From positions 1 through 64,000 of the forward strand of contig JAPPPZ010000057.1 in assembly GCA_028817275.1 (NCBI GenBank): a stretch of 64,000 bases of DNA, written 5' to 3'. Made by a program: the position numbers and the translations under genes. Shown piece by piece: positions 1 to 64,000 of the stretch (the first letter of the stretch is position 1; the number at the start of each line of letters is the position of its first letter). The notes beneath the pieces are model-generated. The model had not been told where the DNA came from and made no database searches. It was given only the letters and a program-made list of their open reading frames with translations. This DNA comes from Gammaproteobacteria bacterium (lineage in GTDB: Bacteria > Pseudomonadota > Gammaproteobacteria > Arenicellales > Spongiicolonaceae).

Positions 1-1311
1 CTCGGCCGCAGTTTCATCTTCCCGCCGGAGGTCATCAACGACATCCACATCAAGGCCGAACTCGGCCGTTACCGCATGCGCGGGTTTTCGCTGTTCAAGA
101 AAATCCCCAGTTGGGACGACCTCACCTTTCTGCCCGGCACCCTCACCCGCTTTGTCATTGAGGGCTACCGCGAAAAGTGCGAGACCAAAACCATCCTCGG
201 CCCGCGCGCCAAGCGGCCGCTGGAACTGGACATTCCGGTCTATGTCACCGGCATGAGTTTCGGCGCGCTCAGTTACGAGGCCAAAACCGCCCTCGCCCGC
301 GGCGCCACCATGGCCGGCACCGCCACCTGCTCCGGCGAGGGCGGCATGATTCCCGACGAGCGCCGCTACTCCACCAAGTGGTTTTACCAGTGCATCCAGT
401 CGCGCTACGGTTTCAACCCCCACCACCTGCGCCTCGCCGACGCCTGCGAGTTTTTCATCGGCCAGGGCTGCAAGGTCGGCCTCGGCGGCCACCTTATGGG
501 CCAGAAAGTCACCGACCAGGTGGCCGAGATGCGCTCGCTGCCGGCCGGCATTGACCAGCGTTCACCGGCGCGCCACCCGGACTGGCTGGGCCCCGACGAC
601 CTGGCGCTGAAGATTCAGGAAATCCGCGAGGCCACCAACTGGGAAATCCCGGTCCAACTTAAACTCGGCGCGGCGCGCGTCTATGACGACGTGCGCATGG
701 CCGCCAAGACCGACCCCGACGTCATTTACATGGACGGCATGGAAGGCGGCACCGGCGCCGGCCCGCACCTGGCCACCGAGGACACCGGCGTCCCCGGCAT
801 TGCCGCCATCCGCCAGGCGCGCAAGGCGCTGGACGATGTGGGCAAGAGCGGCGAGATTTCCCTGGTCTACGCCGGCGGCATCCGCAACGGTGTGGACATC
901 GCCAAGGCCCTCGCCCTCGGCGCTGATGCCGTGGCCATCGGCCACTCGGTGCTCATCGCCCTCAACTGCAACAAGGACATCGCCGAAGCTGACTACCCCA
1001 AAGAGGTGGGCGTGGAGGCCGGCTACTGTTACCACTGCCACACCGGCAGATGCCCGGTGGGCGTCACCACCCAGGATCCGGAGTTGCGCAAGCGCCTGGA
1101 CCCGGACGCCGCCGCCGAGCGGGTGTATAACTTTTTGCACTGCCTGACCATTGAATGCCAGATGATGGCGCGCGCCTGCGGCAAAACCGACGTGCATTCG
1201 CTGGAACCGGAGGACCTCGCCGCCCTCACCATGGAAGCCTCGGCGCTGGCCATGGTGCCCCTGGCCGGCTCGCAGCACACCGTCGGCCGGCCCGACATGA
1301 GCCGCTACTGA
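1..1311 (+). CDS. Glutamate synthase-like FMN-binding protein (GltB/MgsC type), 5' end outside window
   Basis: The frame is open from base 1, so the N-terminus lies outside the window; the first internal ATG is at 76. The protein matches the FMN-binding synthase domain of glutamate synthases and of N-methylglutamate synthase subunit C: GMSFGALSYEAK, GLGGHLMGQK, IDQRSPARHPDW, YMDGMEGGTGAGP and YAGGIRNGVDIAKALALGAD. A cysteine cluster (CYHCHTGRCPVGVTTQDPEL) resembles the Fe-S cluster site of full GltB. The stand-alone domain plus the downstream glutamine-synthetase-like gene suggests amino transfer in methylamine or N-methylglutamate metabolism rather than bulk glutamate synthesis. The family is clear; the exact substrate is inferred from context. 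Confidence 0.8.
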   Translation, partial: LGRSFIFPPEVINDIHIKAELGRYRMRGFSLFKKIPSWDDLTFLPGTLTRFVIEGYREKCETKTILGPRAKRPLELDIPVYVTGMSFGALSYEAKTALARGATMAGTATCSGEGGMIPDERRYSTKWFYQCIQSRYGFNPHHLRLADACEFFIGQGCKVGLGGHLMGQKVTDQVAEMRSLPAGIDQRSPARHPDWLGPDDLALKIQEIREATNWEIPVQLKLGAARVYDDVRMAAKTDPDVIYMDGMEGGTGAGPHLATEDTGVPGIAAIRQARKALDDVGKSGEISLVYAGGIRNGVDIAKALALGADAVAIGHSVLIALNCNKDIAEADYPKEVGVEAGYCYHCHTGRCPVGVTTQDPELRKRLDPDAAAERVYNFLHCLTIECQMMARACGKTDVHSLEPEDLAALTMEASALAMVPLAGSQHTVGRPDMSRY

Positions 1312-1382
1312 GCACCATCGCCCGCAAAGACCACGAGCCGGAAGTTTCCCCCGCGCTCAATTACGTGTTCTAATACCCGGTC

Positions 1383-1745
1383 ATGTCCGACAAGCCCAAA
1401 ACCCCCGCCACTCGCGAACAGGAAATCGGCCAGCACATCGGCTACCGCTACGATGTGAACCTGCTGCCGGACTACGCGCGGCTGACGCCGTTTTTGAAAA
1501 AATACATGGAGGTGATGGGCTGGCAGGACCTGAATTGGCTGGAGGATGTGCACCTCGGCTACGAGGACGGCCGCCCGGCGGTTTTTGACCGCAACATCAA
1601 CGGCTGGGTGACGGTGCCGGCCGGCATTAAACTGCCCGGCAACCAGCAGGACCGCGACATGCTGGCGCGCGAATTGCTGGTAAAGTTCCAGATGTCCCCC
1701 AGGCATCCGCTGGTGGACTTGAAAAAAGCCTACGCAAAATTCTGA
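1383..1745 (+). CDS. Small hypothetical protein between the GltB-like and GS-like genes
   Basis: 120 residues, soluble, with no signal peptide or membrane segment. I do not recognise a family. It is rich in aromatic and charged residues (GYRYDVNLLPDYARL, MGWQDLNWLEDVHLGYED) and ends in a basic tail. It lies 71 bp after the upstream stop and 2 bp before the next start, so it is almost certainly co-transcribed and probably translationally coupled to the GS-like gene. That placement suggests an accessory subunit or regulator of the flanking nitrogen enzymes; this is inference only. No Shine-Dalgarno is obvious before the ATG. Confidence 0.6.
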   Translation: MSDKPKTPATREQEIGQHIGYRYDVNLLPDYARLTPFLKKYMEVMGWQDLNWLEDVHLGYEDGRPAVFDRNINGWVTVPAGIKLPGNQQDRDMLARELLVKFQMSPRHPLVDLKKAYAKF

Positions 1746-1747
1746 CC

Positions 1748-3058
1748 ATGGCCGCCGCAAACCTCAGTGCCGTCGCCCGGCAGAAAAAAATCAAATATTT
1801 TCTGGTGAGTTTCGTCGACCTGTTCGGCGTGCTGCGGGCCAAACTGGTGCCGGCCGCGGCCATCGGCGCGATGCAAAAAGAAGGCGCCGGTTTCGCCGGC
1901 TTTGCGGTGTGGCTGGACATGACGCCGGCCGACCCGGACATGTTCGCCATTCCCGACCCCGGCAGTTTAATTCAACTGCCGTGGCGGCCGGAGGTCGGCT
2001 GGCTGGCCGCCGATTTGTGGATGCGCGGCGCGCCGGTGGAGGACTCGCCGCGGCCGGCGTTGAAGCGGCAAATCAAGGCGGCGGCGGCGCGCAAAGTGCG
2101 CATGAAAAGCGGCGTGGAGTGCGAGTATTTTCTCCTCAACAGCGATGGCAGCGCGGTGTCCGATGCGCGCGACGTGCAGGAAAAACCGTGCTACGACCAG
2201 TCCGCGCTGATGCGCCGTTATGATGTGATTGCCGAAATTTGCGATGCCATGGCCGGCCTCGGCTGGGCGCCCTACCAGAACGACCACGAGGACGCCAACG
2301 GCCAGTTTGAAATGAACTGGGGCTACGCCGACTGCCTGGTGACCGCCGACCGCCATGTGTTTTTCAAATTCATGGTGAAGTCCATCGCCGAGAAGCACGG
2401 CCTGCGCGCGACTTTCATGCCCAAGCCTTTTGCGCATCTCACCGGCAACGGCTGCCACGCCCATGTTTCGCTGTGGGACGCCGCCGGCCGCAAAAATCTT
2501 TTTCTCTCCAAACGCGATGCCATGGGCCTGTCGCAAACTGCCTACCATTTTCTCGGCGGCATCATCCACAACGCCGATGCGCTGTGCTCCATCTTCAACC
2601 CCACGGTGAACAGTTACAAGCGCATCAACGCCCCGCGCACCGTTTCCGGCGCCACCTGGTCGCCCAACGCGGTCAGTTATTCCGGCAACAACCGCACCCA
2701 CATGGTGCGCATTCCCGACGCCGGCCGCTTTGAGTTGCGCCTGATGGACGGCGCCGCCAACCCCTACCTGCTGCAGGCCGGCGTCCTCGCCGCCGGCCTG
2801 GACGGCCTCGCCCGCAAGCGCGACCCAGGCAAGCGCCTGGACATCAACATGTACACCGAAGGCCACTTGGCCCGCGATGCAAAAAAACTCCCCCTGAACC
2901 TGCTCGACGCCATCCGTCTCACCGGTAAAAGCAAAATCCTGCGCGGCGCCTTCGGCGACAAACTCATCGACAGTTATTGTGCGCTTAAGCAGAAAGAATG
3001 GAACAGTTACGCCGCCGCCCTCACCGATTGGGAGCGCGAGCGGACGCTGGACTGCTGA
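1748..3058 (+). CDS. Glutamine synthetase-like ligase (GlnT / gamma-glutamylmethylamide synthetase type)
   Basis: 436 residues, the length of GlnT/GmaS-type proteins. Glutamine synthetase signatures are present: GVECEYFLL (metal/glutamate-binding strand), NGCHAHVSLWD, the NAPRTVSGATWSPNAVSYSG segment and the arginine-rich RFELRLMDGAANPYL motif near the C-terminus. The family makes gamma-glutamyl amides from glutamate, ATP and an amine. In methylamine users GmaS makes gamma-glutamylmethylamide, the donor for N-methylglutamate synthase, whose subunit C resembles the gene upstream. That pairing favours the GmaS reading, although subunits A and B of the synthase are not in view. Plain GlnT remains possible. 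Confidence 0.8.
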   Translation: MAAANLSAVARQKKIKYFLVSFVDLFGVLRAKLVPAAAIGAMQKEGAGFAGFAVWLDMTPADPDMFAIPDPGSLIQLPWRPEVGWLAADLWMRGAPVEDSPRPALKRQIKAAAARKVRMKSGVECEYFLLNSDGSAVSDARDVQEKPCYDQSALMRRYDVIAEICDAMAGLGWAPYQNDHEDANGQFEMNWGYADCLVTADRHVFFKFMVKSIAEKHGLRATFMPKPFAHLTGNGCHAHVSLWDAAGRKNLFLSKRDAMGLSQTAYHFLGGIIHNADALCSIFNPTVNSYKRINAPRTVSGATWSPNAVSYSGNNRTHMVRIPDAGRFELRLMDGAANPYLLQAGVLAAGLDGLARKRDPGKRLDINMYTEGHLARDAKKLPLNLLDAIRLTGKSKILRGAFGDKLIDSYCALKQKEWNSYAAALTDWERERTLDC

Positions 3059-3135
3059 AACCGCCCTGCCCCACCCCGCCGCCCGCTTTCTTAAACCGCT
3101 ATACTCCCCGCCGGGCAATGACGCGGGAGGATGCG

Positions 3136-5049
3136 ATGCAGCCGCTGCTCCGGGTGGAAAACCTCGGCATCAGTTTTAACATTCACCACACCGACCTGGC
3201 GGTGGTGCGGGGGGTGTCGTTTGACATCCGGCCGGGGGCGACGGTCGCGCTGGTGGGCGAGTCGGGGTCGGGGAAGTCGGTGACGGCGCAAGCGGTGATG
3301 GGAATTCTGCCGGACATCGCGCGCATCATCGGCGGGCGGATTCTGCTGGCCGGCGGCGAGGGTGAGGGCGGGGGTGAGGATGGCGGCGCCACCGACATCG
3401 CCGCCTTGCCGCCGGGCGGGAAGGAAATGCGGCGGATTCGCGGCGGGCGCATTTCCATGATTTTTCAGGAGCCCATGGTGTCGCTGTCGCCGCTGCACAC
3501 GGTGGGCGACCAGGTAAGCGAGGCGCTTTTTCTGCACCGCCAGGTGGAGCGCGCCGAGGGCATGCGGCTGACCGCCGAAATGCTGGCCATGGTGGGCTTC
3601 CCCGACCCGCAGCGCGCGCTGAAAACCTACCCGTTTGAGTTGTCCGGCGGGCTGCGCCAGCGGGCGATGATTGCCATGGCGCTGGTGTGCCGGCCGGCGC
3701 TGCTGATTGCGGACGAGCCGACCACCGCTTTGGATGTGACAATTCAAGCGCAAATTCTCAAACTTATCAAGGATTTGCAGGAACAACTTCACATGGCGGT
3801 TTTGATTATCACCCACGACCTGGGCGTGGTGGCCAACATTGCCGAGGAGGTGGTGGTGATGTACCAGGGCGAGGTGATGGAGAGCGGCGAGATTGGCGCC
3901 ATTTTCAACCGCCCGCAGCACCCCTATCTGCGCGCGCTGCTGCGGGCGGTGCCGCACTTTGAGATGAAGCCCGGCGAGCGGCTGACGCCCATCCGCGAGG
4001 TAAAGCACCAACTCGGCGCCCTGCTCTCGGGGCGCGAACCGTGGCCCCGGACCGGCGACAGCGCGCAGCCGAATTCCGAGCCGCATTTAATTGTCCGCAA
4101 TTTGGGCCGGGCGTTCACTATCCGCAAAGGCGGCTTCGGCAAAAACGCGGCGGCACGGGTGGTGCGGGCGGTGGAGGATGTGAGTTTCACCGTCATGCAG
4201 GGCGAGTCCTTCGGCCTGGTGGGCGAGAGCGGCTGCGGCAAGACCACCCTCAGCAAACTGCTGATGCGCGCCCTCCTCCCCGACCGCGGCGAGGTGGTTT
4301 ACAACGACCGCGGCACAATGCGCAACGTACACCAACTGGACGGCGCCGGCTTGCTGCAACTGCGGCAGAAAATGCAGTTTGTGTTTCAGGATCCGTTCAG
4401 TTCGCTGAATCCGCGTATGACGGTTTTGGACATTATCCGCGAGCCGCTGGTCATTCACCGGCGCGGCGACGGCGCGCAGCAGGTGGCGCTGGTGAAGGAA
4501 TTAATGAAAATGGTGGGGCTGGATCCGCGTTTTTTGAATCGGTACCCGCACAGTTTTTCCGGCGGCCAGCGGCAGCGCATCGGCATCGCCCGCGCCCTCG
4601 CCCTGCGGCCGGATTTTCTCATTTGCGACGAGCCGGTGTCGGCGCTGGATGTTTCCATACAGGCGCAAATTTTGAACCTGCTCAAGGACTTGCAACAAGA
4701 ACTTGGACTGACTTATCTGTTTATCTCGCACAATTTGGCGGTGGTGAACTACATCGCCGGGCGCATCGCCGTGATGTGCGGCGGGCGGCTGGTGGAGGTC
4801 GCCGAGCGCACCGCCCTGTTCCGCGACCCGCGCCACCCCTACACCCGCGCCCTGCTGAGCGCGGTGCCGTTTGCCGATCTGGAGCGGCCGCTGGATTTTG
4901 CGGCAATCGCCGGCGGCCAGGCGTCGACACCGGCGGACTGGCCGGCGCCGTTTACGGTGGATGCCGATTCTGCGACCGCGCTGGTGGACGTGGGCGGCGG
5001 ACATTGGGTGCGCATGGCCGCGGAATGCCCGGTGGCGGAGGCGGCGTGA
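3136..5049 (+). CDS. Peptide-type ABC transporter, two fused ATPase domains (YejF/DppDF-like)
   Basis: 637 residues from the ATG at 3136, chosen because GGGAGGA sits 5 nt upstream; an in-frame ATG at 3118 lacks such a site. Two complete nucleotide-binding domains are visible: Walker [10 protein letters not shown], signature [10 protein letters not shown] and Walker [13 protein letters not shown] in the first half; [19 protein letters not shown] and [11 protein letters not shown] in the second. Each ends with the oligopeptide-binding tail found in Opp/Dpp ATPases ([16 protein letters not shown]). A glycine/glutamate-rich low-complexity loop ([12 protein letters not shown], near 3358-3387) is inserted after the first Walker A. 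It energises import with the three genes that follow; its stop overlaps the next start (TGATG). Confidence 0.9.
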
Positions 5050-6926
5050 TGGTCCGGAGTCTGAAAATGGTGACTCTGACGGCCGGGATGCTGCTGGCGG
5101 GGGCCGGAACGGTGGCGGCATTGGAGCAATCGCCGCTGCTGGACGGCCGGGCGTTGCCGCCGCTGGTCATGCGCCTGCCATCGCCGCCGGCGGTGGCGGA
5201 GGCCGAGCCGGGCGAGTACGGCGGCGAGTTGCGGCTGCTGATGGGCAAGTCCAAGGACATCCGCATGATGATGGTCTACGGCTACGCGCGGCTGGTGGCC
5301 TACACGCCGCAATTGCAACTGGCGGCGGACATTGTCGAGAGTTTTCGCGTGGAAAATGAGCGCGTCTTCACCTTCCACCTGCGCCGCAACCACCGCTGGT
5401 CGGACGGCCATCCGTTCACCGCCGAAGCTTTTCGCTACTACTGGGAGGATGTGGCCAACAATGCGGATTTGTCGCCGTTCGGCCCGCCGCGCGAGTTGCT
5501 GGTAAACGGGCGGCCGCCCCGGGTGGAATTTCCCGATGATTTCACCGTGGTTTACCGTTTTGCCGCGCCCAATCCCGCTTTTTTGCCGGCTTTGGCCGGG
5601 CCGCGGCCGCTTTTTATCTACAAACCGGGGCATTACCTGCGGCAGTTTCACGCCGATTACGCCGAGGGTGAGGCTTTGCAAAAAATGATCAAGGAAGCCG
5701 GCGCGCGCAACTGGCAGGGGCTTCACCACCGCCGCGACCGCCCGTACCGCTTCAGCAACCCGGATTTGCCGACCTTGCAGCCGTGGCGCAACACCACGCC
5801 GCCGCCGTCGGAGCGTTTTGTGTTTGAGCGCAATCCGTTTTACCACCGGGTGGACCGCGGCGGGCGGCAACTGCCCTACATCGACCGCGTGGTGATTAAC
5901 ATCGCCAGCAACCGCCTCATTCCGGCCAAAACCGGCGCCGGCGAGTCGGACCTGCAGGCGCGCTACCTGAGCCTCAGCAACTACACCGCCCTGCGCGAGA
6001 GCGAGGAGCGCAACAACTACGGCGTCCGCCTGTGGCGCAACATCCTCGGCGCCCAGGTGGCGCTGTTCCCCAATTTGAACAGCAGTGACCCGGTGTGGCG
6101 CGAACTGGTGCGCGACCGCCGCTTCCGCCGCGCGCTGTCGCTGGCGGTGAACCGCTACGAGATTAACAAGGTGGTGTATTTCGGCATGGTCATTGAAGGC
6201 AACAACACGCTGCTGCCGCTGAGCCCGCTGCACCGCGACCATTACCAGCGCAACTGGGCCGGCTTTGACCTTGAGCGCGCCAACCGCCTGCTGGACGAAA
6301 TGGGCCTCAGCCGGCGCGACGAGCGCGGCGTCCGCCTGCGGCCGGACGGCAAGCCGCTGGAAATCGTGCTGCAAACGGCCGGCGAGAGCACCGAGGAAAC
6401 CGACGTGCTGGAACTGGTGCACGACAGTTGGCTGCGCGCCGGGGTGAAACTGTACACCCGGCCGTCCACGCGGGAGGTGTTCCGCAACCGGGTTTTCTCC
6501 GGCCAGGCCATGATGTCGGTGTGGAGCGGCGTGTCCAACGGCATCGCCACCGCCGGGATGAGCCCGGCCGAGTTCGCCCCCACCAGCCAGCAGCAACTGC
6601 AGTGGCCGAAATGGGGCGAGTTCTACGAAACCGCCGGCCAGCGCGGCCAGCCGCCGGAACTGGAGCCGGCACGGCGGCTGGCGCACCTCAACCAGCGCTG
6701 GCGCGACACCACGGACCGCGGCGAGCGGCGGAAAATCTGGGAGGAGATGCTGGACATTCACAGCAGCGAAATCTTCACCATCGGCATCGTGTGCGGCGTG
6801 CCGCAGCCGGTGGTGGTGAGCAACCGGCTGCGCAATGTGCCGCAGGACGGGGTGTACGCGTGGTCGCCGACGTCCTACTTCGGCGTCTACCGGCCGGACA
6901 CGTTCTGGCTCAGCGGGCCGCGCTGA
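5049..6926 (+). CDS. ABC transporter periplasmic substrate-binding protein, family 5
   Basis: 625 residues. It starts with a signal peptide (positively charged start, then TLTAGMLLAGAGTVAALE), so the product is periplasmic. The body carries SBP_bac_5 features: VENERVFTFHLRRNHRWSDG near residue 100, FRRALSLAVNRYEINKVVYFG, and a C-terminal region describing the bound-peptide lobe. The length is at the long end for the family, close to YejA-like proteins. It overlaps the ATPase stop by 1 bp and its own stop overlaps the next start by 1 bp, so the four genes form one operon. The substrate is unknown; short peptides are the family default. Confidence 0.88.
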   Translation: MVRSLKMVTLTAGMLLAGAGTVAALEQSPLLDGRALPPLVMRLPSPPAVAEAEPGEYGGELRLLMGKSKDIRMMMVYGYARLVAYTPQLQLAADIVESFRVENERVFTFHLRRNHRWSDGHPFTAEAFRYYWEDVANNADLSPFGPPRELLVNGRPPRVEFPDDFTVVYRFAAPNPAFLPALAGPRPLFIYKPGHYLRQFHADYAEGEALQKMIKEAGARNWQGLHHRRDRPYRFSNPDLPTLQPWRNTTPPPSERFVFERNPFYHRVDRGGRQLPYIDRVVINIASNRLIPAKTGAGESDLQARYLSLSNYTALRESEERNNYGVRLWRNILGAQVALFPNLNSSDPVWRELVRDRRFRRALSLAVNRYEINKVVYFGMVIEGNNTLLPLSPLHRDHYQRNWAGFDLERANRLLDEMGLSRRDERGVRLRPDGKPLEIVLQTAGESTEETDVLELVHDSWLRAGVKLYTRPSTREVFRNRVFSGQAMMSVWSGVSNGIATAGMSPAEFAPTSQQQLQWPKWGEFYETAGQRGQPPELEPARRLAHLNQRWRDTTDRGERRKIWEEMLDIHSSEIFTIGIVCGVPQPVVVSNRLRNVPQDGVYAWSPTSYFGVYRPDTFWLSGPR

Positions 6927-7924
6927 TGCTCGCCTACATCCTGCGCCGCATCGCCTACATGGTGCCCACGCTGCTGGTCATCAGTTTCATCGTGTTCGTC
7001 ATCATCCAACTGCCGCCGGGTGATTATCTGGAGAGTCACATCGCCGAACTGCAAAGCCAGGGCGAGACTGTGGACGAAGGCAAGATCGCTTTCCTGCGCA
7101 AGCAGTACGGTTTGGACAAGCCGTTCTACCTGCAATACCTGCACTGGGTGTGGGGAATGCTGCACGGCGACTTCGGCTACTCGTTTGAGCACGGCCTGCC
7201 GGTGAGCGAGGTGGTGGGTGACCGCATGGCGCTGACCGTGCTCATTGCCTTCGCCACCACGCTGTTCACCTGGCTGCTGGCCTTTCCCATCGGCGTCTAC
7301 TCGGCGACGCACCAGTACAGTTGGGGCGACTACGGCCTCAGCCTGCTCGGCTTCATCGGCCTGGCGACGCCGAATTTTCTGCTGGCGCTGGTGATGCTGC
7401 ACCTGGCCAACGTGTATTTCGGCACCTCCATCGGCGGACTGATGGATCCGCAGTACATCAACGCCGAGTGGAGCGTGGACAAACTGCTGTCGGTGCTGGA
7501 GCACCTGTGGATACCGGTGGTGATTATCGGCACCGCCGGCACCGCCGGCATGATTCGGCGTTTGCGCGCCAATCTGCTGGATGAATTGCAGAAGCAGTAC
7601 GTGGTGACGGCGCGCGCCAAGGGCCTGGCCGAGCGCAAGGTGGTGCGCAAATACCCGCTGCGCATGGCGCTTAACTTTTTCATCGCCGACATCGGCAGCC
7701 TGCTGCCGACGTTAATTTCCGGCGCCGAGATCACCGCCGTGGTGCTGTCGCTGCCGACCACCGGGCCGTTGCTGCTGGAGTCGCTGCAGAGTCAGGACAT
7801 GTTTTTGGCCGGCTCGTTTCTGATGTTCCTGGCCGCCCTCACCGTGGCCGGCGTGCTGGTGTCGGATCTGCTGCTGGCGGTGCTGGATCCGCGCATCCGT
7901 CTGCAGGGAGGGACCGGCAAATGA
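6926..7924 (+). CDS. ABC transporter inner-membrane permease (DppB/YejB-like)
   Basis: 332 residues with an N-terminal membrane anchor (AYILRRIAYMVPTLLVISFI), the usual DppB opening, and about six membrane segments. The large periplasmic stretch after the first helix carries the family motif KPFYLQYLHWVWGMLHGDFGYS, and the cytoplasmic EAA loop is visible as VVTARAKGLAERKVVRKYPLRMALN. The start overlaps the upstream stop (TGATG) and the stop overlaps the next start (ATGA), indicating translational coupling within the transporter operon. Confidence 0.9.
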   Translation: MLAYILRRIAYMVPTLLVISFIVFVIIQLPPGDYLESHIAELQSQGETVDEGKIAFLRKQYGLDKPFYLQYLHWVWGMLHGDFGYSFEHGLPVSEVVGDRMALTVLIAFATTLFTWLLAFPIGVYSATHQYSWGDYGLSLLGFIGLATPNFLLALVMLHLANVYFGTSIGGLMDPQYINAEWSVDKLLSVLEHLWIPVVIIGTAGTAGMIRRLRANLLDELQKQYVVTARAKGLAERKVVRKYPLRMALNFFIADIGSLLPTLISGAEITAVVLSLPTTGPLLLESLQSQDMFLAGSFLMFLAALTVAGVLVSDLLLAVLDPRIRLQGGTGK

Positions 7925-9078
7925 ACAGCGCCGCGGCTCATTTCGTCTCCAAAAAACCGTTCCAGCCGCAGGCCATAGAAGAACTGTCGCCGGAACAGGA
8001 GCGTTACCACCTCGCCTCGCAGTGGCGGCTGATGTGGTGGAAACTGAAGCGCCACCGGCTGGCCATGGTGTCGGGCGTGGTGCTGCTGCTGATGTACGGC
8101 TCCATCGCCGTCACCGAGGTGCTGGCGCCCTACAACCTGCACACCCGCAACACCGACTACATCTACGCGCCGCCGCAAAGTCTGCACCTGTTTCACGAGG
8201 GGCGGTTTGTGGGGCCGTTTGTGTACGGTTTTGACTACCACCTTGACCTGCGCCGCCTGCGCCATGTGTATACGCCGGACACCGGCGATGTGCAGCGCCT
8301 GCGGTTTTTCTGCCGCAGCGACCCGTACCATTTCTGGGGTCTGTTTGAGTCGCGGGTGCACCTGTTTTGCGCGGCGCGCGGCGGCACCGTGTTTCTGCTC
8401 GGCACCGACCGCCTCGGGCGCGATGTCCTGTCGCGCATTCTCTACGGCGCGCGCATCTCGCTGACCATTGGCCTGGTGGGCATCAGCGTCAGTTTAATTC
8501 TCGGCGTGATTATCGGCGGCATCGCCGGCTACTACGGCGGCGTGGTGGACCACCTGGTGCAGCGCGCCATTGAAATCATCCGCTCGTTCCCCGAGTTGCC
8601 GCTGTGGATGGCGCTGTCGGCGGTGCTGCCGGTGAACTGGAGCCCGCTGCTGATTTTCTTCGGTATCACCGTCATCCTCGCGCTGCTGGACTGGACCGGC
8701 CTGGCGCGCTCGGTGCGCTCCAAACTCCTCGCCCTGCGCGAGGAGGACTACTGCGCCGCCGCCCAACTAATGGGCGCCCGCCCCCGGCGCATCATCGGCC
8801 GCCACCTGCTGCCCGGCTTCCTGAGCCACATCATCGCCAGCGCCTCCCTCTCCATCCCCGGCATGATCCTGGGCGAAACCGCCCTCAGCTTCCTCGGCCT
8901 CGGCCTGCGCCCGCCCATCACCAGTTGGGGCGTCCTCCTCAACGAAGCGCAGGAAATTGAGGTGGTCAAACTCTACCCATGGCTGATGCTGCCGGTGGTG
9001 CCGGTAATTCTCATCATCCTTGCCTTCAACTTCTTCGGCGACGGGCTGCGGGATGCGGCGGATCCGTATAAGCAGTGA
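7921..9078 (+). CDS. ABC transporter inner-membrane permease (DppC/YejE-like)
   Basis: 385 residues, longer than E. coli DppC because a hydrophilic insert of about 100 residues (around LYNLHTRN to HLFCAARGG) follows the first helix; this longer variant is known from peptide transporters of this type. Family motifs: LGTDRLGRDVLSRILYGAR, the EAA loop EEDYCAAAQLMGARPRRII, and the C-terminal LGLGLRPPITSWGVLL and FFGDGLRDAADPY. It pairs with the DppB-like permease upstream to form the channel. It is the last gene of the operon; a restriction gene on the opposite strand ends 3 bp beyond its stop. Confidence 0.9.
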   Translation: MNSAAAHFVSKKPFQPQAIEELSPEQERYHLASQWRLMWWKLKRHRLAMVSGVVLLLMYGSIAVTEVLAPYNLHTRNTDYIYAPPQSLHLFHEGRFVGPFVYGFDYHLDLRRLRHVYTPDTGDVQRLRFFCRSDPYHFWGLFESRVHLFCAARGGTVFLLGTDRLGRDVLSRILYGARISLTIGLVGISVSLILGVIIGGIAGYYGGVVDHLVQRAIEIIRSFPELPLWMALSAVLPVNWSPLLIFFGITVILALLDWTGLARSVRSKLLALREEDYCAAAQLMGARPRRIIGRHLLPGFLSHIIASASLSIPGMILGETALSFLGLGLRPPITSWGVLLNEAQEIEVVKLYPWLMLPVVPVILIILAFNFFGDGLRDAADPYKQ

Positions 9079-9081
9079 ACT

Positions 9082-9816
9082 TCAGAAATCCTGCGAATCA
9101 AGGCATATGCGCCCGATGTCGGAGGATTTAATGCGGAACTTGGTGCCGTGGTTGCGCAAGCCGCCGAGTTTCCCGGTGCTGCGGTAGTCAAAATCTATGC
9201 AGATCAAGCCATCGACAATATTCTGAATGAAACTGCTGACGGCGATATTTTTATACAGCCGCGCCTCCAGATAACGAACACGCCGCACCGGAATTTTCTG
9301 CGTTTTGCCGCGAACCAATATAAGGCGCCGCAACTTGGACGTCGCTGCGTTGATTAACTCATCCTGCCTCCACTTGATAAGCGGAACGGCGCGGCCGTTG
9401 CCGTCCCGGTAATCCTTGTTATACACGGCCAAATGTTTTACACCGTTGTTTTCTTCGCCGACATAAAAACCAAGGCTGCTCTTGTCGCCGGCAAGTGTGT
9501 GGCGAAAGCCCGGGAGTTTCTCTTTACCCGAAGGCCAGCCCCACTTTCTGAGTATTGTCCGGTACCCTTCGCCCGCGCCTTTGGGGTCGTTGTGAAACAA
9601 AGTAATAAGCGTTCCGGACGAACCGTGAAACTTTAATTCCCACGCGCCCGCATCAGGCGTGTCGGCGCCGCTGACTTCCAGCCCCATCAGATGCTCAAGA
9701 TAATTTCCGGGCGCGCCGGTGCCCGTGAACTTATCCGGAATATCCAGCCAGCCCCGGCCGAGAACGCTTCGCATGCGCTCAAAGACTTCCTTATCTCTTA
9801 ATGGCGGCGGATTCAT
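9082..9816 (-). CDS. Type II restriction endonuclease, MvaI/BcnI-like
   Basis: 244 residues from the ATG at 9816, which overlaps the end of the methyltransferase gene by 26 bp; a longer frame to 9882 would overlap more. The nuclease signature is seen as GLEVSGADTPDAGAWELKFH: an acidic residue followed by a GAWELK stretch, as in the MvaI/BcnI branch of PD-(D/E)XK enzymes, which cut CC-N-GG type sites. The adjacent methyltransferase on the same strand fits a complete RM system. Base composition is less GC-rich than the flanking transporter operons, a sign of transfer. The site specificity cannot be read from the sequence. Confidence 0.72.
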   Translation of the reverse strand: MNPPPLRDKEVFERMRSVLGRGWLDIPDKFTGTGAPGNYLEHLMGLEVSGADTPDAGAWELKFHGSSGTLITLFHNDPKGAGEGYRTILRKWGWPSGKEKLPGFRHTLAGDKSSLGFYVGEENNGVKHLAVYNKDYRDGNGRAVPLIKWRQDELINAATSKLRRLILVRGKTQKIPVRRVRYLEARLYKNIAVSSFIQNIVDGLICIDFDYRSTGKLGGLRNHGTKFRIKSSDIGRICLDSQDF

Positions 9817-10645
9817 GAAACAACGATTTTTTTGAATCCCGAATACGTTTCCGCGCAGCCGCGCAGTACTCCCGGGAAACATCCATCCCTATCCACTCTC
9901 TTCCGCAGGACTCAGCGGCAATGGCGGTGGTGCCGCTGCCCAGGAACGGGTCGAGAACCACGCCGCCCGGGGTGGCGGACACACAGCGGCGGGCCAACTC
10001 CACCGGGAAAGGGGCCGGATGGCGGTTGCCGCGCTCCTGCGGAATGGTCCACACATCGCCCTGGGCGTTGGCCCTGGGCGCCAGGCGAAAATCTTTGCCG
10101 GCAATCATGTAAATGACTTCGTAGGTCGGAAGAAAATATCCGGGGTTGAAATTAATGCCGCCTTTCCGCTTCCAGATAATAATCTGGCGCACCGGGAAAC
10201 CGCTGACAATTTCCGTGCGGTCCTGCAACAGGCCGTTTTGCACCCGCCACTTGTGGTTGTAGAAAATCACGCCGTCCCTGCGCAAAACCCTCACCATTGC
10301 CGACAAGCATTCCCTCTGCCACGCGACATAGTCGACATAGGGCATGTCATCGCCGTGCTTCTCGTAGCCTTTTTGCAGCGCGGCATTGGGCCATTTTCCG
10401 CCGCGCCCGCATTTGAGGCCGTTGCCGGTGCTGTTGCGAATGTTGTAAGGCGGGCTGGTGACGACCACGCCGACCGAATTGGCCGGCATTTTTTTCATCA
10501 GGCGGATGCAGTCACCGTGGTGGACTTTGCCAAGCCAGGGGGACAGATTTTCACCGCCGTCACCGACTCTGCCGGTCATGCGGCGGCGGTTGGACGAAAC
10601 GAGGCGGACTTGCTTCCCGCTGGCTTTAATTCCGGCAACCATCAC
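9791..10645 (-). CDS. DNA methyltransferase of the first RM system (N4-cytosine/N6-adenine type)
   Basis: 284 residues, or 262 if translation begins at the internal Met at 10579. The catalytic motif IV, VVTSPPYNIRNS, comes before the SAM-binding motif I, LDPFLGSGTTAIAA, the order of beta-class amino-methyltransferases. SPPY favours N4-cytosine methylation, as in M.BcnI, but N6-adenine cannot be excluded. GKVHHGDCIRLMKKMPANS is the usual lead-in for such enzymes. It protects host DNA against the nuclease encoded immediately downstream, whose start it overlaps, so the pair is probably one transcript with the methylase first. Confidence 0.87.
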   Translation of the reverse strand: MMVAGIKASGKQVRLVSSNRRRMTGRVGDGGENLSPWLGKVHHGDCIRLMKKMPANSVGVVVTSPPYNIRNSTGNGLKCGRGGKWPNAALQKGYEKHGDDMPYVDYVAWQRECLSAMVRVLRRDGVIFYNHKWRVQNGLLQDRTEIVSGFPVRQIIIWKRKGGINFNPGYFLPTYEVIYMIAGKDFRLAPRANAQGDVWTIPQERGNRHPAPFPVELARRCVSATPGGVVLDPFLGSGTTAIAAESCGREWIGMDVSREYCAAARKRIRDSKKSLFHESAAIKR

Positions 10646-10684
10646 CGCAAAAATACACCAGAATCCGCGACCGGCACAACAGCA

Positions 10685-11764
10685 TTAGTGCGGAAACGGC
10701 CACAGCCGCAATTTCTCCTTCGCTATCTGCCACAGGCGCGCGAGGCCGTGGGGTTCCACGATGAGGAAGAAAATAATCAGCGCGCCGAACACCATGAATT
10801 CTATGTGGCTGACCAGGGTGCTGGAGATTTGCAGGTTGAACAGGGCCGGGGCGTTGTTGAGGAACACCGGCAGCAGGGTGATGAAAGCGGCGCCGAGGAA
10901 GGAGCCGAGGATGCTGCCGAGGCCGCCGATGATAATCATGAACAGGATGGCGAAGGAGCGGTTGATGTCAAAGGCGGTGGGCTCCACGATGTTGATGTAG
11001 CAGAACGACCACAGGGCGCCGGCGACGCCGCAGTAGAAGGAACTGATGGCGAAAGCGGTGAGTTTGGTTTTGAGCGGGCGGATGCCGATGATCTCGGCGG
11101 CGATGTCCATGTCGCGGATGGCCATCCACTCGCGCCCTATTCTGCCGCGCACCAGGTTTTTGGCCAGCAGCGCAAGGATGGCGGTGAGGGCCAGCACCAG
11201 ATAGTAGCGCGCTTCCACCGACGCGCTGGCGCCGGTCACCGGCACGCCGAACATCTCGCGCGGCGGCGCGGTGGGCACGCCGGAGATGCTGTAGTTCACA
11301 AACCACGGCACCTTGGTGAACAGCCACAGCAGAAAAAATTGCGCGGCCAACGTGGTCACCGCGAGGTAGAAACCTTTGATGCGCAAACTGGGGATGCCGA
11401 ACACGATGCCCACCGCGGCCGCCGACAGCCCGGACAGCGCGAACACCACCACCATGTTCAACTCCGGAAATGCGGTGGTGAACTTGTAGGCCATGTAGGC
11501 GCCGCAGGCCATGAAACCGCCGGCGCCGAGGGACAACTGGCCGGCGTAGCCGGTGAGCAGGTTCAGGCCGATGGCGGCGATGGACAGAATCAGCACCGGC
11601 AGGAAGATGGTGCTGAGCCAGTATTCGCTGGCCACCAGCGGCACCCCGCATGCCATCACTGCCGCCGCCAGCACAAACCAGCGGTCCAGCGCGATGGGAA
11701 ACAGCGCTTGGTCTTCAGCGTAGGTGGATTTGAAATCGCCGGCTTCGCGGTAGAACATGGTCAA
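10685..11764 (-). CDS. livM: Branched-chain amino-acid type ABC permease LivM
   Basis: 359 residues with eight or more hydrophobic segments and the LivM signature GLNLLTGYAGQLSLGAGGFMACGAY, plus the cytoplasmic coupling loop IGREWMAIRDMDIAAEIIGI and the end segment FFLIVEPHGLARLWQIAKEKLRLWPFPH. Its start overlaps the livH stop by 4 bp. In related operons a periplasmic binding protein and a second ATPase (LivF) follow; here the next genes are the RM pair, so the import system is incomplete in this window. The substrate may be amino acids or small acids rather than strictly leucine. Confidence 0.87.
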   Translation of the reverse strand: MTMFYREAGDFKSTYAEDQALFPIALDRWFVLAAAVMACGVPLVASEYWLSTIFLPVLILSIAAIGLNLLTGYAGQLSLGAGGFMACGAYMAYKFTTAFPELNMVVVFALSGLSAAAVGIVFGIPSLRIKGFYLAVTTLAAQFFLLWLFTKVPWFVNYSISGVPTAPPREMFGVPVTGASASVEARYYLVLALTAILALLAKNLVRGRIGREWMAIRDMDIAAEIIGIRPLKTKLTAFAISSFYCGVAGALWSFCYINIVEPTAFDINRSFAILFMIIIGGLGSILGSFLGAAFITLLPVFLNNAPALFNLQISSTLVSHIEFMVFGALIIFFLIVEPHGLARLWQIAKEKLRLWPFPH

Positions 11765-12720
11765 ACCCGCTCAATGATTCGTTCGCCGAACAGGCCTTGC
11801 GGCCGGAACAGCAGGAACACCAGCGCGAGGATGTAGGCGAACCATTCTTCAATGGCGCCGCCCAGCGCCTGGCCCCAGAAAACCTCGGCCACTTTCTCGC
11901 CGACGCCGACAATGAGCCCGCCGACGATGGCGCCGGGGATGGAGGTGAAGCCGCCGAGGATCAGCACCGGCAGCGCCTTCAGCGCAATCACCGACAAACT
12001 GAACTGCACGCCGAGTTTCTGCCCCCACATGATGCCGGCCACCAGCGCCACCGCGCCGGCCACCGCCCACACGATGAACCAAATCTGCTGCAGCGGAATG
12101 CCGATGGACAGCGCCGCCTGGTGGTCGTCGGCAACCGCGCGCAGCGCGCGGCCGACGCGCGTGTAATGAAAAAAGAAAGCGAGCACCGCGACCATGATGC
12201 TGGCCGCGGCCGCGGCCACCAGGTCGTTCTGCTGAATTAAAATCTCGCCGACAAACAGCGCGCCGTCGGGCAGGCCGATGTCCAACTCATGCACATCGCC
12301 GCCCCACAGCAACTCGCCGAAGCCCTCGAGAAAAAACGCGATGCCGATGGTGGACATGAACAGGATGATGTGCTCCTGGTTGACCAGCGGCCGCAGCACC
12401 ACGCGCTCCACCACAAAAGCCAAAGCCACCATGATTGCCAGGGTGAGGGGAAACGCAATCCACAGCGCCGCGCCCATTTCCAGAAAGCCGACAAAGCACA
12501 GCGCGGCGAACAGCACCATGGTGCCCTGCGCAAAATTGAACACGCCGGAAGCCTTGAAAATCAACACAAAGCCGAGCGCCACCAGCGAATACATCACCCC
12601 GGCCATCAGCCCGCCGATCACCACTTCAAGAAAGAACAGCGGCGCTTCAATAATGCCGCCCACCGGCGCGGCGAAGAAGGTGTGAAAAAACTCACCCACG
12701 CGCCACCCCCAGGTATGCAT
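11761..12720 (-). CDS. livH: Branched-chain amino-acid type ABC permease LivH
   Basis: 319 residues, all-helical membrane protein. LivH motifs: GLMAGVMYSLVALGFVLIFK, SGVFNFAQGTMVLFAA, RALRAVADDHQAALSIGI and ILGGFTSIPGAIVGGLIVG. It forms the channel with LivM. The 5' end overlaps the end of livG by about 29 bp and the stop overlaps livM, so livG-livH-livM is translated as a coupled unit from the minus strand. Confidence 0.87.
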   Translation of the reverse strand: MHTWGWRVGEFFHTFFAAPVGGIIEAPLFFLEVVIGGLMAGVMYSLVALGFVLIFKASGVFNFAQGTMVLFAALCFVGFLEMGAALWIAFPLTLAIMVALAFVVERVVLRPLVNQEHIILFMSTIGIAFFLEGFGELLWGGDVHELDIGLPDGALFVGEILIQQNDLVAAAAASIMVAVLAFFFHYTRVGRALRAVADDHQAALSIGIPLQQIWFIVWAVAGAVALVAGIMWGQKLGVQFSLSVIALKALPVLILGGFTSIPGAIVGGLIVGVGEKVAEVFWGQALGGAIEEWFAYILALVFLLFRPQGLFGERIIERV

Positions 12721-13477
12721 CCACCACCGCCTGGTCGCCGCGCACCTCGGCCGGCGTTCCGTCGGCCAGTTTTTTGCCGTGGTCGAGCACCACCACGCGG
12801 TCGGAAATATCCATCACCACCCCCATGTCATGCTCAATCAGCGCGATAGTTGTGCCGAACTGTTCGTTCACATCCAGAATAAACCGGCACATGTCCTCCT
12901 TCTCCTCCAGATTCATGCCGGCCATGGGCTCGTCCAGCAGCAGCAGGTCCGGCTCGGCGGCCAGCGCGCGGCCGAGTTCCACGCGCTTTTGCAAACCGTA
13001 GGGCAGCCGCCCCACCGGTACCCGGCGGATTGCCTGAATCTCGAGAAAATCAATGATGCCCTCCACAAAGGCGCGGTTTTCCATTTCCTCGCGCCGCGCC
13101 GGGCCGATGTGCAGCGCCTGCCACAAAAAGCCGCGCTTCATTTTGTGCACGCGCCCGGTCATGATGTTGTCCAGCGCCGACATGCCGCGAAACAGCGCGA
13201 TGTTCTGAAACGTCCGCGCAATGCCGGCGGCGGCCGCGGCGTGCGGTTTCATTTGCGCGCGGCGGCGGTTTTTGTAGGTGATGCTGCCTTTTTGCGGATG
13301 GTAGAAACCGTTAATCACATTCAGCATGGAACTTTTGCCGGCACCGTTGGGCCCGATAATGGCGCGCACCTCGCCGCGCATGACGTCAAAACTCACCTCC
13401 TCCAGCGCGCGCACGCCGCCGAAAGCAAGGGAAATATTTTCCACCTTCAGCAGCGCCTCGTTTTTTTCGCCCACCAT
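12692..13477 (-). CDS. livG: Branched-chain amino-acid type ABC ATPase LivG
   Basis: 261 residues from the ATG at 13477, which overlaps the stop of the upstream synthetase (ATGA); a longer frame to 13510 would run into that gene. Walker A GPNGAGKSS, Q-loop RTFQNIALFRGMSALDNI, degenerate signature PYGLQKRVELGRAL, Walker B LLLLDEPMAGMN and the switch EHDMGVVMDIS are all present. The LivG-type insert after the Q-loop distinguishes it from LivF. It energises LivHM; no LivF is found in the window. Confidence 0.88.
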   Translation of the reverse strand: MVGEKNEALLKVENISLAFGGVRALEEVSFDVMRGEVRAIIGPNGAGKSSMLNVINGFYHPQKGSITYKNRRRAQMKPHAAAAAGIARTFQNIALFRGMSALDNIMTGRVHKMKRGFLWQALHIGPARREEMENRAFVEGIIDFLEIQAIRRVPVGRLPYGLQKRVELGRALAAEPDLLLLDEPMAGMNLEEKEDMCRFILDVNEQFGTTIALIEHDMGVVMDISDRVVVLDHGKKLADGTPAEVRGDQAVVDAYLGVARG

Positions 13478-15420
13478 CACGCCGCCTCCGCCAGCGGCTG
13501 CGGCGCGCACGGCTCGGCGTCCATGATTTGCAAATCGCCGCTGACCGCGCCGACGCGGCCGTCCTCAAACGTCACCGCCACTTCCACAAAGCAATGCGAC
13601 TCGCCGCCGTAAAGCGCATCCACCAGCACCGCGTATTTTTCCACAATGTGGCGGCGCCGCACTTTGCGCGTACGGGTGAGTTCACCGTCGTCAGCGTCCA
13701 ACTCCTTGTGCAGCACGACGAAGCGGCGGATTTGCGAATTGCACAACTGTTTGTCGGCGGCCAGGCCGCGGTTCACCGTTTGCACACTGTCCGCAATCAT
13801 CGCATACACTTCCGGCCGCGCCGCCAGTTCCTGGTAACTGGCGTAGGGAATGTTGTTGCGCTCGGCCCAGTTGCCCACCGCCTCCAGGTCAATGTTCACC
13901 AGCGCCGCGCAAAAATCCCGCCGGTCGCCAAACACCACCGCCTCTTTAATGTGCGGGAAGAATTTTAATTTATTTTCAATGAACTTCGGCGCAAACAACG
14001 TGCCGTCGTTAAGTTTGCCCACATCAGCGGCGCGGTCCACAATGTGCAGATGCCCGCGCTCATCCAGAAAGCCGGCGTCACCGGTGCGCACCCAGCCGTC
14101 CTCGGTTCTGGTTTTTGCCGTGGCCTCGGGGTTTTTGTAGTAGGACTGAAACACGCCGGGGCTGCGGTAAAGCACCTCGCCGTTGTCGCCGAAGCGCAAC
14201 TCCACCTGCGGCGACGGCTTGCCCACGCTGTCCGGGTAAACCTCGCCGTCGGGCTGCGCGGTGACAAAAACCGCGCCCTCGGTCTGGCCGTATAACTGCT
14301 TGATGTTCATCCCCAGGGAACGGTAAAAATCAAAAATCTCCGGCCCGATGGCTTCACCGGCGGTGTACGCCAGCCGCACCCGGCCGAAACCCATGGCGTC
14401 TTTCAGCGGCTCATACACCAGCCAGCGCCCCAGCGCATACAAAAACCGCTGCCCGGCCGCCACCGGTTTGCGGTTGAGAATATCGGCGCCGACGCGCCGC
14501 GCAACGCCGAGAAAAAAACCAAACATTTTTTTCTTCACCGCGCCGGCGTCCTCCATCCGGATCATCACCGTCGTCAGCAGACTTTCAAAAATTCTCGGCG
14601 GCGCGAAAAAGTACGTGGGCCCGATTTCGCGCATGTCATGCATCACCGTGGCCGCGCTTTCCGGGCAACTCACGCAAAAGCCGGCGCAGTACGCCTGGCC
14701 ATATGAAAAAATGTGGTCGCCCACCCAGGCCATGGGCAGGTAGGCCAGCACCTCCTCGCGCTCGCTCAGGCGGTCAAACTTCACCAGGTTCCGGCAGGTC
14801 ACCAGCACGTTCTCATGGCTCAGCACCACGCCCTTGGGCTCGCCGGTGGTGCCGGAAGTGTATAACAGCACCGCCGCATCGCCGCCGCAACCCTGCGCGA
14901 TTTCGCGCTCCACAAAATCCGGCTGCGCCCGCGCATGGGCCCGCCCGGCGTCCAGCAGCGATTCGTAACTCTGCAAAATTTCATCGTCGTAGTGGCGCAT
15001 CCCGCGGCCGTCGGAGTACACAATTTTTTTAACCTCGGGGCAGCGCTCGCGCGCCTCCAGAATTTTGTCCACCTGCTCCTGGTCCTCCGCCACCACCAGC
15101 CGCGCGCCGGAATGGTCGAGCACAAACTGCGTCTCCGCCGCCACCGCATCCTGGTACAGCGGCACCGGCACCGCGCCCAGGCATTGCGCCGCGCACAGCG
15201 ACAAATACAACTCCGGCCGGTTGTCGCCGATCACCGCCACCCGCTCGCCGCGCCGCACCCCGGCCGCCGCAAAACCGCATGCCAGTTCATGAATCTCGCG
15301 CCGCGCATCAGCCCAGGTGAGAGTGCGCCAGATGCCGAACTCCTTCTCGCGCAACGCCGGCCGCCCGCCGCCATGCCGCGCCCGTTCCTCCAGCAGTTTC
15401 GGAAAAGTATCAGCCGCCAT
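13477..15420 (-). CDS. AMP-forming long-chain acyl-CoA synthetase
   Basis: 647 residues. The ANL-superfamily P-loop YTSGTTGEPKGVVLSHEN, the GQTEG motif, the A8 region RTGDAGFLDERGHLHIVDRAAD and the FAPKFIENKLK segment are present. The length and a bulky central insert match the long-chain ligases placed with Liv-type transporter genes in many proteobacteria. It activates a carboxylic acid with ATP and CoA. Its stop overlaps the livG start, so it heads a synthetase-livG-livH-livM operon; a link to uptake of an acid substrate is plausible. A TATACT -10 lies only about 7 bp upstream of the ATG, which would leave almost no leader. Confidence 0.87.
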   Translation of the reverse strand: MAADTFPKLLEERARHGGGRPALREKEFGIWRTLTWADARREIHELACGFAAAGVRRGERVAVIGDNRPELYLSLCAAQCLGAVPVPLYQDAVAAETQFVLDHSGARLVVAEDQEQVDKILEARERCPEVKKIVYSDGRGMRHYDDEILQSYESLLDAGRAHARAQPDFVEREIAQGCGGDAAVLLYTSGTTGEPKGVVLSHENVLVTCRNLVKFDRLSEREEVLAYLPMAWVGDHIFSYGQAYCAGFCVSCPESAATVMHDMREIGPTYFFAPPRIFESLLTTVMIRMEDAGAVKKKMFGFFLGVARRVGADILNRKPVAAGQRFLYALGRWLVYEPLKDAMGFGRVRLAYTAGEAIGPEIFDFYRSLGMNIKQLYGQTEGAVFVTAQPDGEVYPDSVGKPSPQVELRFGDNGEVLYRSPGVFQSYYKNPEATAKTRTEDGWVRTGDAGFLDERGHLHIVDRAADVGKLNDGTLFAPKFIENKLKFFPHIKEAVVFGDRRDFCAALVNIDLEAVGNWAERNNIPYASYQELAARPEVYAMIADSVQTVNRGLAADKQLCNSQIRRFVVLHKELDADDGELTRTRKVRRRHIVEKYAVLVDALYGGESHCFVEVAVTFEDGRVGAVSGDLQIMDAEPCAPQPLAEAA

Positions 15421-15624
15421 GGCCACAGTATAACCCGCCGCCCCATGGCATTGCCGCCGCCACTTTGGACGGTGCCGTCACCAGTTTGGACGGTGATGTC
15501 ACCATTTCCGGAACTGCAATTACCAGTTTCTGGACCGGCGCCATCATTTTCACCACTGCAACCATCACCTCCGCCGCTCGCACCACCGGAATCAGAACAC
15601 CGTTCACCGCTTCCTGCACTGCAC

Positions 15625-16338
15625 TCAGCGCGGTGGCAGGTGCCGCAGCGGGTTCACCGGTTTCCCCTCGCGGCGGATCTCAAAGTGCAGGGTTTCGGTG
15701 AACTTTCCCTCGCCGCCGACTTCGCCGATGGTTTCGCCGCGGCCGACTTGCCCGCCCTCGGCGACGCGGATGCTGCGGTTGTGGGCATATGCGCTGAGGT
15801 AGGCGGCGTCGTGTTTGATGATGATTAGGTTGCCGTAGCCGCGCAGGCCGTTGCCGGCATAGACCACGGTGCCGGCGGCGGCGGCCACCACCGGGGCGCC
15901 ACGGCGGGCGCGGATGTCGATGCCTTTGTTGCCGCGCGCGATGGAAAAAGTTTCGGCCACCTCGCCGCGCACCGGCCATACCCAGGTTCTTTTTGCGCCG
16001 CCGCCGGCCGGCGTTGGCGAAGGCGACGGTGAGGGCGAAGGTGACGGTTGCGCCGCGCGCGGCTTGCGTGCTTCTTGCGCCTCGCCCGGCGGCGGCCGCA
16101 GGCTGATTTTCTGCCCGGCGACAATGCGCTCCGGCGACGGCAGATTGTTCCAGCGCGCCAGGTCGCGGTAGTCCACGCCGTTGGCCCAGGCGATGCTGTA
16201 CAGCGTGTCGCCGGGCAGCACGGTGTGGACACTGCGGCCGGGCAGCAAGGCGTCGGAATAATCCGCCACCGGCGCCGGCGCCTGCGTTGTGCAGCCGGCC
16301 AGCAACGCGGTGAGAAAAAACAAAATGCGCGGGTTCAT
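15625..16338 (-). CDS. nlpD: NlpD-like lipoprotein with LysM and LytM (M23) domains
   Basis: 237 residues. The N-terminus is a lipoprotein signal ending in the lipobox LLAGC. A LysM domain follows (HTVLPGDTLYSIAWANGVDYRDLARWNNL...GQKISL), then a proline/serine linker (SPSPSPSPTP), then a LytM domain (GIDIRARRGAPVVAAAAGTVVYAGNGLRGYGNLIIIKH to LHFEIRREGKPVNPLRHL). The first zinc ligand position (His in active M23 enzymes) is Asn, so the domain is probably non-catalytic, as in NlpD, which activates AmiC amidase at division. It overlaps the upstream yqaA-like gene by 4 bp and closes a surE-pcm-yqaA-nlpD operon. Confidence 0.88.
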   Translation of the reverse strand: MNPRILFFLTALLAGCTTQAPAPVADYSDALLPGRSVHTVLPGDTLYSIAWANGVDYRDLARWNNLPSPERIVAGQKISLRPPPGEAQEARKPRAAQPSPSPSPSPSPTPAGGGAKRTWVWPVRGEVAETFSIARGNKGIDIRARRGAPVVAAAAGTVVYAGNGLRGYGNLIIIKHDAAYLSAYAHNRSIRVAEGGQVGRGETIGEVGGEGKFTETLHFEIRREGKPVNPLRHLPPR

Positions 16339-16922
16339 GCCGTCCACCATAAAAATAACGCCAGCAGCGCCACCACTGTCCAGCCGATTTTTTCAATGTG
16401 TTTTTCCACCATTGCGGCCAAACCCTCGCCGCCCCACACGACCAGCGCGCTCACCAGGTAAAAGCGCGCGCCGCGGCCGGCTAAGGAGGCGGCGATGAAC
16501 AGCGGCAGCGACAGCGACAGGAAGCCGGAGGTGAGGGTGAACAATTTATACGGCACCGGTGTGAAGCCGGCGACCAGGACGATGAGCACGCCGTATTCGC
16601 CGAACCATTCCTGGGTGCGTGCAAACACCTCGCCGGCGCCGTAGAATTTCACCAGCGGCGCGCCCAGTTCAAAGAAAAAGAATTTGCCGATGAAGTAACC
16701 GGCGACGCCGCCGGCCACCGACGACAACGTGGTGACCAAAGCCAGCCGCCACGCCCGGCTGCGCCGCAGCAGCACCATGGGCGCGAGCATCAAATCCGGC
16801 GGCAGGGGAAAGAAAGACGACTCGGCAAAACTCAGCGCCGCCAGATAGCCCTCGGCGTGGCGGTGGCGGGAGGCGCGCGCCATCCAGCGGTACAAGCCGG
16901 CAAAAATTCCGCGCCGCCCCAT
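16335..16922 (-). CDS. YqaA/DedA-family membrane protein (SNARE-associated/VTT)
   Basis: 195 residues from the ATG at 16922, which overlaps the pcm stop. Family features: AALSFAESSFFPLPPDLMLAPMV at the N-terminus, GYFIGKFFF, and the conserved GFTPVPYKLFTLTSGFLSL segment; about five membrane stretches. DedA/VTT relatives are linked to lipid-carrier recycling and membrane homeostasis. Its place between pcm and nlpD recurs in several gammaproteobacteria. A longer frame to 17009 is overlap with pcm and is not preferred. Confidence 0.82.
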   Translation of the reverse strand: MGRRGIFAGLYRWMARASRHRHAEGYLAALSFAESSFFPLPPDLMLAPMVLLRRSRAWRLALVTTLSSVAGGVAGYFIGKFFFFELGAPLVKFYGAGEVFARTQEWFGEYGVLIVLVAGFTPVPYKLFTLTSGFLSLSLPLFIAASLAGRGARFYLVSALVVWGGEGLAAMVEKHIEKIGWTVVALLALFLWWTA

Positions 16923-17557
16923 CAGTCGACTCCTTTGCGCAGCGGCACGAAAGTGACGCCCTCGTGCCATTCTTTGCTGATGCGGCTGCCGGCCCGGGTA
17001 TGCACACACAGACGCTGGCCGCCGTCCGGCCCCACCGGCAGCACCAGGCGGCCGCCGTCGGCCAGTTGGGCGGTGAGGCCCGGCGGCACCGCCGGCGGCG
17101 CGGCGGTGACCAGAATGCCGTCATATGGGGCGTGCGCCGGCCAGCCGTCATAACCGTCACGGTTGGCAAACTGCACATTGCGCAGGCGCAACTCGGCCAG
17201 CCGCTCCTGCGCCGGCCGCAGCAGCGCGCCGATGCGCTCCACGCTGAACACCTTGTCGCAGCAGTGGGCGAGGATGGCGGTCTGGTAGCCGGAGCCGGTG
17301 CCCACCTCAAGCACCCGGCCGAGGCGGCGCCGGCCGTCCAGCAGCAGTTGGGTCATCAGCGCGACCACGTACGGCTGCGAGATGGTCTGGTGGTGGCCGG
17401 TGGGCAGCGCGGTGTCCTCGTAGGCGCGCGAGGCCAGCGCTTCGTCAACGAACAAGTGGCGCGGCACCTCGGCCATCACCGCCAGCACTGTCTCATCGTC
17501 CGCGCCCTTGCCGCGCAGGCGGGCGATCAGCCGCTCACGGGTGCGGCGCGAGGTCAT
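16922..17557 (-). CDS. pcm: Protein-L-isoaspartate O-methyltransferase
   Basis: 211 residues from the ATG at 17557 ([14 protein letters not shown]), the usual Pcm opening and length; the frame continues to 17614 but would add an atypical basic extension. Signatures: [37 protein letters not shown]-binding [15 protein letters not shown] and FVPLRKG at the end. The enzyme methylates damaged isoaspartyl residues in the cytoplasm to start their repair. It follows surE with 69 bp between and overlaps the next start. Confidence 0.92.
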
Positions 17558-17626
17558 GCCGATGCCGTCCATGCGCCGGCGGCGCTGGGTTGCGGAGTCC
17601 ACAGTCGACTTCACCGCCGCCGCCGG

Positions 17627-18379
17627 CTACAGGGTGAACCTGCGCATCCAGTCGCGCAACTCGGGCAGCAGACTGTGGCGGGTGAGGTCCACCGACAGCG
17701 GCGTGACCGAAGTGTAACCGTTGTTGACGGCGTAGAAGTCGGTGCCTTCGCTGGCGTCCTGCACATCGCCGGCCGGGCCGACCCAGAAAATCTCGCGGCC
17801 GTTGGGGTCGGTGGCGCGCACCGCCGGCGCCGCCGGGTGGCGGTAGCCGAGGCGCGTCACCATGCAGCCGCGCAGCGCGCCCTGGGGGCGGTCGGGGATG
17901 TTGATGTTAAGGATGAGGTCGGGCGGCGGCGGCGTATGGCGGATGGCCTCCACCAGCCGCACCACCAGTTCGGCGGCCGGCTTGAAGTCCACCGCTTCGT
18001 AATTGCACAGCGACACGGCGAGGGCCGAGTAGCCGAGGAAGCGCCCTTCCATGGCCGCGGCCACGGTGCCGGAATACAGGACATCATCGCCGAGGTTGGC
18101 GCCGTGGTTGATGCCGGCAATCACCATGTCGGGCTTCTCGTCCATGAACCCGGTGAGGGCGAGATGCACGCAGTCGGTGGGCGTGCCGTCCACATAAAAA
18201 AAGCCGTTGCGCGCGCGGTGCACCCGCAACGGCCGGCGCAGGGTGAGGGAACTGCTGGCGCCGCTGCAGTCGCGGTCCGGCGCCACTACCGTCACCCGCG
18301 CATGGGGGCGCAACGTTTCCCACAAGCACTCCAGGCCCGGGGAGAGGTAGCCGTCGTCGTTGCTGAGCAGGATGTGCAT
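17627..18379 (-). CDS. surE: 5'/3'-nucleotidase SurE
   Basis: 250 residues, full length. The metal site LLSNDDGYLSPGLECLW opens the protein; VVAPDRDCSGASSSLTLRRPLRV and TDCVHLALTG, SGINHGANLGDDVLYSGTVAAAMEG (read here as AGINHGANLG...) complete the SurE signature. It dephosphorylates nucleoside monophosphates and polyphosphates, a stationary-phase function. It is the first gene of surE-pcm-yqaA-nlpD; the usual partner rpoS is not found after nlpD here. The leader runs straight out of the tRNA-Leu gene 17 bp upstream, so transcription may come partly from the tRNA promoter. Confidence 0.93.
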   Translation of the reverse strand: MHILLSNDDGYLSPGLECLWETLRPHARVTVVAPDRDCSGASSSLTLRRPLRVHRARNGFFYVDGTPTDCVHLALTGFMDEKPDMVIAGINHGANLGDDVLYSGTVAAAMEGRFLGYSALAVSLCNYEAVDFKPAAELVVRLVEAIRHTPPPPDLILNINIPDRPQGALRGCMVTRLGYRHPAAPAVRATDPNGREIFWVGPAGDVQDASEGTDFYAVNNGYTSVTPLSVDLTRHSLLPELRDWMRRFTL

Positions 18380-18396
18380 TGGTCGCCTGCGGAAAA

Positions 18397-18482
18397 TGGT
18401 GCCCGGGGCCGGATTTGAACCGGCACGGGATTACTCCCGAGGGATTTTAAGTCCCTTGCGTCTACCGTTCCGCCACCCGGGC
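18397..18482 (-). tRNA. leuZ: tRNA-Leu (UAA)
   Basis: 86 nt including an encoded CCA end. The acceptor stem GCCCGGG pairs with CCCGGGC. The anticodon loop CTTAAAA contains TAA. The long class II variable arm and TTCAAATC T-loop are clear. Third of a Gly-Cys-Leu cluster that matches the E. coli glyW-cysT-leuZ order. Confidence 0.96.
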
Positions 18483-18487
18483 CGGTG

Positions 18488-18561
18488 TGGAGGCTGAGGT
18501 CGGAATTGAACCGGCGTAAACGGCTTTGCAGGCCGCCGCATAACCACTCTGCCACTCAGCC
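18488..18561 (-). tRNA. cysT: tRNA-Cys (GCA)
   Basis: 74 nt including CCA. Acceptor stem GGCTGAG/CTCAGCC, anticodon loop CTGCAAA with GCA, and T-loop TTCAATTC. It lies 5 bp upstream of tRNA-Leu in the same transcription unit. Confidence 0.96.
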
Positions 18562-18583
18562 CCGGTGCGCCCGTATAAAAATC

Positions 18584-18659
18584 TGGAGCGGGAAACGAGG
18601 TTCGAACTCGCGACCTCAACCTTGGCAAGGTTGCGCTCTACCAGCTGAGCTATTCCCGC
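18584..18659 (-). tRNA. glyW: tRNA-Gly (GCC)
   Basis: 76 nt including CCA. Acceptor stem GCGGGAA/TTCCCGC, anticodon loop TTGCCAA with GCC, and T-loop TTCGAACC. First tRNA of the cluster, directly behind a strong promoter. Confidence 0.96.
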
Positions 18660-18668
18660 GTGGGGGGG

Positions 18669-18698
18669 ATTGTAGGGGGTGGGGGGCGGGGTTGTCAA
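18669..18698 (-). promoter_or_regulatory. Sigma-70 promoter of the tRNA Gly-Cys-Leu operon
   Basis: On the minus strand a perfect -35 TTGACA (18693-18698) is followed after 18 bp by TACAAT (18669-18674). The region between the -10 and the predicted start is a run of C residues, a GC-rich discriminator typical of stable-RNA promoters under stringent control. The predicted start is about 3 nt before tRNA-Gly. Confidence 0.75.
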
Positions 18699-18726
18699 AT
18701 GGCAAAAATTCAGGGCAGGCATGGGA

Positions 18727-18756
18727 TTGCGGGCTGCTTATAAACCGGGGTAGAAT
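18727..18756 (+). promoter_or_regulatory. Candidate promoter of the second RM methyltransferase
   Basis: TTGCGG (18727-18732), an 18-bp spacer and TAGAAT (18751-18756). The -10 overlaps the upstream in-frame ATG at 18755, which argues that translation begins at the ATG at 18797 instead, leaving a leader of about 34 nt. Confidence 0.45.
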
Positions 18757-18796
18757 GAAAGGCAAGCATGAAAACAGGCACTGCGTGGAATCTCCA

Positions 18797-20167
18797 ATGA
18801 ACGATATCAGTGACGGCCATCAGCCTGAAATCGGCGCAGCCATGAAAGGCTGGAATTGTTCGCCCGCGGCGAAAAATATCGAATTCAGCGACCCTGCTTT
18901 TGCCACTAACAAAACCCAGCCTGTTCACCGCTGGGTCCCTTGGGTCGCCGGGTTTTCGCGGGATTTCGTCCGTAGTGCGCTAAATCGCCACCTTCATAAA
19001 CCGGGCGTGGTTCTCGATCCTTTCGCCGGCGTGGGTACTACGTTGATTGAGGCCAATCTTGCCGGCCATGAGACAGTTGGTTTCGAAATTAATCCCTACG
19101 CCGCTTTTGCATGCCGGGCAAAACTCAATGCGCGTGGAATTGCCCCGGATTGCCTTGGAAAGGCGGCAGAAGACTTTCTGGAATTTCACAATGCCGCCAT
19201 AGAGAGCAAGCGGCGGCCTGATACGCAAGCGCCGGAAGGATTTCATACTCGCGGCGTTTTCTACAGCCCAAAGGTCTTGCACAAGGTTTTGCTGGCGCAC
19301 GATTTCATCGCGGGTATAACCGACCCGGTGGTTGCCGACATGTTCCGCCTTGCCTTTGCTTCCACAATGGTGACCTATTCAAATTATTCATACGAGCCCA
19401 GCCTCGGGCGCAAGGCCGCTGCGGGCAGACCTGACGTCGTTGATTTTCCAGTCGCTGTGGAAATTGCGGGAAAACTCCGCGAAATGGAGGAAGACATTCG
19501 GCTTTTGCAATGCCACCTCAGCGGAAAATCTCCCAAAGCGGCTGTTTTTAACAAGTCATTTTTCGACTCTCATAATCTTTTGAGTGCCGGCTCGGTGAAT
19601 CTTCTCATCACCTCACCGCCGTACCTGAACAACTACCATTACAATCGAAACACCCGTCCACATCTCTTTTGGCTCGGCTTCATGCATTCGCCCAAGGACC
19701 TGAAGCCTTTGGAAGAACAGAATTTCGGAAAGTTCTGGCAGACTGTGAGAGAGGACGAACACATCGGCCTTGACTTTCCCATCAAGGATTCAGAAATTTC
19801 CCAGTGCCTGAAAACATTAAGGGGAAAAAATTCGGGACGTGGAATATACGGCGGTAATGGCTGGGCCAATTATGCGGCGTCATATTTCAACGACTGCTAC
19901 CGATTCTCGAAAGCCGCGAAATTCGCCCTTCGCAGGCGGGGAACCGCGCTGGTTGTGATTGGCAACAGCATTCTGCAAGGCGTGATGATTCCCACGGATT
20001 GCTTTCTCGCAAAAATTGCCGAATTTGCCGGCTTGGAAGTTGTGGACATTCACATTCCCCGAGCCACCCGCGTGGGAAACAGCATCATTCAGTCAAAAGT
20101 GCGTGTGGCCAAAGCCGGGAAAGGCCAGCAACTCTATGAGGCCGTCGTCGAGTTGCGAAAGCGCTGA
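18797..20167 (+). CDS. DNA methyltransferase of the second RM system
   Basis: 456 residues from the ATG at 18797 (see the promoter overlapping the alternative ATG at 18755). SAM-binding motif VVLDPFAGVGTTLIEANLAG precedes the catalytic motif LLITSPPYLNNYHYNRNT, the order of alpha-class amino-methyltransferases; the wide spacing between them suggests an internal target-recognition region. It methylates DNA to protect against the convergent GIY-YIG nuclease, with which it shares 34 bp at the 3' ends. It begins about 100 bp beyond the tRNA-Gly promoter, inside the otherwise conserved pgsA-tRNA neighbourhood, and its composition is less GC-rich than its neighbours, both signs of insertion. Confidence 0.85.
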   Translation: MNDISDGHQPEIGAAMKGWNCSPAAKNIEFSDPAFATNKTQPVHRWVPWVAGFSRDFVRSALNRHLHKPGVVLDPFAGVGTTLIEANLAGHETVGFEINPYAAFACRAKLNARGIAPDCLGKAAEDFLEFHNAAIESKRRPDTQAPEGFHTRGVFYSPKVLHKVLLAHDFIAGITDPVVADMFRLAFASTMVTYSNYSYEPSLGRKAAAGRPDVVDFPVAVEIAGKLREMEEDIRLLQCHLSGKSPKAAVFNKSFFDSHNLLSAGSVNLLITSPPYLNNYHYNRNTRPHLFWLGFMHSPKDLKPLEEQNFGKFWQTVREDEHIGLDFPIKDSEISQCLKTLRGKNSGRGIYGGNGWANYAASYFNDCYRFSKAAKFALRRRGTALVVIGNSILQGVMIPTDCFLAKIAEFAGLEVVDIHIPRATRVGNSIIQSKVRVAKAGKGQQLYEAVVELRKR

Positions 20168-20775
20168 CGAATTTTGGCAAGGACATCACTGCGCTGCAGT
20201 GGTGTACCCGTCAAACGGTCCGCCCATGGCCGCCCGGGATGCAGAACATCCCACTCCGAACGGGCCTGGTTATGCCGGCCGCTCCCGGGGTCGTGGTTGC
20301 CAAACCCGTCAACCGTGGTGTTCCACAACGGGTCAAATTTCCGAATCATCTGAGACTCGACCGAAGAAATGAGGTCGGTTTCCATTCCCCCCAGAATTAC
20401 AAACCGACACCTGAAGTCATCAACGACAAGCCCCGCCCCATGAGCAATACTGCGCCCATGCTCCCGTAACCGGGAGCACAAAGGCTGCTCGTTGTCACTT
20501 GTCTGAACCCTCCCCGTTCGCCAGCCCCGGGGAACCGCCTTGCCGACGTAAATCGGGTCCAGGCATTGTTCTCGGTTGGCAACGCCGAAGTGTTGGTAAT
20601 ATTTGCTATCTCCAAGGCAATAGATTGCATAAACCCCAGCCCCCGGAAAATTAACCGGGGGAGGCAAAGAATGCACCGGGGTCTTGCCGAAAAATTTAAC
20701 CACCTGGTCCACAATGCTCTGGTAGCCCGGCGAGTTAAAAGTATGGAGTTGTAAATTAACGCTGGTCGGAACCAC
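20134..20775 (-). CDS. GIY-YIG restriction endonuclease, Eco29kI-like
   Basis: 213 residues. The GIY-YIG core is visible: GAGVYAIYCLG, then DPIYVGKAVPRGWRTGR, an arginine in CSRLREHGRSI, a catalytic glutamate in SSVESQMIRKF, and DPLWNTTVDGFGNHDPG near the end. The layout matches the Eco29kI/NgoMIII/Cfr42I enzymes, which cut CCGCGG; this protein may share that site but the sequence alone does not prove it. Convergent with the methyltransferase, overlapping it by 34 bp, so the two genes must have separate promoters. Confidence 0.8.
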   Translation of the reverse strand: MVPTSVNLQLHTFNSPGYQSIVDQVVKFFGKTPVHSLPPPVNFPGAGVYAIYCLGDSKYYQHFGVANREQCLDPIYVGKAVPRGWRTGRVQTSDNEQPLCSRLREHGRSIAHGAGLVVDDFRCRFVILGGMETDLISSVESQMIRKFDPLWNTTVDGFGNHDPGSGRHNQARSEWDVLHPGRPWADRLTGTPLQRSDVLAKIRQRFRNSTTAS

Positions 20776-20819
20776 GAGAACCTCTTCTTCGGGCGTGTTG
20801 GGGCTGCATCATACCACTC

Positions 20820-21395
20820 TCACCCCCGACCAAACCCCGCCCATGCCGCCCGCAGGTACATCACCATGGACCAAAGCGTCAGCCCCGCCGCCAGCACCAG
20901 CAGCACCTCGCCCAGGCGCAGCATGGAAACGTCCACCACCGACTCGCGGTAGAGCATCATCGCTATCGCAACAAACTGCCCGGCGGTTTTGATTTTGCCC
21001 ACCATGGACACCGACACCCGCGCGCGGTTGCCGAGTTCGGCCATCCATTCGCGCAGCGCCGACACCACCAATTCGCGGCCGATGATGACGGCAACCACCA
21101 GGGCGAAGACGGTTTGGCTCAGCACCTGCCGCATCACCGCCTCGTCCGACACCAGCAGCACCAGCGCGGTGACTACAATGAGTTTGTCCGCTACCGGGTC
21201 GAGGAACGCGCCGAACTTTGAGTCCTGTTTCAGGCGCCTTGCCAGGTAGCCGTCCAGCCAGTCGCTCAGGCCGGCGGCCAGGAACACCGCCGTCACCGCC
21301 GTGTTGCTCCACGCAAAAGGCAGCAGATACAGCGCCACCAGCACCGGGATCAGCAGGATGCGAAAAAAAGTTAAAGCGTTGGGAATATTCAGCAT
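20820..21395 (-). CDS. pgsA: CDP-diacylglycerol--glycerol-3-phosphate 3-phosphatidyltransferase
   Basis: 191 residues, the usual PgsA length. Opening NIPNALTFFRILLIPVLVAL and the CDP-alcohol phosphotransferase signature SDWLDGYLARRLKQDSKFG followed by AFLDPVADK are exact in spacing. Several membrane helices. It makes phosphatidylglycerol phosphate at the inner membrane. Six bp after uvrC, as in other gammaproteobacteria, where the tRNA cluster would follow directly; here an RM pair intervenes. Confidence 0.94.
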   Translation of the reverse strand: MLNIPNALTFFRILLIPVLVALYLLPFAWSNTAVTAVFLAAGLSDWLDGYLARRLKQDSKFGAFLDPVADKLIVVTALVLLVSDEAVMRQVLSQTVFALVVAVIIGRELVVSALREWMAELGNRARVSVSMVGKIKTAGQFVAIAMMLYRESVVDVSMLRLGEVLLVLAAGLTLWSMVMYLRAAWAGFGRG

Positions 21396-21401
21396 CGGTT
21401 G

Positions 21402-23252
21402 TTATGCGTGCAGGTTTTCATGCACTTTTTGCGCCAGCGCGCGGCTGATGCCGGGGGCGCGGGCGATCTCCTCGGCGGCGGCCTGGCGCAACTCGCGCAA
21501 ACCGCCGAAGTGCATCAGCAACGCCTGCCGCCGTTTCTCGCCGATGCCGGGAATGTCCTCCAAAGTGGAGCGCAAAGTGTTGCGCGAGCGCCGCCGCCGG
21601 TGCGCCGTAATGGCAAAACGATGCGCCTCGTCGCGCACCGCCTGCAGCAGGTGCAGCGCCGGCGAGTGCGCATCGAGTATAACGGCGGCGCGGCGGCCGG
21701 ACAAGAACAACCGCTCGCGCCCGGCCTTGCGCGCCCGGCCCTTGGCGATGCCGACGACGGGCAGCGCACCGAGTTGAAATTCCTCCATCACTTTTTGCGC
21801 CGCGCGCAACTGCCCCTTGCCGCCGTCAATTAACAGCAGGTCGGGCAGCGCGCCGCCCTCCTCCAGCACACGGCGGTAGCGGCGGCGCAACGCCTGTTCC
21901 AGCGCGGCGTAGTCGTCGCCGGCGGGCGCGCCGGCGATGGTGAAACTGCGGTAGTCGGATTTGCGCGGCGCGCCGTCTTCAAAGGCGACGCAGGAGGCGA
22001 TGGTGGCGCCGCCGCCGGTGTGGCTGACGTCAAAACATTCCATGCGCTTCGGCGGGCCGCCGAGTTGCAAAGCGGCGGCCAGTGCGCGCACGCGCCGCAT
22101 CGCCTCTGAGCGGCCGTGGAAGTGACTCGCCAGATGCTGTCCGGCGTTCAACTCGGCCATGGACAGCCATGCGGCGCGGCGCCCGCCGCTGCGCGGGCGG
22201 CAGCGGATGGTGACTTTGCGCCCGGCCTGGCGGCTGAGTTCGGCCTGCAGCACGTCGCGCCCGGCAAATGACGGGCGGACGATGATTTCCGCCGGCACTG
22301 TTTTGCCGAGATAGGCCTGCGCCAGCACCGTCTCGTGCATTTTTTCCGGCGCAGCATTCAGCCGCTCGCTGAACAACAGCGACTTGCCGCCCACATTGCG
22401 CCCGCCGCGGATCAGAAGAAAATGCGCGCACACTTTGCCGCGCTTTGCCGCCAGCGCAAGAACATCAGCGTCACCGCCGGCGGTTTCCATGAACTGGCTC
22501 TGCTGCATGCGCTTCAGCATCGCCATGCGGTCACGGCAGCGCGCCGCGTTTTCGTAATCCATGCGCGCCGCCGCCTGTTCCATCTGCCGGCCGAGGTGCC
22601 CGGTCAGCGACTGGTTTTTGCCCTCCAGAAACAGCACCGCCTGGCGGACATCCTCGGCATAATCTTCGGCGCTGATGTAGCCAACGCATGGCGCGCTGCA
22701 ACGTTTAATCTGGTACTGCAAACAGGGCCGCTTGCGGTTGCGAAAATAAGAATCCTCGCACTGCCGCACCGGAAAAATTTTTTTCAGCAGCGCCAGCGCC
22801 TCGCGCGCCGAGCCGATGCCCGGCCAGGGGCCGAAAAAACGCCCGGCCGGCTTGCGCTCGCCGCGGTGAAAACCGAGGCGCGGAAACTTGTGGGTGTCGT
22901 CAAGGTGAATGTAAGGGTAACTTTTGTCGTCGCGCAGCAGCACGTTGTAGCGCGGCTTTTCGCTTTTGATTAAATTATTTTCCAGCAGCAGCGCGTCGCG
23001 CTCGGTGTGGGTGATGGTGACTTGCAGGTCGGCCACCTTGCCCAGCAGCAGTTGGGTTTTCGCGCTTTTTGCGCTGCCGCTGAAATAACTCGCCACCCGC
23101 TTGCGCAAGTCGCGCGCCTTGCCCACATACAGCAGCGCGCCGCCGGCGTCCCTCATCTGGTAGACGCCCGGCGCATGGGGCAGCGCGCGCGCCGCCGCGC
23201 GGCCGTCAAAAGTTTTTTTGCAGTTGGTCACCTTCGCCTTCACCGGGCGCAA
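21402..23252 (-). CDS. uvrC: Excinuclease ABC subunit C
   Basis: 616 residues. An N-terminal GIY-YIG nuclease (APGVYQMRDAGGALLYVGKARDLRKRV), the UvrB-interacting segment (LEGKNQSLTGHLGRQMEQAA), the RNase H-like C-terminal nuclease (MECFDVSHTGG, LLLIDGGKGQL) and terminal helix-hairpin-helix motifs (LEDIPGIGEKRRQALLMHFGGLREL) are all present. It makes both incisions in nucleotide excision repair with UvrAB. Divergent from efp across a 63-bp gap; pgsA follows. Confidence 0.95.
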   Translation of the reverse strand: MRPVKAKVTNCKKTFDGRAAARALPHAPGVYQMRDAGGALLYVGKARDLRKRVASYFSGSAKSAKTQLLLGKVADLQVTITHTERDALLLENNLIKSEKPRYNVLLRDDKSYPYIHLDDTHKFPRLGFHRGERKPAGRFFGPWPGIGSAREALALLKKIFPVRQCEDSYFRNRKRPCLQYQIKRCSAPCVGYISAEDYAEDVRQAVLFLEGKNQSLTGHLGRQMEQAAARMDYENAARCRDRMAMLKRMQQSQFMETAGGDADVLALAAKRGKVCAHFLLIRGGRNVGGKSLLFSERLNAAPEKMHETVLAQAYLGKTVPAEIIVRPSFAGRDVLQAELSRQAGRKVTIRCRPRSGGRRAAWLSMAELNAGQHLASHFHGRSEAMRRVRALAAALQLGGPPKRMECFDVSHTGGGATIASCVAFEDGAPRKSDYRSFTIAGAPAGDDYAALEQALRRRYRRVLEEGGALPDLLLIDGGKGQLRAAQKVMEEFQLGALPVVGIAKGRARKAGRERLFLSGRRAAVILDAHSPALHLLQAVRDEAHRFAITAHRRRRSRNTLRSTLEDIPGIGEKRRQALLMHFGGLRELRQAAAEEIARAPGISRALAQKVHENLHA

Positions 23253-23278
23253 ACCGCGCGGCGGCTGCCGCGCTCAGC

Positions 23279-23307
23279 TTGCCAGCCCGGCATTTTACCC
23301 TTATACT
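23279..23307 (+). promoter_or_regulatory. Sigma-70 promoter of efp
   Basis: TTGCCA (23279-23284), a 17-bp spacer and TATACT (23302-23307). The predicted start (about 23314) is only some 2 nt before the efp ATG at 23316, implying a leaderless or near-leaderless mRNA; no Shine-Dalgarno is present. Confidence 0.6.
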
Positions 23308-23315
23308 TCACGGTT

Positions 23316-23876
23316 ATGAAAATCTCCGCATCCGAAGTCCGCCTCGGCAATTTAATTGAACACCAGTCCAAACTCTGGCGCGTGTTGAAAAAGTCCCATG
23401 TCAAACCCGGCAAGGGCGGCGCCTTTGTGCAACTGGAGATGAAGGAAATCTCGGCCGGCACCAAGTTGAACGAGCGTTTTCGCTCCGAAGACAAACTGGA
23501 AAAAGCCCATGTCACGCCGCGCCGCATGCAATACCTCTACGCCGACGGCGACAGCCATGTTTTCATGGACAGCGAGTCCTACGAACAGATCAGCATCGCC
23601 GCCGATGACCTCGCCGGCCTCAGCGGCTACCTGCTGCCCAACACCGACGTGCAGGTGAACTTCCACAACGACCTGCTCATCGGCGTGGAGTTGCCGCCGC
23701 TGGTGACGCTGAAGGTGACCGAAACCGAAGGCGCCATCAAAGGCCAGACCGCCACCGGCGGCGGCAAGCCGGCCATCACCGAAACCGGCCTGCGCATCAC
23801 CGTTCCCACATTCATTGAAGCGGGCGAGTCGGTGAGGGTCAACACCGAAACCGGCGAATACGCCGAGCGCGCTTAA
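23316..23876 (+). CDS. efp: Translation elongation factor P
   Basis: 186 residues from the ATG at 23316; the open frame extends upstream but only as antisense to uvrC. The three beta-barrel domains are recognisable, with the modified-lysine loop HVKPGKGGAFVQLEM near residue 30 and the C-terminal GLRITVPTFIEAGESVRVNTETGEY signature. EF-P rescues ribosomes stalled at polyproline. The lysine at the loop tip suggests EpmA-type lysylation, but no epm gene is in the window. Confidence 0.95.
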   Translation: MKISASEVRLGNLIEHQSKLWRVLKKSHVKPGKGGAFVQLEMKEISAGTKLNERFRSEDKLEKAHVTPRRMQYLYADGDSHVFMDSESYEQISIAADDLAGLSGYLLPNTDVQVNFHNDLLIGVELPPLVTLKVTETEGAIKGQTATGGGKPAITETGLRITVPTFIEAGESVRVNTETGEYAERA

Positions 23877-23879
23877 CCG

Positions 23880-24785
23880 TCACTCCAGCGGCGGTGACGG
23901 CCGCGCCGCCGCCGCGTCTTTCATTTCAGCCTCAGCCTTAACCGCCACCACCCGCCGCGCCGCCGTTACGTGCAGCCGCTCCACCATGCGGCCATCCACG
24001 GCAATCACATCGCACCCCGCCGCCCGCGATTCCCAGGCTGCAACCACCGTTTCCGCCGCCGCAACCTCCGCTTCGGTGGGCCGGAAAACGCGGTTCGCAA
24101 CTTCCACCTGCGACGGATGCACCAGCGTCTTGCCGTCAAAGCCGAGGCTGCGGCCCTGCTCGCACATGCGCGCGAGACCGGCGGCATCATTCAAGTCGGT
24201 GTGAACACCGTCCAGCACCCCCAGCCCGCGGGCGCGCGCCGCCGCCACGCACTGCGACAGCGCCGCCAGCAATCCGAGCCGCGCCGGCGTCGGCGGCACC
24301 GCCATGTCCACCGCCAAATCCTCTGTGCCCACCACCAAACATGACGCGCGCCCGGCGGCGGCGGTGATTTCCGCCAGCGCCATCAGCGCCGCCGCACTCT
24401 CAACCATCACCCACAGCGCCGGCGCCTCCGCCTGCGCAGTCGACTCCACCGCCTGCACAGTTGCCGCCACCGCCGCCGCCGAGTGCACCTTCGGCAGCAG
24501 CAGCGCGTGCACCGGCAGCGCCGCCGCCGCTTGCACATCCGCGCTCCACTCCGCGCTGTCCACCGCGTTCACCCGCACCGCCAACTCGCGCCCGGCATAG
24601 CCCCCGGCGCGCACCGCCTCGCACACCTGCCGCCGCGCCGCCGCCTTCACCGCCGGCGCCGCCGAGTCTTCCAAATCAAAGATCAGAACATCGGCGTCCA
24701 CCGTCCGCGCCCTGGCCAGCGCGCGCCGGTTCGCCCCCGGCACAAACAACGCCGAGCGCCGCAACAGTGGCGACTCAGGCCGCAC
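23880..24785 (-). CDS. CitE-like HpcH/HpaI-family lyase
   Basis: 301 residues from a GTG at 24785 that overlaps the dusA stop by 11 bp; the longer open frame upstream is antisense or shadow sequence. Family motifs: RRSALFVPGANRRALARA at the N-terminus, DVLIFDLEDSAAPAVK with the metal-binding acidic residue, RVNAVDS, LLLPKVHSA, VMVESAAALMALAEI, and SLGFDGKTLVHPSQV. Such proteins cleave or hydrolyse malyl-, citramalyl- or citryl-CoA type thioesters. No citD or citF is near, so it is the stand-alone form. Convergent with efp, 3 bp apart. Confidence 0.85.
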   Translation of the reverse strand: MRPESPLLRRSALFVPGANRRALARARTVDADVLIFDLEDSAAPAVKAAARRQVCEAVRAGGYAGRELAVRVNAVDSAEWSADVQAAAALPVHALLLPKVHSAAAVAATVQAVESTAQAEAPALWVMVESAAALMALAEITAAAGRASCLVVGTEDLAVDMAVPPTPARLGLLAALSQCVAAARARGLGVLDGVHTDLNDAAGLARMCEQGRSLGFDGKTLVHPSQVEVANRVFRPTEAEVAAAETVVAAWESRAAGCDVIAVDGRMVERLHVTAARRVVAVKAEAEMKDAAAARPSPPLE

Positions 24786-25761
24786 GGCGTGCCTCCACCA
24801 ATGCCATGGCACGGCGCGCCTTGCGCACCGTTTCCATGCCGCCCTCACCCGCACCGCCGAGAGCGCGCCGCCACTGGGCCGCGCCCGGGCGGCCGTGAAA
24901 CAGCGCGGCCAGGTGGCGCGTGAACTGTCTGAGGCGCGCGCCCTCGCGCAACTTTTTTTCCATGTACGGCGCATAGCAATCCAGCAGCGTGTCAACATCG
25001 GTGATGGCGGGCGGCTCGCCGAAAATTTCTTTTTGCAATTGCCCAAGCCACAGCGGCCGGCGGCAGGCCTCGCGGCCGATCATGACGCCGTCCACCTGGC
25101 CGAGATGGCGCGCGGCGCCGGCGCTGTCCACGATGCCGCCGTTGATGATGATTTGCAGGCGCGGGAAGTCGCATTTCAGTTGGTAGACGCGCGCGTATTC
25201 CAGCGGCGGCACGTTGCGGTTGGCGCGCGGGCTTAAACCGCCCAGCACCGCCTTGCGCGCATGCACGATGAAGCAGCGGCAGCCGGCGGCGGCAACCTGC
25301 GCGACAAACTCATCCAGGTGGCGGCGCGCGCCCTCACCCTCGCCGCCTTCGCCGCCGATGCCGGTGCGAATTTTAACCGTCACCGGCAAGCCACCGGCCG
25401 CCATTGCCGCAACGCAGTCGGCGACGCGCGCCGGCTCCGCCATCAGGCAGGCGCCGAAACCGCCGCTGCGCACGCGCGCGCTGGGGCAGCCGAGGTTTAA
25501 ATTAATTTCATCGTAGTTCCACTCCAGCGCCAGCAGCGCGCAACGCCGCAACTCCTCCGGGTCGCTGCCGCCGACCTGCAGGGCAAGGGGTTTTTCGGCC
25601 GGGTCAAAACCCAGCATGCGCCCACGGTCGCCGTGCAGCATCGCGCCGGCCGGCACCATTTCGGTATATAACAGCGCGCGGCCGGTGATGAAGCGCAGCA
25701 GCCGGCGAAAGTGGCGGTCGGTGCGCTCCATCATGGGCGCCACGCACAGGCGCCGTTCCAC
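24775..25761 (-). CDS. dusA: tRNA-dihydrouridine synthase A
   Basis: 328 residues from a GTG at 25761 just before RRLCVAPMMERTDRHFRRLLRF, where DusA proteins normally begin; the frame is open to 25923 but the extra 54 residues are basic and uncharacteristic. Signatures: NLNLGCPSARVRSGGFGACLM with the catalytic cysteine stretch, VTVKIRTGIG, FIVHARKAVLGGLSP, INGGI and GVMIGREACRRP. The FMN enzyme reduces uridines 20/20a in the D-loop. A GEGGEGEGARR low-complexity loop is inserted after the TGIG motif. The CitE-like gene follows with overlap. Confidence 0.9.
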   Translation of the reverse strand: MERRLCVAPMMERTDRHFRRLLRFITGRALLYTEMVPAGAMLHGDRGRMLGFDPAEKPLALQVGGSDPEELRRCALLALEWNYDEINLNLGCPSARVRSGGFGACLMAEPARVADCVAAMAAGGLPVTVKIRTGIGGEGGEGEGARRHLDEFVAQVAAAGCRCFIVHARKAVLGGLSPRANRNVPPLEYARVYQLKCDFPRLQIIINGGIVDSAGAARHLGQVDGVMIGREACRRPLWLGQLQKEIFGEPPAITDVDTLLDCYAPYMEKKLREGARLRQFTRHLAALFHGRPGAAQWRRALGGAGEGGMETVRKARRAMALVEARRAA

Positions 25762-25940
25762 CGGCGGCGGATTTTGCCCGGGCGCGGGAGCGCGGCGTTT
25801 TCTGGTAAAATCAGCGCCCTTGCCATCCCGCGCCGTGGCGCGGCGCGGTAAATTTTGCACCGTGCGCGCCGTGCGCACTGCACAAACAACGCGGCCATCG
25901 CGGCCGGTAAAATTTTTTCTCATCTGTTCCTCTGAACCCG

Positions 25941-27530
25941 ATGCATGCGGAGAGTGCCGCGTTGAAAAGCAAACTGCAAACCCGCGTTGAGCGGATTATC
26001 CAAAGCGGCGCCGCCGCGCTGCTCCGGGACTTAAGGCGCGGCATTGAAAAAGAGTGCCTGCGCATCACCGCAAACGGCACGTTGTCCCGCCGGCGCCACT
26101 TCGCCGCCCTCGGTTCGGCGCTGACCCATCCGCACATCACCACTGATTATTCCGAGGCGCTGCTGGAATTTATCACACCGCCGCTGGCCGGCGCCGGGGA
26201 CGCACTGCGTTTTCTCGAGCAGATTCATGTTTTTGTCTACCGCAACATCGGCGGGGAAAAGTTGTGGGCCAACAGCATGCCGTGCCTGATGAAGGACAGC
26301 CCGATTCCGCTCGCCGAGTACGGCGTGTCCAATGTGGCGAAAATGAAGCACGTTTACCGGCGCGGACTGTCACGCCGCTACGGCGGATTAATGCAGACCA
26401 TTGCCGGCGTTCATTACAACTTCTCCCTGCCGGCGGAATTCTGGAGCGCTTGTCCGCTGCGGGTTGACCCGCAAACGGCGGATGCAGCGTCGGTGAATTA
26501 TTTTGCCGCGGTGCGCAATGTGCACCGTTACTGCTGGCTTGCGCTGTACTTGTGCGGCGCGTCGCCGGCGCTGTGCGAATGTTTTGCCGCCGGGCGCAGG
26601 CATGGTTTGCAGCATCTGGACGACTCCACCATTTACGCCCCGCACGCGACTTGTTTGCGCATGAGCGGGCTGGGTTACCAGAACGACGCCCAATCGGCGA
26701 TTGCCGTGGACTACAACAATTTGCAAAGTTACACCGACTCCTTAGTGGCGGCGACGCAGACGCCTTGGCCGACATATGAATCCATCGGCGTCAAGGCCAA
26801 CGGCGACTACCTGCAACTGAATGCAAACCTGCTGCAGATTGAAAACGAATACTACTCGGTCATCCGCCCCAAACAAAACGCCCGCTCCGGCGAGAAACCG
26901 AGCAGCGCGCTGAAAAAACGCGGCGTCGCCTATCTGGAAGCGCGTTTTATCGACCTCAACCCGTACGCGCCGGCCGGCATTGCCCTTGCCGAGGCCCGGT
27001 GGCTGGAAATTTTTCTGCTGTTCTGCATGCTGCAGCAAAGCCCGGACATGGGCGCCGGCGAGCGCAAACAAACCACCGAAAACACCACCCGCGTCGTCCA
27101 CCGGGGGCGCTGCCCGAGCCTCACCCTGAGCCGCAACGCAAAAGAGGTTTTGTTCCGGACCTGGGCCGGCGAGTTGCTCGCGCAAATGCAGCCGGTGGCC
27201 GAATTACTGGACAGCGCGCAAGGCGGTGATGGTTACAGCGCGGCCCTGAAAATCCAGCAGGAGCGCGTGCGCCATCCCGAACTCACCCTGTCGGCGCAAA
27301 TGCTGGATGACATGCAGCGCAACAAAGAATCTTTTTTCGCCTTCACCATGCGCAAAACCGAAGAGCATGAAAATTTTTTCCGCGCGGCGGCGATGGAGCG
27401 CGCTTGCGAGGAAAAATTCCGCAAACTCGCCGGCCAATCCCGCCGCCGGCAGCGCGAGATGGAAAAATCCGACTCGGTGGACTTTGACCATTACCTTAAA
27501 ACCTATTTCGCCGCAGAGAACCCGTCATGA
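25941..27530 (+). CDS. gshA: Glutamate--cysteine ligase
   Basis: 529 residues, the length of gammaproteobacterial GshA. Motifs: RRGIEKECLRI at the ATP/glutamate site, HITTDYSEALLEFITPP, and GLMQTIAGVHYNFSLP with the NFSLP strand. It makes gamma-glutamylcysteine, the first step of glutathione synthesis, in the cytoplasm. The stop overlaps the start of ggt (ATGA), so synthesis and periplasmic breakdown of glutathione are encoded in one unit. gshB is not in the window. Confidence 0.94.
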   Translation: MHAESAALKSKLQTRVERIIQSGAAALLRDLRRGIEKECLRITANGTLSRRRHFAALGSALTHPHITTDYSEALLEFITPPLAGAGDALRFLEQIHVFVYRNIGGEKLWANSMPCLMKDSPIPLAEYGVSNVAKMKHVYRRGLSRRYGGLMQTIAGVHYNFSLPAEFWSACPLRVDPQTADAASVNYFAAVRNVHRYCWLALYLCGASPALCECFAAGRRHGLQHLDDSTIYAPHATCLRMSGLGYQNDAQSAIAVDYNNLQSYTDSLVAATQTPWPTYESIGVKANGDYLQLNANLLQIENEYYSVIRPKQNARSGEKPSSALKKRGVAYLEARFIDLNPYAPAGIALAEARWLEIFLLFCMLQQSPDMGAGERKQTTENTTRVVHRGRCPSLTLSRNAKEVLFRTWAGELLAQMQPVAELLDSAQGGDGYSAALKIQQERVRHPELTLSAQMLDDMQRNKESFFAFTMRKTEEHENFFRAAAMERACEEKFRKLAGQSRRRQREMEKSDSVDFDHYLKTYFAAENPS

Positions 27531-29221
27531 GCACCGCCGCCCGCACCGCCGCCGGTCTGTTTTTGTTGCTGGCCGTCAGCGGCTGCTCCGCCCCGCCGCA
27601 AAACGGCGCGCAGCAATTCATGGTCGCCGCCGCCAATCCCCTGGCGGCGCAGGCCGGGGTCGACATTCTGCATAGCGGCGGAACGGCGGCGGACGCGGCG
27701 GTGGCGGTGCAACTGGTGCTGAACCTGGTGGAGCCGCAATCATCCGGCATTGGCGGCGGCGCCTTTGCGTTGTACTGGGAGCGCGCTTCGGCTTTGGTGC
27801 AAAGTTATGACGGGCGCGAAACTGCGCCGGCGGCGGCGACTGAAAATTATTTTCTCGATGCGGCCGGCAAACCGCTGCCATGGCGGCAGGCGGTGCCGGG
27901 CGGGCTGTCGGTGGGGGTGCCGGGAACTTTGCAACTGCTGGAGACGCTGCACCGTGAACACGGCGTTCTGCCGTGGCGCGGTTTGTTTGCGCCGGCTTTG
28001 CGCATTGCGAGAGACGGTTTTCATGTCTCGCCGCGCCTGGCGCAATCCATTGCCGGCGCCGCCGACAATCTTGCGCTCTTTGCGCGCACCCGCGAATTTT
28101 TTCTCGACGCTGACGGCGCGCCGCTGGCGGCCGGGCATCTGCTGAGGAATCCGCGCTTTGCCGACACTTTAGAAAAAATCGCCGCCGGCGGCAGCGCCGC
28201 GTTTTACCACGGCGCCACCGCCCGCAACATCGTGAACACCGTGAACAACGCGCCGCTGAACCCCGGCATGATGCGCGCCGCCGACCTCGCGCAATACCGT
28301 GTGCGCAAACGGCCGGCGGTGTGCTTTCCCTACCGCGCGCACAAAATCTGCAGCATGGGCCCGCCCAGTTCCGGCGCCCTCACCGTCGGGCAAATCCTCG
28401 GCATGCTCAGCCACTTTAACCTCGGCCGCAAACCCACGGCGCGCGCCGTGCATCTGTTCGCCGAGGCGGCCAGACTGGCCTACGCCGACCGCGCCTTGTA
28501 CATGGCTGACAGCGATTTCGTCGACTTGCCGGGCGGCTTGCTGGACCCGGCGTATCTTGAACAGCGCGCGCGTTTAATCCATCCGCAACGGGCGATGGAA
28601 AAAGCGCCGGCCGGCCGGCCGCCGCGGCTGCCGGCGGCACACTACGGAAAACACCGCGGCGTGGAACTGCCCGGCACCAGCCACTTCAGCATCGTGGACG
28701 CGCGCGGCAACGTACTGTCCATGACCACCACCATTGAAAGCGGCTTCGGCAGCCACCTGATGGTGGACGGGTTTTTGCTGAACAACGAGTTGACCGATTT
28801 TTCCTTCGTGCCGCGCAACGCCGGCCGCCCGGTGGCCAACCGGGTGGAGGGCGGCAAGCGCCCGCGCAGTTCCATGTCGCCGGCCATCGTGTTTAACGCC
28901 GCCGGCGAGCCGTTCATCGTTCTCGGCTCCATGGGCGGCAGCCATATCATCAACCACGTGGCAAAAACTTTAATCGCCATGCTGGACTGGAATATGAATC
29001 CGCAGGACGCCGTCGACCTCGGCCATTTTGTCAACACCGGCGGCGCGATTAAACTCGAGGCCGGCACCGCTATCGTGAATTTCGCCCCGGCCCTGCAGCG
29101 CGCCGGGCATGAAATTGAAATCCGCGAGTTGCGCAGCGGCCTGCACGTGATTAAAAAAGTCCACGGCAAACTCACCGGCGGCGCCGACCGGCGGCTGGAA
29201 GGCGTTGCGCTGGGAGGGTGA
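27527..29221 (+). CDS. ggt: Gamma-glutamyltransferase, lipoprotein form
   Basis: 564 residues. Signal sequence with lipobox LAVSGC, suggesting membrane anchoring in the periplasm. GGT features: AAANPLAAQAGVDILHSGGTAADAAVAVQLVLNLVEP, SSGIGGG, the YDGRETAP site, and the autoprocessing site LPGTSHFSIVDARGNVLS, where Thr becomes the N-terminal nucleophile of the small subunit; GSMGGSHI near the C-terminus binds the glutamyl group. Translationally coupled to gshA. It cleaves glutathione and gamma-glutamyl amides and could connect with the gamma-glutamylmethylamide-type gene at 1748, though that is speculative. Confidence 0.92.
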   Translation: MSTAARTAAGLFLLLAVSGCSAPPQNGAQQFMVAAANPLAAQAGVDILHSGGTAADAAVAVQLVLNLVEPQSSGIGGGAFALYWERASALVQSYDGRETAPAAATENYFLDAAGKPLPWRQAVPGGLSVGVPGTLQLLETLHREHGVLPWRGLFAPALRIARDGFHVSPRLAQSIAGAADNLALFARTREFFLDADGAPLAAGHLLRNPRFADTLEKIAAGGSAAFYHGATARNIVNTVNNAPLNPGMMRAADLAQYRVRKRPAVCFPYRAHKICSMGPPSSGALTVGQILGMLSHFNLGRKPTARAVHLFAEAARLAYADRALYMADSDFVDLPGGLLDPAYLEQRARLIHPQRAMEKAPAGRPPRLPAAHYGKHRGVELPGTSHFSIVDARGNVLSMTTTIESGFGSHLMVDGFLLNNELTDFSFVPRNAGRPVANRVEGGKRPRSSMSPAIVFNAAGEPFIVLGSMGGSHIINHVAKTLIAMLDWNMNPQDAVDLGHFVNTGGAIKLEAGTAIVNFAPALQRAGHEIEIRELRSGLHVIKKVHGKLTGGADRRLEGVALGG

Positions 29222-29239
29222 GGGTGAAAGTGCCGGCGG

Positions 29240-29330
29240 TGGCGGAGAGGGTGGGATTCGAACCCACGTGGGACTTGCGCCCCCATCAGATTTCGAGTCT
29301 GCGCCGTTATGACCGCTTCGGTACCTCTCC
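29240..29330 (-). tRNA. tRNA-Ser (CGA)
   Basis: 91 nt including CCA. Acceptor stem GGAGAGG/CCTCTCC, anticodon loop ACTCGAAAT with CGA, long variable arm and T-loop TTCGAATC. Opposite strand to ggt and mltF, between them. Confidence 0.95.
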
Positions 29331-29337
29331 GCCGATG

Positions 29338-29346
29338 ATTGTAGCA
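29338..29346 (-). promoter_or_regulatory. Extended -10 element of tRNA-Ser
   Basis: On the minus strand TGCTACAAT, an extended -10 (TGn plus TACAAT), ends 8 bp before the tRNA 5' end. No good -35 is at normal spacing, as is common for extended -10 promoters. Confidence 0.5.
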
Positions 29347-29434
29347 GACCCCGGCGCGCGCCGCCGCAAAGCAAACCATGGCCAGGCAAAACCCGCTCTT
29401 TGACTCGAGACAGGCGCCGCTGCCGTACTTGTCC

Positions 29435-30823
29435 ATGGTGCGCAGCCACTACATCGGCGCCGCATTTTGCCTGGTGTCGGCGCTCAGCGGCGCATGGGTG
29501 GTGGCGTTTTATTTGTGGACCGGGCAGACCCGGCAGTCGCTGGACGACATCCGCAAGAGCGGCGTGCTTGAGGCGGTGGCGGTGGAGATGCCGGCGCGGC
29601 TTGAGCGGCGCGACAGTGAATGGCGCGGCATTGAGCACGAAATTGCATCGCGCTTCGCCGCCTCCCTCGGCCTGCGGCTGGCGGTGCGCACCGTCGCCGG
29701 GCCGGGCAAAGTGCTGGACGCGCTGCGCAACAACGAAGCCCACCTGGCATTGAACGGCGCCAGCCTGAAGCGCGCCGCCTCCCTCGGCCTGCCGGTCAGC
29801 CGCACCACCCGCCGGGTGCGCCTGCAAGTCGCCTACCAGCGCGAGCGGCTGCGGCCGCGCGCTGTGCAGCACCTGCGCGGGCGCCCGCTTAGCGTCGTCG
29901 CCGGCGGCGCAGAAGTGGAGTACCTGCGCGGCCTGCGCGATGAGTATCCGTGGCTGCAGTGGACCGAAACCGGCCTCACCCATGAGCAACTACTGCGCGA
30001 GGTGCACGACGGCGCCACCGCCCTGGCCGTGGCCGGTGACGATGTGATTGCGGTGAACCGCCTGCACTACCCCAAAGTCCAGGTCGCCTTCACCCTCAGC
30101 GACCTCGGCGAGCGGCCGGCGCTCGGCTTTGCACTCGCCCGCCGCAGCGACCCGCAACTGGTGCGGCTGCTGGACCGTTTTATCGGCCGCCTCAGAAGCA
30201 GCGGCGAGATGGGCCGCATCGCTGATGTCTACCTGGGCCCGGCCGAAACTGTGGATGTATACGACACGCAAACTTTTCACAACCGCGTCGCCGCGGTGCT
30301 GCCCTACTACCGCAACTGGTTTTTGCAATTCGCGCAACTGAATGGTTTGGACTGGCGGCTGCTGGCCTCGGTGTCCTATCAGGAATCCCACTGGGACCCC
30401 GATGCAAAATCACGCACCGGTGTGCGCGGCATCATGCAAATCACCGAGAACACGGCAAAGTCCTACGGCCTGCCCATACAAAACCTGCACGACCCGGCGC
30501 CGTCCATCCGTGTCGGCGCAAAATTTCTCGCCGATTTAATCGCCCGCCAGCCGGCCGATGTGCAGCCGCCCGACCGTTTGTGGTTCGCCCTCGCCTCCTA
30601 CAACATCGGCTTCGGCCATGTGATGGACGCCCGGCAACTGGCGCGCGACGACGGCGCCGACCCGTCGCGATGGAGCGACCTGCGCCGCTACCTGCCGCTG
30701 AAGCAGCAGCGCAAGTGGTACAAAAAAACCCCGCGCGGCTACGCCCGCGGCCGCGAGGCCGTCACCTTCGTCAACCGGGTGCGGAAGTATTATGAGATTC
30801 TGAGTTTTCTCGAGGGCGGCTGA
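29435..30823 (+). CDS. mltF: Membrane-bound lytic murein transglycosylase F
   Basis: 462 residues from the ATG at 29435, which gives an N-terminus that is immediately a signal anchor (GAAFCLVSALSGAWVVAFYLW); an in-frame ATG at 29378 would add 19 residues. The N-terminal half is a family-3 solute-binding domain (SLDDIRKSGVLEAVAVEMPARLE to the ADVYLGP segment). The C-terminal half is an SLT domain with the catalytic glutamate in SYQESHWDPDAKS, then GVRGIMQITENTAKSYGL and the ASYNIGFGHVMDARQL segment. It cleaves peptidoglycan at the outer membrane, with the SBP domain as allosteric regulator. Last gene before the CRISPR array. Confidence 0.92.
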   Translation: MVRSHYIGAAFCLVSALSGAWVVAFYLWTGQTRQSLDDIRKSGVLEAVAVEMPARLERRDSEWRGIEHEIASRFAASLGLRLAVRTVAGPGKVLDALRNNEAHLALNGASLKRAASLGLPVSRTTRRVRLQVAYQRERLRPRAVQHLRGRPLSVVAGGAEVEYLRGLRDEYPWLQWTETGLTHEQLLREVHDGATALAVAGDDVIAVNRLHYPKVQVAFTLSDLGERPALGFALARRSDPQLVRLLDRFIGRLRSSGEMGRIADVYLGPAETVDVYDTQTFHNRVAAVLPYYRNWFLQFAQLNGLDWRLLASVSYQESHWDPDAKSRTGVRGIMQITENTAKSYGLPIQNLHDPAPSIRVGAKFLADLIARQPADVQPPDRLWFALASYNIGFGHVMDARQLARDDGADPSRWSDLRRYLPLKQQRKWYKKTPRGYARGREAVTFVNRVRKYYEILSFLEGG

Positions 30824-30925
30824 GGGCGGCTCGGAAAGCGGCGGTGAGGGTGATGGCGGCGGAGGTGGAAAACTGTCGCCGATGGGGCCGACGGCGATGA
30901 GAGTTATTTTACTTCTTCGTCGTTG

Positions 30926-31338
30926 CCCTCACACTCTACACAATGCTGAGTTTGCGATGGCGATGTTACCCTCACACTCTACACAATGCTGAGAACGTGA
31001 CGGCGAGGCGACCCTCACACTCTACACAATGCTGAGTGGTGGTGATGATGATTTTCCCTCACACTCTACACAATGCTGAGTTCGAACTTCAGCCAGGAGC
31101 CCTCACACTCTACACAATGCTGAGCCGGCCGCGCTGCCCATCCCCTCACACTCTACACAATGCTGAGTGCGGGGCGCCGGCCGGTCCCTCACACTCTACA
31201 CAATGCTGAGTTGCGGCAGTTGCATCCGCCCTCACACTCTACACAATGCTGAGTGGTGAAGAGCAGTTCACCCTCACACTCTACACAATGCTGAGCCGGT
31301 GAGCGGCGCGTGCCCCTCACACTCTACACAATGCTGAG
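30926..31338 (-). CRISPR. Type V-C CRISPR array: 10 repeats of 25 bp, 9 spacers of 17-19 bp
   Basis: Ten repeats, all identical as read, each 25 bp (plus-strand ends CCCTCACACT and CAATGCTGAG), at 30926, 30969, 31012, 31056, 31100, 31143, 31186, 31229, 31271 and 31314. Spacer lengths in plus-strand order are 18, 18, 19, 19, 18, 18, 18, 17, 18. Such short repeats and spacers are known for type V-C and V-D systems with Cas1-only adaptation. The minus strand is taken as the crRNA strand because a promoter facing into the array lies at 31341-31368 and the tracrRNA candidate is also on the minus strand; the crRNA repeat then begins CTCAGCATTG and ends TGTGAGGG next to the spacer. The newest spacers would be at the high-coordinate end. 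Confidence 0.97.
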
Positions 31339-31340
31339 CG

Positions 31341-31368
31341 ATAATATGTTAATCTGGTGAAAAGTCAA
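31341..31368 (-). promoter_or_regulatory. CRISPR leader promoter
   Basis: On the minus strand TTGACT (31363-31368), a 16-bp spacer and TATTAT (31341-31346), each one mismatch from consensus, facing the array. Only 2 bp separate the -10 from the first repeat, so the predicted start falls about 5 nt inside it, at the CATTG where the tracrRNA complementarity begins. The AT-rich stretch 31339-31401 between the array and cas1 is the only candidate leader. Confidence 0.7.
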
Positions 31369-31401
31369 CCTATTTCCGCGAAACAAAACCGGTATATTGC
31401 T

Positions 31402-32424
31402 ATGAAAATCGATGAATTAAGCCACCCCGATTCGGTTTGGACATATAAAAGTTCCGCGCGCGCGGGGAAGGTTTCGGTGTGGTTGCCTTACCTGCAAGAG
31501 ATTAAGAAAGAGAAGGCAAAAAACACCTATCTGGCGGTGTACCGCGGCGGCATGCTGTCCCTTAATCTGGCGAAGATAGATTGTGTGATGATTTACGGCG
31601 CCGTCGGCAGTTTGCCGGTCGATTTCTTGGACGCGCTCGGCCAGCACCGCATACCGCTGATAATCCACCGTCGCAATTTGTCGAACCCATACTGTTTTTT
31701 GCCCGCCCGCCGGGCCGACGAGAAAGACATGCTGACCCGCCAAGTGCTGTGCCGCGAGAATCAAATCAGAAGGGTGTATATCGCGCGCACGCTTATCAGG
31801 GAGCGCGTCAAATCGTTCGCACACATCATGCCGCCGCAAATCGCCATGCTGTCGGCGCTCAAACGCGCGCGCAGTATTGCCGAGGCGCGCAACATCGAGG
31901 CCCAATGCTCGCGGCGTTACTGGACGCGTTACTACGCCGAGTGCGGCGTTGAAGGCGTCAGTCGCCGCGACAAAAAACACCCGATTAACCAAGCCCTGAA
32001 CGCGTGCTCAGTGTTTCTGTCCGGGGTGATTTTGCGCTGGTTGCTGTTGCACCGCCTTGCGCCCACGCACGGTTTTTTGCATGAGCCGTCCGGCTATCCG
32101 GCGCTGGTGTATGACCTGATGGAACCCGCGCGGTATTGGCTGGAACGAGCCACGCTGCAGGCGGTTCGGGAGGCCGATGACGAGGAAAAATACACCGGTT
32201 ATGCGCTGCAGACCCTGAAAGACCTGATGGACGATGTGATATACATCCCCGCCACCCGCCAGCATGTGCGCCGCAAAAGCATGGCACACGGGATGGTTCT
32301 GGCGTTGCGCGCCTACCTCGCCGGCGATATGCGCCGCTTGGTCCTGCCGGTGGAAGGGGAAAAGGCGGCGGGGCGGCCGCTGAAAGTTTCCTACCGCCTG
32401 CCCGGCGGCGTGCCGCAGGCGTAA
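31402..32424 (+). CDS. cas1: CRISPR integrase Cas1 (Cas1-only type V-C adaptation)
   Basis: 340 residues from the ATG at 31402; a GTG at 31357 would add 15 residues but lies inside the array promoter. The N-terminal Cas1 fold is seen in YRGGMLSLNLAKIDCVMIYG and ALGQHRIPLIIHRR. The metal-binding catalytic residues fit E166 (IEAQCSRRYWTRYY), H227 (THGFLHEPSGYP) and E241 (YDLMEPARYW). It integrates spacers. No cas2 or cas4 exists in the window, matching V-C systems in which Cas1 alone works with spacers of about 18 bp. It starts 63 bp from the array and converges with cas12c; the tracrRNA gene lies between. Confidence 0.93.
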   Translation: MKIDELSHPDSVWTYKSSARAGKVSVWLPYLQEIKKEKAKNTYLAVYRGGMLSLNLAKIDCVMIYGAVGSLPVDFLDALGQHRIPLIIHRRNLSNPYCFLPARRADEKDMLTRQVLCRENQIRRVYIARTLIRERVKSFAHIMPPQIAMLSALKRARSIAEARNIEAQCSRRYWTRYYAECGVEGVSRRDKKHPINQALNACSVFLSGVILRWLLLHRLAPTHGFLHEPSGYPALVYDLMEPARYWLERATLQAVREADDEEKYTGYALQTLKDLMDDVIYIPATRQHVRRKSMAHGMVLALRAYLAGDMRRLVLPVEGEKAAGRPLKVSYRLPGGVPQA

Positions 32425-32449
32425 AAAAACCGCCCCGCAAGCGGGGCGG
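32423..32449 (-). terminator. Rho-independent terminator after tracrRNA/cas12c
   Basis: Minus strand: CCGCCCCGC, a TT turn, GCGGGGCGG, then seven T. It ends both the tracrRNA and any read-through from cas12c. In the plus direction the A-run comes before the stem and no T-run follows, so it is not a cas1 terminator. Confidence 0.88.
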
Positions 32450-32512
32450 CCATTGTGTAGCAAGGGAAAACCCCAGGGATTGGACCGGGTCCGTCGCGGT
32501 TTTCCAGTGTGA
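32423..32512 (-). ncRNA. Candidate tracrRNA of the Cas12c system, with split anti-repeat
   Basis: About 90 nt on the minus strand between cas12c and cas1. Reading 5' to 3': TCACACT (32506-32512) matches 7 nt of the plus-strand repeat; an 8-bp stem GGAAAACC/GGTTTTCC (32498-32505 with 32465-32472) encloses a smaller GGAC/GTCC hairpin; then CTACACAATG (32451-32460) matches the next 10 nt of the repeat; then a terminator hairpin with seven T. The two arms are contiguous in the repeat, so together they would pair with 17 adjacent nt of the crRNA repeat and leave the stem as a three-way junction. The complementarity, the extended -10 upstream and the terminator downstream all agree. The transcription start is estimated to within a few nt. 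Confidence 0.8.
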
Positions 32513-32518
32513 AGCCCG

Positions 32519-32547
32519 ACTATAGCATAAAACCTGGCCGTCAAGCA
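32519..32547 (-). promoter_or_regulatory. Extended -10 promoter of the tracrRNA
   Basis: Minus strand TGCTATAGT (32519-32527), an extended -10 with TATAGT. A weak -35 candidate TGCTTG (32542-32547) lies 17 bp upstream; TTGACG (32539-32544) is closer to consensus but only 14 bp away. The element overlaps the last codons of cas12c. Confidence 0.62.
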
Positions 32548-35500
32548 TCCTTGTCGGCTATTTTTTCGCGCCACCATTTCCGGCCGATATTGACGGCGGC
32601 GTTAACATCCGCATGCATGAAAACCAGCCCGTTGCGGCGGAACATTTGCCGCCCCTTCATTTCTTCATCGGTCAGTTTGCCCAACCTTTCTTGAACATCG
32701 ACGAAAGGCGACAAGTAGGACGACTGGGTCGTGTCTTTGCTGCGCATGGACGGCGGTCGATGGCGCAGTTCGTTTTTTACATGCTTTTTCAATTCATCGT
32801 AACCGCCAAAACGGAAATTCTTTTTCACCTTTCCGAGAGACGGCAGGGGGTTGTCGGAGTCGCGCCGGGCTTCTTTGCCGCCATAGATATAAATGCGCGG
32901 CGCGCCGGCATCCGCACCCAGCACTAACATGCCGTTGCCGTCCGAGACGAGCGGAATATCGATTCCGCTCTCTTTCAACCTGTCGATGATTTGCAGCGGG
33001 TTTTCGCCGCACTCCGAACAGGTTTGCGAGGTGCCGGCCGGAGGGACATCCGCGCCGGGATACAAATCAAGCGGCTTTCCGTCCGCTTTCCTCCACAGCG
33101 GATGCTCCCACTCCGGCGCTCTGCCCGCAAGCCAATGCTGGGCGCGCTTGGTTTTGTGCGCATCCACCGCGCTGAATGTATACAGGCGCAAAATCGAGCC
33201 GTATATCGTTTTCAGCATTCTGCCGCCGCTCTCAAAGCCGCTGACGGATGACTCGAAAACCGGAAAGGCCTTGTGTTTTTCCATAAGCGCGTCTATCACG
33301 CCGGCCAATTCGCCGACTGCCGCTTCCCGCATGTGCTGCAACGACAAGTTGCTGTTGCTCTGAAATCGTTGCGCCGGTTGTTTTTTGCGGCGGTAATGCT
33401 CCACCCGATAAATCAGATGCCGCAACGCCGGCACGGCCACATGGCCGCTTTCATCAGGGTCAATCTTGTCTTTTGTTTTGGCGTTGGGCGCAGTGAAAAC
33501 GGCCCAGCCAATGCCGCGCTCACCCAGGTCGATGGCAATGAATTTGTTCCAGGGAAAATTGTCCGAGCGGCCGCCGCTGTAATTGACATTGAAAACGACC
33601 GCCGCTTGCAGGCGCGTTTTCATATACTCGGCGCGCATTACGCCATTGTCAAAAGTTTGCGCGTATTCTTCTTCGGCGACCAGCGAGGTATCGCCGAAGG
33701 TTACTTTTTGTTGACCATCGTCCAGAAGCGCTTTGTCCAGCCAGCCTTTATAGCGCGAAGGGCCGGCCAGCCGGATATAGGATTTCGGGTCGCGGTCGCC
33801 GCGCCTGTTTTTCAGGATGATTTTGCCGCTTTTGATTTCCAGCAAACCGTCCAGCGACTGACCATCCTTAACAAAAGGTTTATGTTTCTCCTCCGCTGCC
33901 GGCTTGAGCATCGCGTAGTTTCTGTCCGACTTGTAATGCCAGTCATGCGGGATTTCGCGCAAGCAAGCGCGCAGCATGCTTTCTCCCTCGGCGGTTGTTC
34001 TGTTCTTTTCCAGCAACTTCACGGCATCGGCCAAGCGCCCGGCGGCGATGCCCTTGTTCGTGTCGCCATCGACAAACAAAGTTTTGTCTTCGTCTTGCAA
34101 ATGATGCCAACCTTTGGCCAGCGCGCTGCTGCCGCAGGCGATGGTGTCCGGCAGCCGCCAAACCTTGCCCGCTTTGGGCAGCCAGTAAAGGGCTTTGTCA
34201 TCGATATGTTGCAGGCGTATCTTGGCGGTGATTTTCTCTCGCGACAATTTCGCGCACAAGCCGCTGATTTCGCTCCCGTAGCCGTTGAAAATTCGCGCCA
34301 CCACGCCGGGTTGGATTTCGTCGTTTTCAAGCGCCAAACGCACACTGACCGGCAGCGAAATCTCGCTGTTTTGCGCCCCCTCGACCAGGGCGGAAGGCAC
34401 TTTATCCGACAACCCGCTTACGCGCAGACCGAACACGCACTGTTCCAGCAATGCCGCATCGCGGGCGATTTTTGCGCCATCGACATCCAACTCTTCCACC
34501 CATTGGCAGAATCGGCGGACAAATTTTTCCGTTTCCACGCGCATCTGTTTCCCGGCGAAACGACACCCCAACAGCAAAGCGTCATGGCGATACTCGGAAA
34601 ACGGACTCTTATACAGACGGCCCTTGTTCTCGGCAAAAAAGCCCGCGGATTCTTTCGGATTGGCAAAAACCCCGGAATCGTTAAACAGGGTCATGCCGCC
34701 ATTGCGAATTTCCTCAGCGCCGCATTTGCGCACCGCATCAGCGATGCGCTGCAATATGCGGCGGCATGCCAATTCGGAAAAGTCGATGTGTTTTTTGGCG
34801 TCCCGCACACGCTTTCCGGCGCGTTGCCGCTCGGTTTTTTCATGCCCGGCAACAATGTCGACGGCGGCTTGCGCCGCGATTTTTTCCCAGTGCGCGGCCC
34901 GCTGCCGGCGAAGCAGTTGCAATCGCTCGCTGTCCTCCCGCAACACTTGTTCAATGTCGGCCGCCGAATACACCGGCGCGCCGCGGTAATGATTCAATTT
35001 ACGCCGCAGAAACTTGGTCGCATCCTCCGCACCCTCTTCGGTTTCTTTGGTTTTTGGGAAGAAGTATCCCGGCAAATACTTCTTGGCGATAGCGTGGTCG
35101 CCTTTCTTGCCATTCGTCATTTTGCGGATAATTTCCGCCAGTTGAAGAAACAGCCCGCGGCACTCCTCAAAAGAGTCGCTGAAAGCCTCCACCTTTTCCA
35201 CATGCGCCTTGCCCGCGACATGCTTCCCCTTCCCCATCAGCGCGTCCAACGCTTCTTGCGCTTGCGCTTTTTTGCGGGTCATGTTTTCCAGAACCCGTTT
35301 CAACTCGCTGAAGCCACCGGGGAAATTCTGGGCGAACTCTTCCTCTATGTCGGCGCACCGGTTCTCCCGTTTCAGTTGCGTAAGGCTGCTTTCAATGTCA
35401 TCGGGTTGCCCCCCGATTTCATTCAAACTGAGTTTTAATTCGTTCAACCGCTGCCAGTAGTTGGAGATGAAACTGGCGATGCTGCCGCCAAACAACGAGC

Positions 35501-36521
35501 GAAAGCCGTCATAGCCGGTTTGAGGATCTTCCAACAAAGCGCAAGCGGCGCGCCGTATTTCATCCAGCGCCCGCTTCGGGCAATCGCCGAGGAGAAAGCC
35601 ACGAACGTCTGGTGCCGGCCGAGAGAACAGCTGTATTCCCCCTTTTCCTTTTGGGTTAAGCAGCCACGCGAGGGCGTTGTAGTTTTGCGTGTCGGAGAGC
35701 AAGATTTCCTTGATGGTGGCCTCCTTCTCAGGCCTGCTTTCCGCCCGCGCCATGAACGCGGCGAGCGACACCATCTGATGCATGGCGTATTCGAGGTCGT
35801 CTTCAGCGGCGTATTTTGCGCGGCCGAGAAACGCCTGCGTTGCGCCATCCCACAAAATGCGAAACGCATACTCCCCTTCTTCCGGCAACGCGAAAGAAAA
35901 GCCCGCGTCTTTGCCCGCTTCAACCACGGCGTTCCACCGGTCTTTCTCTTTGCTCTTTGCCCAAAGTTGGCCGTCCGTTATGCGCCGGCTCAAAGCATCG
36001 ATGAATTCGGAGAGCGGGCGGTCCGCATCATCGTCTTTCGATTCGGGGATGTTCAGAGCGGCCATGATGCGATGCCGAACGCCATCATAATTTTTCTTGT
36101 TGCCGCGGAAATCTTTCCCCAACTCTTCCAGCAGGCCCGTACCGGCGGAACCTTCCAGTCCAAACGCTTCGCGGAACTGTTCATTAATTGCGCTATCGCG
36201 TCGCGCGTCTTTGTTGATATGCGCCCTCGCGCTTGATTCGTTGGTAAAGAGTCGAAACCCCGCCAGATGCACCGCCGCAAAAAAGTGAAACAGGGAATGT
36301 TTTTTGATGGATGCCAGCCGTCGGTACTGAACGCGCAGAGCGTCGCGCGCCGCTTCATCGGGCGCCGCGGCGGCAAGCGGAAACTTGAAAGTGAAAGTGT
36401 GGCCGCCCTTGCCGCTGGATACCGTGGCGCCCAGCCGGCGGCGAAAATTTTTCGCGCGCTCACCGCTGAGCCAGTGTTTTGGGTGCCTTTTGGATTTGTC
36501 CGAATTTTTCATGTGGCGCAT
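32541..36521 (-). CDS. cas12c: Type V-C CRISPR effector Cas12c
   Basis: 1326 residues. The C-terminal third carries a split RuvC nuclease: RuvC-I FIAIDLGERGIGWAVF (D998), RuvC-II FPVFESSVSGFESGG (E1090), RuvC-III MHADVNAAVNIGRKWW (D1305), so the catalytic triad is intact. A single CSECG zinc-ribbon pair (C1168, C1171) sits between II and III. Further Cas12c-like stretches, from memory of the family, are HYRRKKQPAQRF after RuvC-I, ELRHRPPSMRSKDTTQSSY before RuvC-III, LREIPHDWHYK near 855-864 and HSLFHFFAAVHLAGFRLF near 75-92. Length (about 1200-1300 is usual) and the Cas1-only, short-spacer locus agree. Published Cas12c enzymes mature their crRNA with RuvC and at least one binds targets without cutting DNA. 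Convergent with cas1. No clear promoter or Shine-Dalgarno before the ATG at 36521; a second ATG lies at 36512. Confidence 0.92.
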   Translation of the reverse strand: MRHMKNSDKSKRHPKHWLSGERAKNFRRRLGATVSSGKGGHTFTFKFPLAAAAPDEAARDALRVQYRRLASIKKHSLFHFFAAVHLAGFRLFTNESSARAHINKDARRDSAINEQFREAFGLEGSAGTGLLEELGKDFRGNKKNYDGVRHRIMAALNIPESKDDDADRPLSEFIDALSRRITDGQLWAKSKEKDRWNAVVEAGKDAGFSFALPEEGEYAFRILWDGATQAFLGRAKYAAEDDLEYAMHQMVSLAAFMARAESRPEKEATIKEILLSDTQNYNALAWLLNPKGKGGIQLFSRPAPDVRGFLLGDCPKRALDEIRRAACALLEDPQTGYDGFRSLFGGSIASFISNYWQRLNELKLSLNEIGGQPDDIESSLTQLKRENRCADIEEEFAQNFPGGFSELKRVLENMTRKKAQAQEALDALMGKGKHVAGKAHVEKVEAFSDSFEECRGLFLQLAEIIRKMTNGKKGDHAIAKKYLPGYFFPKTKETEEGAEDATKFLRRKLNHYRGAPVYSAADIEQVLREDSERLQLLRRQRAAHWEKIAAQAAVDIVAGHEKTERQRAGKRVRDAKKHIDFSELACRRILQRIADAVRKCGAEEIRNGGMTLFNDSGVFANPKESAGFFAENKGRLYKSPFSEYRHDALLLGCRFAGKQMRVETEKFVRRFCQWVEELDVDGAKIARDAALLEQCVFGLRVSGLSDKVPSALVEGAQNSEISLPVSVRLALENDEIQPGVVARIFNGYGSEISGLCAKLSREKITAKIRLQHIDDKALYWLPKAGKVWRLPDTIACGSSALAKGWHHLQDEDKTLFVDGDTNKGIAAGRLADAVKLLEKNRTTAEGESMLRACLREIPHDWHYKSDRNYAMLKPAAEEKHKPFVKDGQSLDGLLEIKSGKIILKNRRGDRDPKSYIRLAGPSRYKGWLDKALLDDGQQKVTFGDTSLVAEEEYAQTFDNGVMRAEYMKTRLQAAVVFNVNYSGGRSDNFPWNKFIAIDLGERGIGWAVFTAPNAKTKDKIDPDESGHVAVPALRHLIYRVEHYRRKKQPAQRFQSNSNLSLQHMREAAVGELAGVIDALMEKHKAFPVFESSVSGFESGGRMLKTIYGSILRLYTFSAVDAHKTKRAQHWLAGRAPEWEHPLWRKADGKPLDLYPGADVPPAGTSQTCSECGENPLQIIDRLKESGIDIPLVSDGNGMLVLGADAGAPRIYIYGGKEARRDSDNPLPSLGKVKKNFRFGGYDELKKHVKNELRHRPPSMRSKDTTQSSYLSPFVDVQERLGKLTDEEMKGRQMFRRNGLVFMHADVNAAVNIGRKWWREKIADKDA

Positions 36522-36546
36522 TTTACATCATGATCGATTGCCTGAC

Positions 36547-36623
36547 ATCGCACCTCGCCGCGCGAGAATTGAAACCAGCGCGACGCTGGCTGGGGTCGCG
36601 CCCCTCACGGGGCGCGTGGATTG
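36547..36623. repeat. Two degenerate type I-C-like CRISPR repeats
   Basis: 36547-36575 begins ATCGC and ends ATTGAAAC around a CTCGC/GCGAG stem. 36595-36623 begins GTCGC, contains a perfect 8-bp stem CGCGCCCC/GGGGCGCG with loop TCAC, and ends GTGGATTG. Both resemble type I-C repeats (GTCGC start, GTGGATTGAAAC end), but they differ from each other and are only 19 bp apart, too close for an intact I-C spacer. Likely a relic of an old array, upstream of the cas12c start. Confidence 0.45.
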
Positions 36624-36712
36624 CCGCACAAGCGGCCGGTCGCACCAAACCCAAGCACCGGCCCATTTTTAACCGCCATGCCGCGAGATGGAAGTTTAGC
36701 ATATGCACCGCC

Positions 36713-37188
36713 GGTTCGGGCGAGTTGGTGCAAATGGGTCACATGAGCGTGTCATTCCCCGCCACGGTGAAGGGTTTCGCCACCGTGTGCCCGGCCACCG
36801 GCCACCTGGTCGCCCACGCATACAAAAGCGCCACCAGCCGCAACGCCGCCCGCTTTCTTATCCACAGGTGAACACTGTGCCATTCGCCGTCACCGCCATC
36901 CAAAGGACGACGGTAGCGAGTTCCGCGCCGCTTTCGAAACCGCTTGCCAACAACGCAACATTGCGCTGTCCGTGCTACCGCCGAAAAGCCCCAAATACAA
37001 AGCCCATGTGGAACGCGCACACCGCACATAAGCGCGAGGAGTTCTACGGCTAATATCGGCATGAACTGACCTTGCAAGCCGTCAACCATGCGCTGGACGA
37101 CTACCAACAACACACCGCCCACAGGGCGCAAACGCCAAAACTTCCGCACACCATGGCGTCCTATCAACATCTTAAAGAGACCGCTTGA
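36713..37188 (+). pseudogene. IS481-type transposase remnant (rve integrase core), frameshifted
   Basis: Conceptual translation across three frames gives the IS481 integrase core: GSGELVQMGHMSVSF, HLVAHAYKSATSRNAARFL, FAVTAIQ, DDGSEFRAAFETACQQRNI, LSVLPPKSPKYKAHVERAH, HKREEFYG and LQAVNHALDDYQQHTAHRAQT. The first catalytic Asp (family QVDVKH) is replaced by Gly. Stops or frameshifts occur near 36871, 36905, 37030 and 37053. No terminal inverted repeats were recognised and the N-terminal helix-turn-helix is missing. This dead mobile element sits between cas12c and the bactofilin promoter. Confidence 0.8.
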
Positions 37189-37221
37189 ATTGTCTTACAT
37201 GTATTGAACCCGTACACACCC

Positions 37222-37250
37222 TTGAAATCCTCCGCCCGGCGTTTTACACT
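37222..37250 (+). promoter_or_regulatory. Promoter of the bactofilin gene
   Basis: TTGAAA (37222-37227), a 17-bp spacer and TACACT (37245-37250). The predicted start near 37257 leaves a 30-nt leader containing GAGGAA about 8 nt before the ATG at 37287. Confidence 0.6.
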
Positions 37251-37286
37251 CGGCGCATCCATTCACAACACAGCGAGGAACTTCCG

Positions 37287-37769
37287 ATGTGGAAAAAACC
37301 TGAAAATTCCGAGGTTGCGGCGGCGGAGAAGGACGCGCCGGGCGGCAAGGTGTCCACTTTTCCCGGCGCGGCGGCGCGGCCGGCAAGCGGCGGGGCCGCC
37401 ATCGGGCCCACCATCAACATCAAGGGCGACATCAACGGCAGCGAGCAACTGGTCATTCACGGCAAGGTGGAGGGTTCCATCTCCATCAAGGACAACGACG
37501 TGATTATCGGCCCCAAAGGGCGCGCCAACACCAAGGTCTTCGCCCGCACCATCCGCATTGAAGGCGACGCCCAGGGCGAGTTCAAGGCCTCGGAACTGGT
37601 GACCCTGAAAAACACCTCGCGCGTTTACGGCTCCATTGTCACGCCGCGCATCGTCATTGAGGACGGCTGCAAATTCAAGGGCTCCATTGACACCGACGGT
37701 GAGGGCCGCGGCGCCGTCAAACCCGAGGACAAGATTCCGCCACGCCGCGACGAGGCCCGGAATCCCTGA
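37287..37769 (+). CDS. Bactofilin-family cytoskeletal protein
   Basis: 160 residues from the ATG at 37287, supported by GAGGAA upstream; the frame is open to 37185 but without signals. A disordered N-terminus (AAAEKDAPGGKVSTFPGAAARPASGG) leads into the bactofilin beta-helix: GPTINIKGDINGSEQLVIHG, VEGSISIKDNDVIIGPKGRA, ARTIRIEGDAQGEFKASELV, TLKNTSRVYGSIVTPRIVIE and GCKFKGSIDT. Bactofilins polymerise without nucleotide and organise envelope growth. Followed 28 bp later by an unknown gene in the same direction. Confidence 0.88.
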   Translation: MWKKPENSEVAAAEKDAPGGKVSTFPGAAARPASGGAAIGPTINIKGDINGSEQLVIHGKVEGSISIKDNDVIIGPKGRANTKVFARTIRIEGDAQGEFKASELVTLKNTSRVYGSIVTPRIVIEDGCKFKGSIDTDGEGRGAVKPEDKIPPRRDEARNP

Positions 37770-37797
37770 GCGCCGGGCAGCAAGCGAGCCTCCGTAA

Positions 37798-38481
37798 ATG
37801 TCGCTGCAGCAGGCCCAACAGCGCTTGCGGAAGGGAACCGGCGCCTCCTCCGGGGTGATGGACTCGCCGGGGCTGGGGGCGATGTACGACCTGCTGGCGG
37901 CGCGCGAGGATAAACTGCTGGTCCTGAACGCCGGGCCGGTGTGGCAGTCGCTGGCGGACTATCTGTTTCAGTTTAACTGCCGCATTTATGTGCTTGACTG
38001 CTTTGAAGAATTGCTCGGCGCACCAAAGCCGCCCGAAGGCGAGGAGCCGGACGAGGACGAGGAGCAAACCGAGCCGCCGCTGCCGCCGGCGCTGGTGGAG
38101 TTGACGCAGAAGCACAAGTTTGACCTGGTCCTGCTGTGGGATTTTCTTAATTTTCTCGACCATCGGCGCATCATTCGCGCCATTGACCAGGTCAGCAAGG
38201 GCTGCAAGGAGGACAGCCTGCTGTATTTCTACACCACCCTGCGCGGCGAGATGCCGGCGGCGCCGTCGCGCATGGAGTTCATGCAGAATGAGCAGTTGGA
38301 ATACATCCCGCTCACCGACGAGGCGCTGGTGTCGCCGGACTACGGCACGCAGCAATTGTTGGATATGATGCCGGGATTTTCCATCAAGAAACTGTCCATG
38401 ATTGGCAACGGCCGGCTGCAGGAAAATTTGTTCAAATTTGAGCAATACCGGAAACCGCCGGATGCCAATGTTCTGCGCTGA
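37798..38481 (+). CDS. Hypothetical protein, possibly a degenerate methyltransferase fold
   Basis: 227 residues, soluble. LLVLNAGPVWQSLADYLFQF, RIYVLDCFEELLG and KFDLVLLWDFLNFLD look like the alternating strands of a Rossmann-type methyltransferase, but no GxGxG SAM motif is present. An acidic linker (EGEEPDEDEEQTEPP, around residues 80-95) splits the fold. The 3' part, YFYTTLRGEMP to FKFEQYRKPP, is compatible with the last strands. Downstream of bactofilin and ended by a strong terminator, so the two are probably co-transcribed. Function unknown. Confidence 0.7.
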   Translation: MSLQQAQQRLRKGTGASSGVMDSPGLGAMYDLLAAREDKLLVLNAGPVWQSLADYLFQFNCRIYVLDCFEELLGAPKPPEGEEPDEDEEQTEPPLPPALVELTQKHKFDLVLLWDFLNFLDHRRIIRAIDQVSKGCKEDSLLYFYTTLRGEMPAAPSRMEFMQNEQLEYIPLTDEALVSPDYGTQQLLDMMPGFSIKKLSMIGNGRLQENLFKFEQYRKPPDANVLR

Positions 38482-38500
38482 GGGTGAGGCCGGGATATAA

Positions 38501-38529
38501 AAAACGCGCCGTTTTTGCGGCGCGTTTTT
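38501..38529. terminator. Rho-independent terminator, probably bidirectional
   Basis: A7-bp CGCGCCG/CGGCGCG stem with a T-rich loop, preceded by a run of A and followed by five T, so it can act on both strands. It closes the bactofilin unit on plus and the small minus-strand gene ending at 38553. Confidence 0.85.
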
Positions 38530-38552
38530 GGCTTCGGGTTGGCGCGGTGTTT

Positions 38553-38813
38553 TCAGGTTCCGTAGGCCGGCGCAAACGGCAGGCGGCGGCGTCTTGCCGG
38601 CAGCAACCCGCCCCGCCGGCGCACCGGCCGCACGGTCGGCGCGGCTTCGGTGAAAGTTGCGGTGGCGGCGGCATGGCCGCCCTGCTCCGCCAGCCAGCGG
38701 TAGCACGGCAAGCCGGCGTTGAACGGCGTCAGCGCGCCGCCCTCGGCAATCCATTCCGGATGCCGGTAAAGGACTTCGTCGGTCAAAGGGACAAAAACCC
38801 GCTTGCTGTTCAT
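38553..38813 (-). CDS. Small conserved-looking hypothetical protein
   Basis: 86 residues from the ATG at 38813 (MNSKRVFVPLTDEVLYRHPEW); the frame is open further upstream but only 38813 gives a natural start. The N-terminal half, with VPLTDEVLY and LTPFNAGLPCYRWLAEQGG, resembles small uncharacterised gammaproteobacterial proteins as far as I recall. The C-terminus is basic (VRRRGGLLPARRRRLPF). No membrane segment or signal. It ends just before the bidirectional terminator. The 190 bp upstream, to 39003, hold no gene. Confidence 0.55.
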   Translation of the reverse strand: MNSKRVFVPLTDEVLYRHPEWIAEGGALTPFNAGLPCYRWLAEQGGHAAATATFTEAAPTVRPVRRRGGLLPARRRRLPFAPAYGT

Positions 38814-39003
38814 TATCGCACCGCCATTTGTGGTTACTCGTGCGCCCATTACAGCCCCGCCGGGTGGCAACTTGCGGCTTAACATGTGGCAAAGCAGTGG
38901 CATTTGCCCCGAATTCTCCAGCCGGGCGGCGAATCGTGTTATGTAGACAAGGAATTCCGCCCACCGGCGGCTGTGCCAAAAAAACAACACTTGCAAAAAA
39001 GCC

Positions 39004-39705
39004 ATGAGCCGCACCATCGCCATCATTGAGGACGACGCCGACCAGCGCGAAAACTACGCCGATGCGCTGTCATCACAGGGCTACGACATCTGCACTTTCG
39101 CCAACCGCAAAGACGCCCTCGCCCACTTCCGCCGGCAACTGCCCGACCTGGCCATTCTGGACATCATGCTGGAAGACGAGATGGACGGCGGTTTTGACCT
39201 GTGCCGCGAATTGCGCTCCATGAGTCCGGGCCTGCCGATTATTTTTCTCACCGCGCGCGACAGTGATGTAGACCGCGTTTCCGGCCTGCGGCTGGACGCC
39301 TGGGACTACCTGACCAAGCCGGTCAGCCTGCCGTTTCTCACCGTGCGCATTAACTCGCTGTTTCGCATCGCCGAGGGCATCCAGTCGCGCAGCGAGGACG
39401 AGAGCGCCCTCACCCTCGGCAAGTTGCGCATGGACCCCGGCAGTATGGCGGCGTCGTGGGACGGCGCCGCGCTCAACTTCACCCTCACCGAGTTCTGGCT
39501 GGTGGAGTCGCTGGCGCGCAAGCCGGGCATGGTCAAGACCTACGACAGCCTGATGCAGGTGACGCGCCAGAGTTATGTGGAAAAAAATTCCATCAATGGC
39601 TACGTGCGCCGGGTGCGCAAAAAATTCCGCGAGGTGGACGCCGACTTTGCGATGATTGAAACGGTGTTCGGCATCGGCTACCGCTGGCGCGCCGGGGACG
39701 GCTGA
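39004..39705 (+). CDS. pdsR: Response regulator of the proteobacterial dedicated-sortase type (PdsR-like)
   Basis: 233 residues. A receiver domain (IAIIEDDADQRENYADAL with acidic pocket, phospho-acceptor LAILDIMLED near residue 55, FLTARDSD, YLTKPVSLPFL with the conserved Lys) is joined to an OmpR/PhoB winged helix (LTEFWLVESLARKPGMVKTYDSLM, YVRRVRKKF, VFGIGYRW). The opening and the receiver insert match the PdsR regulators known with dedicated sortase systems. The kinase follows 2 bp later. No sortase or LPXTG substrate gene is in view. Confidence 0.82.
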   Translation: MSRTIAIIEDDADQRENYADALSSQGYDICTFANRKDALAHFRRQLPDLAILDIMLEDEMDGGFDLCRELRSMSPGLPIIFLTARDSDVDRVSGLRLDAWDYLTKPVSLPFLTVRINSLFRIAEGIQSRSEDESALTLGKLRMDPGSMAASWDGAALNFTLTEFWLVESLARKPGMVKTYDSLMQVTRQSYVEKNSINGYVRRVRKKFREVDADFAMIETVFGIGYRWRAGDG

Positions 39706-39707
39706 GA

Positions 39708-41942
39708 ATGAAAAGCACCAGCCAGCAAAGCGGCCGCAGCCGCAACCGCAAGGGCATCCTCAGCATCCGCACCAAGTTGCTGCTGATAACAATGACCTTT
39801 CTGCTGCTGCCCTGGGTCGGCTACCGGTACATTCTGGAGACGCAGAAGTTTCTCCTCGCCGGCCAGGAGCAGGCGCTGAGCCTCACCGCCCAGGCGGTGG
39901 CCACGGTGCTGCACAACCGGCCGCAGTTGTTCGACCCCGACATCGGCATTCCCACCCTGCTGGCGCGGCCCAACGACTTCTTCTCCCACCAGTTGGACGG
40001 CCCCTTGCAGATCGACGGCAGCGCCGCCGACTGGGGCCGGGTGTTTAACGACACCCGCTTCTTCAGCGTCCACCCGTGGCAGTGCAGCGCCCGGGACGAC
40101 ATCTCGGCGCTGTCGTTCTACAACGTGCTCAGCCACTTTAACAACTTCGTGTACGCCTTCTTCCACGTGCGCGACGACGTCACCGTCCACCGCGACACCG
40201 AACTGCGCCGGCTGAACAACAGCGACCACCTGCGGCTCACCACCCAGGCCGCCGGCGGCGCCACCCAGCGCTACCTGTTCACCGCCCGCCGCCCGGGGCG
40301 CATGAGCGTCTACCTGATGGACGCCGATTGGGCCTATCCGCTCACCGGCGAGCCGCTGGACATCGCCGCGGTGCAGGCGCCGGTGGGCGGCGGCTACAAC
40401 ATTGAAATCCGCCTGCCGCTGGCGCTGGTGGACCGCAACACCCGGGTCGGCTTTTCCATCGCCGATGTGGACGACCCGGAAGCGCGCCAGGTGGACCGCG
40501 TGCTGTCCACTTTCCCGGATGCGCCGCGGCCGTTCACCCGCATCTACCGCGACTCGCCGGAGATCTCCGACATCCTGCGCGGCCTGGACCGCCCCGGCGC
40601 GCGCATCTGGATTATTGACACCGAGCGCAGCATCCGCGCCGTGGTCGGCAACCCGGCCAGCATCGCCGCCCCGCCGCCGCCGCCCAAACCCGAGGCCGGC
40701 ACCGCTGCCGGCCGCATCGCCGCGCGCGTCGCCGAGCGGCTGACCTCGACGGTGTCGTGGCTGTCGGGCAAGGTGCTGAGCGCGCTGGAAGTCAGCCGCG
40801 CCTCCGGGCAGAGCGACTACGACACCGCGTGGAACACCATCGTCAGCCGCGCGCTGTCGGATGCGGCGGCTGCATCGCCGGTGCCGGTGCACCGCAGCCA
40901 GACGCCGCAGAGCGAAACCCAGGTGCTGCTCACCGCCGCGCGCATCGTGTCCGCCGACGGCCTGCTCGGTGCGGTGCTGGTGGAGCAGACCAGCGGCCAG
41001 ACCCTCGGCCCGCAGAACAAACTGGTGCAGAACATCGCCGTCATCACCTTCGCGGTTTTTGTCCTGCTGATTTTAAGTCTGGCCTATTTTTCCTTCCGCC
41101 TGACGCGGCGCATCCGCAAACTGCGCAACGCCTCGGAGCAGGCCATCACCCCGGAAGGCCGGGTGCGCGCGGTGCAGATTCAACCCGACGCCCGCGCCGC
41201 CGATGAGATCGGCGACCTGTCGCGCGGCATTTCCTCCATGTTAGGCAAACTGAACCAGTACACCCGCTATCTGGAAACCATGCCCGACACGCTGGCGCAC
41301 GAGATCAGCAACCCGCTCAATGTGGTGAACTCCTCGCTGCACAATCTGGAGGAGCAAATCCCCGGCAACAACGAAAAATACGCGCAGTACGTCAAGCGCG
41401 CGCAGAACGGCCTGAAGCGGCTGCGCTCCATCATCACCAACCTCACCGAAGCCGCCAATCTGGAGGATGCCATGCACAGTGAAACGCTGGAGCGGCTCAA
41501 CCTGTGCGAGTTTGTCAGCAGTTATGTGGAGGGCTGCCAGGTGGCGCACCCCGGCCACCGTTTTATCGTGGAGCGCACCATTGAGGCGCAGATGATTTCC
41601 GCCTCGGCCGAGCACTTCGCCCAGATGCTGGACAAACTCACCGACAATGCGGTGGAGTTCGGCGACCGCGACTCGCCGGTGCTGTTTCGCATCAACCGCA
41701 TGGAAAACCGCGTCATCCTGCGCATCATCAACAGCGGCGCGCCGCTGCCGGAGGATTTGCGCGAAAGAATTTTTGACCCCATGGTTTCGCTGAGCCAGAA
41801 AAGCGGCGGCAAGTCGCACCTCGGGTTGGGTTTGTACGTGGCGCGGATGATTGCCGAACACCACGGCGGCCACCTGCAGGCCAACCAGCGCCAGGACGCG
41901 CCGGGCGCGGTGTTCACCCTTAACCTGCCGCTGGCCGGGTAG
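39708..41942 (+). CDS. pdsS: Sensor histidine kinase of the dedicated-sortase type (PdsS-like)
   Basis: 744 residues. N-terminal membrane helix (LLLITMTFLLLPWVGY), a large periplasmic region of about 400 residues that includes a glycoside-binding-like stretch (DGPLQIDGSAADWGRVF), a second helix near residue 445 (IAVITFAVFVLLILSLAYF), a HAMP-like segment, a HisKA helix with the phospho-acceptor His (LAHEISNPLNVVNSSL), and an ATPase domain (N-box KLTDNAVEFGDRDS, GLGLYVARMIAEHHGG). It would phosphorylate the regulator encoded upstream. The large sensor domain suggests detection of a saccharide-like or envelope signal. Confidence 0.82.
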   Translation: MKSTSQQSGRSRNRKGILSIRTKLLLITMTFLLLPWVGYRYILETQKFLLAGQEQALSLTAQAVATVLHNRPQLFDPDIGIPTLLARPNDFFSHQLDGPLQIDGSAADWGRVFNDTRFFSVHPWQCSARDDISALSFYNVLSHFNNFVYAFFHVRDDVTVHRDTELRRLNNSDHLRLTTQAAGGATQRYLFTARRPGRMSVYLMDADWAYPLTGEPLDIAAVQAPVGGGYNIEIRLPLALVDRNTRVGFSIADVDDPEARQVDRVLSTFPDAPRPFTRIYRDSPEISDILRGLDRPGARIWIIDTERSIRAVVGNPASIAAPPPPPKPEAGTAAGRIAARVAERLTSTVSWLSGKVLSALEVSRASGQSDYDTAWNTIVSRALSDAAAASPVPVHRSQTPQSETQVLLTAARIVSADGLLGAVLVEQTSGQTLGPQNKLVQNIAVITFAVFVLLILSLAYFSFRLTRRIRKLRNASEQAITPEGRVRAVQIQPDARAADEIGDLSRGISSMLGKLNQYTRYLETMPDTLAHEISNPLNVVNSSLHNLEEQIPGNNEKYAQYVKRAQNGLKRLRSIITNLTEAANLEDAMHSETLERLNLCEFVSSYVEGCQVAHPGHRFIVERTIEAQMISASAEHFAQMLDKLTDNAVEFGDRDSPVLFRINRMENRVILRIINSGAPLPEDLRERIFDPMVSLSQKSGGKSHLGLGLYVARMIAEHHGGHLQANQRQDAPGAVFTLNLPLAG

Positions 41943-41946
41943 CGGT

Positions 41947-43335
41947 TCAGTCCAGCACTTTGCCCGGGTTCATGATGTTGTTGGGGTCCAGGGTTTCTTT
42001 CAGCCGCCGCATCAGCGCGATCTCCCCGGCGCTCTTGAACGCGAGCAACTCTTTTTTCCGCAACTGCCCTATGCCATGCTCGGCGCTGAAACTGCCGCCG
42101 TGGGCGTGCACTTCCGCATAAACTTTTTCGGTGAATGCCCCGGCATCCGCGCCGCTCGGCAGGCGGACATTAAAATGCAGGTTGCCGTCACCGACATGGC
42201 CGAAAGCGGCGGTCACGGCGCCGGGAAAATCTTGTGCAATCCAGCGCCGCGACTCGGCCATAAAATCGGCCAGGGTCGACAGCGGCAACGAAATATCATG
42301 CTTGACATAACCGCCGCGCTTTTTTTCCGCCTCGGGAATCGCCTCGCGGATTTTCCACAGGTTCGCCGCCTGCGCCTCGCCGGCGGCAATGGTGGCGTCG
42401 AGAATTTTCTTTTCATCCAGCAGCCGCGCCAGCAGCGCCGGTAGGATTTCGCCGCCGGCCGCCGCCGCTGACTGCGCCCCGCTCTGCACCAGCACATATG
42501 CCGGATAATTTTTTACCAGCGGATTGCGCACGCCGGGAATTGTGCGCAACACCTGCGCCACGCACTCACCCTCCATAAACTCAAAACAACTCAGCGCGCC
42601 GCCTAAGGCGTCACGAAAATCGCCGAACAGCCGCACCGCATCCCCGGCCCCGCCCAGTGCCAGCCAGCAGGTGCGCGCATGTGTCTCGTCCGGAAAAAGC
42701 CGCAGCACCGCCGCCGTCACCACGCCTAAAGTTCCCTCGGCGCCGATGAACCATTGCTTCCAGTCGTAACCACTGTTGCTCTTGCGCAGTTTGTTCATGC
42801 CATCAAGCACCCGGCCGTCGGCCAGCGCCACTTCCAGGCCCAGGGTCAACTCCCGCGCATTGCCGTAGCGCAGCACCCGTACACCGCCGGCGTTGGTGGA
42901 CAGCGCGCCGCCGATCATGCACGAGCCCTGCGAGCCCATGGCCAGCGGAAACAGCAGCCCTGCGCGCTGCGCCGCCTCCTGCACCGCGGCCAGCACACAG
43001 CCGGCCTCGGCGCTGACGGTGAAGTTGGCGCGGTCCACTTCGCGGATGCGGTTCATTCGCCCGAGGTGCAAAATGATTTGCCCGCCGCCGGCGGACGGCG
43101 TCGCGCCGCCCGCCATGCCGGTATTGCCGCCCTGCGGCACCACGCCGATGCCGCGCGCGTTGCAGTGGCGCAGCACCGCCGCCACTTCGGCGGCGCTGCC
43201 CGGCATGGCGATGAGCGCGGCGCGGCCGTGGAATTTTTCACGCTGGTCAACGGTGAACGCGGCCGCGCCGGCACCGCCGCCGTCCACCCAGCCGCCATCG
43301 CCGCAGATGCGTTTGATGGTTTGAATGTCGGCCAC
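41947..43335 (-). CDS. FAD-linked oxidase, D-2-hydroxyacid dehydrogenase type (GlcD-like)
   Basis: 462 residues. The PCMH-type FAD-binding fold is shown by VVPQGGNTGMAGGATP, LGRMNRIREVDRANFTVSAEAGC and SCMIGGALSTNAGGVRVLRYGNARELTLGLEVALADG; the C-terminal substrate domain has FGHVGDGNLHFNVRL and the conserved FSAEHGIGQLRKKELL, DPNNIMNPGKVLD. This is the GlcD/D-lactate/D-2-hydroxyglutarate dehydrogenase family. Convergent with pdsS, 5 bp apart, and 21 bp after the phosphoribosyltransferase gene in the same direction. Confidence 0.88.
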   Translation of the reverse strand: MADIQTIKRICGDGGWVDGGGAGAAAFTVDQREKFHGRAALIAMPGSAAEVAAVLRHCNARGIGVVPQGGNTGMAGGATPSAGGGQIILHLGRMNRIREVDRANFTVSAEAGCVLAAVQEAAQRAGLLFPLAMGSQGSCMIGGALSTNAGGVRVLRYGNARELTLGLEVALADGRVLDGMNKLRKSNSGYDWKQWFIGAEGTLGVVTAAVLRLFPDETHARTCWLALGGAGDAVRLFGDFRDALGGALSCFEFMEGECVAQVLRTIPGVRNPLVKNYPAYVLVQSGAQSAAAAGGEILPALLARLLDEKKILDATIAAGEAQAANLWKIREAIPEAEKKRGGYVKHDISLPLSTLADFMAESRRWIAQDFPGAVTAAFGHVGDGNLHFNVRLPSGADAGAFTEKVYAEVHAHGGSFSAEHGIGQLRKKELLAFKSAGEIALMRRLKETLDPNNIMNPGKVLD

Positions 43336-43356
43336 GGTGGCGCCGGCGGCGGACCT

Positions 43357-43932
43357 TCAGTCGCGGCCGCGCCGGTCCAAACGTTGGATGATGGGCGCGA
43401 TACCCGGTTTGTTTTTGCAGATTTCGGCGATGCTCAGGCCGTGCACCTCGTGCGGGAACACCAGCCACTTGTCGGTGCGGTGAATGTAATAGTCAGGCTC
43501 GCGGCCGGTGCGGTTGCTGGCCGGCTTGAACCACGGCGTGGCGATGCGGATGTCGCGCGGCGTGTTCTTGCGCGCTTGCGAGCGCAGGTGCTCCAGCACC
43601 GCGGCAACGCTGAGGCCGGTGTCGTAAACGTCGTCCACGATCAGCAGCGCGTCCTCGGCGTTCACATTGCGCACGATGTAGCCCATGCCGTGCACCTTCA
43701 CCGTGCTGTCGCGCTCGCCGATGCCGCGGTAGGACGAGGTGCGGATGGCGATGTGGTCGGTGCTGAGTTCAAAATAATGCAGCGTCTCCTGCACCGCGAT
43801 GCCCACCGGCGTTCCGCCGCGCCAGATGCCGACGATGAAGTCGGGGCGGAAGCCGCTCTCAATCACCCGCGCGCCCAACTCAAAAGAGTCGCACAGCAAC
43901 TCCTCGGCGGTGATGTAAAGTTTGCCGCTCAT
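43357..43932 (-). CDS. Purine-type phosphoribosyltransferase
   Basis: 191 residues. The PRPP-binding loop ALLIVDDVYDTGLSVAAVL is the type I phosphoribosyltransferase signature; IVGIWRGGTPVGIAVQETL precedes it and PDYYIHRTDKWLVFPHE follows, resembling the hypoxanthine/xanthine branch (Gpt-like). It would salvage a purine base with PRPP. The start overlaps the hom stop by 4 bp. Confidence 0.85.
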   Translation of the reverse strand: MSGKLYITAEELLCDSFELGARVIESGFRPDFIVGIWRGGTPVGIAVQETLHYFELSTDHIAIRTSSYRGIGERDSTVKVHGMGYIVRNVNAEDALLIVDDVYDTGLSVAAVLEHLRSQARKNTPRDIRIATPWFKPASNRTGREPDYYIHRTDKWLVFPHEVHGLSIAEICKNKPGIAPIIQRLDRRGRD

Positions 43933-45257
43933 TCCAGATATTCCACGCGCATGCGCACCGGCGAACCGTCCACCGAATCCAGCGCGGCGATGCGGCGCAA
44001 CGCATCGTCCACATTTTTCTCCCGCGTCCGGTGGGTGAGGATCACTACCGGCACCCGGCCGCCACCGGCGCCGCCGTCACCGTCGCCGGCGCGGCCTTTC
44101 TGCAGCACCGCCTCAATGCTGATGGCGCGCTCGGCGAGGATGCGCGTCACATCGGCCAGCACGCCCGGCTTGTCCATGGCGCTGAGGCGCAGGTAGTAGC
44201 AGGTTTCCACCTCCTCGCGCGCCACCACCGGCAGGTCGGCCAGTGCGCCGGGCTGGAAGGCGAGGTGCGGCACGCGGTTGTCCGGGTCGGTGGTCAGCGC
44301 GCGCACCACGTCCACGATGTCGGCCACCACCGAGGAGGCGGTGGGCTCGGCGCCGGCGCCGGCGCCGTAGTGCACGGTGTCGCCCACCGCATCGCCGTTG
44401 ACTAAAATGGCGTTCATCACCCCGGCCACATTGGCGATGAGGTGGCGCCTGGGCACCAGCGCCGGGTGGGCGCGGATGGTGATGCCGTCACCGCTGCGCG
44501 CGGCGATGCCGAGGTGCTTGATGGTGAAGCCGAGGTCGGCGGCCAGCTCCATGTCCAGCGCGCTCATGCCGCGGATGCCCTCGCAGTTGACGGCGTCGTA
44601 GCGCAGCGGAATGCCGAAAGCGATGGCGGCCAAAATGGCGATCTTGTGCGCGGCGTCCACGCCGTCAATGTCCAGCGACGGGTCGGCCTCGGCGTAACCG
44701 CGCCGCCCGGCCTCGGCCAGCATTTCGTCAAAGGAACAGTTGCGCTCGGCCATGCCGCTCAGGATGAAATTGCAGGTGCCGTTGATGATGCCGGCCACGC
44801 GCAGCACACGGTTGCCGGCCAGTCCTTCGCGGATGGTTTTGATGATGGAAATTCCGCCGGCCACCGCGGCCTCAAACGCAACCATCACCCCGGCCTCGCG
44901 CGCCGCGGCAAAAATTTCGTTGCCGTGCCGGGCAATCAGCGCTTTGTTGGCGGTGACCACGTGTTTGCCATTGCATATGGCGCGCATGATTAAGTCGCGC
45001 GCCACACTCTCGCCGCCGATCAATTCCACGACGATGTCAACCTGCGGATCATCGGCCAGCGCCAGCGGGTCGCTGCCAAGCGCGACGCCTTTGGTGTCAC
45101 AATCACGCGCCCGCCCGGCGTCGCGAACCAAAGCGCGCGTCACCGCAATCTCCCGCCCGGCCCGCCGCGCAATCTCCCCGCGGTTGCGCGCCAGCACCCG
45201 CGCCGTCCCCGCCCCCACGGTGCCGAGGCCGGCAATGGCGATGTTGACCGGTTTCAT
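43929..45257 (-). CDS. hom: Homoserine dehydrogenase
   Basis: 442 residues from the ATG at 45257 (MKPVNIAIAGLGTVGAG); the frame continues to 45344 but the extra part is not Hom-like. NAD(P)-binding GLGTVGAGTARVL, IVVELIGGE, HVVTANKALIA, NGTCNFIL, SLDIDGVDAAHKIAILAAIAF and a C-terminal ACT domain (YYLRLSAMDKPGVLADVTRIL) that allows feedback control by threonine. The ACT domain contains a GDGDGGAGGG loop. It makes homoserine from aspartate semialdehyde. A TACAAT -10 lies 7 bp from the ATG, implying little or no leader. Confidence 0.94.
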   Translation of the reverse strand: MKPVNIAIAGLGTVGAGTARVLARNRGEIARRAGREIAVTRALVRDAGRARDCDTKGVALGSDPLALADDPQVDIVVELIGGESVARDLIMRAICNGKHVVTANKALIARHGNEIFAAAREAGVMVAFEAAVAGGISIIKTIREGLAGNRVLRVAGIINGTCNFILSGMAERNCSFDEMLAEAGRRGYAEADPSLDIDGVDAAHKIAILAAIAFGIPLRYDAVNCEGIRGMSALDMELAADLGFTIKHLGIAARSGDGITIRAHPALVPRRHLIANVAGVMNAILVNGDAVGDTVHYGAGAGAEPTASSVVADIVDVVRALTTDPDNRVPHLAFQPGALADLPVVAREEVETCYYLRLSAMDKPGVLADVTRILAERAISIEAVLQKGRAGDGDGGAGGGRVPVVILTHRTREKNVDDALRRIAALDSVDGSPVRMRVEYLE

Positions 45258-45365
45258 CGGGGTATTGTAATACGGCGGCGGTGATGGCCGGTGAAGGCGA
45301 GGCATATGTTTAAATTTTTTCCCGCCCCGCCCGCCGGACAACATGGCCGGGCATGCACCGATGCT

Positions 45366-46160
45366 TCAAAGCCCCAGCACATCCCCCATGTCAAACAACC
45401 CGCGCTCTTTTGCGGCGAGCCATTTGGCGGCGCGCAGGGCGCCGTGGGCGAAGTTGGTGCGGTCGGCGGCGCGGTGGGTGATTTCCACGCGCTCGCCGGG
45501 CGCGGCGAACCACACGCTGTGCTCGCCGACAATGTCGGCGGCGCGGATGGTGGAAAAGCCGATAGCGCCGGGCGGGCGCGGGCCGGTGGCGCCGTGGCGG
45601 GCGAACACGCCGTCCTTTGCAAGGTCGCGGCCGAGCGCGGCGGCCACCGCCTCGCCCATGCGCAGCGCGGTGCCGGAGGGCGCGTCCACTTTGTGGCGGT
45701 GGTGCGCTTCCATGATTTCAATGTCGGCGGCATCGCCGAGGGCGCGCGCGGCGGTGGCGAGCAGGCGCAGGCACAAGGTCACGCCGACGCTCATGTTGGG
45801 CGCGAGGACGATGGCGGTGCGGCCGGCGGCCTGGGTGATGGCGGCCTTGTCGGCGTCGCTGAGGCCGGTGGTGCCGATGACCATGCGGCGCGCGTTTTCG
45901 GCGCATATTTTTGCATAATCCACGGTTGCGGCCGGCGTGGTGAAGTCAATCAGCACGTCAAAATCGCCGTCAAGGGAGTCGGTGATGGTGACGCCGGTGC
46001 AACCGGCGGCGCCGGCGACCGTGCCCAGGTCCTGGCCGATGGCGCCGCTGCCGGCGCGCTCCACGGCGGTGGTGACCACGGCATCGGCATCGCCGGCGGC
46101 AACGCGCGCCACCGCCGAGCCCATGCGCCCGGCGGCGCCGCTGACCGCGACTTTAATCAT
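45366..46160 (-). CDS. dapB: 4-hydroxy-tetrahydrodipicolinate reductase
   Basis: 264 residues from the ATG at 46160 (MIKVAVSGAAGRMG). NAD(P)H site AVSGAAGRMGSAVA, FDVLIDFTTPAATVDY, IGTTGLSDADKAAI and the substrate signature EAHHRHKVDAPSGTAL are all present. It works in lysine/diaminopimelate synthesis from the same aspartate-semialdehyde branch as hom, which is encoded downstream on the same strand with about 108 bp between. Confidence 0.95.
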   Translation of the reverse strand: MIKVAVSGAAGRMGSAVARVAAGDADAVVTTAVERAGSGAIGQDLGTVAGAAGCTGVTITDSLDGDFDVLIDFTTPAATVDYAKICAENARRMVIGTTGLSDADKAAITQAAGRTAIVLAPNMSVGVTLCLRLLATAARALGDAADIEIMEAHHRHKVDAPSGTALRMGEAVAAALGRDLAKDGVFARHGATGPRPPGAIGFSTIRAADIVGEHSVWFAAPGERVEITHRAADRTNFAHGALRAAKWLAAKERGLFDMGDVLGL

Positions 46161-46198
46161 GTTTGTTTTCTCCGCACCGTTTGCGGCACCATAGCCGA

Positions 46199-46864
46199 GT
46201 GCGCGACTTAACACAACTTAACCCGGCGCCGCCCAGCCTCGCCGAGGCGCGGCGCATGCAGGATGCGATGTGCAAAATGGTGAACCTGGCCGGCGACGTG
46301 GATGCGGCGGTGCGCACTGTGGCCGGTGTGGACGTCGGAATGGTGGACAAAAAAACCATGCGCGGCGCGATCGTGGTACTTTCGTTCCCGCAGCTGACGG
46401 TGACGGACTGTGCAACGACGGTGCGGGCGGCGGACTTTCCATATGTGCCGGGGTTTCTGTCGTTCCGCGAGTTGCCGGTGCTGCTGGATGCGCTGGCAAA
46501 GTTGCAAGCAAAGCCCGACCTGGTGCTGTGCGACGGCCAGGGTATCGCGCATCCGAGGCGCTTCGGCATCGCCTGCCACTTCGGCGTCGTCACCGGCATT
46601 CCCGCAATCGGCGTCGCCAAGTCGCGGCTGATTGGCCGCTTCCGTGAACCGGGCAGTGAAAAAGGCGCGGCCACCGCGCTGATGCACAACAACCGGCGCA
46701 TCGGCAGCGTGCTGCGCACCCGCGACGGCAAAAAACCGCTGTTCGTCTCCCCCGGCCACCGTGTATCGCACCGCGCCGCCGTGAACTTCACCCTCGCCTG
46801 CTGCACCAAATACCGCCTGCCGGAAACCACGCGCGCGGCGCACCGGCTGGCGGCCTCAGGGTGA
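46199..46864 (+). CDS. nfi: Endonuclease V
   Basis: 221 residues from a GTG at 46199; an ATG at 46163 is in frame but only 2 bp from the divergent dapB start. Signatures: VAGVDVGMVDKKTMRG with the catalytic Asp, YVPGFLSFRELPVLLDAL with the PYxxG-type wedge, DLVLCDGQGIAHPRRFGIACHFG and GVAKSRLIG. It nicks DNA (or RNA) near deaminated bases, mainly inosine. Confidence 0.92.
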   Translation: MRDLTQLNPAPPSLAEARRMQDAMCKMVNLAGDVDAAVRTVAGVDVGMVDKKTMRGAIVVLSFPQLTVTDCATTVRAADFPYVPGFLSFRELPVLLDALAKLQAKPDLVLCDGQGIAHPRRFGIACHFGVVTGIPAIGVAKSRLIGRFREPGSEKGAATALMHNNRRIGSVLRTRDGKKPLFVSPGHRVSHRAAVNFTLACCTKYRLPETTRAAHRLAASG

Positions 46865-47578
46865 GGGTGGCGGTTTGCGCGCCACGACTTTTTTCAGCGG
46901 CGATAAATTAATTTCATCCACCACGCCGCCGTCCACGCTGAGCGCATGCACGATGGCGGCGGCGACTTCCCCGGCGGTGAGCGCGTTGTCCGCATCAAAG
47001 CCGGGCGCAAACGAGAGGCCGTCAAAAAACCGCGTGCGCACCATGCCGGGGTTGACAATGGTGACGCGCATGCCGGCCGCGGCGCACTCGCGGCGCAGGG
47101 ACTGGGCGAAGCCGCGCAGGCCGAACTTGGCCGCGCAATACACCGCCCCCCGGGGCGCGCCGGCGAGGGCCGATTCGGAGCCGATAAAAACCAGATGCGC
47201 GCGGTTTTGTTTCAGCGCCGGCAGCAGCGCGCGGGTTAAATATATTTGCGAAGTTAAATTTAAATCCAGCAGCGCGCTGATTTGGCCATATGAAAATTCT
47301 TCCAGCGAGCCAAAACGCCCGGCCCCGGCGCACAGCACCGCGCCGTCCAGGCCGGCGCACTGCTTTTGCAGGGCGGCGAGGTTCTGCGGCAGTTTTTTCA
47401 AATCGCCGAGGTCCATTTCCCAGCGGCGGAAATTTTCCGCCGGCGCGGCGGCGGACAAGTCGCGGGCGATGCAGGTGACTTTTGCGCCGCCGGCCAGCAG
47501 CGACTCGGTGACGGCGCGGCCGATGCCGGAACTTGCGCCGGTGACCAGAAAAGATTTTTTGCTAAACGCCGGGCGCAT
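46856..47578 (-). CDS. Short-chain dehydrogenase/reductase
   Basis: 240 residues from the ATG at 47578. SDR motifs: TGASSGIGRAV, LDGAVLCAGAG, the catalytic Ser in FIGSESAL and YxxxK in VYCAAKFGLRGFAQSL; NPGMVRT follows as usual. Substrate unknown. The start overlaps the end of the radical-SAM gene by 17 bp and its own end overlaps nfi on the other strand, so it belongs to a three-gene minus-strand unit. Confidence 0.85.
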   Translation of the reverse strand: MRPAFSKKSFLVTGASSGIGRAVTESLLAGGAKVTCIARDLSAAAPAENFRRWEMDLGDLKKLPQNLAALQKQCAGLDGAVLCAGAGRFGSLEEFSYGQISALLDLNLTSQIYLTRALLPALKQNRAHLVFIGSESALAGAPRGAVYCAAKFGLRGFAQSLRRECAAAGMRVTIVNPGMVRTRFFDGLSFAPGFDADNALTAGEVAAAIVHALSVDGGVVDEINLSPLKKVVARKPPPSP

Positions 47579-48575
47579 CGGCGGCGGCGGTGTTGTGGAA
47601 AAATTTTTGCGCCGGGACATGGCGCAAAATTTTATCGGCGCAGAAGTCAACCATCGCGCGCTCGGTTTGCGGCGGGTAGACGGTGACGCCGCCGGCGGTG
47701 GCGTAAGCGCGGGCAAACAGCGGCTCATCGGGGAACAGGCGGGCGGTGTTTTTATAAAAATTACGCGGCATGCGAAACGCGCCGAGGGAAACCGAGTGCA
47801 GTGCGCCGGCATCGACCACGGCAAACACGGCGTCGAACAAGCGCGCATATGAGCCGCGAAAGTCGGCACTGTCCATGAGCGGGTCAAAGCGCAGCGCCAC
47901 CGGCCAGCCGTTCCGCTGCAGGCGCGCGATGGCTTTGATGCGTTTGGCAATGGACGGGACGCCGTGCTCCAGCGCGCGGGAAATTTCCCCGGGAGTGAAA
48001 CTGAACGCGGTCACCACATTGGGCAGCGCCGTGCGCCTGAGCAGCGCGCTCACCTGCGTGCTCTTGGTGCGCAGTTCCAGAAACGCGCGCGGCCGCCCGG
48101 CAAAAAACGGCAGGAAGGCATCGGCAAAACCGCTCATGCCGTCCAGCGCCAGGCTGTCGCAGTCGTAGCCGGAAAAAAACCACACCGGCCCGCCGGCATG
48201 GCGCGCCAGTAGTGCGTCCATGTCGCGCTGGAACGATTCAAAGTTCACAAACAAAACATAATGCGCCGAGCGGAACATGCCCTGTAAAAAACAGTAGCGG
48301 CAGTCATAAACGCAGTTCAGCATGTGGGAAAAATAATAGTTGTGCGCGCCGCCAACGCCGTATCCGGGCGGCGCCGGCAGCACCCGGCGGCGATGCTTGC
48401 GTGCGAGAATGAGCGCCGGGCGTTTTTTCTGCAAGCGGAAGTTTTGCGCCTTCGGGTTGAACACTTCGCCGTAGCGCTCGCACTCCACCACCGACGCCTT
48501 CGGAAAACGCCGCAGCACCGACTCGGCCCGCGCATCGCCGCGCAGGGCGGATTCACGGTAAATCAAATCAACCAT
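47562..48575 (-). CDS. Radical SAM protein of the spore photoproduct lyase (SPL) family
   Basis: 337 residues. The cluster motif CVYDCRYC (CX3CX2C) lies within YYFSHMLNCVYDCRYCFLQGMF, the SPL-family context, followed by LRTKSTQVSALL and VTAFSFTPGEISRALEHG and a C-terminal LGAFRMP segment. SPL relatives outside spore formers are widespread and of unknown role; repair of thymine photoproducts is only one possibility. Overlaps the nucleoside-phosphorylase-like gene by 8 bp and the SDR by 17 bp. Confidence 0.85.
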   Translation of the reverse strand: MVDLIYRESALRGDARAESVLRRFPKASVVECERYGEVFNPKAQNFRLQKKRPALILARKHRRRVLPAPPGYGVGGAHNYYFSHMLNCVYDCRYCFLQGMFRSAHYVLFVNFESFQRDMDALLARHAGGPVWFFSGYDCDSLALDGMSGFADAFLPFFAGRPRAFLELRTKSTQVSALLRRTALPNVVTAFSFTPGEISRALEHGVPSIAKRIKAIARLQRNGWPVALRFDPLMDSADFRGSYARLFDAVFAVVDAGALHSVSLGAFRMPRNFYKNTARLFPDEPLFARAYATAGGVTVYPPQTERAMVDFCADKILRHVPAQKFFHNTAAADAPGV

Positions 48576-49386
48576 GGCCGCCGTCCCGTGATGCCGCGCC
48601 GAGGCGCGCTTCCAGCCGCCGTAAAATCCGCCCCGCGCTTTGCGCGCCGGTGAGGGAAATCATCGCGCCAACATCCGCCTGCGGCGCAAGGAGCGCGAGG
48701 CGGCGGAGGTGGTTTTTGAGTTGCTGTTTTTGTGCCTCACTGAAGCGGGTTTGCCGCAGAATTTTTTCGTAAAGCGCGCTGTTGGGCCAATCATAAGCGC
48801 TTTCCGCGCAAAGTGACTGCAAAATTTCGGCAAGTTGCAGCACTGTTTCCATGCGCCCGTGCACCAGGTTGGCAACCGCCGTCTTGTCCAAGTCGGACGC
48901 CGAAGACAGCGGGCCATCGGAAATAATTTTCAAACACTGCACCAACTCCGCATCGGCAAAACGGCAGGCCGCGGGATAAAACCCGGCCGCCTCCATATCA
49001 TATGCCTCACCGGCCGCATATGTGGAGCGCGGCCGCGGAACCGTCACCAGCGCGCCGTCGCGGCCGGTCCAGGGAAACACGCGCGGCGGATACCAATTGC
49101 GCCCGCCGGCGGCATCGGTGATTTTATTCGCCAGCATCGCCTCGCCCACCGCAAGATTAGCGTTTCCGGCAATGCCGACATTGAGCCAGGCCGCGGGCGC
49201 ATCCATTTGCCCGCGCAAAAAGCCGACGGCGCATGCGCTTGCAACGGCGCCGATGCCGCTGACGATTAAAAAAACTTCATCGCCCTGGTAAATCGCAAAC
49301 GGCGCCTCATGGAAAATGCGCTTGAGGCGGAAGGCGTCGATCAGCGGCCGGGCTTCGCTGGGGAGGGCAGTGGTGAAGGCTAACAT
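48568..49386 (-). CDS. Nucleoside phosphorylase/nucleosidase-like protein
   Basis: 272 residues from the ATG at 49386. FTTALPSEARPLIDAF, VSGIGAVASACAVGFL, WLNVGIAGNANLAVGEAMLANKI and the EAYDMEAAGFYPAACRF segment with the catalytic-type glutamates match the MTA/SAH nucleosidase and phosphorylase fold. The C-terminal third (about 90 residues after SDGPLSSASD) is an added helical part. It may hydrolyse a nucleoside such as 5'-deoxyadenosine, a by-product of radical SAM enzymes like the one encoded directly downstream; this link is inference. Confidence 0.75.
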   Translation of the reverse strand: MLAFTTALPSEARPLIDAFRLKRIFHEAPFAIYQGDEVFLIVSGIGAVASACAVGFLRGQMDAPAAWLNVGIAGNANLAVGEAMLANKITDAAGGRNWYPPRVFPWTGRDGALVTVPRPRSTYAAGEAYDMEAAGFYPAACRFADAELVQCLKIISDGPLSSASDLDKTAVANLVHGRMETVLQLAEILQSLCAESAYDWPNSALYEKILRQTRFSEAQKQQLKNHLRRLALLAPQADVGAMISLTGAQSAGRILRRLEARLGAASRDGGHG

Positions 49387-49711
49387 TGTCAAATTTTGAA
49401 TTTTCCATCCAGCCAAGTCTGTGCGCATGCATAATGCCAAGTGCATTGGCTGGCACCGGCAGAAACATGTGGCATTAATTCAGCGCCCGGGCACTGCGGC
49501 GGATGATTTACGGGATTGTAAAATACAATTTTTCTTCCGCCGATATTTTTTTGCGAGGCGGCGGAAGAAAGAAATGCAACCTTTGGGGAGAAGCGCGACA
49601 ATTACATCGCCCTCACCCTCGCCAACCTCGCAAATATCATTGGACTTTCCAATGCGCCTGGGCAGTGATGAACTCCAGACAAATCAAATGTGACTCGGTC
49701 CGGAACCGCCG
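49387..49711. other. Intergenic region with inverted repeats, no gene seen
   Basis: 325 bp between ahcY and the nucleosidase-like gene. It holds a long inverted repeat, TTCTTCCGCCG near 49531 with CGGCGGAAGAA near 49558, without a T-run on either strand, and a small palindrome ATTGTAAAATACAAT near 49513. A GCCAAGTGCATTGGC dyad lies near 49437. It should contain the promoter of the downstream minus-strand genes. I see no coding region or tRNA here. Confidence 0.6.
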
Positions 49712-51025
49712 TCAATACCGGTAATACTCCGGCTTAAACGGCCCCTCCTCCGGCACGCCGATGTATTCGGCCTGTTTGGCGCTGAGCCGCGTCAGTTGCG
49801 CGCCGATTTTGTCCAGGTGCAGGCGGGCGACTTTTTCGTCCAGCGCTTTGGGCAGCACGTAAACTTTTTTCCCGTACTTGCCCGGGTTGCCCCACAGTTC
49901 CATCTGCGCCAGCACTTGGTTGGTGAACGAGTTGGACATGACAAAACTCGGGTGGCCGGTGGCGCAGCCGAGGTTGACCAGGCGGCCTTCGGCGAGCAGG
50001 ATGATGCGCTTGCCGTCGGGGAAAATGACATGGTCCACCTGCGGCTTGATATTTTCCCACTGGTATTCGCGCAGGCCGGCCACGTCGATTTCACTGTCAA
50101 AGTGGCCGATGTTGCAAACAATGGCCTGGTCTTTCATCGCCGCCATGTGCTCGCGGGTGATGACGTGCCAGTTGCCGGTGGCGGTGACAAAAATATCACC
50201 GTGCGGCACAGCGTCTTCCATGGTGACCACGCGGTAGCCTTCCATCGCCGCCTGCAGTGCGCAAATCGGGTCGCATTCGGTGACTTGCACCGTCGCGCCC
50301 TGGGCGCGCAGCGACTGCGCACAGCCTTTGCCCACATCGCCGTAGCCGCACACCACGGCAACCTTGCCGGCAATCATCACGTCGGTGGCGCGCTTGATGC
50401 CGTCCAGCAGCGACTCGCGGCAACCGTACAAATTGTCGAACTTTGACTTGGTGACCGAGTCGTTCACATTGAACACCGGCACCCGCAGCGTTCCGTTTTC
50501 CATCATCTCGTAAAGCCGGTGCACGCCGGTAGTGGTCTCCTCGGACAGGCCGCGCACGTCATCCAGCAGGCTGAAATGCTTGTCGTGCATCATCGCTGTC
50601 AGGTCGCCGCCGTCGTCCAGCAGCATGTTGGGGCGCCAGTTGCCGGGGCCGAGAATGGTCTGCTCCACGCACCACCAGTATTCCTCCTCGCTCTCCCCTT
50701 TCCATGCGAACACCGGCACGCCGCTGGCGGCAATGGCGGCGGCGGCATGGTCCTGGGTGGAAAAAATGTTGCACGATGACCAGCGCACCTCGGCGCCCAA
50801 CTCGGTGAGCGTTTCGATCAGCACCGCGGTTTGCACCGTCATGTGCAAACAGCCGGCGATGCGCGCGCCGGCCAGCGGCTGCGCGTCACGGTATTCGCGG
50901 CGCAGCGCCATCAGGCCCGGCATTTCAGTTTCGGCGATGCGAATCTCCCGGCGCCCCCAGTCGGCGAGGGCGAGGTCGGCGACTTTGTAATCTTCGTGCA
51001 GTTTGCGCGCAGGCTGTGCAGGCAT
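49712..51025 (-). CDS. ahcY: Adenosylhomocysteinase
   Basis: 437 residues from the ATG at 51025, preceded by GGAGGAG. Signatures: [74 protein letters not shown]-binding [16 protein letters not shown], and the C-terminal KPEYYRY. The proteobacterial insert ([16 protein letters not shown]) is present. It splits S-adenosylhomocysteine to adenosine and homocysteine. Forty bp after metK, giving a SAM-cycle operon. Confidence 0.96.
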
Positions 51026-51065
51026 GGTTTGCTCCTCCGTTTTTTCGTGGTGGCGGTGAGGGTGG

Positions 51066-52241
51066 TTAAATGCCGGCGGCATCGCGCAGCGCGTCCGCCT
51101 TGTCGGTTTTTTCCCAGGGAAATCCGGCGCGCCCGAAATGGCCATGGGCGGCGGTTTCACGGTAAATCGGCTGCAGTAAATCCAGCGAGTCGGTGATGTC
51201 GGCCGGCGCAAGCTTAAAGTGCGCACGCACCAATTGTTCAATGCGCCGGCTGCTTAATTTTTTGTGCGCGGTGCCGAAAGTTTCCACCATCAAACTCACC
51301 GGCTCGGCCTTGCCGATGGCGTAGGCGATTTGCACTTCACAGCGCGCGGCCAGTCCGGCGGCGACGATGTTTTTTGCAACATAGCGCATCGCGTAGGCCG
51401 CCGAGCGGTCGACTTTGGACGGGTCCTTGCCGGAAAACGCCCCGCCGCCATGGCGCGCCGAGCCGCCGTAAGTGTCCACAATAATTTTGCGCCCGGTGAG
51501 TCCGCAGTCGCCCACCGGTCCGCCGATAACGAATTTGCCGGTAGGGTTGATAAGGTATTGCGATTTGCCGCCGGGCCATTTTTCCGCCAGCACCGGCTTG
51601 ATGATTTCCTCCACCACCGCCTCTTTAATCTGCCGCTGGGTGACACTTTCGTCGTGCTGGGTGGACAGCACCACGGTTTCCACCGCCACCGGTGCATCGC
51701 CCTCGTAGCGGACGCTGAGTTGCGCCTTGGCGTCGGGCCGCAACCATGGAAATTTTTCCGCGTGGCGCAATTCGGCATGCCGCCGCATCAATTGATGGGC
51801 GTAAAAAATCGGCGCCGGCATCAACTCCCCGGTCTCGCTGCACGCATAGCCGAACATCATCCCCTGGTCACCGGCGCCCTGGTTTTTTCTCTCGTCGCGG
51901 TCCACGCCCTGGGCGATGTCGGGCGACTGCTCGCCGATGTAATTTTCAACGCGGCAGGTGGCGCCGTTAAAACCCAGTTCGTCGCGGTCGTAGCCGATGC
52001 CGTTCACCACGTCGCGCACAATTTTGTCGTAGTCCAACTTCGCGCTGCTGATCTCCCCGCCGAGCACCACGCGGTTGTTTTTAACCATGGTCTCGCACGC
52101 CGCCCTCACCCGGCGCCGCGCCTGTTCATTCCCCGCCGCAACCAGCGCGGCGTCCAGAATCGCATCGGAAATTTGGTCGCAGACCTTGTCCGGATGCCCC
52201 TCGGACACCGATTCTGAACTGAACAAAAAATCGCGCGGCAT
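51066..52241 (-). CDS. metK: S-adenosylmethionine synthetase
   Basis: 391 residues from the ATG at 52241, with AGGAG upstream. Signatures: [23 protein letters not shown], the ATP-binding [31 protein letters not shown] and [19 protein letters not shown]. Makes SAM from methionine and ATP. First gene of metK-ahcY, from a strong promoter. Confidence 0.97.
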
Positions 52242-52284
52242 TGGAATCTCCTGCGGTGGGCGGGCGGGTGAAAGTGACGGCGCT

Positions 52285-52313
52285 ATCATAAATTCCGCCG
52301 CCGCCCCTGTCAA
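52285..52313 (-). promoter_or_regulatory. Sigma-70 promoter of metK-ahcY
   Basis: Minus strand: consensus TTGACA (52308-52313), a 17-bp spacer and TATGAT (52285-52290). The predicted start near 52278 gives a leader of about 37 nt, too short for a SAM or SAH riboswitch, and no such fold was recognised. Confidence 0.8.
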
Positions 52314-52328
52314 ACCCGGCCGGGCGCC

Positions 52329-53309
52329 TCAGTCCACCGCCAGCACCACCTTGCCGATGTGCACGCCGCTATCCAACTCGGCATGCGCGGCGGCGGCTTC
52401 GGACAGGGGAAAGGTTTTGTGCATCACCGGCGCGATGGTTTTGTCGTTAAGCAACGGCCACACATGCATGCGCAGCGCATCGGCGATGGCAGTTTTCTCG
52501 GTGACGCTCCGGGCGCGCAGGGTGGCGCCGGTGATGGTGAGCCGCCCCAGCATCACTGCGGACAAATCCAGTTCGCCTTTGGCGCCGCGCTGCAACGCAA
52601 TTTGCACCAGGCGGCCGCCGGCGGCCAGGCAATTGATGTTGCGCTGCAGATAGTCGCCGCCGACCATGTCTAAAATGACATTGACGCCGTCACCGCCGGT
52701 GGCGTCGTGGACCGCGGCGGCGAAATCTTCGCTTTTGTAATTGATGGCGCGCGCGGCGCCGAGGCCGGTGCAGGCTTCGCACTTGGCGTCGCTGCCGGCG
52801 GTGGTGAAGACGGTGGCGCCAAAAGCATGGGCGAGTTGGATGGCGGTGGTGCCGATGCCGCTGGCGCCGCCGTGCACCAGCAGCGTCTCGCCGCGCCGCA
52901 GGTTGGCGCGCTGGAAGACGTTGGTCCACACGGTGAAGAAAGTTTCCGGCAGCGCGGCGGCGCGGACGGCGTCATAACCGTCAGGCCACGGCAGGCACAA
53001 TGCGGCGGCGGCGGTGCACAGTTCGGCGTAACCGCCGCCGGTGACCAGCGCGCAAACCTCGGCGCCGACCATTCCGACGTCGACACCGTCACCGGCGGCG
53101 ATGACGGTGCCGGCGATTTCGAGACCGGGAATGTCGCTGGCGCCGGGCGGCGGCGGGTACCGGCCTTCACGCTGCATGATGTCGGGGCGGTTGACGCCGG
53201 CCGCGGCGACTTTAATGAGCACCTCGCCGGCGGCCGGCGATGGATGCGGCCGTTCCACCATGCGCAGCACCGCCGGCCCGCCGGGCGCGGTGATTTCAAC
53301 CGCGTTCAT
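52329..53309 (-). CDS. NAD(P)H:quinone oxidoreductase, zinc-free MDR family
   Basis: 326 residues from the ATG at 53309; a GTG at 53321 is also in frame. The PIG3/QOR-type opening AGVNRPDIMQREGRYPPPPGASDIPGLEIAG, the nucleotide site LLVHGGASGIGTTAIQLAHAFGA, INYKSEDFAAAV and ILDMVGGDYLQRN are present; no zinc cysteines. Probably reduces quinones or enones with NADPH. Overlaps or abuts the gamma carbonic anhydrase-type gene. Confidence 0.88.
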   Translation of the reverse strand: MNAVEITAPGGPAVLRMVERPHPSPAAGEVLIKVAAAGVNRPDIMQREGRYPPPPGASDIPGLEIAGTVIAAGDGVDVGMVGAEVCALVTGGGYAELCTAAAALCLPWPDGYDAVRAAALPETFFTVWTNVFQRANLRRGETLLVHGGASGIGTTAIQLAHAFGATVFTTAGSDAKCEACTGLGAARAINYKSEDFAAAVHDATGGDGVNVILDMVGGDYLQRNINCLAAGGRLVQIALQRGAKGELDLSAVMLGRLTITGATLRARSVTEKTAIADALRMHVWPLLNDKTIAPVMHKTFPLSEAAAAHAELDSGVHIGKVVLAVD

Positions 53310-53317
53310 GACCGCGG

Positions 53318-53845
53318 TCACCGTTGCACCTCGCGCAGTTGTTCACGGTACTGCCGCGCGCGCCGCACGTACACCTCGGCGTTGGCGCGCAGGGCGGCGA
53401 CTTCCTTGTCGCTGAGCGAGCGCACCACTTTGGCCGGCGCGCCGAAAGCGAGGGCGCGGTCGGGAATGGCGCGGCCTTCGGGGACCAGGCTGTGGGCGCC
53501 GATTAAACAGTCGCGGCCGATGGTTGCGCCGTTAAGCACGGTGCTGTGGATGCCGATTAAACTGCCGCTGCCGATGGCGCAGCCGTGCAGCATGCACTGG
53601 TGGCCGACGGTGACACCGTCGCCGATGCTGAGAGCGAAGCCGGGATCGGTGTGCAGCACGCTGCCGTCCTGGATGTTGCTGCCGGCGCCGATGGTAATGG
53701 CATCGCTGTCGCCGCGGATGACGGCGCCGAACCACACGCTGCTGCCGCCGCCGATGGTGACACTGCCGACCACCGCGGCGCCGGGCGCGACGTAGCAGTC
53801 GCCGCTGAGCGCCGGGGTGCAGCCGTCGAGGGTAAACACGGCCAC
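53318..53845 (-). CDS. Gamma carbonic anhydrase-type hexapeptide protein (YrdA/PaaY-like)
   Basis: 175 residues of left-handed beta-helix: YVAPGAAVVGSVTIGGGSSVWF, AVIRGDSDAITIGAGSNIQDG. The three metal-binding histidines fit SVLHTD and VGHQCMLHGC. A C-terminal helix (DKEVAALRANAEVYVRRARQY) completes the fold. Activity in this branch is often unproven. Confidence 0.88.
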   Translation of the reverse strand: MAVFTLDGCTPALSGDCYVAPGAAVVGSVTIGGGSSVWFGAVIRGDSDAITIGAGSNIQDGSVLHTDPGFALSIGDGVTVGHQCMLHGCAIGSGSLIGIHSTVLNGATIGRDCLIGAHSLVPEGRAIPDRALAFGAPAKVVRSLSDKEVAALRANAEVYVRRARQYREQLREVQR

Positions 53846-53848
53846 CGC

Positions 53849-54874
53849 TCAGACCATGGGCGCCGGGCCGGCGGCGTTGGCGGTACGTCCGGACCCGGAA
53901 TTGATGAACGGCAGGCGCAAACGCTCGGCCAGGGTCTGCCGGACGGTGAACTTCACCGCGTAAATGTCGGCATGGTCGCGGCGGCTCATGAGGTAGTCGT
54001 CGCTGGTCTGCACCTTGTCCACCAGGCCCAACTCCAGCGCGCGCAACGCCGGCCAGTGTTCGCCGGTGGACACTTTTTCAATGTCAACACCGGGGCGCTG
54101 GCGGATGACAAAGTCCTTGAACAACCGGTGCATGTCATCCACGTCGCGCTGCATCTTGTCGCGCGCCTTGTCGGTGGTGGGGCCGAGGAAGGTGACGGTG
54201 CGCTTGAATTCGCCGGCGGTGAACTGCTCAAAGTCAATGTCGTGTTTTTTCAGCAGGCGGTGAAGGTTGGGAATTTGCGCCAGCACGCCGATGGAGCCGA
54301 TGACCGCAAACGGCGCGGCAATGATGGTGTTGGCGACGCAGGCCATCAGGTAGCCGCCGCTGGCCGCGACCTTGTCCACGGCGACGGTCAGCGGAATGCC
54401 GCGCTCCTTAAGGCGCGCCAGTTGCGATGCGGCGAGGCCGTAGCCGTGCACCATGCCGCCGCCGCTTTCCAGTTTCATCACCACTTCGTCTTTGCCGCCG
54501 GCGACGGTGAGCAGCGCGCTAACCTCCTCGCGCAGCGAGGCCACCGCCGAGGCTTGCATGTCGCCGTGAAACTCCAGCACATAAATGCGGCCGCGGCCGC
54601 CCTCACCCTGCTTTTGTTTTTTGTCGCGCGCCTTGCGGTCTTTTTTGTCCTGCCGGCCGCGCGCTTTCAATTCTTTGCGGCCCAAAATGCCGGCATTCAG
54701 CGCGGCTTCCATGTCGCGGTAGCGCTGGTTGATGTTTTTGACCTGCAGTTTTTCGTCGTGCGACTTTTTGTGCCGCTGCGCCGCCGCCGCCACCGCGCCC
54801 ACCACCGCAATGGCGGCGAACATCAGCGTCACCGTCTTGGCGAAAAACGAAATGTAGTCGGTGAAAAATTCCAC
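53849..54874 (-). CDS. sohB: SohB-type membrane serine protease (peptidase S49)
   Basis: 341 residues. N-terminal membrane helix (FAKTVTLMFAAIAVVGAVAAAA), a long basic coiled segment (residues about 35-90, DKKDRKARDKKQKQ), then the S49 domain: RIYVLEFHGDMQASAVASL, KLESGGGMVHGYGLA, catalytic Ser in VAASGGYLMACVAN, GSIGVLAQIPNLHRLLKK, and the Lys in EFKRTVTFLGP. Likely degrades signal peptides or membrane proteins. The dehydrogenase gene ends 1 bp before its upstream edge. Confidence 0.9.
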   Translation of the reverse strand: MEFFTDYISFFAKTVTLMFAAIAVVGAVAAAAQRHKKSHDEKLQVKNINQRYRDMEAALNAGILGRKELKARGRQDKKDRKARDKKQKQGEGGRGRIYVLEFHGDMQASAVASLREEVSALLTVAGGKDEVVMKLESGGGMVHGYGLAASQLARLKERGIPLTVAVDKVAASGGYLMACVANTIIAAPFAVIGSIGVLAQIPNLHRLLKKHDIDFEQFTAGEFKRTVTFLGPTTDKARDKMQRDVDDMHRLFKDFVIRQRPGVDIEKVSTGEHWPALRALELGLVDKVQTSDDYLMSRRDHADIYAVKFTVRQTLAERLRLPFINSGSGRTANAAGPAPMV

Positions 54875-54875
54875 G

Positions 54876-55901
54876 TTAGTCCTCCTCGGGTTGAATGATG
54901 TTCAGGATTCTCTGGTGCAGCAGCAGCGGAAACGTAATGCCGCCGGCGGCGATGCGCTTGCGCGAGGCAAAACGCCCGGCGCCCGGCAGCCGCGCGCCAG
55001 GCTGCGCGTTGATGGCGCCGGCCAGGCGGCGCATGTTTTCATCGTAGCGCTTGGCGCCGAAGTGCCGCGGGTTGACGGCGATAAAAAACTGCCCGGTGCG
55101 CGGCGACGGGCCGCGGTTGTCGGCGAAAGACGATGCGTCAACGGCCAGACTGGCCCCGGCCATCGCCGCCGCCATCACCTCCACCATCAGCGCGATGCCG
55201 GCGCCCTTGTAGTCGCCGCTCGGCAGCATGGTTCCTTTGAGCCCCTCCTCCGGATCGGTGGTGGGCTTGCCGGCGGCGTCCAGCGCCCAGCCTTTGGGAA
55301 TGCGTTTGCCGGCGGCGGCGTGCACCACGAGTTCACTTTTGGCGACCACGCTTGAGGACTGGTCTACAATTAAAAGCGCCCGGCCATGGCCGTCCGGCGC
55401 CGCCAGGGCCACCGGGTTGGTGCCGAAAACCGCCGCCCGGCCGCCGTGGGGCGCCATGGAGGCCGGTGCGTTGGTGAAGCCCAAGCCAAGCAGGCCGCGT
55501 TGCGCCAGCGCCTCCACATGGTAGCCGAGCACGCCGCAGTTGTAGGAGTTGTAAACCGACATGGCCGCCACGCCGCCGCGCTGCGCCAGCGGGACGAGAG
55601 CATCAAAGCCCTTGTCAATGGCCGGGTGAGCGAAGCCGTCGTTGGCGTTGACGGTGACGGCGGCGGCGGCGGTTTTCTTCACCGTCGGCCGCGCGCGCCC
55701 CTTAATCTTCCCGCAGCGCGCATGCTCGCAGTAGGTCGGCAGGCGCGCGAGGCCGTGGCTGTGAATGCCGTCCACCTCCGAAGCGGTGACCGAGCGCGCC
55801 ACCGACTCCGCATTAGGCCGCGACGTGCCGCAAGCCAGCAGCGCGCTGAAAGCGAGGGCGTGGACTTCATCGGGGGTCAGGGTGATGGTTTTTACTGTCA
55901 T
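54876..55901 (-). CDS. Malate/L-lactate dehydrogenase family oxidoreductase (LDH2/YbiC type)
   Basis: 341 residues. Signatures: VARSVTASEVDGIHSHGLARLPTY, GFAHPAIDKGFDALVPLA, YNSYNCGVLGYHVEALAQRGL, NAPASMAPHGGRAAVFGTNPVALAAP, PTTDPEEGLKGTMLPSGDYKGAGIALMVE. This NAD(P)H family reduces 2-keto acids or imines (malate, ureidoglycolate, delta-1-piperideine-2-carboxylate). The specific substrate is not readable. Confidence 0.87.
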   Translation of the reverse strand: MTVKTITLTPDEVHALAFSALLACGTSRPNAESVARSVTASEVDGIHSHGLARLPTYCEHARCGKIKGRARPTVKKTAAAAVTVNANDGFAHPAIDKGFDALVPLAQRGGVAAMSVYNSYNCGVLGYHVEALAQRGLLGLGFTNAPASMAPHGGRAAVFGTNPVALAAPDGHGRALLIVDQSSSVVAKSELVVHAAAGKRIPKGWALDAAGKPTTDPEEGLKGTMLPSGDYKGAGIALMVEVMAAAMAGASLAVDASSFADNRGPSPRTGQFFIAVNPRHFGAKRYDENMRRLAGAINAQPGARLPGAGRFASRKRIAAGGITFPLLLHQRILNIIQPEED

Positions 55902-55919
55902 CGGGCTGGGGCTCGATTG

Positions 55920-56744
55920 TCAGCGGATTCGGCGGTCATCAAACCAAACCTCGTCATCGCTACCGTCCAAATCCGGACGGAATCTTGGATAGGAAATTGG
56001 GCGCCACTTCTCGTCTCGCGGCGCATCGAGCATGATTTTAAGTATCATTGGCACCAGTAAAGCAAGGGCTTTTTGCCCGGACTCAACACTGGACCGGTTG
56101 CGTGATTCTTTCCCAAAAGTCGCGCCGCCGTGAAATATCTGGTTGCGGAGCGCGCGCAACCGCTCAAACACTATGATTAAAAACTCGTCCTTGTTTTTAA
56201 TCATCTTAAGCGATTTGTTTTCCGCGGCGAATTCTCTCCCTTTCTTTGAGCGTTTCCACTGTTGAGGAGAAAGATAGCCACGATAGGAGCGCACCCAGCC
56301 CCAGAATCCTCCATACTTTCCTTCATACATGAACGGATTGCGAAGCAAATCGCCAAACGTCAACCCGTGAGTTTTCACGAGTTCTGTCAAGGCCCGATTG
56401 GCCTCGGGATTAATAGTTTTGATTTTCCTTATAAATTTCTCAATAATTTCCTTCTCTTTCATCATTCCCTCCTCGGCGCGCACGTGCGGATCATAGCCAT
56501 ATGCGGCATTGAAGGCAATCCAAAGAAATATAAAACTTTGGTCCAGACCATCCTTTTCTTGAATGGCGCCGCTTTCAATTTTTTCCACGGCATTCTCGCT
56601 GGCCTCAAGCCAACTCAGTGCCCTTGTGATACGAGCACGGTTCTGCCCGCAAGGAAGACGAAAATTTGAATCCGCCTCGGCCTCTAAAAAGTCCTTGTGT
56701 TTGTCGCGCAATTCTTGTGCACGAATCTGATGTTTTTCACTCAT
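55920..56744 (-). CDS. HEPN-like protein of unknown function
   Basis: 274 residues from the ATG at 56744. Mainly helical and charged. RLRALRNQIFHGGAT near the C-terminus is an Rx4H-type HEPN motif (RNQIFH), typical of HEPN RNases and of phage-defence or toxin proteins. An upstream stretch SFIFLWIAFNAAYGYDPH is also common in large HEPN-like proteins. No MNT partner is adjacent. Composition is clearly more AT-rich than the neighbours, suggesting recent acquisition. Function unproven. Confidence 0.7.
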   Translation of the reverse strand: MSEKHQIRAQELRDKHKDFLEAEADSNFRLPCGQNRARITRALSWLEASENAVEKIESGAIQEKDGLDQSFIFLWIAFNAAYGYDPHVRAEEGMMKEKEIIEKFIRKIKTINPEANRALTELVKTHGLTFGDLLRNPFMYEGKYGGFWGWVRSYRGYLSPQQWKRSKKGREFAAENKSLKMIKNKDEFLIIVFERLRALRNQIFHGGATFGKESRNRSSVESGQKALALLVPMILKIMLDAPRDEKWRPISYPRFRPDLDGSDDEVWFDDRRIR

Positions 56745-56755
56745 GACCCTTCCCC

Positions 56756-57181
56756 TCACTCCATCCACCGCATCAGCGGCAAATTAACCCGCAGCAGATG
56801 GTCATCGGCGCGCAGCAGGTACAGGGCAAAACAGGCCGCCAGCATCGGCCAGGCGGCGAAGAACAGGATGTTCGGGCTGCCCGCCGCCCACGGGTCCAGG
56901 TAAAGGGCGAAAGGGGTGACCGTGGCCACAGCGTGAATCAGCAGAACGATGCCGTAACTCAGGCGGCGGGCGATACCGAGGACAAAAACGGCGATGAGAA
57001 TCAGTTGCAGGACGCCGATGGCGTTAATCATGCCGGTGCTGAGGCCGGGGAGAAAGTAAAAATACTGGAACACCTCCACGCCGTGCTGCGGCGCCACAAA
57101 TTTGTCCAGCGACCAGACCAGCATCACCAGAAAAATGCTGAGGCGAATGCAAAGCAGCGCAATGGGCAGGCGGTTGTGCAT
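56756..57181 (-). CDS. Small integral membrane protein, DoxX-like
   Basis: 141 residues with four hydrophobic segments: LLCIRLSIFLVMLVWSLDKF, MINAIGVLQLILIAVFVLGI, YGIVLLIHAVATVTPFALYL and ILFFAAWPMLAACFALYLLR. The R-x-x-x-W-x-x-x-K pattern in the first helix resembles DoxX/DoxD relatives. Role unknown; stands alone between the HEPN gene and glpD. Confidence 0.7.
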   Translation of the reverse strand: MHNRLPIALLCIRLSIFLVMLVWSLDKFVAPQHGVEVFQYFYFLPGLSTGMINAIGVLQLILIAVFVLGIARRLSYGIVLLIHAVATVTPFALYLDPWAAGSPNILFFAAWPMLAACFALYLLRADDHLLRVNLPLMRWME

Positions 57182-57235
57182 GGTTGAACTCGGTGAAGCC
57201 GGCGTTGGCGAACCGCCAGTATAAGCGTCCCGCCC

Positions 57236-58708
57236 TCAGTGTGCCAGATATTTTTGCAGTTTGTCCACCGCCGCCTTTGATGCGCCCAGGCCGAGGGCGG
57301 TGCGGCGGTGCAGGATATCATCGGCGGTGACGGCGAATTCCTCGGCGCGCAGGTAGTCCACCTCACGCCGGCTCAGGCCGCCGCCGAAGTCCTCACCGAG
57401 TCCGGCGGCGGATTTGACGCCATGGGCGAAGCGGTAAAGGCGGCTGCCGTAGGTTTGCGCCCACCTCGCCGTCACCGACTCCGGCAGAAACGAAAACTCA
57501 CGCGCCACTTTGCGGCGAAACCATTCCACGTCGCCGCCAAGGTCGCCGCCCGGCAGGTGCGCACCCCGGGTCCACGGACGGCTGGCAAGATTAAACACCG
57601 GGCACAGCATGTTCACCGCGTCCTCGGCGAGTTTGCGGTAAGTCGTTAACTTGCCGCCATACACCGACAGCAGCGGCGCGCCGTCACGGTTCAAGTCCAG
57701 ATGGTATTCCCTGGTCACCGCCGATGCATTTTCTTTTTTCCGCCCGGCGTCAAACAGCGGGCGCACGCCGGCGAATCGCTGCACCACGTCCTCGGGGCGA
57801 ATGGCGTGGCGAAAATAGCGGTTCACCGCCGCGCACAAGTAGTCCACCTCATCGTCAGTCGCGCGCACCGCTGCCGGGTCGCCGTGAAACTCCTTCTCGG
57901 TGGTGCCGATTAAAGTCCACCGCTCCTCCCACGGCATCACAAACACCACCCGCCCGTCATCGTTCTGCAGCAGGTAGGCGTGCTGGTGTTCGGCAAGCCG
58001 GTTCACCATGATGTGACCGCCGGCCACCAGACGTAAATTCAAACGTGGAGGCGGCGGAGTGACGCCGTCAAGTACGCGGTGCACCCACGGCCCGCCGGCG
58101 TTCACCAGGCAGCGCGCGGTGATGGTGCGGCGGCCGGCCAGGTCCAGCCTCCATTCCGCGGCGCCACGTACCGCCGCCGTGCACCGGGTGCGGGTGAAAA
58201 TATCCGCGCCGCGCCCGGCGGCGTCCACCGCGTTCAGTACCACCAGCCGCGCGTCCTGCACCCGGCAGTCGTGGTAAAAAAAACCATGGACAAACTCAGC
58301 GCGCAAGGCCGCGCCGGCCGGGTGGCGGTGCAGGTTCACCGCCCGCGACCCCGGCAAACTTCCGCCGCCGCCGAGCCGGTCATACAAAAACAACCCCAGC
58401 CGCACCATCCAGCGCGGCCGCGCGGCGTTGGCGCCGTGGGGAATCACCAGCCGCAGCGGGCGGATGATGTGCGGCGCGGCGCGCAACAGGGCCCCGCGCT
58501 CGCGCAATGCGCCGCGCACCATGCCGAGGGCGCCGTATTCCAGATAGCGCAGGCCGCCGTGTATCATCTTGCTGCTGGCGGAGGAGGTGTGGCTGCCGAG
58601 GTCGTCCTGCTCGCACAACGCGACGCGCAAGCCGCGCCCGGCGGCGTCACGGGCGATGCCGGCGCCGTTAATGCCGCCGCCGATGACCGCGATGTCGTAT
58701 ATTGCCAT
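57236..58708 (-). CDS. glpD: Glycerol-3-phosphate dehydrogenase (FAD, GlpD)
   Basis: 490 residues from the ATG at 58708 (MAIYDIAVIGGGINGAG); a frame to 58741 exists. FAD-binding VIGGGINGAGIARDAAGRG, SSASSKMIHGGLRYLEYGAL, GPWVHRVLDG, RVVFVMPWEERWTLIGTTE and FAGVRPLFDAGRKKENAS are typical. Oxidises glycerol-3-phosphate at the membrane to feed quinone. No glpF/glpK nearby. Divergent from panC with 42 bp between. Confidence 0.94.
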   Translation of the reverse strand: MAIYDIAVIGGGINGAGIARDAAGRGLRVALCEQDDLGSHTSSASSKMIHGGLRYLEYGALGMVRGALRERGALLRAAPHIIRPLRLVIPHGANAARPRWMVRLGLFLYDRLGGGGSLPGSRAVNLHRHPAGAALRAEFVHGFFYHDCRVQDARLVVLNAVDAAGRGADIFTRTRCTAAVRGAAEWRLDLAGRRTITARCLVNAGGPWVHRVLDGVTPPPPRLNLRLVAGGHIMVNRLAEHQHAYLLQNDDGRVVFVMPWEERWTLIGTTEKEFHGDPAAVRATDDEVDYLCAAVNRYFRHAIRPEDVVQRFAGVRPLFDAGRKKENASAVTREYHLDLNRDGAPLLSVYGGKLTTYRKLAEDAVNMLCPVFNLASRPWTRGAHLPGGDLGGDVEWFRRKVAREFSFLPESVTARWAQTYGSRLYRFAHGVKSAAGLGEDFGGGLSRREVDYLRAEEFAVTADDILHRRTALGLGASKAAVDKLQKYLAH

Positions 58709-58750
58709 GTTGATTTTTTTGTGCGGCGGTTGGAGCGACAAAACCGGAAA

Positions 58751-59611
58751 ATGATTTTACACCATGCCACTCCGCAGGCGGCCGGCCGCTGGTGCGATGA
58801 GCAGCGCGCCGCCGGCCGCAGCATCGGTTTTGTGCCGACCATGGGCGCGCTGCATGCCGGGCATCTGTCGCTGCTGCGGCGGGCGAAGAGGGAAAACGAC
58901 TCGTGCTGCGCTAGTTTGTTTGTCAACCCGCTGCAGTTCAACGACGCTGAAGACTACGCAAGTTACCCGCGCGACACGCAAAAAGATTTGCGCATGTTTG
59001 CGGCAGCCGCTTGCGACATGGTGTTCAGCGGCGCCCTTGGGGATTTTTTCCCCGGCGCCGGTAGCGTTGCCGGCATTCCGGTGAAAAACGCCGGCCCTTT
59101 CGGCCGCGGACTGGAGGAACAATTCCGCCCCGGCCATCTGGACGGCGTGCGCACCATCGTGGAAAAACTTTTTGCCGCGGTCGGCCCGTGCCGCGCCTAC
59201 TTCGGCGAAAAAGATTTTCAACAGTGCCTGGTGGTGGCCGACCTGGCGCGCCAGTTTGACGGCGTGGAGGTGGTGGCCTGCCCGACGGTGCGCGAGGCTG
59301 ACGGCCTGGCGTGCTCATCGCGCAATGTTCTTTTATCCGCGGACGGGCGCAAAAAAGCCGCGTCCATTTACCGCGCTCTGCTGCGCGCAAAAACTTTGTG
59401 GAATGAAAACGTCCGCGACGCCGCGCATTTGCGCCGCGCCATGGATGAGGTTCTCGCCGCCGCCGGAGCGGCGGTGGAATACGCCGACCTGCGCGACCCA
59501 CTGGCGTGGAGCGGCGAGCCGCCGGCCGGCGAAATGCAGCGTGCCCAGGCGCTGGTCGCGGCGCGCATCGGCAGGGTGCGGCTGATCGACAACCTGCGCC
59601 TGGACGGCTGA
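58751..59611 (+). CDS. panC: Pantothenate synthetase
   Basis: 286 residues from the ATG at 58751; upstream open frame is antisense to glpD. Signatures: GFVPTMGALHAGHLSLLRRAK with the HIGH-like site, SLFVNPLQFNDAEDY, YFGEKDFQQCLVV, CPTVREADGLACSSRN and RLIDNLRL. Joins pantoate and beta-alanine with ATP. panB and panD are not in view. The LysE-type exporter starts 6 bp downstream. Confidence 0.95.
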   Translation: MILHHATPQAAGRWCDEQRAAGRSIGFVPTMGALHAGHLSLLRRAKRENDSCCASLFVNPLQFNDAEDYASYPRDTQKDLRMFAAAACDMVFSGALGDFFPGAGSVAGIPVKNAGPFGRGLEEQFRPGHLDGVRTIVEKLFAAVGPCRAYFGEKDFQQCLVVADLARQFDGVEVVACPTVREADGLACSSRNVLLSADGRKKAASIYRALLRAKTLWNENVRDAAHLRRAMDEVLAAAGAAVEYADLRDPLAWSGEPPAGEMQRAQALVAARIGRVRLIDNLRLDG

Positions 59612-59617
59612 GCCATT

Positions 59618-60196
59618 ATGGCGCTGGAAACCATATTCGCGGTTTTCGTGTTCTGCGTTTCGTCCGCCATCACGCCGGGGCCGAACAACTTCATCGTCTT
59701 GTCGGCCAGCGTACGCGGCGGCATGGCGCGCGCGCTGCCGCCCTACTTCGGCATCTGCGCCGGCTTTCCGCTGATGGTGCTGGGCATCGCGCTGCTGTAT
59801 TTGCATTACAGCGACTTGCTGAGCGAGGCGCTGGTCTACATTAAATACGCCGGCGCCGCGTACTTGATTTTTCTGTCATGGAAAACCTTCACCGCCGCCT
59901 CGGCGGCAAAAGAACTGGACGCCACCGCCGGCATCCCCGGCTTCGGCGCCATGCTTTTGTTTCAGTGGATGAACCCCAAGGGCTGGGTGATGGCGGTGGG
60001 CAGCGTCGTGCTGGTGGGCGAATACCAGGTGTGGCTGGCGCCGCTGATGTTCACCGCCATCGCCCCGCCCTGCGTCGGCGTGTGGCTGGTGGCCGGCAAT
60101 ATAATCCGCAACCGCATCATCGGCACACCGCTGGAAAAACACCTGAACCGCATCTTCGGCGCGCTGCTGGCGCTGAGCGTGTTGATGCTGCTCTGA
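59618..60196 (+). CDS. LysE/RhtB-family exporter
   Basis: 192 residues with five or six membrane helices. The family motif ITPGPNNFIVLSASVRGGMARALPPYFGIC is near the N-terminus, then YIKYAGAAYLIFLSWKTF and FQWMNPKGWVMAVGSVVL. Exports amino acids or related metabolites. Co-directional with panC; export of beta-alanine-related products is possible but unsupported. Confidence 0.88.
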   Translation: MALETIFAVFVFCVSSAITPGPNNFIVLSASVRGGMARALPPYFGICAGFPLMVLGIALLYLHYSDLLSEALVYIKYAGAAYLIFLSWKTFTAASAAKELDATAGIPGFGAMLLFQWMNPKGWVMAVGSVVLVGEYQVWLAPLMFTAIAPPCVGVWLVAGNIIRNRIIGTPLEKHLNRIFGALLALSVLMLL

Positions 60197-60204
60197 TGCA
60201 TGGC

Positions 60205-64000
<3,796 letters not shown>

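Follow-up and report, generated by a model that had tools for sequence, protein, structure and literature searches.

The window analysed here, a 64,000-nt stretch of DNA, carries two open reading frames in the interval between surE–tRNA(Leu-Cys-Gly) and pgsA–uvrC, raising the question of what this pair does and how it came to lie there. We propose, with a probability of about 85%, that the frames form a two-gene type II restriction–modification (R-M) system of the DraI (M.DraR1/R.DraR1) kind, in which CCGCGG is cut by one protein and protected as N4-methylcytosine (m4C) by the other. The nuclease would cut CCGCGG sites of incoming DNA, while the methyltransferase would place m4C on those of the host and so spare it. 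The pair would have been acquired horizontally by the ancestor of the genus, entering the gap that runs from the pgsA stop codon to the tRNA promoter, a position that would leave the flanking genes intact and the tRNAs with a promoter of their own (Table 1).

Table 1 Features of the inserted gene pair and its flanks, in window coordinates.
Feature	Position	Strand	Remark
tRNA-Leu(TAA), tRNA-Cys(GCA), tRNA-Gly(GCC), insertion flank	18397..18659	-	ARAGORN
Promoter-like TTGACA-18-TACAAT, 9 bp before tRNA-Gly	18669..18698	-	consensus match alone
Putative -10 (TAGAAT) for the methyltransferase gene, without strong -35	18751..18756	+	read by eye; kept in the congener
DraR1-type (alpha-class, SPPY) DNA methyltransferase, 456 aa	18797..20167	+	predicted m4C at CCGCGG
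34-bp overlap of the convergent 3′ ends of methyltransferase and nuclease	20134..20167		also 34 bp in congener L056
Eco29kI-family GIY-YIG restriction endonuclease, 213 aa, GTG start 20775	20134..20775	-	predicted CCGCGG cutter
pgsA, insertion flank	20820..21395	-	

The nuclease matches the Pfam family RE_Eco29kI (PF09517) with an E-value of 6e-62 (208.7 bits against a cut-off of 30.8) and the solved Eco29kI structure (PDB Eco29kIR) with an E-value of 3e-61 over residues 10–209. All six active-site residues (Y49, Y76, R104, H108, E142, and N154) are kept. According to the accessible part of the Eco29kI study, mutation showed Y49, R104, H108, E142, and N154 to be important, and Y76 belongs to the modelled active site (PMC1952068). 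All but N154 are invariant in nucleases with either kind of partner, be it a DraR1-type enzyme (41/41, including the window) or a C5 cytosine methyltransferase (21/21), and N154 itself is present in 41/41 and 18/21, respectively. The nuclease of the single congener (G001; L056, RKSH01000068) is also full length and has all catalytic residues. Across the 100 genomes of our search among relatives, PF09517 was found in three: the window genome, the congener, and G039.

The methyltransferase matches the Pfam family N6_N4_Mtase (E 2e-10), and in alignments is 90% identical to its counterpart in the congener and 50% identical to an enzyme recorded on Deinococcus radiodurans pCP1, for which tblastn gives 48.2% identity over 91% of the query, as expected of a full-length homologue. 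The pCP1 enzyme is M.DraR1, the link being made through plasmid, family, and size. In the accessible part of its description, M.DraR1 is carried by a small plasmid of D. radiodurans and is an alpha-class enzyme that converts the second C of CCGCGG to m4C, as determined by SMRT sequencing and digestion; all ten residues listed there as conserved are kept in the window enzyme (PMC6712171). The motif DPFAGVGTT (residues 74–82) precedes TSPPY (272–276), giving the alpha-class order of FxGxG before a C-terminal SPPY. With specificity carried over from this 50%-identity homologue, the window methyltransferase is predicted to methylate CCGCGG as m4C. An AlphaFold2 model (pLDDT 85.9) adopts a class I (Rossmann) methyltransferase core, and a mostly helical stretch at about residues 117–240, between the SAM motif and SPPY, would suit a target-recognition region positioned as in the alpha class. 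Trm11 provides the best VIA-align matches to the model (Z 18.9, rmsd 2.6, 178 residues), and the Foldseek matches include E. coli Dam. We read the Trm11-like RNA methyltransferases among the best folds as evidence of the shared core and, given the linkage to a nuclease, not of an RNA substrate.

Translation of the methyltransferase most likely begins at ATG 18797, because the congener retains this codon together with its context, whereas the alternative ATG 18755 reads ATA there. The preliminary description had placed the start at 18727, a position that corresponds to neither codon. We read by eye, as leads only for promoters of the two genes, the TAGAAT at 18751 and TGGTATGAT upstream of the nuclease GTG. 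No additional gene separates methyltransferase and nuclease in the window, and their convergent overlap is exactly 34 bp.

The inserted pair explains the broken pgsA–tRNA junction of the window. Sixty genomes were searched for pgsA (E 1e-20), 53 matched, and the best 30 of the 53 loci were examined; two belong to this genus, and the other 28 form the comparison set, all for the distance to tRNA-Gly(GCC). From the pgsA stop to tRNA-Gly the window measures 2160 bp, compared with 0–225 bp (median 76) in 27 of these 28 order-level relatives; in the exception (L048, genome G044), no tRNA-Gly is seen in the available sequence after pgsA. Only the congener carries the pair, in the same convergent arrangement after pgsA, on a contig that stops about 100 bp short of the expected tRNA position and leaves the far side of the insertion out of view. 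The outcome named beforehand as speaking against an insertion, namely that all relatives carry the pair, is thus absent. The preliminary description also holds in its other remarks on the locus, from the convergent overlap to a lower GC content and a missing integrase: GC is 0.527 and 0.561 in the methyltransferase and nuclease genes against 0.628 in pgsA and 0.629 in the window, the corresponding GC3 values are 0.58 and 0.62, with 0.83 in pgsA, and the pgsA–tRNA interval has no integrase or transposase frame (frames read by eye). No direct repeats of at least 14 bp flanking the insertion were found between 18560 and 21000, by a search that also missed a gapped 50-bp copy in the congener described below.

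We place the insertion between the pgsA stop and the promoter-like site because TTGACA-18-TACAAT is still present in the window, 9 bp before tRNA-Gly. This site is probably the old tRNA promoter, judging from its match to consensus. Promoter-like sites with at most two mismatches to TTGACA/TATAAT occur in the pgsA–tRNA gap of 16 of the 27 relatives. Between pgsA and the nuclease, the congener also has a gene for a D12-class adenine methyltransferase (L023:4872-5990). Behind it lies a 50-bp stretch that repeats the 3′ end of pgsA with gaps (pairwise alignment score 53, against a maximum of 28 in 200 shuffles), which looks as though another cassette had been inserted at the end of pgsA. After pgsA in L048 (2140-3555), there is an 83-aa frame ending in GLCCCW, which we take to resemble, perhaps, the leader of a peptide precursor. 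The pgsA–tRNA junction may thus take other cargo too.

Purifying selection acts on both genes. A comparison of the two congeners gives dN/dS values of 0.135 (methyltransferase) and 0.227 (nuclease), alongside 0.259 for pgsA and 0.156 for uvrC; the pair is therefore more than chance frames. Their dS values (0.35 for the methyltransferase and 0.31 for the nuclease) are higher than those of pgsA (0.10) and uvrC (0.17), one possible reason being the codon bias of host genes.

The content of the host genome bears on how the nuclease could be tolerated. CCGCGG occurs at 1.23 per kb in a 304-kb sample of the genome, and no C5 enzyme (PF00145) was found elsewhere in this assembly, which is 93% complete, so that one could be missed. 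Because of this site density and the lack of a C5 enzyme, an active nuclease would need the neighbouring methyltransferase, and because CCGCGG has no adenine, an amino-methyltransferase guarding it must make m4C, m6A being useless there. If the nuclease is active, then, given the family assignment, its neighbour must protect the host through m4C. Homology, residue conservation, and selection indicate that the pair probably functions as a DraI-type m4C R-M system. On the other side, the closest methyltransferase outside the genus, at locus L057, has lost its nuclease, and the 304-kb sample shows no special avoidance of CCGCGG, which ranks 23rd of 52 palindromes with an observed/expected ratio of 0.81 (0.78–1.25 in seven relatives without a PF09517 match). 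As a test of specificity, site avoidance favours neither outcome. Four other palindromes (CGATCG, TTTAAA, TCGCGA, and AGCGCT) are strongly under-represented in the same sample (ratios 0.22–0.35), perhaps as marks of other restriction systems. The window itself holds a second likely R-M pair on the reverse strand (9082-10645), composed of an MvaI/BcnI-family nuclease (9082-9882; Pfam E-value 4e-26) overlapping an N6/N4 methyltransferase (9791-10645; 9.5e-37).

To place the pairing in a wider context, we used one scan of GTDB r220 species genomes with three methyltransferase queries, yielding 72 loci in a table sorted by hand. In 50 of the 72, the methyltransferase has an Eco29kI-like nuclease no more than about 400 bp away, several of these loci being truncated or split and so not all intact; partner counts outside Pseudomonadota come from this methyltransferase-led scan and are biased towards the DraR1-type partner. 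The linked genes are convergent at 30 loci, with the nuclease in tandem downstream at 18 and upstream at two. The nuclease lies farther off at two of the remaining loci and was not found at 20, including some that stop close to a contig boundary. The methyltransferase tree, from which five short rows of the 72 were left out, mixes phyla, requiring 32 changes among 19 groups against a minimum of 18. The accessible part of a tally from REBASE, published in 2024, counts three m4C CCGCGG systems and 310 m5C systems (PMC10855626), so a system described there as a rarity now has 50 or more linked loci, spread over species-level genomes from many phyla. The literature searched, as far as its text was accessible, contained no statement that the DraI-type pairing is widespread or that partners were swapped.

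Within Pseudomonadota, the DraR1-type pairing does look uncommon: a sample of 398 genomes contained 12 other nucleases, 11 with C5 partners and one without a partner in the available sequence. C5 partners also accompany the nuclease in nine of ten plasmid records fetched besides pECO29 (47 records matched) and in 21 of 22 nuclease-led viral contigs, L211 being counted among the 21 on a weak match. Two loci, similar to each other, came from a methyltransferase-led viral scan, each with the same convergent pair. The preliminary description had called the pairing unusual. It was right that an amino-type enzyme stands where pECO29 has a C5 enzyme, and our genome search detected no C5 enzyme, but the novelty falls away, since the DraI type is published and 50 of 72 loci are linked; the amino-type/Eco29kI pairing is ordinary for its kind.

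The arrangement of the linked loci is also relevant to a proposal that would stand beside R-M function, namely that convergent, overlapping transcription is a device balancing nuclease and methyltransferase. We consider this rather unlikely. The frequency of convergence (30 of 50 linked loci) and the closeness of the stops, which lie within −60 to +20 bp of each other in 26 of the 30, would favour such control. However, the overlap varies in length, the other 20 linked loci are tandem, and the C5-partnered systems examined are tandem as well, save for the weak C5 match in L211. Stop-to-stop distances in the convergent loci (congener included) range from −53 to +333 and are exactly 0 in nine. 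Convergence is common; the 34-bp overlap is found only in this genus and is not kept elsewhere.

It is less likely still, and in our view improbable, that the methyltransferase is an orphan epigenetic enzyme accompanied by a decaying passenger nuclease. No nuclease is seen in the available sequence at 20 of the 72 homologous loci, L057 among them, and orphan methyltransferases of the DraR1 type probably exist, to judge from these loci. Against decay, the nuclease is full length with every catalytic residue in both window and congener, and its dN/dS is near that of pgsA. The least credible alternative, to which we give hardly any weight, is that the two are not partners, the methyltransferase having a different specificity and the nuclease being guarded otherwise: specificity is predicted, C5 enzymes guard other Eco29kI-like nucleases, and the G039 nuclease follows a third, weakly matching methyltransferase-like gene, but the host genome (93% complete) yielded no C5 enzyme, linkage recurs at 50 of 72 loci in many phyla, and the same convergent pair is found on two viral contigs.

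As a candidate DraI-type system, the window pair can be set beside the published ones. By methyltransferase homology, motif order, and an Eco29kI-family partner, it is assigned to this type; it falls outside the Eco29kI-type m5C class, its partner being an N6_N4_Mtase protein and its genome having no PF00145 match. The DraI system of D. radiodurans pCP1 shares with it a homologous full-length methyltransferase (50% identity) and an Eco29kI-family nuclease (44% identity to R.DraR1 over 75% of the query). As far as the accessible text goes, the published m4C systems report no V, C, or H element (PMC10855626), and the window pair likewise has no intervening gene. The D. radiodurans genes lie about 10.5 kb apart on the plasmid, whereas those of the window are convergent neighbours flanked by pgsA and the tRNAs, and R.DraR1 adjoins cyanobacterial plasmid nucleases with C5 partners in our tree rather than the window nuclease. 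The Eco29kI system (pECO29) shares the nuclease family, the active site, and presumably the site, but its tandem partner, annotated as a DNA cytosine methyltransferase, belongs to another family; the host mark in the window organism would thus probably sit on another atom of cytosine than in the Eco29kI system. Putative m4C CCGCGG systems of Roseiflexus castenholzii and Roseiflexus sp. RS-1 are reported alongside R.DraR1 and M.DraR1 in the accessible part of PMC10855626. Compared by that published description, they belong to the m4C CCGCGG class that is predicted for the window pair, and the RS-1 system differs as a one-frame fusion from the two genes of the window.

The nuclease tree offers a clean case for asking how members of one nuclease family exchange the methyltransferase that protects against them. 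It comprises 89 sequences, 43 with DraR1-type partners, 42 with C5 partners, and four for which none was found; short matches (<140 profile columns) were left out, the C5-labelled L176 sits on a very long branch, and the two nucleases of L077 share the label of one methyltransferase. The partner label requires at least seven changes between C5 and DraR1-type. Well-supported branches alone force five for the DraR1-type label, bootstrap trees require 8–10, and the hypothesis that the DraR1-partnered nucleases form one clade is rejected (AU p 1.3e-5). The window nuclease and Eco29kI fall into one supported set of 31, with 23 DraR1-type partners, seven C5 partners, and one without. The topology thus indicates that the nuclease family changed partners repeatedly, although more than one change does not prove direction or transfer between lineages.

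R.DraR1, the Eco29kI-like nuclease that partners M.DraR1, is reported in the accessible text to cut unmethylated CCGCGG and also m5C-methylated CCGCGG (PMC10855626). Because of the latter activity, each swap would set the new system against cells or elements carrying the old one. This raises the question of conflict between m4C- and m5C-guarded systems of one site. Tentatively, and with more doubt than confidence, we suggest that one cutting site was kept while its guard was swapped many times between the unrelated m5C and m4C families, the swaps being hostile to carriers of the old system and the compact convergent pair being a mobile cassette that is widespread and prevails through attack on m5C-marked DNA. 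The commonness of the DraI-type kind and the repeated change of partner make the subject worth following.

Some individual loci add detail to this picture. At L057 (7317-7350), where the methyltransferase is 77% identical to that of the window, a tail reading NSTTAS remains of the lost nuclease, antisense to the methyltransferase end. On a short contig of G039 (L024:1505-2757), an Eco29kI-like nuclease is immediately preceded by a methyltransferase-like gene (218 aa) that contains DPPH; the N6_N4_Mtase match of this gene is weak and under the cut-off, and it is perhaps a third partner type. Eight carriers (L056, L057, L075, L086, L087, L089, L090, and L112) have isolate names of the PNGst, STY, RHO, APA, and COS series, which resemble the names of sponge-associated bins. 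If the carriers are indeed sponge-associated, this would fit exchange of the pair within sponge communities.
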